Shown piece after piece: positions 1 to 39,431 of a stretch of DNA of 39,431 bases; position 1 is the first letter of the stretch, and every line of letters begins with the position of its first letter. The notes beneath the pieces were generated by a model. The model had not been told where the DNA came from and searched no databases. It saw only the letters and a list, made by a program, of their open reading frames with translations. A program made the translations under genes and the position numbers. The stretch is from Atribacterota bacterium (lineage in GTDB: Bacteria; Atribacterota; Atribacteria; Atribacterales; Caldatribacteriaceae), in the NCBI GenBank assembly GCA_039638595.1, contig JBDIWM010000018.1:1-39431 (forward strand). Direction: 5' to 3'.

Positions 1-78
1 GAGGAGGAGGTTGATCGTAAGACCATGCAATTCCACCTGAAGAGGTGTATAGATATAGAAGTCTCTGGGTTTACCTGA
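1..78 (+). CDS. possible 3' end of a CDS cut by the window edge
   Basis: Frame 1 is open from the first base to a TGA at 76-78 and would encode 25 residues, starting EEEVDRKTMQF and ending EVSGFT. I do not recognise the family and the piece is too short to test for coding character. No terminator hairpin with a T-tract follows before the tRNA promoter at 130. It could equally be non-coding sequence, so confidence is low. Confidence 0.2.
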   Translation, partial: EEEVDRKTMQFHLKRCIDIEVSGFT

Positions 79-129
79 AGGATACTGGACTTGTTGGGTG
101 TCCCACATGATGTGAACCTATACAGGAGC

Positions 130-158
130 TTGATAAGCCTGGATAAATGTGCTAATAT
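130..158 (+). promoter_or_regulatory. promoter of the tRNA gene
   Basis: TTGATA at 130-135 and TAATAT at 153-158 are separated by exactly 17 bases, close to the sigma-70 consensus. Transcription would begin near 165, about 7 bases before the mature tRNA 5' end. The same transcript may continue into the Nif3-like gene, because no terminator is visible after the tRNA. Confidence 0.75.
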
Positions 159-171
159 GGATTCCACCCGT

Positions 172-246
172 GGGTCCATAGCTCAGCGGTAGAGCAGCCG
201 GCTCATAACCGGTCGGTCCCTGGTTCGAATCCGGGTGGACCCACCA
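172..246 (+). tRNA. tRNA with CAU anticodon (elongator Met or Ile2)
   Basis: A complete cloverleaf can be folded. The acceptor stem is GGGTCCA (172-178) with TGGACCC (236-242), the D arm is GCTC/GAGC, and the anticodon loop CTCATAA has CAT at 204-206. The T arm contains TTCGAAT, and the 3' CCA is encoded (244-246). The first pair is G-C rather than the mismatch of bacterial initiator tRNA, and the anticodon stem lacks three consecutive G-C pairs next to the loop, so this is not initiator Met. Elongator Met and the lysidine-modified Ile2 tRNA cannot be separated by eye. The stems are very GC-rich, as in thermophiles. Confidence 0.95.
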
Positions 247-270
247 TCCTAATATGGCGGGAGCACACAT

Positions 271-1368
271 ATGGAAACCTTAGAAAGAGTTTTGAATTTT
301 TTGGAAAATCTGTTTCCCGCTTCTTTTGCTCTTCCTGATGATCGGTTTGGTCTTCAGGTTAAAGCTTGTGAGACAGTGCAAAAGGTCTTGGTTGGTTTAG
401 AGTTGACTCCGGAACTTTTGAACTGGGTAATTGCCGAAAAGATAGATCTTCTATATCTTCATCACCCTCCAATCTGGACACCACTTTCGTTTTTTTCGAA
501 AGATGATCCCCATTTTGTTATGCTTTACAAACTGTATCACCACGGTATTTCTGTAATCGCCCACCATACAAACCTTGACAGTGCTCCAAAGGGCCTGGCG
601 GAACAGTGGGTCAAAATTCTCACCCTGGAGGGCAAAAAAAAGCCAATCCTCCCACGTTCAATTCCAAAATTTAAAATTGTCACCTTTGTCCCTTCCGATT
701 ATCTTGAGAAGGTTTCCCAGGCAATGTTCTCCACCGGTGCCGGGACCATTGGTAACTACAAGGGGTGCAGCTTCCACGTGCTGGGAACGGGAACTTTTAT
801 TCCCCAAGAAAACGCTCAACCTTTCGTAGGAATAGTGGGCCAACTTGCAAAAGTTTCCGAAATACGTTTAGAAGTGGAAGTAGAAGCGAACCTTCTGAAC
901 CAGACGGTGGAACAGATCGTTTCCGCACATCCGTATGAAGAGCCAGCCATCGATATTTATCCTCTGAGAGAATCATCACGAAGTTCCGTCGGATTAGGAA
1001 GAATCATCAAATTGCTTCATCCCCTTGAAAAGCAAGAATTAAAGAGCAGAGTCGAGAGCGTTTTCGTGGAATCATGTATCTTATATTCCTCCAGTAAGGA
1101 CGTTTCATCTTTCTATCACACCATTGCCCTCTGTCCAGGAAGCGGGAAGAGCCTCCTTAAACAGGTGATTAAAGAAAAACCTGATGTTTTCATCACTGGA
1201 GATCTCTCTCATCACGAAATCCAGGAACTTCTTTTTGCTGGTATCGATTACCTCTCAGTCCCACATGGAAGAGGCGAAAAAAGAGCGATGCAAGAAATAT
1301 GTCTTTTCCTGCAAGAGGAAGCGAAGAAACACGATTTAAAAGTCGAATTCTTCGAAGGAAAACCATAA
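271..1368 (+). CDS. Nif3-like dinuclear metal centre protein (YqfO type)
   Basis: The 365-residue product matches the long form of the Nif3/YbgI family, widespread proteins with a two-metal site and no firmly settled reaction (some are annotated GTP cyclohydrolase I type 2). Visible metal-site motifs are HHPP at residues 64-67, HHTNLD near 98-103 and GDLSHHE near 310-320. Residues about 125-225 form the extra PII/CutA-like domain that distinguishes YqfO-type proteins (about 370 residues) from short YbgI forms (about 250). The ATG is preceded by a GCGGGAG-type ribosome site. It is the first of three closely spaced genes; the zinc-ribbon gene begins 10 bases after its stop. The family is sure, the biochemical role is not. 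Confidence 0.9.
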   Translation: METLERVLNFLENLFPASFALPDDRFGLQVKACETVQKVLVGLELTPELLNWVIAEKIDLLYLHHPPIWTPLSFFSKDDPHFVMLYKLYHHGISVIAHHTNLDSAPKGLAEQWVKILTLEGKKKPILPRSIPKFKIVTFVPSDYLEKVSQAMFSTGAGTIGNYKGCSFHVLGTGTFIPQENAQPFVGIVGQLAKVSEIRLEVEVEANLLNQTVEQIVSAHPYEEPAIDIYPLRESSRSSVGLGRIIKLLHPLEKQELKSRVESVFVESCILYSSSKDVSSFYHTIALCPGSGKSLLKQVIKEKPDVFITGDLSHHEIQELLFAGIDYLSVPHGRGEKRAMQEICLFLQEEAKKHDLKVEFFEGKP

Positions 1369-1378
1369 GGAAACCAAC

Positions 1379-2086
1379 ATGGAAAAGATTATGCTTCTCT
1401 TACATCTTCAGGATTTAGATGGAAAGATTCAGAGTCTACAATCAAAAATCGCAAGGGGAGAAGAGGAAATATGTTCTCTTCAGCAGATTCTGGAAGCAGC
1501 ACAAAAAGATCTGGAATCAGCGAAAATGGCTCTGGAGAAGGCAAAAGTCGCCTTAGCTCATAAAGAACTGGAACTGAAAGACGCCGAAGAAAAACTGAGA
1601 ATGACCAAAGGGAAATTATACAGTGGAGAAATCACCTCTTCTAAAGAGCTTGCCCAATGGGAAAAATCAATGGAAAAATTAGAAGTAGCGAAAAACACCT
1701 TAGAAGAAGAAGTGCTCCTGGAAATGGAAAAGTTAGAATCGATGCAAAAGACATTCCAAGTAAAGAGCCAGGCTGTGAGTACAAAAAGAGAAGAGACTTT
1801 CCAGAGTATCGCCCACATTCAAGAAGAGCTAAAAGGTTGGCAAGAGCACTTAGAAACCTTACAAAGAGAACGAGAAAAAGTCATTACCCAAATTGATATA
1901 AACACGCTCTCGACATACCTTGACCTCAGGAAAAAATATACTAATCCAGTGGTGGTACTCCAGGACGAAACCTGCAGTGGATGTTACTTAACTGTTCCTA
2001 CAACCGTGGTAAAAAGCGTTCGCAAACAGGAAGAACTCGTGCGGTGTCCAAACTGTGGAAGATTCATCTATCGAAAGACCTCGTAA
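1379..2086 (+). CDS. coiled-coil protein with C-terminal zinc ribbon (COG1579 type)
   Basis: The 235-residue protein is almost entirely charged heptad-like helix for residues 1-190, rich in E, K, L and Q. It ends in a C4 zinc ribbon with CSGC and CPNC pairs about 25 residues apart. This is the architecture of the COG1579/zf-RING_7 family, proposed to bind nucleic acid but without an established function. It commonly neighbours nif3-like genes, as here. The start is an ATG with AGGA upstream. The last 32 bases overlap the start chosen for the RNase HI gene, in a different frame. Confidence 0.85.
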   Translation: MEKIMLLLHLQDLDGKIQSLQSKIARGEEEICSLQQILEAAQKDLESAKMALEKAKVALAHKELELKDAEEKLRMTKGKLYSGEITSSKELAQWEKSMEKLEVAKNTLEEEVLLEMEKLESMQKTFQVKSQAVSTKREETFQSIAHIQEELKGWQEHLETLQREREKVITQIDINTLSTYLDLRKKYTNPVVVLQDETCSGCYLTVPTTVVKSVRKQEELVRCPNCGRFIYRKTS

Positions 2087-2570
2087 GTACATTGCTTTTA
2101 TTGACGGTGCCTCCCGAGGAAACCCGGGAGAAAGCGCCTTCGCCTTTATCATCGGTAACGAAAAAGGTGAAATCCTTTACCAAGCTTCTGGCCGTATTGG
2201 AATCGCCACAAATAATGAGGCCGAGTATCGAGCACTTCTTGAGGCTCTGGATAGAATATTTTACCTTGGTATTCAGGAAATTACCATTTTTTCGGATAGC
2301 CAGCTCCTTGTCAACCAGATTAACGGGGTATATCGCGTTCACTCCCCCAAACTCCTTTCCCTTTACCATGAAGCCAGAGTGAAAATTGCTCGGCTCAAGA
2401 AACTCGTCCTAACCCACATCGACAGAACAAAAAACTCTCAAGCGGATCGCCTGGCTTCCGAAATACTCAATCAGCGAATCAGTTATAATTGTGGGGAAGG
2501 CAGGTCGGGTAACCGCGGGAGAGTTTCTCCCGAGGAAAGTCCGAGCTCCACAGAGCAGGGTACTGGGTAA
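2055..2570 (+). CDS. rnhA: ribonuclease HI family protein, C-terminus overlapping rnpB
   Basis: RNase H cleaves the RNA strand of RNA-DNA hybrids. All four catalytic carboxylates are visible: D17 in FIDGAS, E55 in NNEAEYRA, D81 in FSDSQ and D131 in NSQADRLA. The conserved domain ends near residue 142. The remaining residues, from about 148 to 171 (EGRSGNRGRV...), are encoded by the first 76 bases of the RNase P RNA gene and look like translated structural RNA rather than protein sequence. The chosen start is a GTG at 2055 inside the zinc-ribbon gene, with no clear ribosome site. A non-standard start nearer KYIAFIDG cannot be excluded. Translation is probably coupled to the upstream gene. Confidence 0.88.
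   Translation: MEDSSIERPRKYIAFIDGASRGNPGESAFAFIIGNEKGEILYQASGRIGIATNNEAEYRALLEALDRIFYLGIQEITIFSDSQLLVNQINGVYRVHSPKLLSLYHEARVKIARLKKLVLTHIDRTKNSQADRLASEILNQRISYNCGEGRSGNRGRVSPEESPSSTEQGTG
2484..2489 (+). promoter_or_regulatory. -10 element of the rnpB promoter inside the RNase HI gene
   Basis: A perfect TATAAT lies 5 bases before the predicted 5' end of RNase P RNA (2495), the right distance for the start point. No convincing -35 hexamer is seen at 16-18 bases, so the promoter may depend on other contacts. It lies within codons 144-145 of the RNase HI gene. Confidence 0.6.
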
Positions 2571-2844
2571 CACCCAGTGGAGGTAACTCCAGGAAAGTGC
2601 CACAGAAAACATACCGCCTTCTTGGAGAAGGTAAGGGTGAAAAGGCGAGGCAAGAGCTCACCGGATGCTGGGTGACCAGCATGCCTGGCAAACCCTACCC
2701 GGAGCAAGGCCAAATAGGAAGGGATGAGGTGGCTCGCTGACCTTCGGGTTGGCCGCTTGAGAGGTGGGGTAACTCACCTCCCAGATAGATGGTTACCGTT
2801 CCTCGCAAGAGGAATACAGAACTCGGCTTATAGACTTGCCTTCC
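2495..2844 (+). ncRNA. rnpB: RNase P RNA, bacterial class A
   Basis: This is the catalytic RNA of RNase P, which matures tRNA 5' ends. The conserved core is unmistakable: GAGGAAAGTCCGAGCTCC after the 5' stem, GTAAGGGTGAAAAGGCGAGG, AAGAGCTCACCG, GGCAAACCC, GGAGCAAGGCCAAATAGG, CCAGATAGATGG, and the 3' ACAGAACTCGGCTTATAG. The P1 helix pairs 2495-2506 with 2833-2844 over 12 bases with a single G-U, fixing both ends to within a few bases. The 5' part overlaps the RNase HI reading frame. The 3' end stops 5 bases short of the stop codon of the convergent permease gene, and no T-run terminator is visible. Confidence 0.97.
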
Positions 2845-2849
2845 TCTCC

Positions 2850-3827
2850 CTACACCCTCCTCCGCAAAGCAGAATGCATAGCAATGGAAACGACGATGAT
2901 GAGGCCATACACAAGTTGAGTCCAGAATCCTGTCATTCCCATGGCAATAATGCCAGCCTCCAAAATACCAATGATAATAGCCCCAATGAAGGTGCCAAAA
3001 ACAGTTCCCACTCCTCCCTCAACAGGGGTACCACCAAGAAAAACCGCGGCGATGGTCTTAAGAAGATATCCCTGACCAAGGGTGGGCCAGAAGTAAAGAA
3101 CTTCTAAGCTGGCCAATACTCCAGCAAAGGCAGCAAAACCACCCATCTGGGTGAAGACAATCATCTTCACTCTATCTACATTGACACCCATGACCCTGGC
3201 ACTGGCAGGGTTATCACCAGTAAAGTAAATATGTGCCCCAAAACGATGGCGATTCAAAACCAGCCATATAACAAAACCAACGAGCACCGCCCAGAGTATC
3301 TGTGCCGGAAGCCTCCCCCCAATCCTTCCTACTAAAAGATAGTAGAGCACACTTTGCTTGGTCGGAACCAGCGTTTTTCCCAAACCGCCACACAGAACCT
3401 GCGTGAGCCCCGCCCAGAAAAATTGTGTGCCAATGGTCAAAACCAAAGAAGGAAGACGCAATTTTACGATGAGTAAACCATTCATAAAGCCTGCCCCTAG
3501 TCCCACCGCGATACAGGTCAAAAGGGCTAAAGGAAAGCTTCCAAAAGCATGAAACACCATGGTAAAGACATATCCACTGAATCCCATAATCGAGGGGAAA
3601 GAAAGGTCCATTTCACCGCTAACCACAATGAGAGTCAAAGAGAGGGCCATAATCATGGAGAAAGGTATGGTAGACATGAAAGCAGCGTATATGTCTCCAG
3701 AGAGAAAGGTTTTAGGGCTTCCTACCATAAAAAGAACAATAATGACCAGAAGAACAAACACAACACTCATTTGGGATCGATGTTCCACCGCCCTTGATCG
3801 TGCCATCCTTCTTCCCTCCAAAACCAA
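2850..3827 (-). CDS. sugar ABC transporter permease, RbsC/CUT2 family
   Basis: The 325-residue integral membrane protein has about 8-10 hydrophobic segments and the branched-chain/ribose permease signatures: SLTLIVVSGEMDLSFPSIM near residues 62-80, GLGAGFMNGLL, the GDNPASARVMGVNV loop near 205, and AAVFLGGTPVEGGVGTVFGTFIGA near 260. It forms the membrane channel for a sugar delivered by the binding protein encoded at 4714-5709 and powered by the ATPase encoded at 3877-4713. It is the last gene of the sugar operon, separated from the ATPase gene by a strong hairpin. The substrate cannot be deduced; ribose-, fructose- or inositol-type monosaccharides are typical for the family. Confidence 0.9.
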   Translation of the reverse strand: MVLEGRRMARSRAVEHRSQMSVVFVLLVIIVLFMVGSPKTFLSGDIYAAFMSTIPFSMIMALSLTLIVVSGEMDLSFPSIMGFSGYVFTMVFHAFGSFPLALLTCIAVGLGAGFMNGLLIVKLRLPSLVLTIGTQFFWAGLTQVLCGGLGKTLVPTKQSVLYYLLVGRIGGRLPAQILWAVLVGFVIWLVLNRHRFGAHIYFTGDNPASARVMGVNVDRVKMIVFTQMGGFAAFAGVLASLEVLYFWPTLGQGYLLKTIAAVFLGGTPVEGGVGTVFGTFIGAIIIGILEAGIIAMGMTGFWTQLVYGLIIVVSIAMHSALRRRV

Positions 3828-3840
3828 ACTCTTGAATAAA

Positions 3841-3868
3841 ATAACCCCGGGTTTTGGCCCGGGGTTAT
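3841..3868 (-). terminator. strong hairpin with T-rich tail between ATPase and permease genes
   Basis: An 11-base-pair perfect stem, with arm ATAACCCCGGG on one side and CCCGGGGTTAT on the other, encloses a six-base loop. On the transcribed (minus) strand it is followed by TTTTATTC, so it resembles an intrinsic terminator. It lies inside an otherwise continuous transporter operon, between the end of the ATPase gene and the start of the permease gene. It would reduce downstream permease expression or protect the 3' end of the upstream mRNA. Confidence 0.75.
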
Positions 3869-3876
3869 ACAGTCTT

Positions 3877-4713
3877 TCAAGGCATCAAAGATTGGAAATC
3901 CTGTCCCGGTTTTTCCTCTCCCTCAGTAACTACACTCTCCTGGTGATTCTCCAGCTTCCCAGTGCGAGCCACAAGATACAGTTTTTCTACCAGTTTTTCC
4001 AGAGAAATCGCCGCTTTTTCAAATTCACCCACCACTCTTCCCCGGTCGAGAACCACAATCCGGTCCGCTACTGGATAGACATGATAAATATTGTGGGTGA
4101 TGAAAATGGCCGATTTCCCATTCTTCTTGATTTCTTCCACAAAACCAAGCACTTTCTGCGTTTCTGAGAGAGAAAGCCCGGTCGTTGGTTCATCGAGAAT
4201 GATGAGATCTGCCTGGAAGTGGAGCGCCCGCGCAATGGCCACTCCTTGTTTTTCTCCTCCAGACATAGTTCCTACCACTGAATCAACGCTCAGGGCTGCC
4301 GAAGTAAATCCCATGTACTGGCGCATAATACGTTCTGTCTCTTCCCGTTCCTTTTTGATGTTAATAAACCCCCAAGGAGTAGTGATTTCTCGTCCCATGA
4401 ACACATTACGCCATATGGTGTGTTGCTCGGAAAGCGCTCGCTCCTGGAAAACCGTCTCAATTCCTAATTCTCGAGCCTTGGCTACCGAATACCCCAAAAG
4501 TTTCTGACCCTTCCAGTAAATCTCTCCCCTATCAGGCTGGTGAACTCCGGTCAGAATCTTGATGAGCGTCGACTTTCCAGCACCGTTATCTCCTAAGAGG
4601 CCAACGATTTCGTTGTACTGCACGGCAAAATTGACTCCCCGCAACACCTCGACATGCCCGAAAGACTTCCAGATATTGACCATTTTTACCAGCGAGTCGT
4701 CATGAACAGTCAA
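3877..4713 (-). CDS. sugar ABC transporter ATP-binding protein, single-domain CUT2 type
   Basis: This energises sugar uptake with the adjacent permease. Visible motifs are Walker A GDNGAGKST (near residues 41-49), the Q-loop region, signature MSGGEKQGVAIARAL, Walker B LIILDEPTTGLS and the switch histidine in FITHN. At 278 residues it has one nucleotide-binding domain, like FrcA, rather than the tandem domains of RbsA/MglA (about 500 residues). It must therefore act as a homodimer. The start is a TTG immediately after the TAA of the binding-protein gene, with GGAGGG 10 bases upstream; an internal ATG at codon 11 is the alternative. The C-terminal 30 residues are a polar tail without a recognisable domain. 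Confidence 0.9.
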   Translation of the reverse strand: MTVHDDSLVKMVNIWKSFGHVEVLRGVNFAVQYNEIVGLLGDNGAGKSTLIKILTGVHQPDRGEIYWKGQKLLGYSVAKARELGIETVFQERALSEQHTIWRNVFMGREITTPWGFINIKKEREETERIMRQYMGFTSAALSVDSVVGTMSGGEKQGVAIARALHFQADLIILDEPTTGLSLSETQKVLGFVEEIKKNGKSAIFITHNIYHVYPVADRIVVLDRGRVVGEFEKAAISLEKLVEKLYLVARTGKLENHQESVVTEGEEKPGQDFQSLMP

Positions 4714-5709
4714 TTAACGAATTCCCTCCTCAACGAGCGGTGCAATCGCTTCGACATTTGACTTATCCACAAGCCCCGAACCAGTGTCAATGTGCAAACC
4801 AGCAAATTTATATTTGATGCTCATACACAACTGGAGGACAGGTAAATACCCCTGCAAAAATTGCTGTTGGTCCAGAATAAGATCGCAGTACCCATTTCGT
4901 ATCGCCTCCAAAGTAGCAGGAGAAAGGTCAAACCCTGCCCCATAAATATCATCTGGACCCTTACCAGCGGCTTTAAAGTACGTTTCGAGAGTCGCTGTCA
5001 AACCACCATGGTCGGTAACCACCAGCTTCACATCCGGATGCGAAGAAACATAGCCAGCAAAAATTGGGGCTCCCAGAGGCGCTTCGGCGTTAACCTCAGG
5101 AGAAATTTCAAGGTAATCTACTTCTAAACCAGCTTCTTTCAGAGCATCAATAACTCCCTTGGTCCGTAAACCTCGAGTTGGTTGAGAAAGCAGGCCCCAT
5201 ACCATAGCCCTATCCCCAGCCTTGAGGCCGAAACGCTCTACGCAACCTTTTCCAAGCATAAGACCAGATTCATAGAGTTCCTGTCCAACATAACCAAAAC
5301 CCCAGGCCTTGTATTTTGCTTCTGCTTTAGGAAGCGTGGTATTCTGAGAAGTAACAATAATCCCTTGGGCAAAAGCTTCGTCAATCAGAGGATCCAGTGC
5401 ATCATCCCCAGGATGCCCCATGATGGCGATTCCGTTCGGCTTGGAAGCCACTGCCTCTTTGAACTGGGTAACCATCTTTTCCGGATCCCAATCGGAGAAA
5501 ACATACTCTACCGTGGGTCCCAGATCCTCCTCCGCTGCCTTGGCCCCTCGATACACAACACTCGCAAAAGGACACCCCGGAGGTCCACCAGCAAAAAATC
5601 GAATTCGAATCCCTTCAAACCTCTTTGCCTCCGCCACCGCCAGAACACTACTTAAAAGCAACAAAGCAACACTAACTACGATACCCCATTTTACTAAACG
5701 AATCCGCAT
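4714..5709 (-). CDS. periplasmic sugar-binding protein of ABC importer
   Basis: This exported solute-binding protein has the type I periplasmic-binding fold (Peripla_BP_4, ribose/fructose type). The N-terminus MRIRLVKWG followed by about 15 hydrophobic residues and VAEA is a signal peptide with likely cleavage after AEA. Family features include KEAVASKPNGIAIMGHPGDDALDPLI, then VVTDHGG and GAGFDLSPATLEAIRNGY near residues 230-275, and the ILDQQQFLQGYLPV segment. I choose the second ATG (5709), because GGAGGG lies 8 bases before it and only 2 bases before the first (5715). It precedes the ATPase gene directly, so the two are co-translated. The sugar is not identifiable. Confidence 0.9.
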   Translation of the reverse strand: MRIRLVKWGIVVSVALLLLSSVLAVAEAKRFEGIRIRFFAGGPPGCPFASVVYRGAKAAEEDLGPTVEYVFSDWDPEKMVTQFKEAVASKPNGIAIMGHPGDDALDPLIDEAFAQGIIVTSQNTTLPKAEAKYKAWGFGYVGQELYESGLMLGKGCVERFGLKAGDRAMVWGLLSQPTRGLRTKGVIDALKEAGLEVDYLEISPEVNAEAPLGAPIFAGYVSSHPDVKLVVTDHGGLTATLETYFKAAGKGPDDIYGAGFDLSPATLEAIRNGYCDLILDQQQFLQGYLPVLQLCMSIKYKFAGLHIDTGSGLVDKSNVEAIAPLVEEGIR

Positions 5710-5815
5710 GGTCATACCCTCCTTCCTGAAGAATCCTAAAAATTAAAAACACCTCGAAAACCCCCCAATACTGGGCCCCTTCGCTCTTGAAATCTTTCCT
5801 CTCACCTCCCCTTTT

Positions 5816-6919
5816 TTATTCTATCCCAAACGCAATGGGATAACAACCACAACCTTTTGCCGTCTCCAGGAAAGCAAAGAAGTTCTCCAACGGTGTATCA
5901 AGCTGCACATGGTGAGTGGGAGCAATAATAAACCCCCCACCCTTCCCCAAAGTGACAATGCGTCTTTGAACCTCCTGCTTCACCTCTTCTGGGGTCCCAA
6001 AAGGAAGAGTACGCTGCTCATCAATAGAACCCCAGAAAGAAAGGACGTCCCCGTATCGCTTCTTCAAAAATTCTGGATCCATAGCCCCTGGTTGCACGGG
6101 ATTCAAGATATCGATTCCAATTTCAACCAGTTCATCGATAATCGGATAAATGTTTCCATCGCTGTGATAGGCAATTTTCACATTTGGATCCGTTTTTTTT
6201 ACTTCCTGACATATTGTGGCAAGACGAGGTTTCAGGTATCTTCTCCATAGCTCTGGGGACAGAAGCATACCCCGTTGGGTTCCCACGTCATCTCCCAACC
6301 AAATTCCATCTACCCCCATCGTCGTCAACCTCTTTGCTGCTTCAAGATGAAAATGAAAGGGGATATCGAGAATGTGATTCGCCTTCTCCTCATCAGTAAC
6401 CATATCGATGAGAAGCTGATTCATTCCCCGCAGATACCAAGCACCCTCGAAAATGGTACAAACCACAACCCCCAAGATGAAGTGCGTCCTTCCAAATTTT
6501 TCAAGGATTTTCCATAATGGTAAATACAACTCTTCACGGTGGGGGGAGGGAGGAACATACTCTGCAAGACCGCTATCGGTAGCAAGGGGATGTTCGGCAA
6601 TTTCCGTGTAGTGCCCTGTGCCAAAAGGCGTGGTATATGGCACCCTTTTCCATTTTATCCCCCATTCACAGATGTATTCTTCCTCTTCCTTCAAATAATA
6701 GGAATTGGCTATCCCCACTGAATATTGAATCATATCAAGACCTAAAACCTCTTCGAGGTCGTGTTCTACCCCTCCATGAGGATTGTCCTCTCCCTGCGAC
6801 ATCAGCCCTAAATGATCCCGCAGTCGCTTTGCAAACTCCGGCGTGAAACTCGCCTGGATGGGAACTCGATCCGGTTCCTCATGGCACAAACTAGTATGAA
6901 CCCGCTCTTTCGAATTCAT
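5816..6919 (-). CDS. uroporphyrinogen decarboxylase-family protein (MtaA/CmuA-like)
   Basis: The 367-residue product has the URO-D TIM-barrel pattern, from MNSKERVHTSLCHEEPDRVPIQ at the N-terminus to the C-terminal GGGFIIAPTHHVQLDTPLEN. The segments GVDGIWLGDDVGTQ and KIAYHSDGNIYPIIDELVEIGIDILNPVQP are characteristic. The protein belongs to the divergent branch related to corrinoid methyltransferases rather than to true HemE, and no other haem gene is nearby. Its ATG overlaps the TGA of the LacI-type regulator gene (ATGA), and the sugar importer follows, so it probably has a role in sugar or methylated-substrate metabolism. Its reaction cannot be assigned. Confidence 0.85.
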   Translation of the reverse strand: MNSKERVHTSLCHEEPDRVPIQASFTPEFAKRLRDHLGLMSQGEDNPHGGVEHDLEEVLGLDMIQYSVGIANSYYLKEEEEYICEWGIKWKRVPYTTPFGTGHYTEIAEHPLATDSGLAEYVPPSPHREELYLPLWKILEKFGRTHFILGVVVCTIFEGAWYLRGMNQLLIDMVTDEEKANHILDIPFHFHLEAAKRLTTMGVDGIWLGDDVGTQRGMLLSPELWRRYLKPRLATICQEVKKTDPNVKIAYHSDGNIYPIIDELVEIGIDILNPVQPGAMDPEFLKKRYGDVLSFWGSIDEQRTLPFGTPEEVKQEVQRRIVTLGKGGGFIIAPTHHVQLDTPLENFFAFLETAKGCGCYPIAFGIE

Positions 6920-8055
6920 CGCCCAAAGTCACTCCTTCGCATAAGCACCAATTCTGCTTCTTTGCGCTTCCCCTCCAACCCAAAAAGGTGGTAGGCAATG
7001 AGTGTTTCAAATTGCTCCAAATCTTCTTTTAAATTTTCTACAAAGATTGGAAAAACTGGAAGATAAAATGTTTTTTCAAAAGGAACAATCCCAAAGATAA
7101 GATATCGGCAAAGCACCACCAGCGCAACAAAACCCTGAAGATACGGATACTGATAAAGAAAACAGTGCATTGTACCACGATCCAAAAAATCTTTCCAGTC
7201 GGATAAAAAGTCATTCCCCACTACGATAAGGTCTTTTCGGTTCGCCTCAAGAAGTGCCTTACCTACTCCATAATTTCCGAAAGCCGTCGAAAGAAAAACA
7301 CCACAAACCTCTCTTTCAAACAGTAATCTTTCTTTGGTAAACTGGTACGCTTCTTCCTCATCCCGAACTTCCACAAGATACGAAACATCGTAAGGCAAAT
7401 TTTTTTCATGAACATAATCAATAAGTCCCTGCCACCGCAAAACATGGGAAGGAGCTCTTTTGTTCGTGGTAAGAACACAAATTTTTCCCCTGCGGTTACT
7501 CAAAAAGTGTTGAAAGATCTCACCAGCCACCCGACCCCCCTGGCGAACATTCTGGCCAACATAGAAAAGTCTTTTACTCAGAGGAGCATCAACGTTAAAG
7601 GTCACCACTCTTATTCCTTTCAGATACAGGGCGTTGATAAAGTAATCAAGCTGCGTGAGATCTGAAGGCACCATTGCTACACCGTGAAAGTCGCTGCGCT
7701 CCAAAAGCTTCTCAAATATACCAACCTGTTCTGAGAGATTGTGACCATTGGTTCTGAAAAACTCGATATCAATAGGCCATTCTCGAAGAAGTTTCCAGGC
7801 GTCAAAAACCCCCCGTTCCACTTTTTCCCAGAAAAAGTCTTTCTCAGGAAAGAGAACGATAATTTTCTTACGCGAAAGGTTAAAGTTTAATGAAGCCGGA
7901 AACGATGAAAAATAACCCATCTCGAAGGCTTTTTTCAGAACTCTTTCCCGCAATTCCGTTCCCACTTTACCCCTGCCGTTTAAAGCTCGACTAACAGTAG
8001 CCACCGAGATGGTTAATTCACGAGCAATGTCCTGTAGTGTAACTTTTTTACTCAA
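6916..8055 (-). CDS. LacI-family transcriptional regulator
   Basis: The 379-residue protein has a LacI helix-turn-helix at residues 5-30 (VTLQDIARELTISVATVSRALNG), followed by a periplasmic-binding-protein-like effector domain. The start is a TTG 6 bases after a perfect AGGAGG. It heads the operon that runs through the URO-D-like gene to the sugar ABC importer and most likely represses it in the absence of the sugar, controlling its own synthesis too. The effector domain is divergent and longer than usual (LacI proteins are about 330-350 residues), with a C-terminal tail after residue 345. Confidence 0.92.
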   Translation of the reverse strand: MSKKVTLQDIARELTISVATVSRALNGRGKVGTELRERVLKKAFEMGYFSSFPASLNFNLSRKKIIVLFPEKDFFWEKVERGVFDAWKLLREWPIDIEFFRTNGHNLSEQVGIFEKLLERSDFHGVAMVPSDLTQLDYFINALYLKGIRVVTFNVDAPLSKRLFYVGQNVRQGGRVAGEIFQHFLSNRRGKICVLTTNKRAPSHVLRWQGLIDYVHEKNLPYDVSYLVEVRDEEEAYQFTKERLLFEREVCGVFLSTAFGNYGVGKALLEANRKDLIVVGNDFLSDWKDFLDRGTMHCFLYQYPYLQGFVALVVLCRYLIFGIVPFEKTFYLPVFPIFVENLKEDLEQFETLIAYHLFGLEGKRKEAELVLMRRSDFGR

Positions 8056-8094
8056 CGGATCCTCCTAGAAATAATTAGGTTAAAACTTTACTTC

Positions 8095-8123
8095 ATTCTA
8101 AAAAACCTTTCTAAGAAAGTCAA
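8095..8123 (-). promoter_or_regulatory. promoter of the lacI-type sugar operon
   Basis: On the minus strand TTGACT (8118-8123) and TAGAAT (8095-8100) are 17 bases apart, a good sigma-70 match. The short symmetric TAAA-GT-TTTA just downstream might be part of an operator, but it is too small to claim. Confidence 0.7.
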
Positions 8124-8135
8124 TTAACTACAAAA

Positions 8136-8183
8136 TAATTTCAAAAAGGGGTTCCTTTCGAAAGGAACCCCTTTTTGAAATTA
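8136..8183 (-). terminator. perfect 48-base palindrome, terminator of the aldose epimerase gene
   Basis: Each base of 8136-8159 pairs with its mirror base in 8160-8183, with a CCCC/GGGG core flanked by AAAAA and TTTTT. Nine bases separate it from the stop of the aldose 1-epimerase gene. The GC-rich stem followed by TTTTT is a textbook intrinsic terminator. Symmetry makes it functional on either strand, and it insulates the promoter of the LacI-type operon just downstream. Confidence 0.9.
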
Positions 8184-8192
8184 CACCAGCTT

Positions 8193-9311
8193 TTACTTAG
8201 TCAAGAATTTGTAAATCGTCATCGTCGAATACGTCTCACCAGGTTTCAAAAACACCGAAGGGAAATTCGGTTTATTTGGGGAATCAGGATAGTGTTGAGT
8301 TTCCAAGCAGAAACCAGCAAACTGACCATAGTACTTACCGCCCTTTCCAACGAGATCCAGCCAGTTACCGGTGTAAAGCTGAACACCAGGTTCGGTGGTC
8401 CATACTTCCATGACCCTGCCAGAAGTTGGTTCCTCAACCCGAGCCGCCAGGGCCAGTTGCCCAGTCTGGTTGTTGAGGACAAAGTTATGGTCGTACCCTT
8501 TGAAGGGAGGTTCGGCAAATTCCATCACCCGCTCACCAATGGCACGAGGGGTAGTAAAATCAAGGGCGGTTCCGGCAACCGAAGCAATTTCACCGGTAGG
8601 AATCAGGGTGTTATCCACCGGGGTATAGTGATCAGCAACAATTTGAAGGAGGTGATCCAGAACATTGCCCACACCTTCTCCAGCCAGATTGAAGTAGGCG
8701 TGATTGGTAAGGTTCACTACGGTCGGCTTATCAGTCGTTGCCAGATATTCAATCTTTAATTCATTCTGATTGGTCAGGGTGTACGTTACCGTAACACTGA
8801 GATTACCTGGAAACCCTTCTTCTCCATCGTGGCTTACATACTTGAAACGAATGGCCGGTCCATCAGGAGATTTGAAAGGGAAAGCTTTCCAAACCACTCG
8901 ATTAAATCCTTTGACACCTCCGTGCAAGCTGTTAGGACCGTTATTCTGGGCCAGAGTGTAAGTACGGCCATCAATGGTAAACTGACCATTACCAATCCGG
9001 TTTGCATAGCGACCGGTAATGCACCCAAAATAGGGATTGGCCGAGCTCTCATATCCATCCAGCGAGTCAAATCCCAGGATAATATCGGCAAATTTACCAT
9101 TTTTATCCGGAACATAGAGAGAAGTAAGAGCACCACCATAGGTAATAAACTTAGCCATAACCTCGTTATCATTGACAAGCGTATACTCATCCACCGGAGT
9201 TCCATCAGCCGTAACTCCATAGAAAGTCTTCTCAATGCTGCTTGCCATACACACATAGGCCATACCGAAAATGAGCAGGGACACCGCAAGAAGAACTAAC
9301 CACTTTCTCAT
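8193..9311 (-). CDS. galM: aldose 1-epimerase (mutarotase) with signal peptide
   Basis: This interconverts alpha and beta anomers of hexoses. Family motifs are visible: GCITGRYANRIGNGQFTIDG, NNGPNSLHGGVKGFNRVVW with the active-site histidine, NLTNHAYFNL with the second histidine, and FCLETQHYPDSPNKPNFPSV with the catalytic glutamate. The first 25 residues (MRKW, a hydrophobic stretch, then CMASS) form a signal peptide, so the enzyme is exported, unlike most GalM. The ATG is preceded by AAGGAGGG. It has its own promoter and terminator and is a single-gene unit, but the neighbouring sugar importer suggests both serve the same external sugars. Confidence 0.93.
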   Translation of the reverse strand: MRKWLVLLAVSLLIFGMAYVCMASSIEKTFYGVTADGTPVDEYTLVNDNEVMAKFITYGGALTSLYVPDKNGKFADIILGFDSLDGYESSANPYFGCITGRYANRIGNGQFTIDGRTYTLAQNNGPNSLHGGVKGFNRVVWKAFPFKSPDGPAIRFKYVSHDGEEGFPGNLSVTVTYTLTNQNELKIEYLATTDKPTVVNLTNHAYFNLAGEGVGNVLDHLLQIVADHYTPVDNTLIPTGEIASVAGTALDFTTPRAIGERVMEFAEPPFKGYDHNFVLNNQTGQLALAARVEEPTSGRVMEVWTTEPGVQLYTGNWLDLVGKGGKYYGQFAGFCLETQHYPDSPNKPNFPSVFLKPGETYSTMTIYKFLTK

Positions 9312-9368
9312 ACGATAACCCTCCTTAGTTGGTTGATGTTTGAAAAAATATTACCAACTCTACAAATA

Positions 9369-9397
9369 TTTCTAAAATATTTTTCCCTTTTTGTCAA
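9369..9397 (-). promoter_or_regulatory. promoter of the aldose epimerase gene
   Basis: On the minus strand a perfect TTGACA (9392-9397) is followed after 17 bases by TAGAAA (9369-9374). The surrounding sequence is very AT-rich, with two ATATTT blocks that could form an up-element or operator. About 57 bases of leader precede the ATG. Confidence 0.65.
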
Positions 9398-9442
9398 CAG
9401 GAAAAAAAATTTCCCAAAATTTCTTTTTTTTCCAAGTTCCCC

Positions 9443-9470
9443 TTGAAGTTTCCCGTTTTTCGGCTATACT
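9443..9470 (+). promoter_or_regulatory. promoter placing the start point at the exporter's ATG
   Basis: TTGAAG (9443-9448) and TATACT (9465-9470) are 16 bases apart. Only six bases separate the -10 element from the ATG at 9477, so transcription should begin at or within a base or two of the start codon. Confidence 0.65.
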
Positions 9471-9476
9471 ACCTTC

Positions 9477-10406
9477 ATGAATCGAACCACCATTCCAGTC
9501 ATGGCTGATTTATCCCTGTTAAGTGTTAACGTCATATGGGGTGCCACTTTTGTCACCATGAAACACCTGGTGGAAAACATACCCTTTTCCAAAATCCTTT
9601 TTGGTCGGTTCCTCATCGCTACAGTTTGCCTCCTCGGCTTTTCGTTTTCCAAAAAATGGGACAGAAAAATCTTGCGTAACGGCAGCATTTTGGGGTTCGC
9701 TCTTTTCGGAGGGTATTTTTTTCAAACCTGGGGATTGCTGTATACTACCCCAGCCCGTTCAGCTTTTGTCACCGGTTTGAGCGCCATTTTTGTCCCCCTT
9801 CTCGTATACTTGCTCTTCCGAAAAAAAATTGACTTCTCCACCCTTTTAGGCATCATCATAGCTCTTTTCGGCCTGGTACTCCTGACGCTCACAGGCAGAA
9901 ACAACACTCAGCAGAAATGGTGGGGAGACTTTTTAACCACCCTAGGGGCTTTCGCATATGCACTACAGATTGTTCTGGTAGAAAAATTTAACCAAGAAGA
10001 TACCCTACCTCTTGTGAGCATCGAAATGGCCACAGTAACCATCTTAAGTCTTGCTCTATCCATCGGTTTGGGAAACCCCGGCTTTTCTTTTACCTCCAGG
10101 GAATGGGTCAGTATCGTTTTTCTGGGGGTAGTCGCAACCGCTCTGGCCTTTACCATTCAGAAAGTTGCTCAGCGGCATACCTCTGCAGCCCACGCAGGCC
10201 TTATTTTCATCTCCGAACCAGTATTTGCGGCTTTTTTTTCCTATTTCTTCTGGCAGGAACGCTTTACACCCAATATCGTAGCAGGATGCGTGCTTATTCT
10301 TTTCGGCATCCTGCTACCACAAATTAGAATTTTCTTTACTCCCGAGAATCAACTTCCTCAACCTTCAGGTCAAATTCAAGTCCTTCCAAGTAAAGGAGAT
10401 CAATAA
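9477..10406 (+). CDS. DMT-superfamily transporter (EamA family)
   Basis: The 309-residue membrane protein has about 10 predicted helices in two repeated EamA units. The first unit begins LLSVNVIWGATFVTMKHLV and the second begins GDFLTTLGAFAYALQIVL near residue 150. The conserved end-of-repeat pattern LIFISEPVFAAFFSYFFWQERF is at about 245-265. Such proteins export metabolites, amino acids or drugs; the substrate here is unknown. No ribosome binding site precedes the ATG, and the promoter sits directly against it, pointing to a leaderless mRNA. The last 71 bases overlap, tail to tail, a small gene on the other strand. Confidence 0.9.
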   Translation: MNRTTIPVMADLSLLSVNVIWGATFVTMKHLVENIPFSKILFGRFLIATVCLLGFSFSKKWDRKILRNGSILGFALFGGYFFQTWGLLYTTPARSAFVTGLSAIFVPLLVYLLFRKKIDFSTLLGIIIALFGLVLLTLTGRNNTQQKWWGDFLTTLGAFAYALQIVLVEKFNQEDTLPLVSIEMATVTILSLALSIGLGNPGFSFTSREWVSIVFLGVVATALAFTIQKVAQRHTSAAHAGLIFISEPVFAAFFSYFFWQERFTPNIVAGCVLILFGILLPQIRIFFTPENQLPQPSGQIQVLPSKGDQ

Positions 10407-10485
10407 TTTTCTGTAAAAGGGCTTGTTCTTCCACCCGATTTAACGGATCTCCCTTTCTTTTAAAATTGGTCAAAACAATCCTCAT
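10336..10485 (-). CDS. unrecognised 49-residue protein
   Basis: A 49-codon reading frame begins MRIVLTNFKRKGDPLNRVEE and ends FDLKVEEVDSRE. It starts 12 bases after the aminotransferase stop, and the ATG is preceded by TAGGAGG with 8 bases spacing, whose TAG is the aminotransferase stop codon itself. That coupling and the near-perfect ribosome site are the main evidence that it is translated. The product is hydrophilic, with a probable amphipathic helix (ALLQKIIDLLYLEGLEF) and no membrane or metal motif. I do not recognise a family. Its 3' half overlaps the end of the convergent EamA transporter gene. Confidence 0.65.
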   Translation of the reverse strand: MRIVLTNFKRKGDPLNRVEEQALLQKIIDLLYLEGLEFDLKVEEVDSRE

Positions 10486-10497
10486 CTTCTTTTCCTC

Positions 10498-11709
10498 CTA
10501 CTTTTTGAGTTTCCGTAACGCATTTTCCATCCGGTCCATTGCCAGAGCCAGGTTTTCCAGGGAATTGGAAAAGGAAAGGCGGATATACCCTTCCCCAAAT
10601 TCGCCAAAAGCAGTTCCTGGCAGTACCGCTACTCCGGCTTCCTCCAAAAGGTAATTAGCCATCTGCGACGAAGAAAGACCAAAAGAAGCCACGTTGGGAA
10701 AGATATAAAAGGCTCCCCGAGGCTTGACAAATCTTAAGCCCTCAATTTTGGCCATTCTTTCCACCAGAAAGTCCCTCCGACGACGAAATTCAGCACTCAT
10801 CTTTTTGACCGAAACATCACTATTGAGTAAAGCTTCGACTCCGGCCATCTGAGTAAAGGTACAGGTACAGGAATTAGAATTGGTCATCAAAAGTGCGAGG
10901 TAGGGAGCCCACTCCCTTGGCAACACTGCATATCCCAGCCTCCACCCTGTCATGGCAAAACTCTTCGAAAAGGCATCAAGAAGAACCGTTCTCTCTTTCA
11001 TACCTGGAAATTGCAGAATACTCACATGTTCGTGGTCATAGATAATCTCGCTATATACTTCATCGGTAAAAACAAAAAGGTCTTCTTCCTGAGCAAGCTG
11101 AGCAATTGCCTCCATGTCTTCTCGAAGGAGCACTGAACCGGTAGGATTATTGGGAGAATTGAGAACAATCATTTTCGTCTTTTTGGTAATCAGGCGTCGC
11201 AATTCGTCAACATCTACCCGAAAATCGTTTTCTTCCCGAAGACGCAAGGGCACCGATTTTGCTCCCACAAAATCAATAATAGAGCGGTAGGCGGGAAACC
11301 CAGGATTGGGATAAACAACCTCATCTCCCTCTTCCAAAAGCAGAAGGAAGCTTAAAAATATCACCGGTTTTGCACCAGGGGTAATGACCACTTCCTCAGG
11401 GGTAATCTCAACGTTCCTCGTTCTACGCATATAAACACAAACCGCTTCTCGAAGCTCATCAATGCCCGCCGAAGGGACATAATAGGTATGTCCATCCTTG
11501 ATTGCCTCGATGGCTTTTTCTTTCACATTCTCAGGGGTATCGAAATCTGGCTCTCCAATTTCAAGATGCACAACGTGTTTTCCTGTCTTTTCCAAATTTT
11601 TCACTTTTGCCAGGACCTCAAAGGCGCCCTCCCCTCGCAACTTGAAAACCCGGTCAGCAATGGCATCTTTCATATCAACAAACTTTCGAAACCGCTCTGC
11701 GGTTTTCAT
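10498..11709 (-). CDS. PLP-dependent aminotransferase, class I/II
   Basis: The 403-residue fold-type I aminotransferase is of the aspartate/aromatic type. Recognisable parts are GEPDFDTPENVKEKA near residue 52, NPNNPTG-like NSPNNPTGS near 180, the pyridoxal-binding region FTDEVYSEIIYD, and the Schiff-base lysine in DAFSKSFAMTGWRLGY near 245. The conserved arginine for the substrate carboxylate is in GEGYIRLSFSNS near the C-terminus. A GGTGAG ribosome site precedes the ATG; another ATG at codon 13 is a possible start. The 49-residue protein follows at once. Substrate specificity (aspartate, alanine or aromatic amino acids) cannot be read from the sequence. Confidence 0.93.
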   Translation of the reverse strand: MKTAERFRKFVDMKDAIADRVFKLRGEGAFEVLAKVKNLEKTGKHVVHLEIGEPDFDTPENVKEKAIEAIKDGHTYYVPSAGIDELREAVCVYMRRTRNVEITPEEVVITPGAKPVIFLSFLLLLEEGDEVVYPNPGFPAYRSIIDFVGAKSVPLRLREENDFRVDVDELRRLITKKTKMIVLNSPNNPTGSVLLREDMEAIAQLAQEEDLFVFTDEVYSEIIYDHEHVSILQFPGMKERTVLLDAFSKSFAMTGWRLGYAVLPREWAPYLALLMTNSNSCTCTFTQMAGVEALLNSDVSVKKMSAEFRRRRDFLVERMAKIEGLRFVKPRGAFYIFPNVASFGLSSSQMANYLLEEAGVAVLPGTAFGEFGEGYIRLSFSNSLENLALAMDRMENALRKLKK

Positions 11710-11777
11710 CCTTTCTCACCTACCTTATTTGGAAATACTTTAACGGTCGCAAAACCTTTTTGCAAGTGTCCTAAGGA

Positions 11778-13142
11778 CTATTTTTGGAAAAGTGCTACCG
11801 TTTCAAAATAAGGAGTTTGTGGAAAAAGATCCAGCAAAACGATTCTCTTCAACACGTATCCTCTCTCACTGAGAAGCACTGTATCCCGGGCAAAAGTACC
11901 CAGATTACAAGAAACATAAAGCAGGCGTTCTGGAGCAATCCAAGCAATCTTTTGAACAACTTTCCGATCAAGGCCAGCTCGGGGAGGATCTGTCACGACC
12001 ACATCCACCCTCTGCTGAGGTAAAAGGGGCAAAATTTTCTCCACCCTTCCCGAGAGCGAAGTAAAATTCATAATTCCATTCAATTCGGCATTGAACCTGG
12101 CATCTTCAACCGCTTGCGGATTTTCTTCCACTCCTATGACCTGCTTGGCGGAATCCGCAAGAAAGAGGCCAATACCTCCACTTCCCGAGTAGAGATCCAG
12201 AACCACTTCCCTCCGGGAGAGGTCTACATACTCTCTCGCTTTCTCATAGAGTGTAAGACACAAATCCGAATTAACCTGGAAGAAACTTTCCATAGATACT
12301 TTATAGGTTACATGACCAACTTTTTCAAAAAAATAATCTCTCCCCCAGAGTGTCCTCTTTTTTTCAAAAAGCAGAGCACTGGCAGGAGAGGTATTGGTAA
12401 TATGCACAAACCCCTGCATCTCAGGCAGAGCTTCCCGCAACGCTCTAACCATCACCTGTTCACCTGGTAGTGAATCACCAGTCGTGGCTAACCCCACCAC
12501 CACTTCTTTATATGCTCGCGACAAACGCAGCACAAGACCACGTAACACACCGCTCTTTTTCACTGGGTCATACCCGATTAGATTCATCTCTTCACCATAG
12601 TGACGGAAAAAATCGAGCGTCTTGGTTACAAGACCACTTTCCATGAGGTAACAGACTCTTAAATCGACGAGATCCCAGTAACGATTCAAGGGACGCAATC
12701 CCAGAAGTAACCTCCCATCTTTTTCACCAAAGTTAAACTCCATCTTATTACGATATTCAAAAGGATTTGGTGCAGGAAGGAAACCTTCATAGAAAATGGT
12801 GTCGAGGGAGACTCGACCAAGATGTTCTAACGTAGACAGGGCATTCCCTTCTTTAATTCGCACCTGTTCTCTATAATCAATATCCTGTAGACGGCAACCT
12901 CCGCATCCCTCATGAAAGTGAGGACAACGAGGATTCTGACGAAAAGGTGATGGTTCCAGAATTTCAATGAATTCACCCAGCGCGTAATTGTGTTTGATCT
13001 TCCGTAGCTTTACCCGACACCTTTCACCAGGAAGAACCCCAGCGACAAAAATCACCAGACCATCCCTTTTTATAATACCCTGACCCTCAGGAAGAGCAAA
13101 ATCAACTACTTCGCCTTCAATGATTTCATCCTTTCTCAACAC
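11778..13142 (-). CDS. 23S rRNA (uracil-5)-methyltransferase, RlmD/RlmCD (RumA) family
   Basis: The enzyme methylates C5 of uridines in 23S rRNA using SAM. There is an N-terminal TRAM domain (IIEGEVVDFALPEGQGIIK), then an iron-sulfur cysteine cluster CPHFHEGCGGCRLQDIDY, then a Rossmann methyltransferase domain with LDLYSGSGGIGLF. The motif VTDPPRAGLD and the nucleophile cysteine in LLYVSCNLGTFARD follow. The longest frame starts at 13196, but I choose the GTG at 13142 because AAAAGGAG stands 7-8 bases before it. This gives 454 residues and a 17-base overlap with the rlmB-like gene. The exact target uridine is unknown. Confidence 0.92.
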   Translation of the reverse strand: MLRKDEIIEGEVVDFALPEGQGIIKRDGLVIFVAGVLPGERCRVKLRKIKHNYALGEFIEILEPSPFRQNPRCPHFHEGCGGCRLQDIDYREQVRIKEGNALSTLEHLGRVSLDTIFYEGFLPAPNPFEYRNKMEFNFGEKDGRLLLGLRPLNRYWDLVDLRVCYLMESGLVTKTLDFFRHYGEEMNLIGYDPVKKSGVLRGLVLRLSRAYKEVVVGLATTGDSLPGEQVMVRALREALPEMQGFVHITNTSPASALLFEKKRTLWGRDYFFEKVGHVTYKVSMESFFQVNSDLCLTLYEKAREYVDLSRREVVLDLYSGSGGIGLFLADSAKQVIGVEENPQAVEDARFNAELNGIMNFTSLSGRVEKILPLLPQQRVDVVVTDPPRAGLDRKVVQKIAWIAPERLLYVSCNLGTFARDTVLLSERGYVLKRIVLLDLFPQTPYFETVALFQK

Positions 13143-13884
13143 TTCCAACGCTCCTTTTCTGCCGAATAACCTCATATACCCCAACCCCAAACGCAACCGA
13201 AACGTTCAACGAGGAAATATTCCCGGTCGCTGGAATCTTCACCAAAAAATCGCATTCTGCGCGGACGAGTTTTCTCACCCCCTGATCCTCACCACCTACA
13301 ATAATCCCTATCGGAATACTTTTGAAATCGATGTCCCAAATGCGCACAGAAGCACCTTCTTTCATGCCAACCAGAAAAAAGCCCCGCTCCTTAAAAGTCC
13401 GGAGCACATTCACGAAATTATTCACCTGAAAGAGATCCAGGAACTCTATTCCCCCACAGGAGGCCTTGACCGTTCGGGAATCAAGGGGGGTAGTTCTGGC
13501 TCTACTCACTATCAGTCCTGGTAAACCAAAAAATGACGCCGTCCGAATAATCGCTCCCAGATTACGAGGATCCTCGACCCGATCGACAAAACCCACCACC
13601 GCCTGAGGATCGCCTGCCACTTTCTCCAAGAATTCTTGCCAGGAATAGGAGCCTCGAGACGTGGCAACAAGCATTACTCCTTGATGGGCCACCTCCCCTA
13701 CCATTTCTCGAAAATGCTCCACACTTCTCCATTCTACCGGAATACGGAGTTTTTGGGCCATCCTGAGGATCTTATTGATAGCCTCTCCTCGAACACCCTG
13801 GCGAAGAATCAATCGTTCGAAAACCCGTTTCTGAGCTCGCAGTGCTTCCAAAACCGGCTGACGGCCGTAAATCAGATCCTTCAA
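13126..13884 (-). CDS. rlmB: 23S rRNA 2'-O-methyltransferase, RlmB/TrmH (SPOUT) family
   Basis: The 252-residue protein starts with the RlmB-type substrate-binding domain (YGRQPVLEALRAQKRVFERLIL) and continues into a SPOUT knot. SPOUT motifs are VEDPRNLGAIIRTASFFGLPGLI (motif 1), GIIVGGEDQGVRKLV (motif 2) and IPATGNISSLNVSVAFGVGVYE (motif 3). RlmB methylates a guanosine ribose in domain V of 23S rRNA. Its ATG overlaps the TGA of cysS (ATGA). The cysS-rlmB pairing is a known arrangement in Firmicutes-like genomes. Confidence 0.93.
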   Translation of the reverse strand: MKDLIYGRQPVLEALRAQKRVFERLILRQGVRGEAINKILRMAQKLRIPVEWRSVEHFREMVGEVAHQGVMLVATSRGSYSWQEFLEKVAGDPQAVVGFVDRVEDPRNLGAIIRTASFFGLPGLIVSRARTTPLDSRTVKASCGGIEFLDLFQVNNFVNVLRTFKERGFFLVGMKEGASVRIWDIDFKSIPIGIIVGGEDQGVRKLVRAECDFLVKIPATGNISSLNVSVAFGVGVYEVIRQKRSVGSVEKG

Positions 13885-15317
13885 CTCCCATTCCCCTCTT
13901 CCCGATACCAGCGTGTTCCCAAGGGGGTATCCTCGATGACATACCCAGCTCGCTTCATCTCTTCCCGCAATTCATCCGCTCGCTGCCAGTTCTTCTCCCA
14001 CCGCGCCTTTTCGCGCTCCAACACCAGATGCTCAATCCACTGCTCTTTTTCCCACCATTCTTCCTCAGGAACAATGCCCAGGATATCTGCAACCAAAGCA
14101 AGAAACTGCCGTATAGCTCGTAACGCTTCTTCGCTCCATTTTCCCTGGGAAGGCAAAAGATACCCATTAGAAAAACGAAGAAACTCGCTGAAGGTTCCCA
14201 GAGCTTGAGGAGTATTGAAGTCATCGGCCAGCGATTGCCAAAAAAGCACCTCAAATCCTCTCAAACGTTCCAGAATTTCAGGATTATTCTCCCCCAATCT
14301 TTCCGGTTTTTCCCTGGTTTTTCCCTCAATAAAAGAAAGGGCGCGTAAAAAGTTTTTGATCCGCTCCACGTATTGCCGAGAAGAAAGGAGGAGTTCTTCA
14401 TCAACATTGATAGGATTTCGATAGTGGGTCGAGAAAAGGGCAACCCGTATCGCTTCGGGTTCATACTTCTCACACAGCTTTCGAACAGTGATGATATTTC
14501 CCAGAGATTTTGACATTTTCTCCTGGTTAATGTTTACATATCCATTGTGCAGGAAAAAACGGACAAAAGGGTAACCGGTCGCTGCTTCACTCTGAGCAAT
14601 TTCATTTTCATGGTGCGGGAAAATGAGATCAATCCCTCCTGCATGGATATCAAGCGTCGTCCCCAGATACTTCATGGCCATTGCCGAACATTCAATATGC
14701 CATCCCGGTCTCCCTTTTCCCCAGGGGCTCTCCCAGAATGGTTCACCAGGCTTGGCCTCTTTCCAGAGCACAAAATCAGCTGGATTCCTTTTTTCATAAC
14801 GGACTTCTACTCGCGCCCCTTCCTGAAGTTCATCAAGTCTTTTACGGGAAAGTTTCCCATAGGAAGGAAAGCGAGAAACATCAAAGAGCACATCACCACC
14901 AATTCGATAGGTAAAACCTCTGTCTTCCAGGATTCTCACCAGAGCAATAATATCTTGGATATGTTCGGTAGCCCGGGGATGAAAAGAAGCTCTGCGAATT
15001 TTCAACCGGTCCGCGTCACGGAAGTACTCTTGGATATAGTACTCGGCAATCTCCAAGGGGAATTTTTTCTCCTCTTGAGCTTTTCTGATGATTTTGTCGT
15101 CCACATCGGTGAAATTCTGCACTAGAATGACTTGAAAACCAGCTCTTTCCAGAAAACGCCGCAAGGCGTCGAAAAGGACAAAAACTCTGGCATTGCCAAT
15201 ATGAATCAAATCATATACTGTTGGACCACACACGTAGAAACGCACCGTGTTTCCCTCATGGGGAAGGAACGTTTCTTTTTTTTGAGTCAAAGTATTAAAA
15301 AGCCGAATTTCAACCAT
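13881..15317 (-). CDS. cysS: cysteinyl-tRNA synthetase
   Basis: This class I synthetase charges tRNA-Cys. Its 478 residues are the usual length. The HIGH-type motif is HIGN in CGPTVYDLIHIGNARVF. Zinc ligands are the cysteine of CGPTVYD, the cysteine of HIECSAMAMKYLG, and HHENE. KMSKS is intact in NQEKMSKSLGN near residue 270. The C-terminal helical anticodon-binding region ends with YVIEDTPLGTRWYREEGNGS. A GAGGAGG ribosome site lies about 10 bases before the ATG. The gene lies 6 bases after gltX and overlaps rlmB, so the three form one transcript. Confidence 0.97.
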   Translation of the reverse strand: MVEIRLFNTLTQKKETFLPHEGNTVRFYVCGPTVYDLIHIGNARVFVLFDALRRFLERAGFQVILVQNFTDVDDKIIRKAQEEKKFPLEIAEYYIQEYFRDADRLKIRRASFHPRATEHIQDIIALVRILEDRGFTYRIGGDVLFDVSRFPSYGKLSRKRLDELQEGARVEVRYEKRNPADFVLWKEAKPGEPFWESPWGKGRPGWHIECSAMAMKYLGTTLDIHAGGIDLIFPHHENEIAQSEAATGYPFVRFFLHNGYVNINQEKMSKSLGNIITVRKLCEKYEPEAIRVALFSTHYRNPINVDEELLLSSRQYVERIKNFLRALSFIEGKTREKPERLGENNPEILERLRGFEVLFWQSLADDFNTPQALGTFSEFLRFSNGYLLPSQGKWSEEALRAIRQFLALVADILGIVPEEEWWEKEQWIEHLVLEREKARWEKNWQRADELREEMKRAGYVIEDTPLGTRWYREEGNGS

Positions 15318-15323
15318 TGTGCG

Positions 15324-16739
15324 TTAATCCTCCTCTTCTCCGACAAAACTCGAAAACCTTGCTAAGAACTCCTCTCTCCCCAGAGCAAAAAGCAAGCGAT
15401 GCAGCTCAGGACCTTCTTCTCTGCCAATGAGGACGAGACGCAGTATCCTATAAAATATCGCTGGCTTCATACCACTTTCCCTCTGCCAAACCTTTAAAGT
15501 ATCTTTCACTTCCTCTTCATTCCTCCAGAAAGGGGCCCGCGCTACTTTTTTGCGCAGGAACTTGAGGACCTCGAGGTGTTCCGCCCCAAGCTTAACTTTT
15601 TCAGGTTTGTCCAGGAATCCCTTCAAAATCTGCCAGAGCTCCTGCAAGTCTGAAGCCTCTTCACAGGCTAAAGACCACAGTTGCGAAAACCGCTCATCCC
15701 CCAGTTTCTCCACCAGTTTTTCGAACGTTTTCCCGTCCTGGAATTGCTGAAAATAGTCTTGCAATGCATTCCAGGGAGTTTTCCGTAAATAGACCTTATT
15801 CATCCATCGAAGTTTCTCCCCATCAAAAATCGCTCCAGATTTCCCAATCCTGGATAGAGAAAAAGCGGTAAGAATCTCCTCTCTATCCAAGATCTCCTTT
15901 CCCTCCTCAAAAGAATGGCCCAAAGTAAAGAGATAATTGAAAAGAGCCTGCGCAAGTATCCCTCCCTCCCGCAACGAACGAAGACTTATGTCTCCCCTGC
16001 GCTTACTCAATTTGGCTCGATTTTCGTCGAGAATGATGGGAAGATGAGCAAAGACAGGGAGAGAAAACTCTAACGCCTGGTACAGAAGAGTTTGATAAGG
16101 AGTATTAGAAAGGTGTTCTTCACCTCGCAGAATGTGGGAAATACCCATCAATGCATCGTCAACCACGCAGGCAAAGTTATAGGTTGGGATCCCGTCTGAT
16201 TTCAAAATAATAAAATCCCCCAGAGAAGCAAGCTGGAAAACCATTTTTCCCCGTACCAAATCCACGAACGATATTTCACCGCTGGTAGGGATACGGAAGC
16301 GCCAGGATGGCTGGTATCCTTCCATCTCCTTCCTCTTTCTCTCTTCAGGAGAGAGAAAGAAACATTTTCCCGAATACCGGGGAGGCCTTCCTAATTTCAG
16401 AGCCTCGGTTCGTTCCTCCTCCAGTTCTTGCGGAGTACAATAACAGGGATACACCAGGTTTTTCTGTTTCAGGATATGAAAAAAAGACTGGTATAATTCC
16501 AAGCGCTCGCTCTGACGATAGGGCCCTTCATCCCAGTCTAAACCCAGCCACCGAAGGTCCTCGAGGATTGCACGTTCAAACGCAAAAGAAGAACGTTCCC
16601 TGTCAGTATCCTCTATACGGAGCAAAAACACCCCTTTGTTTTTTCTGGCCAAAGCCCAGTTAAACACAGCCGTTCGGGCTCCTCCAATATGGAGAAATCC
16701 AGTCGGGCTGGGTGCAAAACGAGTTTTCACCTTTTCCAT
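15324..16739 (-). CDS. gltX: glutamyl-tRNA synthetase
   Basis: This class I synthetase attaches glutamate to tRNA-Glu, and in many lineages also to tRNA-Gln. The HIGH motif is in [20 protein letters not shown], and KLSKR is in [13 protein letters not shown]. The zinc-site cysteines [10 protein letters not shown] and KCFF of the SWIM-like segment are present. The frame is open upstream to 16838, but the family begins at [14 protein letters not shown], so I take the ATG at 16739 (471 residues), which has GAGG upstream and overlaps the RlpA-like gene by 13 bases. Whether it is discriminating cannot be told, since no gatCAB or glnS lies in the window. Confidence 0.96.
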
Positions 16740-17476
16740 GGAATAACCTCGATTCGAACCTTTTCTATTCCGTCTCGTTGAATCCCCAGCACCTTTGCCG
16801 CAGCAAAAGACAGATCCACCAGGCGACCCTTTTCCCATGGACCTCGATCGTTAATGCGCACAATAACCCTCTTACCAGTTTCCAGACTCGTTACCAGGAC
16901 CACGCTTCCAAATGGGAGTTCCCGATGGGCAGCAGTAAAGGCATAAGCATCATGTTCTTCTCCCAAGGCGGTACGCCGACCATGGAAACGAACATGGCAC
17001 CAGGAAGCTATTCCCTCTGCTTTAGCCGGAGAGGGTATTGCTCCTGTACCGATCCCGTAGAACTCCATCTGAACTCTGTTCAACCATAAAAGCGCCAGAC
17101 TCATGGAATCCGAACGATTATAAAGAGCCTCTTCGTGAAAGACCGAAAACAGGAGCTGTTCTTCGCAATACGCCTCTACCCGGTCCTTTTTCTTTTCTAC
17201 CCTAAAGGTGGGTGGTTCACAAAAGGGATACGCAAAGATTCTGTTCAGACGCCGAGCAATTTCTTCAGCCCTTGCCCTTCTCACCCTCTCCTCCTGGGGA
17301 TACCTCACCGTTAAAAGTACCTGACCGTTACTCACCACCGCAAATGCTTCATCTCTCTGCGAAACCACATATACCTGAGATTTCGCTTCAATGGTCCCCG
17401 TCCAACACATACCCCCTGCAAGGGATAAAAGTATTCCGATCATCCATCCCTGAAAACCAAGCTTACGGCAAAACAA
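16727..17476 (-). CDS. RlpA-like double-psi beta-barrel protein, exported
   Basis: The C-terminal 95 residues are a double-psi beta-barrel of the RlpA/3D type: [22 protein letters not shown], then [37 protein letters not shown] and [16 protein letters not shown]. RlpA proteins bind or cleave denuded peptidoglycan glycans. The N-terminus has a signal peptide ([10 protein letters not shown], then a hydrophobic core to about residue 30). The middle 120 residues are not recognised. The chosen TTG start has GGTGAGGG upstream and supplies the positive n-region; an ATG at 17443 coupled to the ispF stop by ATGA is the alternative. The position between ispF and gltX is unusual for an envelope protein. 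Confidence 0.85.
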
Positions 17477-17922
17477 CTTATTCCCTCACCCCTTCCAATA
17501 CTCCCCAGGCCCTCGTTGGTCGTGGCTTTGATGCCGATAGCACTGACGGCAATTTCCATCGCCTTTGCCAGTTCCTGTTTCATCTCCGGCACAAAGGGAG
17601 CAACTTTGGGTTGTTCAGCAATAATGGCACTGTCCACATTTTCAATTTTCCATCCCCGCTCTCGAAGCATCGCACACACCTTTTTTAAAAGAAAAACGCT
17701 TCGGGCTTTTCGATACACAGAACTCTCCGGAGGGAACCAGTAACCAATATCCGGTAAACCACAGGCTCCAAGCAAACTATCCATGATGGCGTGACACAGC
17801 ACGTCACCATCCGAGTGACCTTTCAATCCCCGATCATAAGGGATCTGTACTCCGCCCAAAATCAGTGGCTCCCCCAATACTAGAGGGTGGATATCATATC
17901 CCAGACCAACCCGCACCTTCAT
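17440..17922 (-). CDS. ispF: 2-C-methyl-D-erythritol 2,4-cyclodiphosphate synthase
   Basis: IspF makes the cyclic diphosphate intermediate of the MEP isoprenoid pathway. Visible motifs are GLGYDIHPL (metal ligands D and H), [28 protein letters not shown], and the C-terminal [22 protein letters not shown] take the ATG at 17922, which overlaps the ispD TGA as ATGA and has GGAGGATAG in front, giving 160 residues, the usual size. The frame opens 8 codons further upstream, but those codons lie inside ispD. Confidence 0.96.
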
Positions 17923-18626
17923 GATCCTATCCTCCAGCGTAGCCATTCTTCTGCAAAAACAAGGTCCTGAGGTGTGGTGATCTTGAGGTTATCTTCTGAA
18001 CCAACCACGATATGTACCGGCATCCCCAATCTCTCCACTAAAGAAGCATCATCAGTTCCCCAAAAGCCATCCTGTTCAGCACGCTGGAGTGCCTCCCATA
18101 AAATTCGAATCCGAAAACCCTGAGGAGTCTGGGCCCTCCAGATTTTTTTTCTATCCAGGGTTCCCTGGATTATTTTTCCGTCCTCAGTCAATTTTAGCGT
18201 ATCCACACAGGGAACAGCACAGCATACAGCATCGTACTCCTTTAAGTCTTTGAGACACCTCTGTAGCGTTCCCTGATCCAAAAGTGGCCGCACTCCATCG
18301 TGAACCAGAACAAAGTCATCTTGATACTCTTTAAGCATTAAAAGCCCCTGGTAAACGGAATCCTGCCTTCGTTGCCCTCCAAAAACATATCGCCTCATCT
18401 TTCGATAACGATACTGTTTCCAAATCTGAGTTACAAAAAGGTCCTCATGAAGGGCGTTAATAACCGTTATAACCTCCTCAATCTCAGCACAGCGTTCGAA
18501 CACATCAAGAGTATGGGCAAGGACCGGCTTCCCAAAAATCGGCAAATATTGCTTGGGAGTGGCACAGTTCATTCTTTCCCCAACTCCTGCAGCCACAACC
18601 ACCACAAAAAATCGAGTACCGGCCAC
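17919..18626 (-). CDS. ispD: 2-C-methyl-D-erythritol 4-phosphate cytidylyltransferase
   Basis: IspD transfers CMP to methylerythritol phosphate, two steps before IspF. The nucleotide-binding start VVVVAAGVGERMNCATPKQYLPIFGKPVLAHTL is clear, followed by FVLVHDGVRPLLDQ and the CVDTLKL and RAQTPQGFR segments typical of the family. The start is a GTG with GAGGTG 5 bases upstream. The gene sits 9 bases after yacL and overlaps ispF. The yacL-ispD-ispF order is the same as in many Firmicutes. Confidence 0.96.
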   Translation of the reverse strand: MAGTRFFVVVVAAGVGERMNCATPKQYLPIFGKPVLAHTLDVFERCAEIEEVITVINALHEDLFVTQIWKQYRYRKMRRYVFGGQRRQDSVYQGLLMLKEYQDDFVLVHDGVRPLLDQGTLQRCLKDLKEYDAVCCAVPCVDTLKLTEDGKIIQGTLDRKKIWRAQTPQGFRIRILWEALQRAEQDGFWGTDDASLVERLGMPVHIVVGSEDNLKITTPQDLVFAEEWLRWRIGS

Positions 18627-18635
18627 ATCGACACC

Positions 18636-19595
18636 TCAAGAACGAGCTTTGAGACGAGTAAAAATCATTCTCCCCGCCGGGGTTTGCAGAACACTTGTAA
18701 CGATGGTGTCCACCACCGTATTAATGTACTTTTTCCCTTCCTCCACCACCACCATGGTTCCGTCATCAAGATATCCTACCCCCTGGTCAGCTTCCTTTCC
18801 CTCCCGAATAATCTGTACTCGCAATTCTTCTCCAGGAAGGACATAGGGTTTCAGTGCATTCGAGAGTTCATTAATATTCAGCACTTCTACCCCTTCGAGC
18901 TCGGCAATCTTATTCAGGTTAAAATCGTTGGTAATCACTCGGGCCCCAATGGCTTTAGCCAGTTTAATGAGTTTGGCATCAACATCTTTAACATCAGGGA
19001 AATCGCGATCCACAATGCGCACATTAACCCGTTTCTCCTTCCTAATTTTGTTCAGGATGTCAAGTCCTCGCCGTCCCCGATTACGTTTGAGTGGATCCTG
19101 AGAATCGGCAACCTGCTGGAGTTCCTTCAGTACGAAGCGAGGAACTATAATCTCTCCCTCGATAAAACCGGTCTTACAGATGTCGGCAATTCTTCCATCC
19201 ACAATGACACTGGTATCCAGAATTTTTCCCCCAACGCTTTGACCTCGAAGCAAACGCATTCTGGGAATACCAGTAAACACCGAAATAATGTCTTCTTTGC
19301 GTACCAGAAACAACGTAATCCCCAGTACCCCACAGATTATCGTTACCAGAAGAGGCAACGACGAAAGCTTAAAAGGCAAAAAAGAAATTGGATATGTGAG
19401 TAATACCCCAATGACCAGACCCACAATCAGCCCCCCAAGACCGACCAGAATATCGATAGCCGATGTCCGGGAAAAAACATCAGCAATCCGGGGGAAAAAA
19501 CGGAATAGCGATGCTCCAATCTTCATTTTTATTCCCATAGCGAACCCACCCACAACCAAGGATAATATGACTTTCCAAATTACAACACCCCGCAA
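18636..19595 (-). CDS. PIN and TRAM domain membrane protein, YacL family
   Basis: The 319-residue protein has three hydrophobic segments in the first 105 residues. A PIN nuclease domain begins KILDTSVIVDGRIADI near residue 125, with further acidic residues in VDAKLIKLAKAIGARVITNDFNLNKIA. A C-terminal TRAM domain follows (PGEELRVQIIREGKEADQGVGYLDDGTMVVVEEGKKYI). YacL proteins are presumed RNA-processing or RNA-binding membrane proteins; the target is unknown. The start is a TTG just after an in-frame stop, with GGAGAGG 12 or so bases upstream. A stretch of about 190 untranslated bases precedes it. Confidence 0.9.
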   Translation of the reverse strand: MRGVVIWKVILSLVVGGFAMGIKMKIGASLFRFFPRIADVFSRTSAIDILVGLGGLIVGLVIGVLLTYPISFLPFKLSSLPLLVTIICGVLGITLFLVRKEDIISVFTGIPRMRLLRGQSVGGKILDTSVIVDGRIADICKTGFIEGEIIVPRFVLKELQQVADSQDPLKRNRGRRGLDILNKIRKEKRVNVRIVDRDFPDVKDVDAKLIKLAKAIGARVITNDFNLNKIAELEGVEVLNINELSNALKPYVLPGEELRVQIIREGKEADQGVGYLDDGTMVVVEEGKKYINTVVDTIVTSVLQTPAGRMIFTRLKARS

Positions 19596-19820
19596 AAAGG
19601 CTCAGAAACCTCTCCAGAAAGAAAAATTACAAAAGAAAGAATAAAAACAATTCCAAACCACATTCATCCCTCTTTTGACATCACCAAAATCCCCCCTACT
19701 AAAAAGAAAACTTCTTCCATCAGAAAAATGCCAAAGTGCCTTCCTTGCCCCCTTTCGTATTCAACAAACACGAAATATCGACTACGACCACATTATACCA
19801 ATTCAAAAGAAGAAGCAAAA
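19596..19820 (-). other. gap between radA and yacL
   Basis: This 225-base stretch holds a candidate promoter at its radA end (19792-19820) and otherwise an AT-rich leader. A 21-codon frame (19602-19667, minus) starts with ATG but has its GAGG only one base away, so translation is doubtful. I see no hairpin with a T-run and no riboswitch. Confidence 0.5.
19792..19820 (-). promoter_or_regulatory. candidate promoter of the yacL-ispDF operon
   Basis: On the minus strand a perfect TATAAT (19792-19797) is preceded by TG one base upstream and by TTTTGC 17 bases away (19815-19820). The weak -35 is partly compensated by the TG. It begins directly after the radA stop codon and would give a leader of about 190 bases before yacL. 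Confidence 0.5.
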
Positions 19821-21179
19821 CTATGAGAGAAAACCCTCTTGCTTGAGGGCTTCTCCAATGTGGCGGTACAGACTCCAGGTTATCGCTGCATACCTGGATG
19901 GAAGAGTATGATGAGGAGTGAAAGTAACGATCCGTTTTGCACCCATACGAAGTGCCTCTTGGACCCGCTGTTCCAGAAACGAAACCGGGCGAATTTCACC
20001 GTTGAGGCTGACCTCCCCACAGTAAACCACACTCCGATCCATTGCTTTGTTCATCCGGGAAGAGAGCACACTACAACATACCGCCAAATCGATGGCAACC
20101 TCAGTCGCCCTGATGCCGCCCCCCAAACTAAGGTACACATCCTGCTTCGCAAACCGGACCCGGGTAACCTTTTCCAACACCGCAAGTAAAAGATGCAGCC
20201 GGTTCAGATCCAACCCCAAACTCACTCGCCGGGGAAAATCGAAATAACTGGGACTGACCAGAGATTGAACCTCAATCATCATGGTCCGTTTCCCTTCAGC
20301 AAGAACCGTGCGTACCGTTCCTATACTCGACATTTCCCCATCCCCCACAAAGTAGGAAGAAGGATCCAGAACCTCAGAAAGCCCCTCTTCGCGCATTTCC
20401 AGAATCCCTACCTCTTGAGTGGAACCAAAGCGATTCTTTATCCCCCGCAACATACGCAGGGGTCTCTGTGGATCCCCCTCAAGATAAAGGACCACATCAA
20501 CAAGATGCTCCAAGGTTTTGGGTCCAGCAACCAGGCCCTCTTTGGTCACATGACCCACTAGGAATAGAGCCACGTTATTCCTTTTCGCTATCTCCATAAA
20601 CTGAATACTCAATTCCCGAATTAAAGCCACACTTCCCGGAAGAAGTTCCGTTGTGCCCTTCCCCAGATTCTGGATGGAATCCACGATGACCACCTGGGGT
20701 GCTAACGAAGAAAGAACAGCAGTAATCTCTTCAAAATCGTCAGTAGAAAGAAGAAAAAGGTGAGGACTTCGTTCCATTTGCAAACGTTCCACTCGAAGGT
20801 ATATTTGATGGAGTGACTCTTCGCTGCTCACGTAGAGGACTTTTTTCCCAAACCTGGTCATTCCTTCAGCTATTTTTAGCAAAAGAGTCGATTTACCAAT
20901 TCCGGGGTCGCCACTCAAAAGCAGAAGCGACCCTTCCACGACTCCTCCCCCAAGAACTCGATCCACTTCTTTAAGTCCAGTAGAAAAGCGTTTTTCTCTA
21001 GGAGAGAGGTTATCTTGCATCTCAGCCAAAGACGAAGGAACACAGAAAGAAGAAGAGGAAGAGAGCTTTTTACGGGATGACTTCTCAACCTCATAAAAAG
21101 AGTTCCACTCCCCACATTGGGGGCATCTACCCAGCCAACTGGGGGTGGAATAACCACAAGTCTTACAAAAGTACGTCAT
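19821..21179 (-). CDS. radA: DNA repair protein RadA/Sms
   Basis: RadA is a hexameric DnaB-like ATPase that promotes branch migration during recombination. The N-terminal zinc finger is CKTCGYSTPSWLGRCPQCGEWNSF. Walker A is GDPGIGKSTLL near residue 87, Walker B is VVIVDSIQNL, the RadA signature is GIKNRFGSTQEVG, and a Lon-protease-like C-terminal domain follows (SLGGGIRATEVAIDLAVCCSVLSSRMNKAM). The length of 452 is normal. It starts 6 bases after clpC and is evidently co-transcribed with it, as in Firmicutes. Confidence 0.97.
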   Translation of the reverse strand: MTYFCKTCGYSTPSWLGRCPQCGEWNSFYEVEKSSRKKLSSSSSFCVPSSLAEMQDNLSPREKRFSTGLKEVDRVLGGGVVEGSLLLLSGDPGIGKSTLLLKIAEGMTRFGKKVLYVSSEESLHQIYLRVERLQMERSPHLFLLSTDDFEEITAVLSSLAPQVVIVDSIQNLGKGTTELLPGSVALIRELSIQFMEIAKRNNVALFLVGHVTKEGLVAGPKTLEHLVDVVLYLEGDPQRPLRMLRGIKNRFGSTQEVGILEMREEGLSEVLDPSSYFVGDGEMSSIGTVRTVLAEGKRTMMIEVQSLVSPSYFDFPRRVSLGLDLNRLHLLLAVLEKVTRVRFAKQDVYLSLGGGIRATEVAIDLAVCCSVLSSRMNKAMDRSVVYCGEVSLNGEIRPVSFLEQRVQEALRMGAKRIVTFTPHHTLPSRYAAITWSLYRHIGEALKQEGFLS

Positions 21180-21185
21180 GACCCC

Positions 21186-23651
21186 TCAAGCCTTCAAAGA
21201 AAGCTCTAAAGGGAGAATTTTGGTAAAATTGGCTTTACCCTCTTCCAGGGTTACGAGGACTTTATCGCCTTCCTTAAAAACCCCCTTCAACATCAAATCT
21301 GAAAGCGGATCTTCCAGAATTCTCTGAATGGCCCGGCGCAAGGGACGAGCCCCAAAATTGGGGTCATATCCTTCCTTGGCGATGAAAGAACGAACCTCCG
21401 GAGTGATTTCGATATCCATGTTTTTCTCTTTGAGTCGATTCCGGGTATCTTTCATAAGCAGGTCAACAATCTGTTCCACTTCTTTGGATTTCAAGGGCCT
21501 GAAAACAATGAGCTCATCCACCCGGTTTAAAAATTCAGGTGTAAAGGTTTTCTTTACTTCCTCCATAACCTTCTGTTTAATTTCCTGGTAGGAAAGACCT
21601 TCCTCCTGTTTTCCACCAAAACCAATGTTTGCCTGGTTCGCAATCATTCGGGCCCCCAGATTGGAGGTCATAATCACAATGGTATTCTTGAAATCAATCA
21701 CTCGCCCCTGGGCATCAGTAAGACGACCCTCTTCCATAATCTGGAGAAGAATATTAAAGATATCGGGATTCGCTTTCTCGATTTCATCGAATAACACCAC
21801 CGAATAAGGGCGCCGGCGCACTTTCTCAGTGAGCTGCCCTCCTTCTTCGTACCCCACGTACCCCGGAGGAGAACCTACCAGGCGTGAAACGGTAAACTTT
21901 TCCATATACTCGGACATATCGAGAATAATGAGTGCGTCCTCTTTCCCAAAAAGGAACTCAGCCAGAGCCTTAGCCAGCTCCGTTTTCCCCACTCCAGAAG
22001 GACCCAGAAATATGAAAGACCCAATAGGTCGACGAGGATCTTTGAGTCCAGCTCGAGAACGACGAATCGCTTTACAAACCGCTTTGACTGCCTCTTCCTG
22101 ACCCACAATTCGCCGATGGATTTCTTCCTCCATGTGCACCAACCGTTCTTGTTCTTCCATGGCTAACCGGAAAACCGGAATACCTGTCCAGCTGGAAACG
22201 ACTGCAGCAATGTCTTCCTCGGCCACGACTGGACGGCTGGAATCAACTTCCTTAAGCCAGGCCTCTTTACATTCCCGATATTTCCTTTTAAGACTCTCCT
22301 CTTCGTCACGGTAACAAGCTGCCCCTTCAAAATCTTGATTTTTGACCGCCTTTTCCTTTTTTTTCCGTACCTCTTCAATCTCTCTTTCCAGGACTTTAAG
22401 GTCTTCAGGTAAAACCGTTACCCGAAGCCGAACCCGGCTTGAAGCCTCATCCATCACGTCAATAGCTTTATCAGGGAGATACCGATCAGCAATGTACCGT
22501 TGCGAAAGGCGCACTGCAGCCTCAATCGCTTCTTCCGAAATCACTACCCGATGATGCTCCTCATATCGATCTTTAATACCCCGCAGGATTTCCACCGTCA
22601 CCTCGACTGAAGGTTCATCAACATAAACCGGCTGAAAACGTCGCTCTAATGCCGAGTCTTTCTCAATATACTTCCGGTATTCGGTAATCGTTGTAGCGCC
22701 AATGGCCTGAAGCTCTCCCCGAGCCAGCGCTGGCTTTAAAATATTTGCCGCATCAATGGCTCCTTCCGCTGCCCCTGCCCCAACCAAAGTGTGAACTTCA
22801 TCGATAAAGAGAACCACTTCCCTGGTCTGGACAATTTCAGAAATAATCTTTTTCAAGCGCTTTTCAAACTCACCCCGATACTTGGTTCCAGCGACAATCG
22901 CCGCAAGGTCAAGACTGACCACTCTTTTCCCCTTGAGGATTTCCGGGACTTCTCCTTTGATAATTTTCTGAGCTAGCCCCTCCACAATGGCTGTTTTACC
23001 CACTCCCGGTTCTCCAATCAGGACTGGGTTGTTTTTCGTTCGGCGACTCAAAATCTGAATAACCCGCTCGATTTCCTTTTCTCGCCCGATCACCGGGTCA
23101 AGCTTTTTCTCCATCGCCAGATGGGTTAGATCCCGACTGAACTCATCCAGAATTGGTGTACGGCTCTCCCTATCTTTGTAAGAAGGATATTCTGGAGCAT
23201 TTTCGGACTTGGAAGCACCTTCGTTCAAAATCTCATAGAGCTTGCCCCGCACCGTTTCGATGTCCAATCCCAGATTTCTCAGTATCTGCGCACCAACACC
23301 CTCTCCCTCCCGAAGGATTCCAAGAAGGATGTGTTCTGTACCCACATAATTGTGACCCAGACGCCTCGTTTCGTCGAGAGCTAACTCTAAGACTCGCTTT
23401 GCTCGAGGAGTAAAAGCAACTTCCTTTGAACCTTGGTGCTCGGTTTTCTCAATCAAACTTTCCAGCTCGCTGCGCACAAGGTCAATACTGATGTCGAAAC
23501 TCTCCAAAATGCGGGCAGCAATGCCCTCGCGTTCTCGCAAAAGTCCAAGCAGAAGATGTTCGGTACCAATATGATTGTGCTTCAACCGTATCGCTTCATC
23601 CTGTGCGAGGATGATGACTTTCCTTGCTCGCTCTGTATACCTCTCAAACAT
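21186..23651 (-). CDS. clpC: AAA+ unfoldase ClpC
   Basis: ClpC unfolds substrates for ClpP. It has two N-terminal Clp repeats (residues 1-140), a first ATPase domain with Walker A GEPGVGKT at 213-220, a middle domain, and a second ATPase domain with [13 protein letters not shown]. The middle domain carries a UVR-like segment ([24 protein letters not shown] near 450), the part that distinguishes ClpC from ClpA and where McsA/MecA-type adaptors act. The 821 residues are full length. The start overlaps the end of the McsB-like gene by 8 bases. Regulation is presumably by CtsR through the promoter upstream of ctsR. Confidence 0.96.
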
Positions 23652-24639
23652 GATTCAAAATCCTCCTCGGCCAAATCCCCAAAATTTTCAGCGCCTCCAC
23701 TCTGCTCCTCCATCTCCCCCCAGCCAGCAACCAGTTATATACCAAATCTTCCACCTCTTTATACTTTAAACCTTCTCTTTCCTCTATTATTCCCTCTTCC
23801 TCCCCGAAAAACCAGAGAGAAAGGAAATCAAATATTCCTTTTTCCATATTATCGTCTTTTCGTCCTATTTCTTGAGTAATGTTGGCCATACTTTCACAGA
23901 AATGCTCTCTTCTCGAAGGAGAATGGATGAAGTGAAGGCGTGCCTGTCTTTCCCACTTGGAAACCCTCATTCTCAGCACCTCCATGGTCTTTACCATGTT
24001 CCACTCCATGACGCCCAGAGTAAAACGATTCGAAATCTCAAAAACATGGGCCCAAACCTCTCCATTATTTCCCAGACCTTTCACCATAAGATCGTCATTA
24101 TCCTGAAACCATTGCAGGATACGTTCCTCACCGTAGACAAAAGAAAGAGCCGGAAGATGAACCCAGAAATACACCTTACAACCAGTTCCCAAAAGAAGCG
24201 GTGACGCATTCAAATATCCCCATTTGAGATCATACGCATAATCAATTTCCTTTTCAATCCGGTCATCCCAGAAGTCCACCAATTTCCATAAAGAACCCAC
24301 ACTCACACCGGGACCCTCAGCACAGATCTCGATATGAGCATTACCATTGATCAGTACACTCTGCCATATAGACTGCACCCTTCGTAACCAAACTACTTCT
24401 CCAGAAATAATCCCCAGAAGAAGCAAAAACAAACAGCTACCGTTTTGAACTCCCATCTTCGAACCTATTTGCTTTATGTTTTGAAGTTTTTTTCTGACCT
24501 CCTCCTGCCACACAGGAGCGAAAAAAACCGAAGAAGAAAAGGGAATGCCTGCCACGTTACGAAACAAAACCACTGCACTCCTCGTGCACGGTAATTTTTT
24601 CCCTCCAATAGCCTTTTTTGGTGTCAGAGATAAAATCAT
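23644..24639 (-). CDS. McsB-like protein lacking kinase active-site motifs
   Basis: Position and sequence mark it as the McsB homologue. The segment [30 protein letters not shown], the element HLPAL and the later [11 protein letters not shown] line up with the McsB core, and the length of 331 is close to the usual 350-360. The catalytic motifs are gone. The SSRIRLARN-type ATP-binding motif reads RSAVVLFRN, the NEEDHIR loop with the catalytic acidic residues reads NGNAHIE, and SCPTNxGTGLR reads [11 protein letters not shown], losing Cys, Asn and Arg. The part between residues 40 and 95 is also shortened. The frame is clean and long, overlaps mcsA (ATGA) and clpC, and shows no sign of decay, so a pseudokinase with an adaptor role is likely. 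Confidence 0.8.
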
Positions 24640-25127
24640 CCTAAACGGGCACGTAATCGATTGATGAGATGCTTGCAGTGCTCAGCTTTCTCGTAGTTTT
24701 CTTCTTGAATACACCTTCTTAACTCGGCAAGAACCTTTGAAATATTTTGCCGGAGTCTCTGTTCCTTCTGCCAACGGACTGGAATCTTACCAACATGGAA
24801 ATTTTCTACTTGTTCCTGAGCAATTTTTTGACCGATTTCTTCTCCGAAAGCCAAATAGCAGTACGGACAACCCAGAATTCCCTTTTCCCAAAAATCAAGC
24901 CTGGAAAAACCACAAAAAGGGCATATTTTTTCTTTTCCAAACCTGGAATTTATCTCTGCTTCCCACAGGCCATGGCATTCCTCTTCTTTCTCCATACGAT
25001 ACGTTACCGAAAGCCTTTCGGCACAGACTCGGCACACAAACAATCTATTTTTTGAAACTACCTCTCCTTGACCAGAAAAATACCCCACCAAAGTCGCTCC
25101 TTCTTGACCGCAGAGATCACACCTCAT
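24636..25127 (-). CDS. mcsA: McsA, zinc-finger and UVR adaptor protein
   Basis: McsA partners McsB and CtsR in controlling ClpC. The 163-residue product has four CxxC pairs (CDLC, CRVC, CPFC, CPYC) that would hold two zinc ions. A C-terminal UVR motif follows (ELRRCIQEENYEKAEHCKHLINRLRA). The start follows the ctsR stop directly, and its end overlaps the McsB-like gene (ATGA). It looks fully intact, in contrast to the McsB homologue after it. Confidence 0.92.
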   Translation of the reverse strand: MRCDLCGQEGATLVGYFSGQGEVVSKNRLFVCRVCAERLSVTYRMEKEEECHGLWEAEINSRFGKEKICPFCGFSRLDFWEKGILGCPYCYLAFGEEIGQKIAQEQVENFHVGKIPVRWQKEQRLRQNISKVLAELRRCIQEENYEKAEHCKHLINRLRARLG

Positions 25128-25610
25128 TCATTTCACCCAATCGAGAATCTGGAGGAGCATCTCCCTTAAAATCCGAGAGCGTAAACGACTTTTCTCTACA
25201 CTGGAAGAAATACCCAGCTCTTCGACCCTAGAAAGAGCGTGAATCATAGCTGCCTTCATGAGCAAACCCTCCCGAGTGGTGATGAAACCCTCCCTCTCCA
25301 GCCAGTTGATGAGATCTTCAACTTCGCTCTCTTTAAGATGCCTTTCATAGTCATCCAGATAAAATACAATGGGCTCTAACCGGTCAATGGGAACTCTTTT
25401 GATGCGGACGTAACCGCTTCCTCCGCGCCGGCTCTCTACGATAAACCCCCGGAAAACGTTAAAACGAGTGGCCAAAACATAATTAATCTGAGAGGGAGCA
25501 CAATCAAACTCATCTGCCAGCTTGCCTCTCTGAATAACAACCATCCGATTGGGAGAACTCTCTATCATCCTGATGATATACTTCTCTATGGTATCACAAA
25601 GGGAGTACAT
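25128..25610 (-). CDS. ctsR: CtsR, repressor of class III stress genes
   Basis: CtsR represses clp genes and is released on heat or protein stress. The 160-residue protein has the winged helix (KLADEFDCAPSQINYVLATRFNVFRGF) followed by the beta-wing VESRRGGSGYVRIKRV, whose RGGxGY is the DNA-contact and heat-sensing turn. The C-terminal dimer domain runs from about 75 to 160. It is the first gene of a ctsR-mcsA-mcsB-clpC-radA operon, with its own promoter and an operator-like site on the start point, so it should regulate itself. Confidence 0.95.
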   Translation of the reverse strand: MYSLCDTIEKYIIRMIESSPNRMVVIQRGKLADEFDCAPSQINYVLATRFNVFRGFIVESRRGGSGYVRIKRVPIDRLEPIVFYLDDYERHLKESEVEDLINWLEREGFITTREGLLMKAAMIHALSRVEELGISSSVEKSRLRSRILREMLLQILDWVK

Positions 25611-25627
25611 CCGTAACCACCCCCTTT

Positions 25628-25644
25628 TTTGACTATTCCTGACG
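25628..25644 (-). promoter_or_regulatory. probable CtsR operator
   Basis: Read on the minus strand it is CGTCAGG-AAT-AGTCAAA. The second heptad is the exact CtsR half-site and the first keeps GTCA, so 11 of 14 positions fit the tandem heptad with a 3-base spacer. It begins 6 bases after the -10 element, covering the start point. Confidence 0.65.
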
Positions 25645-25649
25645 TTCTC

Positions 25650-25677
25650 ATTATACCGAAACCACGAAATTTGTCAA
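25650..25677 (-). promoter_or_regulatory. promoter of the ctsR-clpC-radA operon
   Basis: On the minus strand a perfect TTGACA (25672-25677) and a perfect TATAAT (25650-25655) are 16 bases apart. The -35 overlaps the stop codon of lysS (25674-25676). Such a strong promoter fits a repressor-controlled stress operon. Confidence 0.85.
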
Positions 25678-27146
25678 TCATTCCGAGGACGCAAAATGGG
25701 AAAAAGAATGACTTCTCGAATAGAAGGCGAATCTGTCAAGAGCATCACCAGCCGGTCGATACCAACTCCCAGGCCACCGGTGGGTGGCATTCCGTATTCT
25801 AATGCTTCGATATAGTCTTCATCAATCAGATGAGCTTCGATATCCCCTTTTTCTCTTTTTCGCACTTGTTCCTCAAATCGCTTCCGCTGTTCAATGGGGT
25901 CGTTGAGCTCGCTATAAGCATTTCCCACTTCTTCCTTTCCGATGAAAAGTTCAAAGCGCTCTGCAAGCCTCGAGTCCTCTTTTTTGGTCCTAGCCAGTGG
26001 AGAAATCTCGGTAGGATAATCAAGTACAAAAGTGGGATGGATCAATCTCGGTTGAAGGAATTTTTCCAAAAACTCGTTGACCAGTTTCCCTCTATCCCAA
26101 CCATCTTCACAAACTATGCCATTTTGCCTAGCTACTTCTTTCATTTTTTCAGTGGAATCTTCCAAAATATCTATGCCGACCAGCTCTCGCAGTGCTTCCC
26201 TGAGGGAAATTCTCTTCCAGGGAGGAGTAAAATCAATAGTCATGGATTGATAGATCACTTCATACCGGCCCAAAATGGTCATAACCACTTCAGAAAGCAT
26301 CTCTTCACAGATCCGCATCATGGTTTCATAGTTTCCATAAGCTTCATAAAGCTCAAGCATGGTGAACTCGGGATTATGTCGCACGGAAATCCCTTCATTT
26401 CGAAAATTCCGATTAATTTCGTATACCTTCTCCAACCCTCCTACAATCAATCTTTTGAGAAAAAGTTCAGGAGCAATACGCAGGTACAAATCCATACCCA
26501 GGGCGTTATGAAAAGTTTTAAAAGGACGAGCCAAAGCACCCCCCGGAATGGTTTGCATCATGGGCGTCTCCACTTCCAGAAACCCTCGCCGATCCAGAAA
26601 ACGTCGCAATTCAGAAAGTAAACGAGAGCGAAGGAGAAAAATGGAACGAACCTCTGAATTCATAATGAGATCCAGGTACCGCTTCCGGTAACGGACTTCC
26701 ACTTCTTTGAGTCCATGCCATTTTTCGGGAAGAGCATTTAAACATTTACTCAAAAAAGCAAATTTTTCCGATAGTACCGTGAGTTCCCCACTGTGAGTGT
26801 AAAAGACCGTTCCTTCCACCCCAATCCAGTCACCGACATCAATCATTCTAAAAATGGCAAACTGATCTTCCCCAACGATATCCTTCTTTACATATACCTG
26901 GATTTTTCCAGTACGGTCCTGAAGGTCAGCAAAAATGGCCTTCCCGTGCTTACGCAGGGCCATCACCCGACCAGCAATTTTGACCCTCATACCCTCCTGC
27001 AAAAACGTTTCCGGAGACCTGCGTAAATCTTCAATCACATGGGTTCTTTCAAAGTAATCCCCGTACGGATTCACGCCAAGTTCCCTCAAAACTCTCAACT
27101 TGGAGAATTTCGCCTCGATGTCTACATCCAGAGATTCTGCACTCAT
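25674..27146 (-). CDS. lysS: lysyl-tRNA synthetase, class II
   Basis: The 490-residue class II synthetase has an N-terminal OB-fold anticodon domain (VKIAGRVMALRKHGKAIFADLQDRTGKIQVYV). Motif 1 is around FLEVETPMMQTIPGGA, motif 2 is FRNEGISVRHNPEFTMLELYEAYG, and motif 3 is GGLGVGIDRLVMLL, followed by the terminal SIREVILFP. Length and motifs are normal. It follows greA by 7 bases, a common bacterial pair, and its stop codon lies inside the -35 of the ctsR promoter. Confidence 0.97.
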   Translation of the reverse strand: MSAESLDVDIEAKFSKLRVLRELGVNPYGDYFERTHVIEDLRRSPETFLQEGMRVKIAGRVMALRKHGKAIFADLQDRTGKIQVYVKKDIVGEDQFAIFRMIDVGDWIGVEGTVFYTHSGELTVLSEKFAFLSKCLNALPEKWHGLKEVEVRYRKRYLDLIMNSEVRSIFLLRSRLLSELRRFLDRRGFLEVETPMMQTIPGGALARPFKTFHNALGMDLYLRIAPELFLKRLIVGGLEKVYEINRNFRNEGISVRHNPEFTMLELYEAYGNYETMMRICEEMLSEVVMTILGRYEVIYQSMTIDFTPPWKRISLREALRELVGIDILEDSTEKMKEVARQNGIVCEDGWDRGKLVNEFLEKFLQPRLIHPTFVLDYPTEISPLARTKKEDSRLAERFELFIGKEEVGNAYSELNDPIEQRKRFEEQVRKREKGDIEAHLIDEDYIEALEYGMPPTGGLGVGIDRLVMLLTDSPSIREVILFPILRPRND

Positions 27147-27153
27147 GTGAATA

Positions 27154-27669
27154 TTATTCCTCCCGGTTCAGGATATCCACAATCCGATATCGCACTACAC
27201 CAGCCGGAACTTTAATCTCGACTTCTTCACCTCTCCGCTTTCCCATGAGAGCCTGAGCGAGGGGTGATTCAAATGAGATCCTCCGCGTAGCCGGGTCAGC
27301 ACCCACCGAATCCACGATGGTATATTCCACCTTTTTACCTTGGCTCAAGTTCTCCAGAACTACTCGAACCCCAAGCCGTACCCTACCCAAATCTCCCTCT
27401 TCCTCTTCCACAATTTCAGCTTTGCGAAGTTTTTCTTCGATGGCCAAAATTCTCCCTTCCACAAAGGCTTGCTCGTTTTTTGCCTCCTCGTATTCGGCAT
27501 TTTCACTCAAATCCCCGAACGAAAGAGCGTGGTTAATTTTATCAGCCACTTCTTTTCTACGAACCGTCTTCAGATACCGGAGTTCTTCCTCCAGTTTTTT
27601 GTACCCCTCAAGAGTCAATTTAATCCTTCCATCCTCTTTCCTTTTCTCCATCCCGGTCGCCCCCGTCAT
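27154..27669 (-). CDS. greA: transcription elongation factor GreA
   Basis: GreA rescues arrested RNA polymerase by stimulating transcript cleavage. The N-terminal coiled coil carries the acidic tip in LSFGDLSENAEYEEAKNEQ, and the C-terminal FKBP-like domain runs from about residue 90 (GVRVVLENLSQGKKVEYTIV, then SPLAQALMGKRRGEEVEIKVP). The frame opens with a TTG at 27672; I choose the ATG at 27669 with GGTGA upstream. The ATG at 27651, nearer the usual family N-terminus, is also possible. Confidence 0.95.
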   Translation of the reverse strand: MTGATGMEKRKEDGRIKLTLEGYKKLEEELRYLKTVRRKEVADKINHALSFGDLSENAEYEEAKNEQAFVEGRILAIEEKLRKAEIVEEEEGDLGRVRLGVRVVLENLSQGKKVEYTIVDSVGADPATRRISFESPLAQALMGKRRGEEVEIKVPAGVVRYRIVDILNREE

Positions 27670-27699
27670 CAATCACCATCTGTTTTAAATTAACATAAT

Positions 27700-27729
27700 A
27701 CCATAATAGAAACATTTTCACCTTGTCAA
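27700..27729 (-). promoter_or_regulatory. candidate promoter of greA-lysS
   Basis: On the minus strand a perfect TTGACA (27724-27729) is followed after 18 bases by TATGGT (27700-27705). It lies just downstream of the stop of the Gx-type membrane protein gene, so greA-lysS can be transcribed independently. Confidence 0.55.
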
Positions 27730-27735
27730 GCATCG

Positions 27736-28221
27736 TCAACGCAAATGCCTCCAGACCACCTCTTTTTCCTCCCTTCGGAAAAGAATTCCGAGATACCCTA
27801 CCAGAAAACCAGCCGGTAAGGAAAGAGCAAGGAGAACTGGCAGGTACCAAAGAAACGTTTCACTCCGCATCCAGAGAAAGGCCACCCACCACTGTCCCAG
27901 ATTGTGGAAAAAAGCTCCCCCAACGCTTATCCACAGAGGCGTACTGCATCTTCGGTGGACAAGAACCATACCGATAAGACTGGTGAATCCTCCAACCAGA
28001 CTCATCAGGAAAGGAATGCTCAAAAAATTTCCTCCCAGGAAACTTCCCAGAAAAATCCGCAGAAGGTTAATGCACAATGCTTCTTTCGTTTTTCCAGAAA
28101 GAAGTAACACTAAGGGAACCACGTTCGCCAAGCCTAATCTCATTCCCGGCAAGGGCAAAAGAGGAGGAAAAAAGCTTTCTATCCAGTGTAAAATAAGCCC
28201 CAGAGCCAAAAAAAGTCCCAA
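27736..28221 (-). CDS. Gx transporter / heptaprenyl diphosphate synthase component I-like membrane protein
   Basis: The product is small and very hydrophobic, with about five membrane segments. The N-terminal LALGLILHWIESFFPPLLPLPGMRLGLANVVPLVLLL is characteristic of the Gx transporter family (HepS1 in older annotation). The central GSFLGGNFLSIPFLMSLVGG segment and the later SVGGAFFHNLGQWWVAF also fit. These are thought to be S-component-like transport proteins, and the link to isoprenoid synthesis is doubtful. The listed start is a TTG at 28221, but family-like sequence continues upstream (AKRVTG) in an open frame without ATG, GTG or TTG, so the true start may use a rare codon. Confidence 0.75.
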   Translation of the reverse strand: MGLFLALGLILHWIESFFPPLLPLPGMRLGLANVVPLVLLLSGKTKEALCINLLRIFLGSFLGGNFLSIPFLMSLVGGFTSLIGMVLVHRRCSTPLWISVGGAFFHNLGQWWVAFLWMRSETFLWYLPVLLALSLPAGFLVGYLGILFRREEKEVVWRHLR

Positions 28222-28280
28222 TCCCGTTACTCTTTTTGCCGAAACACGCCCATCGGAAGACGTTTTTGTATTCTCCCTGC

Positions 28281-28309
28281 TTCAAAATAGTTCCGTTATC
28301 TTATATAAT
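28281..28309 (+). promoter_or_regulatory. promoter of the MFS gene
   Basis: TTCAAA (28281-28286) and a perfect TATAAT (28304-28309) are 17 bases apart. The start point would be near 28316, leaving a leader of about 20 bases that contains the CAGGGAG ribosome site. Confidence 0.65.
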
Positions 28310-28335
28310 ACCAAAAAGAACCAGGGAGAGCAAAA

Positions 28336-29526
28336 ATGAAAGGCAATCGAGAGAAAAATATCGTCATCACTGGCTTAGCTTCGTTGTTTACTGACGTGAG
28401 CTCCGAAATGATCTATCCCATTATCCCTCTCTACCTTCGAGCCCTGGGCGGAGGACCATTCATCTTGGGAACCATTGAAGGCATTGCCGAATCCACCGCC
28501 TCGATTCTTAAGGTTTTCTCAGGAGCAATTGCCGATCGGAGTGGAAAAAGGAAGCCACTGACTATTCTGGGATATGCACTCTCGCTTCTGGGTAAAGCAC
28601 TTTTCTATTTTGCCCGTGGCTGGCCAACCATACTGGGGGGACGATTTGCCGACCGTTTTGGTAAGGGAATCCGGACCGCTCCTCGTGATGCGATGATTTC
28701 TGAATCTGTTTCCGCACAAGTGCAGGGGAAAGCTTTTGGTCTACACCGTACCCTTGACACTCTGGGTGCTCTTATTGGAGTACTCATCACCTACTTCTTT
28801 ATGGCACAAATTCAGCAAAAGGCCGCAGCATCCAGAGAGCTTACACGCTATCTTCCTACCTTTCGTCTTGTCATCCTTTTGAGCCTTATTCCCGCTATGC
28901 TGGGGGTTCTGGTTCTCTTTTTTACTCTGGAAACAGGAACTGGGAAGAGAACGAACGTCACATTTCCCCTTCAATTCCATTTAGTTAAATATCTCAACCC
29001 CAAAACCAAGGTATTGTTTCTGGCCACTTTTATCTTCACTCTTGGTAATTCTTCCAATCAATTCATTCTCCTCCGAGCTGCGGAACCGGATATTGGACTC
29101 AGCCCCAAAAATGTCATCTTCCTTTATCTTCTTTATAACCTGGTTTATATGCTTGTTTCTTATCCGGCTGGAAACCTTTCCGATAGAATCGGAAAGAAAC
29201 AACTTCTCGTCTTTGGTTTCTCGCTTTATTCCCTCTCATACTTTCTCATTGGAATGGTCCCCCGGCTCATTTTCTGGGCCATGATTCCCTATGGCCTCCA
29301 CATCGGCATGACCGAAGGAGTTTCCAAAGCCTTAGTGGCAGAGCTTTCCTCTCCAGAGAAGAAAGCCACCATCCTGGGATTGCATGCTACACTACTTGGA
29401 ATTGGTCTTTTCCCCGCTTCGCTTTTAGCTGGATGGTTCTGGAACATGTGGGGTGCAGCCAGCCCCTTCCTTTTTGGCGGTAGCACCAGCCTTATGACCG
29501 CCATGATTCTTGTTTTTTTCCTCTAA
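28336..29526 (+). CDS. major facilitator superfamily transporter
   Basis: The 396-residue protein has 12 predicted helices. Typical MFS loops are the first cytoplasmic one, DRSGKRKPLTILGYALSLLGKALF near residue 70, then GKGIRTAPRDAMIS near 115 and the second-half counterpart GNLSDRIGKKQLLVFGF near 280. The combination TDVSSEMIYPIIPLYLRALGG is typical of a clade often annotated as multidrug or unknown MFS proteins. The substrate is unknown. CAGGGAG precedes the ATG by 6 bases. The SAM-hydrolase gene follows after 12 bases, so they share a transcript. Confidence 0.9.
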   Translation: MKGNREKNIVITGLASLFTDVSSEMIYPIIPLYLRALGGGPFILGTIEGIAESTASILKVFSGAIADRSGKRKPLTILGYALSLLGKALFYFARGWPTILGGRFADRFGKGIRTAPRDAMISESVSAQVQGKAFGLHRTLDTLGALIGVLITYFFMAQIQQKAAASRELTRYLPTFRLVILLSLIPAMLGVLVLFFTLETGTGKRTNVTFPLQFHLVKYLNPKTKVLFLATFIFTLGNSSNQFILLRAAEPDIGLSPKNVIFLYLLYNLVYMLVSYPAGNLSDRIGKKQLLVFGFSLYSLSYFLIGMVPRLIFWAMIPYGLHIGMTEGVSKALVAELSSPEKKATILGLHATLLGIGLFPASLLAGWFWNMWGAASPFLFGGSTSLMTAMILVFFL

Positions 29527-29538
29527 GGGGGACGTACC

Positions 29539-30372
29539 ATGTCCTGCGTCGTGCTCCTCACTGATTGGGGACACCAAAGTTACTACGTAGGAGTAGTCAA
29601 GGGGGTGATATCCAAAATCAATCCCCACGTAACGGTCATCGATCTCACTCATGAAATAGAACCGTACAATGTCCGGGAAGCAATGCATATTCTGGCTCGA
29701 GCGTACCGCGATTTTCCTTCCAAAAGTATTTTCATGGGGGTCGTTGATTCCGGAGTGGGAACAGAAAGAAAGGCCATTGCTATAGAAACATCGAGTGGTT
29801 ATTTTTTGGTGGGACCTGACAATGGTATGTTCACGCTGATCGCCATCGAAGATGGAGTCAAAAAAGTGATCGAGCTCAGTAACTCTACCTATTTCTATAC
29901 CCCCAACCCCTCTTCCACCTTTCACGGTAGGGATATTTTCGCACCGGTGAGTGCACATCTAAGCTCAGGCGTAGCTTTGGAAATGCTCGGCGTGCCGCTT
30001 GAAAAACCAGTGCTGTTATCCTGTGCTCGAGCAGAACTCTGTCGTGATACCATCCGGGGAGAAGTCCTTTTTTTCGATCGCTTTGGCAACATCGAAACAA
30101 ACATCCCTGCCCACCTTGCCGAGAAAGCCAGTTTTGCGGGAAGCGAAGTCACACTCGTTCTTGGTCAAAAAACATACCTTCTCCGTTATACTTCAACGTA
30201 CGGTACCGAGCCAAGGGGAACGTTAACCATTCACCCCGATAGTTCCGGCTTTTTAGAAATTGCCGTCACCCAAGGCAATGCTCGCCAGCTTCTCCAAGCT
30301 CAAGCTGGAATGGAAATCATGCTTAGGAAAGCTTTTCAAAAACCCTCTCCAGAGCAAGATAAGCCTCTTTGA
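29539..30372 (+). CDS. SAM hydroxide adenosyltransferase (DUF62 family)
   Basis: The family splits S-adenosylmethionine with water into adenosine and methionine. The 277-residue protein has the N-terminal LTDWGHQSYYVGVVKGVI, then VIDLTHEIEPYNV, GVVDSGVGTERKAIAIE, VGPDNGMFT and FHGRDIFAPVSAHL, with the C-terminal beta-barrel starting at FDRFGNIETNI. These include the conserved D, H and R of the duf62 active site. GGGGACG precedes the ATG. It follows the MFS gene closely. Its last 50 bases overlap the convergent FGGY kinase gene. Confidence 0.9.
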   Translation: MSCVVLLTDWGHQSYYVGVVKGVISKINPHVTVIDLTHEIEPYNVREAMHILARAYRDFPSKSIFMGVVDSGVGTERKAIAIETSSGYFLVGPDNGMFTLIAIEDGVKKVIELSNSTYFYTPNPSSTFHGRDIFAPVSAHLSSGVALEMLGVPLEKPVLLSCARAELCRDTIRGEVLFFDRFGNIETNIPAHLAEKASFAGSEVTLVLGQKTYLLRYTSTYGTEPRGTLTIHPDSSGFLEIAVTQGNARQLLQAQAGMEIMLRKAFQKPSPEQDKPL

Positions 30373-31843
30373 AAACCGGGTAAAGACGGCGATAAACTTC
30401 TATATCTTCCGGGCGAGGAACAAATCGATCTGTAATCTTAACCATCTCCTCTGCCACTTCAAGATCGGGGTACAGACCTATCCCCACCCCTCCACAAATC
30501 GCTGCTCCCAGCGAAGTTGCTTCTTCCAGATAGACAGGACGAAGAATCTCCACTTCAAAGACACCGGCCAAAATCTGAGCCCAGAAATCCCCTCTGGCAC
30601 CCCCACCAATGAGTCGGATGTTTTCGACAGAGATGCCCTTTTCGCGAAACACATCCAAAATAATGCGCAAGTTAAAGGCCACCCCTTCAAGGACAGCTCG
30701 AATAAGGTGAGGCTTACGATGCCGGGGTGTCAACCCTATGAACGCACCTCTCGCTTTGGGATTCCACCAGGGAGCCCGTTCTCCCATAAGGTAGGGAAGA
30801 AAGAACAAGTTCTCACATCCTGCTTCAACTTTTTTGGCCTCCATATCGAGCAGGGCATAAGAATTCAATTCCAATTCTTCCGCCAATTCTCTTTCTCTCC
30901 TACACAGAGCATCACGACACCACTGGTACGATCCACCAGCTGATTGCATGGTTCCGGTGGGCATAAAAAGACCCCGCGCCAGATGGTGGAATGTGAAGGT
31001 TCTTTTTTTCTCATCATAAAAAGGACGTGCTGATGCCAGAGCAATCCAGGAAGAAGAACCCAGATAATGATATGCCTGTCCCTCCCGTACCACTCCTGCC
31101 CCACAGGCAGCACAGGCACCATCACCACCGCCTATAACCACCTTCGTTTTTCCCGTAAGGCCAAGCGCTTCCTGTGCCTCTTTAATCAGTTCTCCCACCA
31201 CTACGGTTGAGGGATACGGCTCAGGAAGTTTTTCCAAGGGAATATCGACGACCTTGAGAATCTCTTCAGACCAGGTTTCTTTTTCAAGATCAAAAAGATT
31301 GGTACCAGAAGCATCGGAAAAATCTGTTACCCACTTTCCGGTTAAACGGAAGACGACGAAATCCTTCGCCAAAAGGAATTTATACGCTTTCTCATAAATT
31401 TCTTGGTGGTGGTGGCGAAACCACAGAATTTTAGCCAGAGAATAGTTAGCACTCAAACGATGACCGGTAACGGTATAAATACGTTCCTCATCAATGCGTT
31501 CCCTCACCCACTCTACTTCTTGAATGCTCCGACGGTCAGCCCAGATGAGCATTCGGTATAGGGGATTCCCCCTCTCGTCAACCGGCAAAGCGCCCATCAT
31601 CTGGCCGGAAAAAGCAATGACCGCGATGTCTTCTTTATCGACCCCGCTTGTGGTCAGGAGTTCACGTGTGGAAGACACCACTGCCTTCCAGTAATCGAGT
31701 GCATCTTGTTCCACCGAAAGTGCATCGGGAAAATAGGTTTCATACCCAAAAAAACTACTTGCCAAACAATTGCCTTCCTCATCAAAAAGCGTTGCCTTAT
31801 TACCAGTTGTACCAAGATCATGAGCTATAATGAACTTGGCCAT
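30323..31843 (-). CDS. FGGY carbohydrate kinase, xylulokinase-like
   Basis: This ATP-dependent sugar kinase has 506 residues, normal for the family. Visible are the N-terminal phosphate loop [30 protein letters not shown], the catalytic aspartate in VVIGGGDGACAACGAG, the FGGY signature region MGERAPWWNPKARGAFIGLTPRH, and the nucleotide site RLIGGGARGDFWAQILA. The closest named group is xylulokinase, but xylitol, ribulose or other sugars are possible and no isomerase is nearby. The ATG has GGAGGGAG upstream and overlaps the preceding CNNM-type gene by 26 bases. The 3' end overlaps the SAM-hydrolase gene by 50 bases. Confidence 0.88.
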   Translation of the reverse strand: MAKFIIAHDLGTTGNKATLFDEEGNCLASSFFGYETYFPDALSVEQDALDYWKAVVSSTRELLTTSGVDKEDIAVIAFSGQMMGALPVDERGNPLYRMLIWADRRSIQEVEWVRERIDEERIYTVTGHRLSANYSLAKILWFRHHHQEIYEKAYKFLLAKDFVVFRLTGKWVTDFSDASGTNLFDLEKETWSEEILKVVDIPLEKLPEPYPSTVVVGELIKEAQEALGLTGKTKVVIGGGDGACAACGAGVVREGQAYHYLGSSSWIALASARPFYDEKKRTFTFHHLARGLFMPTGTMQSAGGSYQWCRDALCRRERELAEELELNSYALLDMEAKKVEAGCENLFFLPYLMGERAPWWNPKARGAFIGLTPRHRKPHLIRAVLEGVAFNLRIILDVFREKGISVENIRLIGGGARGDFWAQILAGVFEVEILRPVYLEEATSLGAAICGGVGIGLYPDLEVAEEMVKITDRFVPRPEDIEVYRRLYPVFKEAYLALERVFEKLS

Positions 31844-33140
31844 CTTCTCCCTCCCTCTTCCTGACGAAAAGTCTTACGGTAACAATTCTTTTCCCTTTCA
31901 TACGTTCCACTTTCAGCTCATAGTTATCGACCGCCACAACTTCTCCTTCTTCGGGAATTTTACCCAGAATTTCCATGATTAATCCTCCCAAGGTTTCGAA
32001 CTCTTCACTTTCCGGAATTTGCAAACCCAGCAATTCATTGAGGTTTTCAATGGGAACCGAAGCGTTGACTAAATACTCATCTTCCTTAATGCACCGGTAG
32101 GGAGTTGTCTCCCGGTCATGTTCATCCCGTATCTCTCCCACCAGTTCCTCCAATAGGTCTTCAATGGTCACCAAACCTGCTGTTCCTCCGTATTCGTCAA
32201 GGACGATGGCCATGTGAACTCGCTGTTGCTGGAGTTCCCGCAACAATTCGATAACCTTTTTGGTAGCCGGAACAAAATGAATGGGACGTACCACCTCAGA
32301 AACAAGTTTCGCAAGCCTTCCCTCTCGAAGATGGGGCAAAATATCCTTAATGTGGACAAAACCAACAATATTGTCAATATCTTCTCGGTACACTGGTAAA
32401 CGCGAAAAATGACTCTGAATAGAGAGAAACAGAGCGTCTTCCAGAGTGGCCGTTTCCTCGATGCAGACGATATCTGTACGGGGCGTCATCACTTCATAGG
32501 CCAGAGTATCTCCAAATTCAAAGACTTCATTGATGAGGCGCCGTTCTTCCACGGGTAAAATCCTCTGCTCACTAATCAAAAGGCGAATCTCCTCATCGGT
32601 TACCGAAGGCACAACTTCACTGGAAACTCCTACAAGTCGCGCGATAAAATCAGTGGAAATCGACAAAACTCGCACCGCAGGTCTTAATGCTCGGGAGAGA
32701 AAAAAGATAAAACGCGCCACCAGAATCGAAAACCTTTCCGGATGAGCCATTGCTACCCTCTTGGGAACCAGTTCCCCCAGGACCAGACTCCCAAAAGAAA
32801 TAACCACGGTCACAAGAATCACCGCGAGTTCCTGACCAAAACTACGCAAGATCGGTATTCCTGAAGCTTCCCACCGCCGGCCCAGTGCCTGTGAAAAAGA
32901 TATAGCTCCTGCAGCACTGGCAAAAAAACCCGCCATGGTAACCCCAATTTGAATGGTAGCCAGGAATTCGCTGGGATTCTCCAGAAGATATCGCAATGCC
33001 TTCCCTCGATGAGTGTCTCTATCTTTCTCAAGCCTTAACCGACTCTTGCGGATCGAAACGATGGCAATTTCAGAGGCTGCAAAAAAAGCATTCACAGCGA
33101 TAAGAAGGAGAATGAGTAAAAACGTACCCAGAGAACCCAT
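31818..33140 (-). CDS. CNNM/HlyC-type membrane protein with CBS pair
   Basis: The 440-residue protein has an N-terminal CNNM (DUF21) membrane domain with four hydrophobic segments, including [19 protein letters not shown] and [17 protein letters not shown]. Two CBS domains ([21 protein letters not shown] and [17 protein letters not shown]) are followed by [20 protein letters not shown] and a C-terminal CorC_HlyC domain. The family is linked to magnesium or cobalt efflux, but hemolysin annotations are historic. The frame is open to 33179, but I take the ATG at 33140, preceded by GAGGAG, as the start. It lies downstream of the M20 peptidase gene on the same strand. Confidence 0.9.
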
Positions 33141-33218
33141 TTTCTCCTCAGAATCCCCCTCTGCAACCAGAAAAAACAAAATATCCCACGGCGATTCTCA
33201 TCTTATCACACTTTTTTC

Positions 33219-34418
33219 CTATTCTCCACCCAAAACCCTTAACGCCAGGAGTGAATAAATTCTGCCTGCCACAACGATATCGGTCACTGAAACAAACTCG
33301 TTGGCCGAATGCGCTTCTTCAATTTTTCCTGGGCCAAAGATCAAAGCTGGAATGCCGACTTCAACCAGGAACGAGGCTTCACAGGAAGCAGGAAAAGGGG
33401 CAAAGGTGGGGATTTCCCCTGGAACCTCGGCAATAGATCGGGAAAGGAGCTCGACAACTTTCACCTCTCGAGAAACCCTGCTGGGAGGAAGGTGTGGAAT
33501 GGATTGAGTGAGAACATAGTCAAACTCTAGTCCCATTTCTTGACGAACTTTCTCAATGGATTCTTCCAGGATTGACTGAATCTTTTTCAGAGGAAAATCC
33601 GGCAGAGTGCGGACATCAACTTCGAACATACAGTGTTCTGGAACCACATTGGCAGAAAGCCCTCCCTGGATTTTTCCTACACTTAAAGCTGGACTCCCCA
33701 AATCAGGATCGCTGACTTTTTCGAGTTCTTTATTACGTCTCTCTATTTCTCGAATAACATGAGAAGCAATATAGATAGCATTCACTCCTCGCTCTGCCAC
33801 CGCTGCGTGACAGGCCCTGCCTTTAATCTCCATCCGGTACGCAGCCACACCTCGATGACCGAGACTGATATTAAGACCGGTCGGTTCTCCTACGACTGCA
33901 AAATCAACCATATCCTCTTCCTTGCGGTACTGCTCAATCCACTTTTTAATTCCAGAATTATCCTGCTCTTCGTCCACCACGAAGAGGACTTTCAGTTTTC
34001 CGTAAAGATAAGGAGCGAAAAGGGCAATCATCTTGGCCGTGTACATCATGGCCGCCAGAGCCCCTTTCATATCACAGGCCCCACGCCCATAGAGGCGATT
34101 GTTCGCAATTTCTCCACCCAGTGGTGGATACTTCCATCCACTCCCGATGGGAACAGTATCCATGTGTCCATTTAATAAAAGACAAGGCCCCTCACCCAGG
34201 GTTCCTTTCACTTCAGCCACCAAATTGGCCCGATTGGATTCCACCTCTTGCCACTCTACCGAAATTTGATGGTCAATGAAATAATTAGCAATAAACTGGG
34301 CAATACGATTCTCTCCCTGCCCCCCAGATACGCTTTCAATGCGTACTAGGTTTTGCGCTAAACTAATCGGTTCAAAAAGGTCAAACTCGTTATCGAGCAA
34401 TGTTTTCCAATCAGGCAC
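33219..34418 (-). CDS. M20-family metallopeptidase (ArgE/DapE type)
   Basis: The 399-residue product is a dizinc amidohydrolase of the ArgE/DapE/carboxypeptidase G2 family. The metal ligands appear in LLNGHMDTVP, GRGACDMKGALAAM, the catalytic VVDEEQDNSG, VVGEPTGLN and the C-terminal EEAHSANEFV. A dimerisation domain is inserted at about 185-295. The GTG start has TAGGAGGG 5 bases upstream, and its TAG is the pyrE stop, so it is translated as part of the pyr operon. The substrate (acetylornithine, succinyl-diaminopimelate, a peptide or an N-carbamoyl compound) cannot be decided. Confidence 0.88.
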   Translation of the reverse strand: MPDWKTLLDNEFDLFEPISLAQNLVRIESVSGGQGENRIAQFIANYFIDHQISVEWQEVESNRANLVAEVKGTLGEGPCLLLNGHMDTVPIGSGWKYPPLGGEIANNRLYGRGACDMKGALAAMMYTAKMIALFAPYLYGKLKVLFVVDEEQDNSGIKKWIEQYRKEEDMVDFAVVGEPTGLNISLGHRGVAAYRMEIKGRACHAAVAERGVNAIYIASHVIREIERRNKELEKVSDPDLGSPALSVGKIQGGLSANVVPEHCMFEVDVRTLPDFPLKKIQSILEESIEKVRQEMGLEFDYVLTQSIPHLPPSRVSREVKVVELLSRSIAEVPGEIPTFAPFPASCEASFLVEVGIPALIFGPGKIEEAHSANEFVSVTDIVVAGRIYSLLALRVLGGE

Positions 34419-34427
34419 GGTACCCTC

Positions 34428-35003
34428 CTAACGGAGATAACGGCTCCCCCGCTTCTGCAGAGCAATTTTCTCCTGACACAGGGGGCATTCTTCAGGAGAA
34501 TACGTGGCAATTTCGAGTTGAAGCAGAGGTTGAAAGGGATAACGAAACGAGACTTTCCCCCCACTGCGGTCAACCAGAGCCGCAATCCCCACAATCGAAG
34601 CCCCTTTTTCTTCGACTGCTTTGACCACTTCCTGAATCGATGCACCGGTTGTAACCACGTCTTCCACAATGAGAACATGTTCCCCTTCCCGAATGGAGAA
34701 ATCTCGCCGAAAAACCATCTTTCCTTCATCTCGTTCAGTGAACGCCATTGGCACACCCAACTGTCGAGCTGCTTCATAAGCCAGGATTATTCCTCCCACC
34801 GCCGGCCCCACCACAAGATCCACGCTTTCCCCTCGAAACTTGGCCACCATCTCCCGCACCAGAATTGCCACATATTCAGGAAACTGGAGAAGCCGAAATT
34901 TCTCCACATAATAGGGACTGTGCAAACCCGACGTTAAAAGGAAATGTCCCTCCAGAAATGCTCCAGCCTTTCGAAACAGGTCCAGAATTTCCTCTCGTTC
35001 CAT
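34428..35003 (-). CDS. pyrE: orotate phosphoribosyltransferase
   Basis: PyrE makes orotidine monophosphate from orotate and PRPP. The PRPP loop is VLIVEDVVTTGASIQEVV near residue 110, with VDLVVGPAVGGIILAYEAAR and MAFTERDEGKMVFRR before it. The 191 residues end with a CPLC segment and GSRYLR, a C-terminal extension seen in many thermophile enzymes. It is 4 bases after pyrD and 9 before the M20 gene. Confidence 0.95.
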   Translation of the reverse strand: MEREEILDLFRKAGAFLEGHFLLTSGLHSPYYVEKFRLLQFPEYVAILVREMVAKFRGESVDLVVGPAVGGIILAYEAARQLGVPMAFTERDEGKMVFRRDFSIREGEHVLIVEDVVTTGASIQEVVKAVEEKGASIVGIAALVDRSGGKVSFRYPFQPLLQLEIATYSPEECPLCQEKIALQKRGSRYLR

Positions 35004-35007
35004 AGAC

Positions 35008-35913
35008 TTACCTCACCTTTCCAATGATACTATTTATGTCATCAATTTGCTTCCTTGCCAAATATGCCTCCAGGTCTTTTAGCACCTGAAGTGCTGCAGA
35101 AGGGTCCACGAGGGTACAGCTCCCAAGAGCAACTCCTTTTGCTCCCAAAAGTAAGAATTCCAGAGCATCGGAAGCAGTGACAATTCCTCCCATCCCGATA
35201 ACCGGAAGAGTAGTCACATCCAAAATTTCGTACACCATCTTAAGCGCCAGTGGTTTAATTGCTGGACCAGAAAGACCGGCAAACTTAAGATGGAAGAAAA
35301 AACCCATTTTTTCCACATCAACGCTCAACGCCGGAAAAGAGTTGGTGACACTTATTGCCTCCACCCGTTCCTTCTCAAAAATGGAGACGACTTTCTTCCA
35401 TTCCTGCACCTGGGGACCCACTTTTACGATGAGAAACTTTTCGGTTACCGAACGAATTTCAGCTACAAGACGTTGCAAAGTTCCTTCGTCTTCTAAAAAC
35501 GTTGCTTCCTTTTTCTCCAGGTTGGGACAGGAAACGTTTACTTCGATAGCATCGATACGTGGAATCTTTTCCAGTTCCTGCGTCACCGCCACGTACTCTT
35601 TTATCGTCTTTCCCCAGATCCCCACAAAAATTCGCGTGGTCAACGTTTCGAGAAACGGAAGATCTTCTTCCAGAAACCGGTATACACCTTTATTTTCTAG
35701 ACCGATAGAATTCATCATTCCCCCATAGGTCTCCCGTATCCGGGGCGGGGGGTTGCCTTTCCAGGGGGCAATACTCAGACTTTTGATTGTAAGCGCACCC
35801 ACCTGATTGAGGTCAAAATATGGTGCTAAATCCTTCCCGTACCCACAAGTACCGGAAGCAAGAATTACGGGGTTATGGAGCGTCATTCTTCCTAACGACA
35901 CGCTCAGATTCAT
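35008..35913 (-). CDS. pyrD: dihydroorotate dehydrogenase, class 1B catalytic subunit
   Basis: PyrD oxidises dihydroorotate to orotate with FMN. The 301-residue chain shows NPVILASGTCGYG, AITIKS-type GALTIKSLSIAPWKGNPPPRI, SIGLENKGV, VNVSCPNLEKK with the active-site cysteine, LIVKVGPQV, AISVTNSFPALSVD, GLSGPAIKPLALKMVYE and GMGGIVTASDALEFLLLGA. The partner pyrK overlaps it by 4 bases, marking the NAD-linked 1B type. Confidence 0.96.
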   Translation of the reverse strand: MNLSVSLGRMTLHNPVILASGTCGYGKDLAPYFDLNQVGALTIKSLSIAPWKGNPPPRIRETYGGMMNSIGLENKGVYRFLEEDLPFLETLTTRIFVGIWGKTIKEYVAVTQELEKIPRIDAIEVNVSCPNLEKKEATFLEDEGTLQRLVAEIRSVTEKFLIVKVGPQVQEWKKVVSIFEKERVEAISVTNSFPALSVDVEKMGFFFHLKFAGLSGPAIKPLALKMVYEILDVTTLPVIGMGGIVTASDALEFLLLGAKGVALGSCTLVDPSAALQVLKDLEAYLARKQIDDINSIIGKVR

Positions 35914-36674
35914 AGTCTTACCTCGGAAAGCAAAAATACTGGTCCGTCCTTACAGATATGGTAATATCCTTCACCATCCATCTTCTCTACCCCACAGCTC
36001 AGACACACCCCAAAACCACAACCCATAAGGGATTCGAGAGAAACTTCTACCGGAATATTCCTGAGTCCCTCCGCCTTGCACAAAGCCCGCACCATACCTT
36101 CAGGGCCACAAGAGTATACCCTGGTTCCATCAGGCAAAGAAACCGAGGTAAGATGCCTTTCTAAAAGAGTCACTACGTCCCCACAGAAACCCCCCGGAAC
36201 CTCTTCCTCGCAACTCCAAAAAACCGGGGAAAACTTCTTAAGGAAATCGAGAAGAAACAATTCCTCCTTATCTCTGATACCCAGCAAAAAGACAAAAGGA
36301 ACACCAGTGCGCGTAAAAGTAGAAGCCAAGAAATAAAGCGGAACAATACCCCTTCCTCCAGCTACCAGAATCCCAAAGGAAGGGGATAAGGAAAATCCCT
36401 TACCCAGGGGACCCAACACATCGAGTTCTTCCCCAAGATTTCTTTGAGCCAATATTTTCGTTCCCCGTCCGGTAATCTCAAACAGAAGGGTAAATGTATC
36501 CCCGCTCACTTCCATAATCCCTAAGGGACGTCGTAAAAAGGGATCAAAGCTCTCACTGACCTTCACCATTACGAACTGACCAGGATACGCGGAATAAATC
36601 CTCTCGTCTCCGGTAAGCGTAAGCATACAGAACTTCTCGCTCAAGAATCGTTTGCTCTGAATCGTCGCTTTCAT
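35910..36674 (-). CDS. pyrK: dihydroorotate dehydrogenase electron-transfer subunit
   Basis: PyrK passes electrons from PyrD to NAD through FAD and a [2Fe-2S] cluster. The FAD site is FDPFLRRPLGIMEV, the GRGTKIL element follows, and the nucleotide site is ILVAGGRGIVPLYFLA. The iron-sulfur cysteines are in LMGCGFGVCLSCGVE and a last one in YHICKDGPVF. The 254 residues are typical. It overlaps pyrD downstream and pyrF upstream by 4 bases each. Confidence 0.95.
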   Translation of the reverse strand: MKATIQSKRFLSEKFCMLTLTGDERIYSAYPGQFVMVKVSESFDPFLRRPLGIMEVSGDTFTLLFEITGRGTKILAQRNLGEELDVLGPLGKGFSLSPSFGILVAGGRGIVPLYFLASTFTRTGVPFVFLLGIRDKEELFLLDFLKKFSPVFWSCEEEVPGGFCGDVVTLLERHLTSVSLPDGTRVYSCGPEGMVRALCKAEGLRNIPVEVSLESLMGCGFGVCLSCGVEKMDGEGYYHICKDGPVFLLSEVRL

Positions 36675-37594
36675 CGCTCCATAAACTCCCGAAACTTCCG
36701 CTGATAGAATTGCGCCCGCTTTTTTCCTTCGGCAACAAAATTGAAACCTTCTGGATCCTGTCTCTCTCGAAAGGCAAAGAGGATATCTCGAGAGACGTTC
36801 ACAAGGGCTCCCCTTCCATCGCGGCCAAAAGCAAAGGGAAGGGATTCAAGATCGCCTTTTTGGGTTCCAATCCCAGGAATCAGAAATAGTAAACCGGGAA
36901 AGCGCTCCCGCAAGAACCGCACATCTTCAGGATACGTCGCTCCGACCACAATCCCCATTGAACTCCGTCCACTTCTCCCTATAGAATCTCGTCCCAGTTC
37001 CCAGACAAGGCTCGCTACCTTCACAAAAATTTTTTCTTCCTTCCCCTCATCTTGCAGGAAAGCCGCCGAAGGATTCGAAGTGCGAACCAACACAAAAATA
37101 CCCTTGCCGCTTTTCTCCGCTTCCTGCACAAAGGGCCGTAATCCATCCTCACCAAGATATGGATTCACCGTCAAGGCATCAATACCCCAGAAAGAAGGAA
37201 AAACATCTTGTCCTACCTGAATAGTCGATAAGTATCCCTGAGCATAGGTTTCGGCACTGCTGGCAATATCATTCCGCTTCCCATCCAGAATCACAATAAA
37301 ATCGCTACTTTTGGCCTTTTCGATGGTCTCCTTGAGAACCATCATCCCGGATACTCCCAAGGCTTCATAGAAAGCCATCTGAATTTTTACAAAACCAACT
37401 TCTCCGGCCAACGCTTCAAGAAATGCCAGATTAAAATCTTTCACACACAGAGAAAGTGTTTCCAAACTCTTTTCCTCTTGAAACCACTTTTTCAAAAGGA
37501 AGGGAGGAAGAAGCGCAAAGTGAGGATCCAAACCCACCACCAGAGGCCCGGTTTTTTCGATCTTCTCTGCCACCTGATCAGCAAAATTCACCAT
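36671..37594 (-). CDS. pyrF: orotidine 5'-phosphate decarboxylase, long type
   Basis: PyrF makes UMP. The catalytic loop is VILDGKRNDIASSAETYAQGYLS, and VVGLDPHFALLP, GVSGMMVLKET, LTVNPYLGEDGL and the phosphate-binding IPGIGTQKGD are present. At 307 residues it belongs to the long subfamily (type 2). The frame is open to 37702, but I take the ATG at 37594 with AAAGGAG 9 bases upstream; it overlaps the pyrC end by 17 bases. Confidence 0.94.
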   Translation of the reverse strand: MVNFADQVAEKIEKTGPLVVGLDPHFALLPPFLLKKWFQEEKSLETLSLCVKDFNLAFLEALAGEVGFVKIQMAFYEALGVSGMMVLKETIEKAKSSDFIVILDGKRNDIASSAETYAQGYLSTIQVGQDVFPSFWGIDALTVNPYLGEDGLRPFVQEAEKSGKGIFVLVRTSNPSAAFLQDEGKEEKIFVKVASLVWELGRDSIGRSGRSSMGIVVGATYPEDVRFLRERFPGLLFLIPGIGTQKGDLESLPFAFGRDGRGALVNVSRDILFAFRERQDPEGFNFVAEGKKRAQFYQRKFREFMER

Positions 37595-38885
37595 CCACGA
37601 TACTCCTTTCTCGCATAACCACTCTGCCGCCCACGATCGTATACACCGGCCATCCCCGAAGCGACCATCCGTCAAAAGGACAGTTTCTCCCTTTCGACTC
37701 AAACTGGTTTACCGTCACTTCCCACTCGGTGTCTGGATCCACAATGGTTATGTCGGCTATTTTCCCTTCCTCCAGCACACCACGTTCTTTGAGATTCAAG
37801 AATCGAGCCGGGTTGTGGCTCAGCTTCCTCCACAGATTTACCCAGTCAATCACTCCCTCTTCAACCAGCGCTTTCACATAGAGCGGTACCGCGATTTCTA
37901 AATTCGAAATGCCAAACGCTGCATCCAAGAAATTCCCCTCCTTGTCCTCAGCCGTATGCGGAGCATGATCCGAAGCCAGGATCTCAATCACACCCTCGCG
38001 TATTCCCTCTTTCAAAGCTTCTACGTCTTTTTTACTTCGAAGGGGAGGTTTAACCTTGGCAAAGTTACCCATTTGCGCCACATCCTGATCCGTAAGAAGT
38101 AGGTGATGCGGTGTCACGTCAGCACCGACCGGAATAAATTTCTGGAAATACCGGAGAAGTTCCACCCCAAAAGCCGTGGAAAGATGTGTAACGTGGATTT
38201 TCGCTCCGGTATAAAGGGCCAGAACCAAATCCCGAGCAATCATGGCGTTCTCGGCCACTTCAGGTATTCCTCTATATCCCAGAAGGAACGCCGCCTCTCC
38301 TTGATGCATGTGCCCTCCGCCAGCGATTTCTTCATCTTCCTCATGGAGGAGAAAAGGGAGATCAAAATATCGAGAATACTGAAAAGCAAGGTAAAGAAGA
38401 TGCGCACTCTGTACACACTTACCATCGTCGCTCAGTGCCACAATTCCGGCTTTTTTGAGTAGTCCAAAATCGGTCATATTCTTCCCCTCACATCCCATAG
38501 TCACTGCCCCGCAGGGGAAAATGTTCGCTAGCCCTACCTCCTGACTCCGGTATCCAATAAATCGGACCACCATAGGAGTATCAATGGGAGGCTTGGTATT
38601 GGGCATACAGACCACGGATGTAAACCCACCTTTGACTGCCGCCCGGCTTCCGGTCACAAGGTCTTCTTTGGTCTCTTCACCAGGTTCGCGAAAATGAACA
38701 TGGAGATTGATTAACCCAGGTCCCACCAGAAGTGAAGAAGCATCGATGACGTGGGCCTGGGGGTCCTGGATTCCCTTTCCCATCCGGACGATTACTCCGT
38801 CTTCGATGAGGATATCTTCGTCAACCAGTAATCGTTTATGAGGTAAAACCAAGGTCCCCCGTTTGATTAAAATTTTCTTTCCCAT
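37578..38885 (-). CDS. pyrC: dihydroorotase
   Basis: PyrC closes carbamoyl aspartate to dihydroorotate. The metal-binding HVHFREPGEETKEDL, GGFTSVVCMPNTKPPID, the bridging-metal segment and the histidine regions THLSTAF and VTPHHLLLT are visible, as is ASDHAPHTAEDK with the catalytic aspartate. The 435 residues and motifs put it in the long type I group (Aquifex/Bacillus like). It overlaps the pyrB end by 19 bases. Confidence 0.96.
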   Translation of the reverse strand: MGKKILIKRGTLVLPHKRLLVDEDILIEDGVIVRMGKGIQDPQAHVIDASSLLVGPGLINLHVHFREPGEETKEDLVTGSRAAVKGGFTSVVCMPNTKPPIDTPMVVRFIGYRSQEVGLANIFPCGAVTMGCEGKNMTDFGLLKKAGIVALSDDGKCVQSAHLLYLAFQYSRYFDLPFLLHEEDEEIAGGGHMHQGEAAFLLGYRGIPEVAENAMIARDLVLALYTGAKIHVTHLSTAFGVELLRYFQKFIPVGADVTPHHLLLTDQDVAQMGNFAKVKPPLRSKKDVEALKEGIREGVIEILASDHAPHTAEDKEGNFLDAAFGISNLEIAVPLYVKALVEEGVIDWVNLWRKLSHNPARFLNLKERGVLEEGKIADITIVDPDTEWEVTVNQFESKGRNCPFDGWSLRGWPVYTIVGGRVVMRERSIVDGEFC

Positions 38886-39431
38886 TGTTTCTCTCCCTCT
38901 CGAATAAGGGTTTCCAAAACCGCCATCCGCACCGCCAAACCGCAGGTTACCTGTTCTTCGATGAGTGAACGTCCATTCTCAACCAGAGAGTAACTCACCT
39001 CTACACCCCGGTTAACCGGTCCGGGATGCATGATCACTGCTCTGTCTTTTATTGTTTCCCAGCACTTCTCACTCAATCCGAAAAAGGCCGCATACTCTTT
39101 GAGACTTGGAAAATATCCCGCATCCTGACGTTCCCGCTGAATTCGTAAAAGGTACACCACATCGACGTTCTGTATAGCCTCTTCAACTGGAAATACTCTT
39201 TTCACCCCCAGTACTTCCACTTCCTGAGGCACAAGCGTCGGAGGTCCTGAAACCACCACACAACCTCCCAATTTCTTGAAACCCATGGCAAGGGATCGCG
39301 CCACCCGGCTGTGCGCAACATCGCCCACAATGGCCATTCTCAGGCCTTCAAAACGGTGAAAAAAACGCTGAATCGTTAGCAAATCGAGTAGAGCCTGCGT
39401 GGGATGTTCCCGAAGTCCGTCTCCCGCGTTG
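38867..39431 (-). CDS. pyrB: aspartate carbamoyltransferase, catalytic chain (5' part outside window)
   Basis: The frame continues to the window edge, with NAGDG and HPTQALLDLLTIQ in its first 21 residues, part of the carbamoyl-phosphate and aspartate site of PyrB. Further on are MAIVGDVAHSRVARSLA, VYLLRIQRERQDAG and IMHPGPVNRGVEV, all diagnostic. About 188 C-terminal residues are present; the N-terminal third is missing. It is upstream of pyrC in the same operon. Confidence 0.95.
   Translation of the reverse strand, partial: NAGDGLREHPTQALLDLLTIQRFFHRFEGLRMAIVGDVAHSRVARSLAMGFKKLGGCVVVSGPPTLVPQEVEVLGVKRVFPVEEAIQNVDVVYLLRIQRERQDAGYFPSLKEYAAFFGLSEKCWETIKDRAVIMHPGPVNRGVEVSYSLVENGRSLIEEQVTCGLAVRMAVLETLIREGEKQWERKF

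Follow-up and report, generated by a model that had tools for sequence, protein, structure and literature searches.

The 3'-end small RNAs DapZ (dapB), MicL (cutC) and MicX are transcribed from promoters that lie inside the upstream coding sequence, and in DapZ the promoter is situated just before the dapB stop codon (PMC9438474). Same-strand overlapping genes that arise by loss of a stop codon are described in PMC3887535. RNase HI (COG0328) is among the families associated with DUF34 in a survey of the DUF34/Nif3 proteins (PMC8469502). In the open-licence literature on rnpB overlaps, rnhA/CdsZ, tRNA-CDS overlap and rnpA/rpmH we found no report of an arrangement in which RNase HI overlaps rnpB.

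The locus investigated here comes from an Atribacterota genome (G000) of family f1 and genus g1. The window, which is the whole stretch of contig that was analysed, is 39,431 nt long and carries a cluster that begins with a tRNA gene and ends with rnpB, the gene for RNase P RNA:

172-246, + strand: tRNA-Met (CAU), the first gene of the cluster (ARAGORN; Rfam)
271-1368, + strand: Nif3/DUF34 protein (PF01784, 2.9e-52)
1379-2086, + strand: CdsZ-like coiled-coil zinc-ribbon protein (PF02591, PF24481; zinc-ribbon motif scan)
2055-2570, + strand: RNase HI reading frame, GTG start, 171 aa, with its UAA stop at 2568-2570 inside rnpB
2085-2480, + strand: portion of the RNase HI frame coding for the complete RNase H fold, residues 11-142 (phmmer to PDB 3u3g; AlphaFold2)
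2484-2489, + strand: TATAAT within the RNase HI frame, a putative -10 box for rnpB that recurs at a similar distance in sister genomes
2497-2846, + strand: rnpB, class A RNase P RNA (RF00010, 311.3 bits, model positions 1-367)
2497-2570, + strand: stretch shared by the RNase HI frame and rnpB, coding for residues 148-171 and the stop
2568-2570, + strand: stop codon of RNase HI, coinciding with the UAA in the P8-tip sequence GGGUAAC (Rfam alignment and fold)
2850-3827, - strand: convergent ABC-transporter permease, whose stop codon starts 4 nt past the last rnpB base

The RNA matches all 367 positions of RF00010 (E 3e-101, 311.3 bits against a gathering score of 100), and this full-length match above the gathering score places it among the class A bacterial RNase P RNAs. 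As the sequence-only reading had described, the RNase HI frame stays open into the 5' part of this RNA and stops at 2568-2570, which is confirmed by the ORF and by the Rfam coordinates. The overlap is genuine, though its length, given as 76 bases by counting from 2495, is 74 nt when counted from the Rfam 5' end at 2497. Twenty-four residues (148-171) are wholly or partly encoded by rnpB; the C-terminus as read from the frame is ...PEESPSSTEQGTG, and GAGGAAAGTCCGAGC lies within the overlap at 2532-2546. The stretch of rnpB that is crossed comprises the 5' strand of P1 and the helices that follow it, P3, the universal core and half of P8, with positions taken from the Rfam structure line and helices named as is usual for RNase P RNA. 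The GGGUAAC site also terminates the frame in two other f1 genomes, G001 and G003. A run of 24 open codons in one frame has a chance of (61/64)^24 = 0.32 and is not unlikely by itself.

An overlap of this kind might be suspected to be a sequencing or assembly error, with an indel masking an earlier stop, as in four sister genomes of genus g3 the same TATAAT, read one base out of register, yields a stop. However, an independent genome of the window's own genus, Candidatus Atribacteria isolate Ch31 (G001; L010/L039), encodes an RNase H that is 84% identical to that of the window and has the same overlap, register, tail and stop, despite differences at 82 of 426 nt (19%) in the body of the gene, and G003 has the same ending. 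Since the frame and the stop are shared with an independent genome, they do not derive from a sequencing error, and we give this explanation almost no weight. The hidden indel that had been named as a threat to the overlap is in practice refuted by the second genome.

The protein matches PF13456 over residues 16-136 (4.4e-21) and also PF00075, and the catalytic residues Asp17, Glu57, Asp81 and Asp131 are invariant among 32 relatives, which identifies it as an RNase HI by both its RNase H fold and its D-E-D-D residues. By phmmer, residues 11-142 match PDB 3u3g, and there is also a match to Rv2228c (3hst); similarity to the closest RNase H relatives of solved structure stops at residue 142. In the AlphaFold2 model confidence holds to about residue 143, with the domain mostly above 90 pLDDT, and drops below 50 pLDDT for residues 144-162 and 166-171. 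The fold is thus complete by residue 142, whereas the tail is predicted to be disordered, and the 24 extra residues are probably a passive, unfolded tail on a complete enzyme. No further PF13456 match was found in this genome, which rules against the protein being a dispensable copy of RNase HI; an RNase HII is present on another contig. The GTG start of RNase HI lies 32 nt inside the CdsZ gene (window 2055-2086) without a clear ribosome-binding site, which suggests that translation of the two may be coupled.

Comparison of the 11 f1 genomes indicates that the stop of RNase HI is not fixed with respect to rnpB. RNase HI ends 9-10 nt before rnpB in four of them (G005, G007, G009 and G011) and has its stop at rnpB nt 5-7, so ending at nt 7, in another four (G002, G004, G008 and G010), while the long overlaps end at nt 74 in G000 and G001 and at nt 80 in G003. 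In a second phylum-level group all four genomes have an overlap, of 16 nt (G042), 134 nt (G054), 80 nt (G056) and 3 nt (G057), and in a third group (G041 and relatives) RNase HI is upstream of rnpB in 22 of 28 loci with a gap that is always at least 16 nt. The overlap and the stop position, whose conservation among relatives had been put forward as the check on the sequence-only reading, are not conserved, and the four genomes with a gap, which have the same gene order, are the counter-example that it had named. With a range from a 10-nt gap to an 80-nt overlap within f1, a conserved stop position is rejected, and neither the length nor the stop is as would be found in a conserved, selected gene overlap.

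The loci compared indicate instead that the conserved trait is the order CdsZ-(RNase HI)-rnpB, not the overlap. A motif scan located the CdsZ zinc ribbon ahead of rnpB in every one of the 34 Atribacterota loci for which 600 nt or more of upstream sequence was available. In families f1, f2 and f4 RNase HI stands between CdsZ and rnpB; in the remaining Atribacterota families no RNase HI was found ahead of rnpB in the loci compared. The proposed linkage of RNase HI and rnpB holds as a physical one, recurring in three phylum-level groups, but does not extend to the overlap, since the stop position varies. In another phylum-level group, tRNA-Met, Nif3, CdsZ, RNase HI and rnpB follow one another as in the window (L040 990-3811), and L041 has CdsZ, RNase HI and rnpB in order; Nif3 and CdsZ of L040/L041 were identified by eye from the translations. 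In G013, which has no RNase HI at this place, the CdsZ frame itself enters rnpB by 16 nt (L028 1501-1516).

On the 3' side of rnpB, each of the 11 f1 genomes has a convergent frame whose lowest base lies no more than 10 nt ahead of the last rnpB base and no more than 4 nt past it. There is therefore almost no spacer on either side of rnpB in f1, which supports general compaction as the setting of the overlap. The permease begins 4 nt past the last rnpB base in the window (2846-2852) and 1 nt past it in G001 (L039 3755-3756); in other f1 genomes the convergent gene overlaps the 3' end of rnpB by a few nt, and there is no room for an intergenic terminator.

Where a frame that enters rnpB would stop depends on its register. 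In f1 rnpB frame 1 ends either at the UAG of GUAGG (nt 5-7) or at a UAA (nt 14-16). Frame 2 usually has its first stop in the GGGUAAC sequence of the P8 tip, and the first stop of frame 0 is variable. All overlaps of more than 70 nt in the survey use frame 2, which in most relatives that do not use it is still free of stops to about nt 71-80. Frame 2 goes untranslated in eight f1 genomes; five of them (G004, G005, G008, G010 and G011) encode in it a peptide of the same type, G/S-R...NRG...PEESPSS.EQG.G*, as do both f4 genomes, to nt 71-77; the other three have an earlier UGA (two genomes) or a shifted register (one). As this peptide is encoded in frames that the sister genomes leave untranslated, the tail and the stop are both supplied by the RNA of the ribozyme, in agreement with the earlier claim that the last 24 residues are dictated by the RNA: the unused frame of sister genomes mostly encodes the same peptide.

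Alternatively, the RNA-encoded tail could have gained a function in RNase HI, as a flexible nucleic-acid-binding or degradation tag. It is kept in both genomes of the genus (G000 and G001) and arose again, nearly identical in sequence, in G003. However, the sister genomes encode the same peptide without translating it, so that the likeness comes from the RNA and selection on the peptide is rejected as its source. The tails of G000 and G001 differ at 3 nt, all in the P3 hairpin, of which one causes the sole amino-acid change (R156G) and two are silent. Taken with the predicted disorder of the tail, this makes a functional role very improbable in our judgement.

The relatives also suggest how the overlap arose. 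In four g3 genomes the RNase HI stop (TAA or TAG) is within the TATAAT/TATAGT box, which is read TTA TAA TTG. In g1 the register differs by one base, so that the box is translated as TAT AAT (Tyr-Asn) and the frame continues. G003 has TAC where its relative G005 has the stop TAA. The earlier stop is thus kept in the homologous place in relatives (G005, G007, G009 and G011), as in an overlap formed by stop loss. As the trees put G003 among the g3 genomes with a gap (as sister of G005 in the protein tree) and G000 and G001 beside G002, in which the frame ends at nt 7, the long overlaps have arisen independently, at least twice within f1. For g1 we infer the direction and the exact steps of the change in the stop.

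The TATAAT that had been read as a -10 box inside the RNase HI gene is found at 2484-2489, ending 7 nt before the Rfam 5' end of rnpB, and is conserved in the sister genomes. Matches to TATAAT at 5-6 of 6 positions were found between -20 and -5 in 43 of 67 loci compared with 71 of 670 control windows, with the loci related and the counts not independent; within f1, f2 and f4 the box is seen in 10 of 14 loci. The box persists in G012, in which 194 nt lie between the end of RNase HI and rnpB. Codons 143-147 are identical in G000 and G001, though the gene body is 19% different. No good -35 box was found, the -35 region being poor; the putative embedded promoter has a conserved -10 box at the expected distance. 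It is likely that this TATAAT is a promoter element of rnpB. In L052 and L053 of the second group rnpB starts immediately behind the ADKLA motif that is conserved in RNase HI, with an overlap of 134 nt in L053, and any close promoter would therefore have to lie in codons of the C-terminal helix of RNase HI.

It has been suggested that translation and P RNA may interfere, which is possible but unsupported, and nothing in the comparison calls for it or for a functional coupling. As a regulatory device, the overlap would act through ribosomes that complete RNase HI on the read-through transcript, blocking folding of the RNase P core and tuning the yield of P RNA from the operon. The overlap does span P3, the GAGGAAAGUCCGAGC core, P8 and the 5' strand of helices whose other strand lies in the 3' half, and short or negative spacing occurs in two unrelated groups. 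The stop, however, moves from 10 nt before rnpB to 80 nt inside it within one family and within one genus, and rnpB has its own -10 box even in G012, so P RNA would not have to come from the operon transcript; we regard such a device as improbable. We likewise think it decidedly improbable that zero or negative spacing is kept since RNase HI translation stops the operon transcript from folding as P RNA and so balances both products, although if it were true the repeated long overlaps in two distant groups would be the trace of balancing at one DNA site.

The overlap looks like a tolerated by-product of tight packing and not a conserved device. The reading that we hold to be very likely is of an ordinary rnpB behind RNase HI, with its own promoter, an overlap formed by a small frame change and a passive tail dictated by the RNA. 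A class A rnpB lies directly behind RNase HI, without a spacer, in an old tRNA-Nif3-CdsZ-RNase HI-rnpB cluster, and would start, at a presumed site, from its own promoter with the conserved -10 box in the last codons of RNase HI. In the sister genomes the RNase HI stop is part of this box or falls at rnpB nt 5-7; in g1 a small sequence change would have joined RNase HI to the one rnpB register that stays open as far as the P8-tip UAA, where translation would then end, as judged from the sequence. The P RNA of the cell would come mainly from rnpB's own promoter, because ribosomes on a read-through transcript would presumably hold the 5' strand open. The overlap in all four genomes of the second group (3-134 nt) leaves room for some advantage of zero spacing.

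A protein gene here takes both its stop codon and its final 24 residues from the catalytic core of a ribozyme that is nearly universal, and such overlaps appear and vanish by single small changes. That rnpB ends the Nif3-CdsZ-RNase HI cluster in several phylum-level groups should aid in finding and correctly bounding both genes in metagenomes, where annotation that disallows overlaps would cut short or omit RNase HI or rnpB.

By analogy, the arrangement would work like the non-coding RNAs that are started inside the end of a coding gene, such as DapZ and MicL, combined with a stop-loss overlap. As with DapZ, MicL and MicX (PMC9438474), a non-coding RNA would be transcribed from a promoter, here a putative one, embedded in the upstream protein gene; it differs from these in being the housekeeping ribozyme of RNase P, with translation going 74 nt into its body instead of stopping near its 5' end. 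As in the stop-loss overlaps of PMC3887535, the lost stop is replaced by the next in-frame stop in the neighbour, whose sequence sets the length; unlike those overlaps, the neighbour is a structured RNA, with the stop coming from a conserved RNA loop and the tail from RNA helices. Nif3, CdsZ and RNase HI are adjacent here, as would fit the DUF34/Nif3 survey (PMC8469502), but whereas the main text of that survey does not include rnpB, here rnpB ends the cluster, in three phylum-level groups.
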